From the NCBI GenBank assembly GCA_946478775.1, contig CAMLDR010000219.1:1-6400 (forward strand): a stretch of 6,400 nt of DNA, written 5' to 3'. A program made the position numbers and the translations under genes. The stretch is from an uncultured Flavobacteriales bacterium. Lineage in GTDB: Bacteria > Bacteroidota > Bacteroidia > Flavobacteriales > Crocinitomicaceae. Below are positions 1 through 6,400 of this stretch, piece after piece. The first letter of the stretch is position 1; each line of letters opens with the position of its first letter. The notes under the pieces were generated by a model. It ran no database searches and was not told the origin of the DNA. It saw only the letters and a list, made by a program, of their open reading frames with translations.

Positions 1-126
1 GAAAAGGAGAGAATGAACCGAAACATGGACTAAAAATAGCTTTTTTCAAATAGAAAAGATTCTCTTCCGTGAGCAGATCACAAAAAAGAACCTTTCCGAA
101 AACTATCTTTAAATGAAATTATTCGA

Positions 127-333
127 TCAATATGCGTCGCAATGGCGCTTTTTTCTAGGCTTTGATTTCTTCGGTTTTCTTGGTCTGAAATCTTTTTTCG
201 TCTCAGAAGAAGAAGTCTTCATTTCTAAAGCAGACTTGCTTTGATTAGTAACTTGTTCAGCAGCATTTACTGAACCTGCAGCACCCAAAAGGAAACCTGC
301 TGTTAAAAGGACGGAGGAAATACGAAGAGTCAT
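127..333 (-). CDS. Small secreted basic protein, function unknown
   Basis: A 68-residue protein that I do not recognise. Residues 1-24 form a clear Sec signal peptide: a short positive N-terminus (MTLRIS), a hydrophobic core (VLLTAGFLLGAAG) and an Ala-containing cleavage site, VNA before AEQ. The mature part is about 44 residues. Its first half is polar and Ser/Thr-rich. Its last third (KKDFRPRKPKKSKPRKKR) is dense in Lys, Arg and Pro, with one Cys close to the end (CDAY). Such a tail would bind anionic partners such as lipopolysaccharide, nucleic acid or cell wall; that is inference from charge alone. The gene is divergent from leuS, with about 200 bp between the two starts. No strong -7 box is visible upstream. 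The signal peptide argues that this is a real gene, but the short length leaves doubt. Confidence 0.6.
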   Translation of the reverse strand: MTLRISSVLLTAGFLLGAAGSVNAAEQVTNQSKSALEMKTSSSETKKDFRPRKPKKSKPRKKRHCDAY

Positions 334-439
334 AAGCCTTATTTTTAACTAAATAACACCAAAAATTCAATTGGTTACAGGTATTTTTTACCGGATGCGG
401 ATAAAAATGTGTGGATGGAGATAAATAGCGCTATTTTGG

Positions 440-447
440 TAACTTTG
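440..447 (+). promoter_or_regulatory. Putative leuS promoter, -7 box
   Basis: TAACTTTG matches the Bacteroidota -7 consensus TAnnTTTG at all six fixed positions. It lies 88 bp before the leuS ATG, so the transcript would have a leader of roughly 80 nt. The expected -33 TTG about 19 bp upstream is not clear (GTGGATGG lies nearby). The box is flanked by a 6-bp inverted repeat, TAGCGC at 426-431 and GCGCTA at 453-458, which could be an operator or chance. No T-box leader or other known aminoacyl-tRNA synthetase riboswitch is evident between the box and the start codon. Confidence 0.45.
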
Positions 448-535
448 CGTCGGCGCTAACCTTGCTTTATGCAGCTACGCATAGGCGAAGAGCTCTGGTG
501 CAAGCATTTACACACTTTTTAGCTAAAGTAAAAGC

Positions 536-3500
536 ATGGAATACAATTTTAATGAAATCGAGCGCAAATGGCGCAAACACTGGGCAGATCATAAAACATT
601 TGCCGCTGAGGACAACTCCGCAAAACCCAAATACTACGTGTTGGATATGTTCCCGTATCCTTCCGGAGCAGGTTTGCATGTGGGTCATCCGCTCGGTTAC
701 ATTGCTTCTGATATTTATGCGCGTTACAAACGCTTGAGAGGTTACAACGTCCTGCATCCGATGGGATACGATTCATTCGGACTGCCGGCGGAACAGTATG
801 CGATCCAAACAGGTCAGCATCCTGCCATTACAACCGAACAAAACATTGCACGTTACCGCGATCAATTGGATAAAATCGGCTTCTCATTCGACTGGGACAG
901 GGAAGTACGAACTTCCTCCCCGGAATATTACAAATGGACGCAGTGGATCTTCAAACAGATCTTCAACTCGTGGTACAATACAAAAACAGATAAAGCTGAA
1001 TCAATTGATTCGTTGATCGCCGAATTTGAACGAAACGGAAACAAAGACGTGAACGCTGTTAGCGAATTTGCGAACACATTTACAGCTGAAGAATGGAAGA
1101 AATCTTCCGAGAAAGAGCAGTCCGATATTTTGATGGAATACCGCCTGGCTTACCTGGCTGATTCGTGGGTGAACTGGTGCCCGGCTTTGGGAACGGTACT
1201 TGCCAACGACGAGGTCATCAACGGGCTTTCTGAGCGCGGCGGTCACCCGGTAGAGCAAAAACTCATGCGCCAGTGGTCGATGCGAATCAAAGCATATGCT
1301 GAACGTTTAATCACCGGTTTGGACACCGTTGACTGGACAGACGCGATCAAAGACATGCAGCGCAACTGGATCGGAAAATCGGTTGGGGCTTCGGTAAAAT
1401 TTAAAATTGATGAAACGGGGCTTCGACTCCGCTCAGCCACCGATTCATCTAGTGAGAACGGGTGGTCACCGAGCGTAGTCGAGGTGTTCACCACCCGCCC
1501 GGATACGATTTTCGGAGTATCCTTCATGGTTTTGGCACCGGAACATCCGTTGGTGGACGAAATCACAACAGCTGAATACAAAGACGCTATAGAAGCTTAC
1601 AAAACGGCCGCTTCATTGAAGTCGGAGCGCGACCGCCAGGCAGATGTGAAAAACATTACCGGTCAGTTTACCGGAGCTTATGCTATTCATCCGTTCTCGG
1701 GAGAGAAAATCCCGGTTTGGATCGGGGATTACGTCTTGGCTTCCTACGGAACAGGCGCCGTTATGGCGGTTCCTTGCGGCGATCAGCGCGACTGGGATTT
1801 TGCGAAACATTTCGACATTCCGATTAAGAACATTTTTGAGAATGTAGACATTTCCGAAGCGGCTTACTCCGAAAAAGAAGGTACGATTACCGATTCCGGT
1901 TTTTTGACCGGACTTTCGGTGAAAGAAGCCATGAAAGCTGCAATTGCAAAAATTGAAGAGCAAGGACTTGGTAAAGGAAAAACAAATTACCGTCTGCGCG
2001 ATGCGATTTTCTCCCGTCAGCGTTACTGGGGCGAACCTTTCCCGGTTTATTATAAAAATGACATTCCGTATTTGGTTGACGATGCACATTTGCCGATCGA
2101 ACTGCCGGAAGTAGATAAATATTTGCCGACAGAAGACGGTGAACCGCCATTGGCGCGCGCAGAGAAAAGTGCGTGGAAATACTCCGAAGGCGACCGCATG
2201 GAAACCAACACCATGCCGGGCTGGGCCGGAAGTTCATTTTACTTCCTGCGCTACATGGACCCGCACAACGAAAAAGAGTTCGTTTCAAAAGAAAAAGCGG
2301 ATTACTGGAACCAGGTGGATTTATACATCGGTGGTTCGGAGCACGCAACGGGTCACTTGTTGTATTCCCGTTTCTGGTGTAAATTCCTGTACGACATGGG
2401 CTTCATTTCCTTTGATGAGCCGTTTAAGAAGATGATCAACCAAGGGATGATTTTGGGTAGAAGTAGTTTTGTTTACCCAACCATGATTGGTTCAACTGGG
2501 CATCTTTCTGCAGGTGGGATTGATAATGTTGGTTTAGACAAGGTGTGTCTTTCCAAAAGTTACATTGATTCAATACTAAAAGTTTATTCCGATAATCCCA
2601 AATTGAGTAAAGAAGCAAGAATTTCCTTCACAAGAAATAGTGTTTCTATGGGTCAGATCAAATTAGAAGATCCGAATTTACATCAATTAAGAGATCGGTT
2701 ATTTAACTTAACACATAAAGACACCAATGAATTGGTTATCGGACATGACTCTTTTCGAGCAATTCATGTAGATATTTCTTTAGTTGACAATGATAAATTG
2801 GATATTGAAGCATTCAAGGTTTGGAGACCAGAATTTGCTGACGCAAAATTCATTGTGGAAAATGATGAAACTTACATCTGTGGTTCCGAAGTCGAGAAAA
2901 TGTCCAAATCGAAATTCAACGTGCAAACGCCGGATGAACTGGTAGAGAAATTTGGTGCCGACACCCTGCGTATGTACGAAATGTTCTTAGGTCCTTTGGA
3001 GCAAACCAAGCCGTGGGACACGAAAGGAATTTCGGGAGTACATAACTTCCTGCGCAAACTGTGGCGCTTGTTCTACTTGCCTGCCGGAGCCGGAGAGGCA
3101 GGCGAGGATGGAAAAGTGATTGTAACAGATTCTCCGGCAGACAAAGCTTCTTTAAAGACTTTGCATAAAACGATCAAGAAAGTAGAAGACGATTTGGAGC
3201 GTTATGCGTTCAATACGAATGTGTCGAACTTAATGATTTGCGTGAACGAACTGACGGAACAAAAATGCCACTCGAAAGAAGTGCTGGAAAAACTGGTGAT
3301 TCTATTGGCTCCATACGCTCCGCATACGGCAGAAGAATTGTGGTCGGAAGCATTGGGAAATCCTCCAGGAACGGTTTCAACCGCTCAATTCCCGGCATTT
3401 GATCCGGCCATGCTGGTAGAGGCAAATACGGTTTATCCCGTATCTTTCAATGGAAAAATGCGATTCAACGCGGAATTCCCGACTGCTTTCTCTGCCAAGG

Positions 3501-3610
3501 AAGTAGAAGAAGCGGTGTTGGCGATGCCGGAAGCACAGAAATGGCTGGAAGGAAAAGCTCCGAAAAAGGTAATCGTGGTTCCGGGGAAGATTGTGAATAT
3601 GGTGGTTTAA
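536..3610 (+). CDS. leuS: Leucyl-tRNA synthetase (LeuRS), enlarged form
   Basis: Cytoplasmic class I synthetase that charges tRNA-Leu with leucine using ATP (EC 6.1.1.4) and edits mischarged products. Visible landmarks: MFPYPSG at 38-44; the HIGH-type motif HVGH at 48-51; VNWCPALGT before the CP1 domain; editing motif TTRPDT at 319-324; editing residues D416, R418 and D419 in GDQRD, which I equate with E. coli D342, R344 and D345; [23 protein letters not shown]; and KMSKS at 788-792, followed by the anticodon-binding and C-terminal regions. MEYNFNEIE is the usual N-terminus in the phylum, which supports the ATG at 536. At 1024 residues it exceeds the roughly 940 that I recall for Bacteroidota. 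The surplus lies at about residues 296-315 (palindromic element), 648-742 (expanded leucine-specific domain, foreign codon use) and 848-857 (short hairpin insert). The frame is intact throughout, so it is probably functional and essential. Confidence 0.98.
1421..1484. repeat. Imperfect palindromic repeat inserted in leuS
   Basis: The left arm at 1421-1441 begins CTTCGACTCCGCTCAG and ends CCACC. The right arm at 1461-1484 begins GGTGG and ends GAGCGTAGTCGAGG. The arms pair over most of their length, with three extra bases and a few mismatches in the right arm, around a loop of about 19 nt. The CTTCGACTCCGCTCAG core resembles dispersed palindromic repeats that I recall from intergenic regions of Bacteroidota genomes; this is memory, not a search. 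Within leuS it encodes about residues 296-315 (from [11 protein letters not shown] to PSVV). These interrupt an otherwise family-like path from VKFKIDE to [10 protein letters not shown]. The insertion keeps the frame and adds no stop codon. Confidence 0.72.
2456..2890 (+). other. AT-rich mosaic segment in leuS
   Basis: This part of leuS has composition and codon use unlike the rest of the gene. By hand count, 2521-2820 has 94 G+C in 300 bases (31%), while 2221-2400 has 86 in 180 (48%). Arginine is AGA in 5 of 7 codons here and in 1 of 35 elsewhere in leuS. Leucine is TTA in 7 of 13 codons here and rare outside. The segment covers residues about 641-785, the leucine-specific domain just before KMSKS. 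There are 95 residues between FVY (645-647) and IHVD (743-746), where I recall about 21 in relatives. Its second part ([21 protein letters not shown]) is family-like, so this is a replaced piece of leuS rather than an unrelated insertion. The edges are approximate. Confidence 0.75.
3076..3106. repeat. Short GC-rich hairpin insert in leuS
   Basis: CTTGCCTGCC (3076-3085) pairs with GGCAGGCGAG (3097-3106) as a 10-bp stem with one G-T pair, around an 11-base loop. It encodes [11 protein letters not shown] (residues 848-858), a Gly/Ala/Glu-rich stretch between the conserved LWRLFY helix and the segment leading to [22 protein letters not shown]. Related enzymes, as I recall them, have only a few residues here, so this looks like a second small palindromic insertion at a tolerant loop. 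It could also be ordinary loop variation. Confidence 0.5.
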
Positions 3611-3633
3611 AGCGTTTTTTCGGAGAAGATTTG

Positions 3634-3641
3634 TAATTTGG
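3634..3641 (+). promoter_or_regulatory. Possible promoter for the 3662 gene
   Basis: TAATTTGG matches TAnnTTTG at five of six fixed positions and lies 21 bp before the start codon, in the 51-bp gap after leuS. No clear -33 TTG is present. No leuS terminator hairpin is visible in the gap, so read-through from leuS is equally possible. Confidence 0.3.
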
Positions 3642-3661
3642 CGCTCTAATTTTAACTATCT

Positions 3662-4189
3662 ATGTTCAAACTAAAAGGAATTATTGGCGCTATCGTGTTG
3701 GTATGTGTATTACTAACCTTGCTGATTACATTTATCATCCGGTCCAAAAGAAAAGCAGGAATCAAAAAATTTTTGGAGCGCAGCGGGATTACTTACAACA
3801 CTTTACTCCAGGCTCACGAGTCGGGGCACTATGTGGCAGTCGACAGTGAAAAAAAACAATTTCACCTGGCGATTTATTCGAAATCCAAAAAGGGATATCA
3901 GTTCAAAACATTCGGATTCAATCAGATAGAACAATTGGAAGTATATCATGAAGGAAGGGTTGTGGGCCGGCTAACGGATGAAAAAAACGAACTGTTTCGT
4001 GTGGGTATTCCGGAATCCGGATTGGTTTCCGTTAGATTGTATATCAAAGAAATACAGATGCCTTATTGGATGAAACTGGATTTCGTAGCTGAAGGAAACG
4101 GAAGTGCATTGAGCAACTCTTCACTGGAGAAAAAAGTGAATACCTGGATCACTTCGTTCCATGAAATGATGAATAGCGAAAAAGGATAA
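3662..4189 (+). CDS. Single-pass membrane protein, function unknown
   Basis: A 175-residue protein that I cannot assign to a family. Residues 6-26 (GIIGAIVLVCVLLTLLITFII) are one transmembrane helix. The positive cluster RSKRKAGIKK right after it places the larger C-terminal part in the cytoplasm by the positive-inside rule. The soluble part alternates short beta-like strands: HYVAVDSEKKQFHLAIYSK, YQFKTFGFNQIEQLEVYHEG, VVGRLTDEKNELFRVGI, LVSVRLYIKEI. It ends in a likely helix, LEKKVNTWITSFHEMM. Strand pairs with a D-x-x-x-K turn followed by a terminal helix recall bacterial PH-like domains; that is a weak structural guess. There is no signal peptidase site, so the N-terminal helix is probably an anchor. 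It lies 51 bp after leuS on the same strand and ends just before a strong hairpin, so it may be the last gene of that transcript. Nothing links it to tRNA charging. Confidence 0.88.
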   Translation: MFKLKGIIGAIVLVCVLLTLLITFIIRSKRKAGIKKFLERSGITYNTLLQAHESGHYVAVDSEKKQFHLAIYSKSKKGYQFKTFGFNQIEQLEVYHEGRVVGRLTDEKNELFRVGIPESGLVSVRLYIKEIQMPYWMKLDFVAEGNGSALSNSSLEKKVNTWITSFHEMMNSEKG

Positions 4190-4197
4190 GGAATTGA

Positions 4198-4229
4198 TGT
4201 ATCCTCCCTGGCAAAAAAGGGAGGATACA
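4198..4229. terminator. Bidirectional hairpin terminator
   Basis: TGTATCCTCCCT (4198-4209) and AGGGAGGATACA (4218-4229) form a perfect 12-bp stem with an 8-base loop. It starts 9 bp after the stop of the 3662 gene and lies 11 bp beyond the stop of the convergent gene at 4241, so one structure can serve both strands. Neither side has a long T tract (GATCATTTGAGTT follows on the plus strand), so termination may depend on the stem more than in a classic intrinsic terminator. Confidence 0.8.
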
Positions 4230-4240
4230 GATCATTTGAG

Positions 4241-5710
4241 TTAATATACCTTTAATATTTTCATGGTATGCCCTTCGGCGGTGTGAATAAAATAAACTCC
4301 CGCTTCGAAGTCAGAAATATCAATCGTTAATTGTTTATCGACACTGGCTTTCAGCATTTGTTTTCCATTCACGTTACAAATTGCAAGCTTTGTTGGCTGA
4401 ACAACAGAAATGGTTAGTGAATTCACCGCCGGATTTGGGTAAACAGCCAGGTGCTGATCACTGTTTTCCGAGATCCCGGTTGTACCAGCTACCAAATTGT
4501 ATTTCGCTAGAATTATTTGGGTTATATTTTCACTGATTTGGGTCTTTCCTGCAGCATACAGATGTTGACTGCCATCAGTTGTAACAGATAAGAATTCACC
4601 GGTATCATCTATCCCGTTTGGCATGGTTTCTCTTACAAAAGTTGGGTCAACAACTCCTAAAGTGTCGAACAGGAATACATCGTAAAGGTTCAGTTTTGTG
4701 CCCACTGCAGCTATCTTATTTGTATGGAGCATTTTAATATCGTGAATAAAAGAACCTGTGCTTCCAAGCGAATAACCTGTACTGTTGAAATCGGTGTTCA
4801 AAGCCCCCAAATGATCCAATGAACAAAGCATTGATTTCGAATTTGCTACTCCGCCTAAAAAAATGTTCCCATTTGGCAAAACTTGCATAGCAAACACTCT
4901 ATTATCTCCCAGCTCATCCACACTAAACATCTTTTTGCCATTGGTACCAAAACTACTCACCAGCGATTGACCGTTCGCACTGATCTGTGCAATAGCAATA
5001 TCTGCAATCAGATCTACACCGATTGTATATCCTGCCACGTAAAATGAATTATCTGCATTTATATGCAATGCGGTTCCAACACTAGTTGTTCCGAAACTAA
5101 CACCCACGTACCCCGGAACACTGGTACCAAAAGTAGGATCGTCCGCACCCGTGATGGTCATTTTTGCAATGATAAAATCACTTCCGGTACTGTTGTTCAA
5201 AACTCCCAAACACAGCATCCCACCATCCGGAAGGGCAACAATGTCATTGAATTCATGAGGCATGGAAAATCCTGTTAAGCGAATGCCATCAGTGTTAAAA
5301 CTCACGTCCATCGTACCATTTGAATTTAAACGTACCACCTGAGCCACATTGTCTCGTCGTCCGGCAATTAGAATTTTATTGTCCACAGTCAAGGTTGCGC
5401 AGTTTGCGGTTTGGAAAGTCCCGGGTAATGAAGCAATGGTGGCAACTCCATTGGTGCCGAAACCAGTGTCCGGTGTACCGTCAGTATTATAGCGATAAAC
5501 GTGGATATCACCGCTTTGTCCTGAAGTATAAGAATCACCGACAACAACCGTTTTTCCGTCGCCTTGAAGCAATACTTCAGCACCTCTACTGATATTTTTG
5601 GTCCCAAATTGAAAGGTCAATCCATCCGAACTAAATGAGGTGTTGAGTGATCCGATTTGAGCAAACGCAGCACTTGACAGGAAGATTGAAGCAAATAATA
5701 GTGTTTTCAT
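4241..5710 (-). CDS. Secreted delta-60 repeat protein with type IX sorting domain
   Basis: A 489-residue secreted protein. Residues 1-17 (MKTLLFASIFLSSAAFA) are a Sec signal peptide, with cleavage before QIGS. Seven delta-60-type repeats follow, recognised by G-x-x-D-x-x-F-x-x-x-G cores at about 20-30 (SLNTSFSSDG), 78-88 (GTPDTGFGTNG), 132-142 (GTMDVSFNTDG), 188-200, 247-258, 302-312 and 352-366. Strands such as GDGKTVVVGD and NNKILIAGR-like segments lie between them. The 50-59 residue spacing and the count of seven fit a single beta-propeller, which is inference. Residues about 421-489 (LAVYPNP ... GVYFIHTAEGHTMKILKVY) are a type A sorting domain of the type IX system: it directs export across the outer membrane and is normally removed and replaced by a surface anchor. 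No catalytic motif is visible, so ligand binding or a structural role is likeliest. It lies 39 bp downstream of a paralogue and is probably co-transcribed with it. Confidence 0.93.
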   Translation of the reverse strand: MKTLLFASIFLSSAAFAQIGSLNTSFSSDGLTFQFGTKNISRGAEVLLQGDGKTVVVGDSYTSGQSGDIHVYRYNTDGTPDTGFGTNGVATIASLPGTFQTANCATLTVDNKILIAGRRDNVAQVVRLNSNGTMDVSFNTDGIRLTGFSMPHEFNDIVALPDGGMLCLGVLNNSTGSDFIIAKMTITGADDPTFGTSVPGYVGVSFGTTSVGTALHINADNSFYVAGYTIGVDLIADIAIAQISANGQSLVSSFGTNGKKMFSVDELGDNRVFAMQVLPNGNIFLGGVANSKSMLCSLDHLGALNTDFNSTGYSLGSTGSFIHDIKMLHTNKIAAVGTKLNLYDVFLFDTLGVVDPTFVRETMPNGIDDTGEFLSVTTDGSQHLYAAGKTQISENITQIILAKYNLVAGTTGISENSDQHLAVYPNPAVNSLTISVVQPTKLAICNVNGKQMLKASVDKQLTIDISDFEAGVYFIHTAEGHTMKILKVY

Positions 5711-5749
5711 GAATTTTGTTTTTGAATTAATAATCGAACCTTCAGGTAA

Positions 5750-6400
5750 TTATTCTTTTACGACTTTCATGGTTTGCCCTTCGGCTGTATGAATGAAATA
5801 GATGCCCGAAGCAAATCCGGAAAGATCAATTGCTTTTTGATTCTCAACTGTTGTTGTCAGGATTTCTGTTCCGTTGATTGTGCGCACTGAAATGCCGGTT
5901 GGTTTTGAAACTGAAATTGATATTGTTCCATTCGTTGGATTGGGGTAAACGGCTAGTTGATTTGCGTTGGGTTCCTCCATACTGTTTGTACTTTCCGACA
6001 TGAGCATTCTCCCAACAACAATACCTGTGTTGAAATTATCTATGTAAAAACTTTTTACGTAAATCATTTTTCCATCAGGTTGAAAAGCAAAATCCTGAAC
6101 TTGAGCATTCGGAAAATTGGATTCTGTAATCATTCCATCCGTGTCGATTTGTGTATTGAAAGCTCCGGCTGAAGTTAAAAATACAAAGAGCGAGTATTGA
6201 ATACTTGAAAGTGAAATATGTCCACCGGCGATAATTTCGTCGTTTGCGGTAACTCTTAATTTATTGATTCCGGAGTAATCTGATGGAATCGAATGTGTTC
6301 CAAATGTAGCATCATAAACCCCATCTGCGTTTAATTTTACAAAACCACCACGCGTAATGTCCCAAGGTTGTGAACCGGTCCAATAACCCATTCCGCCAAC
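5750..6400 (-). CDS. Delta-60 repeat protein with type IX sorting domain, 5' end missing
   Basis: The frame is open through the right edge. The codons before the first visible Met read V-G-G, giving VGGMGYWTG, a typical mid-repeat strand, so that Met is internal and the start lies outside the window. Counting from that Met, delta-60 cores are seen at 24-34 (GVYDATFGTHS) and 76-86 (GAFNTQIDTDG), with the strand partners NDEIIAGGH and QPDGKMIYVKSF. Residues 146-213 (LAVYPNPTNG ... GIYFIHTAEGQTMKVVKE) are a type A type IX sorting domain. Aligned without gaps, 34 of 67 residues of this domain match the neighbouring gene at 4241-5710, so the two are tandem paralogues. The product is expected to be exported by the Sec and type IX systems and attached to the cell surface or released. 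Its ligand is unknown. Confidence 0.92.
   Translation of the reverse strand, partial: VGGMGYWTGSQPWDITRGGFVKLNADGVYDATFGTHSIPSDYSGINKLRVTANDEIIAGGHISLSSIQYSLFVFLTSAGAFNTQIDTDGMITESNFPNAQVQDFAFQPDGKMIYVKSFYIDNFNTGIVVGRMLMSESTNSMEEPNANQLAVYPNPTNGTISISVSKPTGISVRTINGTEILTTTVENQKAIDLSGFASGIYFIHTAEGQTMKVVKE

Follow-up and report, generated by a model that had tools for sequence, protein, structure and literature searches.

The leuS gene and its palindrome

The window (the whole stretch of 6,400 nucleotides analysed here, from a Bacteroidota contig) contains leuS, which encodes a leucyl-tRNA synthetase (LeuRS) of 1024 aa (positions 536..3610, plus strand; TIGR00396, 924 bits against a cut-off of 548). 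The Pfam editing domain PF13603 spans residues 276-473 of this protein. The gene is nearest to those of Fluviicola and its kin, and Fluviicola LeuRS sequences are the best named homologues.

Within the editing-domain region of the gene is an imperfect palindrome of 64 nt, read in frame, which resembles a dimer of REP-like units (1421..1484, plus strand). The predicted fold of positions 1415-1490 has an energy of -36.3 kcal/mol, compared with a mean of -23.4 (sd 3) for shuffled versions (z = -4.30), and none of the 200 shuffles equalled it. Alignment of TCGACTCCGCTCAG---CCACC to the complement of the right half leaves 2 mismatches and one gap of 3 nt; the palindrome is imperfect, and no perfect stem in it exceeds 6 bp. 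The left arm (CTTCGACTCCGCTCAGCCACC, 1421..1441, plus strand) is read as LRLRS-AT and is identical over its 21 nt to the left arm of a dimer in a related genome, G089. The right arm (GGTGGTCACCGAGCGTAGTCGAGG, 1461..1484, plus strand) pairs with it in the fold, and its last 10 nt or so overlie codons of a conserved V-E-V strand, as read from the sequence. The fold and the arm alignment thus confirm the original prediction of an imperfect inverted repeat at this site. MITEs are recognized by terminal inverted repeats and a target-site duplication; inverted arms are present in the window element. An Rfam search of the window returned no match above threshold. Action as a regulatory RNA hairpin would be another, speculative role for the palindrome.

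The element is 64 nt long, compared with a net gain of 51 nt. Counted from NWIG to PDT, the segment has 48 aa, versus 31 aa in the commonest loop of relatives, which is a net gain of 17 residues. An in-frame peptide of some 20 residues had been predicted just before TTRPDT, the threonine-rich editing motif; the frame and the position hold, and the length is reduced to a net 17. Despite the element, leuS stays open over its 1024 codons, and the leuS matches listed are free of internal stops.

Position of the insert in the editing domain

A full-length AlphaFold model of the window LeuRS (pLDDT 52.5) was discarded as too poor, so a model of the editing domain was used instead. This model was built on 81 sequences, has a mean pLDDT of 87.4 and matches solved LeuRS structures (best E 1.1e-29). 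In the model, the hairpin strand before the loop comprises residues 279-291 (1370..1408, plus strand; E78-90) and the strand after it comprises residues 314-319 (1475..1492, plus strand; E113-118). Between these confident strands are residues 292-313, including the 17 extra residues (1409..1474, plus strand), for which model confidence is low (mean of 68 for residues 292-301 and 50 for residues 302-311). The TTRPDT motif, located by translation and by alignment to Thermus thermophilus LeuRS, occupies residues 319-324 (1490..1507, plus strand). Where the window LeuRS has its insert, the T. thermophilus sequence is gapped in the alignment. As modelled, the insert is a floppy loop joining the two confident strands, consistent with the surface loop in CP1 that had been suggested for it.

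REP-A in related genomes

The repeat family of the window element, which we refer to as REP-A, is widely dispersed in relatives. Across 200 family genomes, its core (TTCGACTNCGCTCAG) was counted 653 times, in 68 of them, compared with 2 copies of a reversed-pattern control. Genome G089, the LeuRS of which is 92% identical to that of the window over residues 1-651, has 75 copies. A dispersed dimer of 72 nt from this genome (locus L298) can be aligned with the window element over its whole length and is identical to it over the first 21 nt. Often, two REP-A copies lie on opposite strands at a distance of 40-130 nt. When 30 copies were sampled across six genomes, 28 proved not to be deep within a long ORF. 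The remaining two are in the LeuRS gene of G097 (L305) and in a gene for a MurE-like ligase (L315). This mostly non-genic distribution in relatives agrees with the original prediction that the arms belong to a dispersed intergenic repeat.

In leuS, REP-A is read as LRLRS (the window), FDSAQ (L118) or STPLS (L102, L147, L151 and L156). Because all three frames are used, the DNA, rather than the peptide, is what is shared, which argues that it is also the DNA that spreads. All 5 genomes with REP-A in leuS have copies elsewhere (median 12), versus 46 of 104 (median 0; p 8.5e-4), in a comparison that ignores kinship and in which 4 of the 5 carriers form one clade.

The genome of another relative contains a tandem array of TTCGACTACGCTCAG (G087:C1:1113149-1113573), with 11 copies at a period of 41 bases.

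Contents of the LeuRS loop across the family

From the 200 family genomes we obtained 110 leuS regions, taken from the highest score downwards, and the site was read in all of them except L157, giving 109. The loop is short and uniform in 65 of the 109, with fewer than 3 extra residues, and contains 3-27 extra residues in the other 44. Thus, as had been anticipated, close relatives lack an alignable peptide at this position. Classified by DNA core, the filled loops include REP-A (8), CCCTTTGGAGGG (8), both of these (1), CCCTTCAAAGGG (2), a TTCGAG type (5), CCCTTCGGAGGG, the PSEG type (1), and AT-rich sequence (8). Another 11 have no core, and 5 of these are eroded look-alikes of PLW inserts, leaving 6 unclassified. 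REP-A, CCCTTTGGAGGG and CCCTTCAAAGGG are the kinds for which dispersal was shown; for the TTCGAG, AT-rich and CCCTTCGGAGGG kinds it was not. Of the 44 filled loops, at least 19 therefore bear the core of one of the three families shown to be dispersed.

The PLWRG family (CCCCTTTGGAGGGGGA) has 347 copies in 75 of the 200 family genomes (control, 0). We identified CCCCTTYRAAGGGG at 31 sites in 7 of 18 genomes, with 3 sites for its control. Genomes with PLWRG in leuS have copies elsewhere in 7 of 8 cases (median 5), compared with 41 of 101 (median 0; p 5e-4, likewise ignoring kinship).

At least 3 extra residues are present in 114 of the best 120 protein homologues, a set of sequences closely related among themselves. 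Farther afield, 73 sites could be read in 80 additional Bacteroidota loci, and 11 have at least 3 extra residues. An alignable peptide of the same length, shared among many genera, was not found; the inserts are unlike that of the window except in P0047, where the insert starts with 11 residues resembling those of the window insert. The family present in leuS of L004 and L009 (CTGAAACANGTTCAGCATGAC) has 17 and 24 copies in the respective genomes (control, 0). For the repeat-like leuS insert of L039, no other exact copy was detected in its genome. A separate route to a long loop is seen in a Bacteroidales LeuRS (L016:5526-5765), where a tandem array coding for ANSANSATSANS..TNPTNP contributes 49 extra residues.

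Perfect stems of at least 8 bp occur in 17 of the 44 filled loops, none of the 65 short loops and 4 of 396 control segments of leuS. This enrichment bears on the simplest alternative, that these are ordinary coding loops of variable length with a palindromic look that arose by chance. Surface loops often vary, and 6 of the 44 filled loops carry neither a known core nor a PLW remnant. Also compatible with chance is a search of 2.2 Mb of pooled relatives for shared 16-mers, in which filled loops were not enriched (7 of 44, versus 4 of 65 short loops and 55 of 439 controls). A 14-mer version of this test gave 35 of 44, 35 of 65 and 337 of 439, respectively. The pooled test has little power, as the pool covers about 1% of most genomes. 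Given the stems, the genome-wide dispersal with near-zero controls and the reading of one core in three frames, we consider chance variation extremely improbable.

The homologous loop in IleRS and its counterpart in ValRS

Only two of 30 sampled genomic copies of CCCCTTTGGAGGGGGA (L239-L268) are deep in ORFs. Both are in isoleucyl-tRNA synthetase (IleRS), in the hairpin that is homologous to that of LeuRS and precedes the TTTPWT motif. We read this hairpin in 51 of 51 ileS loci, where it spans 37-69 aa from a D..D anchor to TTTPWT. An exact CCCCTTTGGAGGGGGA core is present in 5 of the 51 and REP-A in 1. The CCCCTTTGGAGGGGGA copies are read in two frames, giving PLWRG (L243 and L383) and SPFGGG (L316, L321 and L326). 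Palindromes of a third kind, GTAGG, were identified in ileS of L331, L379 and L392; this family occurs in 11 of 15 genomes, with up to 90 sites in each. Perfect stems of at least 8 bp are found in 18 of 51 IleRS hairpins, compared with 10 of 259 controls. In variability and in its wealth of palindromes, this hairpin equals that of LeuRS. The corresponding ValRS hairpin, read in 28 of 30 loci, is of one length in 27 and a residue shorter in one.

In three genomes, the sole exact CCCCTTTGGAGGGGGA copy lies in ileS (L316 in G079, L243 in G111 and L321 in G174). Such a copy may be either the last survivor of its family in that genome or an imported allele.

Five motifs were searched for in 2,203,325 bases of relatives. 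Of the matches, 20 fell in the leuS loop and 23 lay outside long ORFs; no other ORF of at least 200 aa had one deep inside. The sample was centred on leuS, so the leuS count is by design and the zero elsewhere is the informative part. The original prediction was of an element that can spread into genes without breaking them. In-frame insertion is supported; general spread into genes is not, as the copies observed deep in ORFs are almost confined to the LeuRS and IleRS hairpin, which is used by several unrelated repeat families.

The hairpin varies in both of the paralogous LeuRS and IleRS editing domains and not in ValRS. This could indicate an adaptive hypervariable loop, in which repeats are kept since surface variation helps, for instance in evasion of a toxin or inhibitor that binds the editing domain or in tuning of editing. 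Fast turnover among close relatives (see below) would also fit. However, 65 of 109 leuS genes have no insert, and one repeat in different frames yields unrelated peptides, a pattern that mere tolerance explains equally well. We regard an adaptive loop as very unlikely.

Turnover on the LeuRS tree

A quick tree was made from 110 LeuRS rows with the loop excluded (31 of its 107 inner branches are weak). On this tree, parsimony, which does not separate gain from loss or exchange, requires a minimum of 33 changes of state at the site, and a minimum of 17 between filled and empty. Four sequences on terminal branches of 0.01-0.02 illustrate the pace of change: L096 has a TTCGAG loop, L099 PLWRG, L129 TTCGAG and L136 a short loop.

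The junction is F-PLW in every one of the 14 PLW-type leuS inserts. Because of this shared junction, some of the 12 PLW changes on the tree may represent exchange of leuS alleles, rather than fresh insertion. Extended to most of the turnover, this explanation would have a few old insertions passed between species by homologous recombination over conserved flanks. The common frame of the 14 PLW inserts is in keeping with it, as are the different loops between near-identical LeuRS flanks in the four sequences just mentioned and the sole CCCCTTTGGAGGGGGA copies in ileS of G079, G111 and G174. Yet REP-A occurs in three frames with differing junctions, IleRS holds the PLWRG family in two frames, and the unrelated families of L004 and L009, from other Bacteroidota, are dispersed in their own genomes. 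Allele exchange as the source of most turnover is thus unlikely.

The single PLW junction could also reflect choice of target, if the copy process favours leuS DNA, for example through microhomology of the repeat end TCGAAG with the host codons ATCGAAGT. Host codons beside the loop are often ATCGAAGT or ATTGAAGT, and the end of the window element overlaps them. However, this overlap was spotted by eye, the PLWRG and GTAGG families have no TCGAAG end, and the flanking codons differ in IleRS. Targeting of this kind seems distinctly unlikely.

Proposed origin of the inserts

We conclude, with a probability of roughly 0.8, that in this family of Bacteroidota a surface hairpin of LeuRS and IleRS is permissive to REP-like repeats, which settle there, are read through, and are later eroded, removed or replaced. 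The window element would be a head-to-head dimer of a REP-like dispersed palindrome, lying in frame in the loop of the CP1 beta-hairpin before TTRPDT. It would be transcribed and translated within leuS, adding about 20 residues as a flexible loop on the surface, so that the LeuRS protein probably carries the peptide. Dispersed palindromes of several unrelated families may reach the loop by whatever process copies them elsewhere. Those inserted in a stop-free frame would survive, and most insertions in genes would be lost. The LeuRS loop and the homologous IleRS loop are presumed to tolerate such arrivals, and settled palindromes would in time be eroded, removed or replaced. We infer that transposition, or some other copy process, brought the DNA here and that the insert is neutral or nearly so.

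A Y1 transposase is one candidate for the copying machinery. Pfam PF01797 was identified in 119 of the 200 genomes, and its co-occurrence with REP-A has an odds ratio of 2.06 (p 0.023, uncorrected for kinship). Nine of the 39 genomes with at least 5 REP-A copies have no PF01797.

A bolder possibility is that many unrelated palindromes across the Bacteroidota use the hairpin preceding the threonine motif of the LeuRS and IleRS editing (CP1) domain as a landing pad, by way of target preference or of a benefit from variation of that surface. We consider this doubtful. If it were true, parasitic DNA would be steadily rewriting a proofreading loop in the very enzymes of the genetic code.

Settlement of repeats in a permissive hairpin would show that short palindromic repeats of several families can find safe harbour repeatedly in one protein loop, in all frames and in each of two essential enzymes. 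The filled loops, together with the matching genes that lack an insert, would form a natural set of random peptide insertions into a proofreading domain, from which tolerance of new segments could be read; ValRS provides a built-in contrast. Gene finders and aligners encounter such loops as unexplained gaps.

Comparison with known palindromic repeats

Short palindromic repeats are usually treated as extragenic. REP-A resembles REP/BIME elements in consisting of palindromic units of 20-40 bp that form head-to-head dimers and have many copies, mainly intergenic in relatives. REP/BIME elements mobilized by RAYT have a linked Y1/HuH transposase of that type; a narrow motif scan of the examined loci detected no Y1 transposase beside REP-A, and the co-occurrence noted above is a weak link.

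As described in the parts of PMC10969869 drawn on here, Rickettsia palindromic elements (RPE) comprise ten families, with 44 copies in R. conorii, of which nearly half are in ORFs; elements of the RPE-1 type are about 150 bp long and encode a conserved peptide. The case in leuS is similar in that palindromes lie in frame in protein genes and are translated (here, probably), with the host gene kept open. It differs from RPE, so far as they are covered in that source, in that the repeats are about 30-70 bp long and belong to unrelated families, one of which is read in three frames. Moreover, insertions recur in a single loop that two homologous enzymes share, in free-living Bacteroidota.

Among REPs, GTAG- and CGTC-tagged elements and their dimers occur in frame in genes of several species, according to the portions of PMC3733652 used here. 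These include intragenic REPs in tRNA synthetases of X. oryzae, E. lithoralis and S. alaskensis, and recB REPs at about the same site in two Xanthomonas (PMC3733652). Those portions name neither the LeuRS/IleRS editing hairpin nor reuse of one site by multiple families. By eye, REP-A starts with CTTCGACT and lacks the GTAG or CGTC tetranucleotide that marks one end of the tagged superfamilies; the ileS palindromes (GTAGG..CCTAC) do start with GTAG. A literature search, mostly outside subscription journals, returned no account of repeats in the LeuRS/IleRS editing hairpin or of in-frame REPs in Bacteroidota. In-frame REPs are thus already known elsewhere; what seems to be new is that a homologous loop has been filled repeatedly in two synthetases.

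Other features of the window

Farther along leuS, before KMSKS, is an AT-rich block (2458-2875) with a GC content of 0.337, compared with 0.479 for the remainder of the gene. The length of this stretch is highly variable among the 120 homologues, and the block looks to be of separate origin. Two convergent genes are separated by a perfect 12-bp inverted repeat (4198-4229), possibly a shared transcription terminator. Neighbouring genes on the minus strand (4241-5710 and 5750-6400) encode delta-60-repeat proteins with T9SS type A sorting domains. Also on the minus strand, at about 123-332, is a small ORF with the start MTLRISSVLLTAGFLLGAAGSVNAAEQ and a basic, lysine-rich tail; judged from its sequence, the product looks like a short exported protein.
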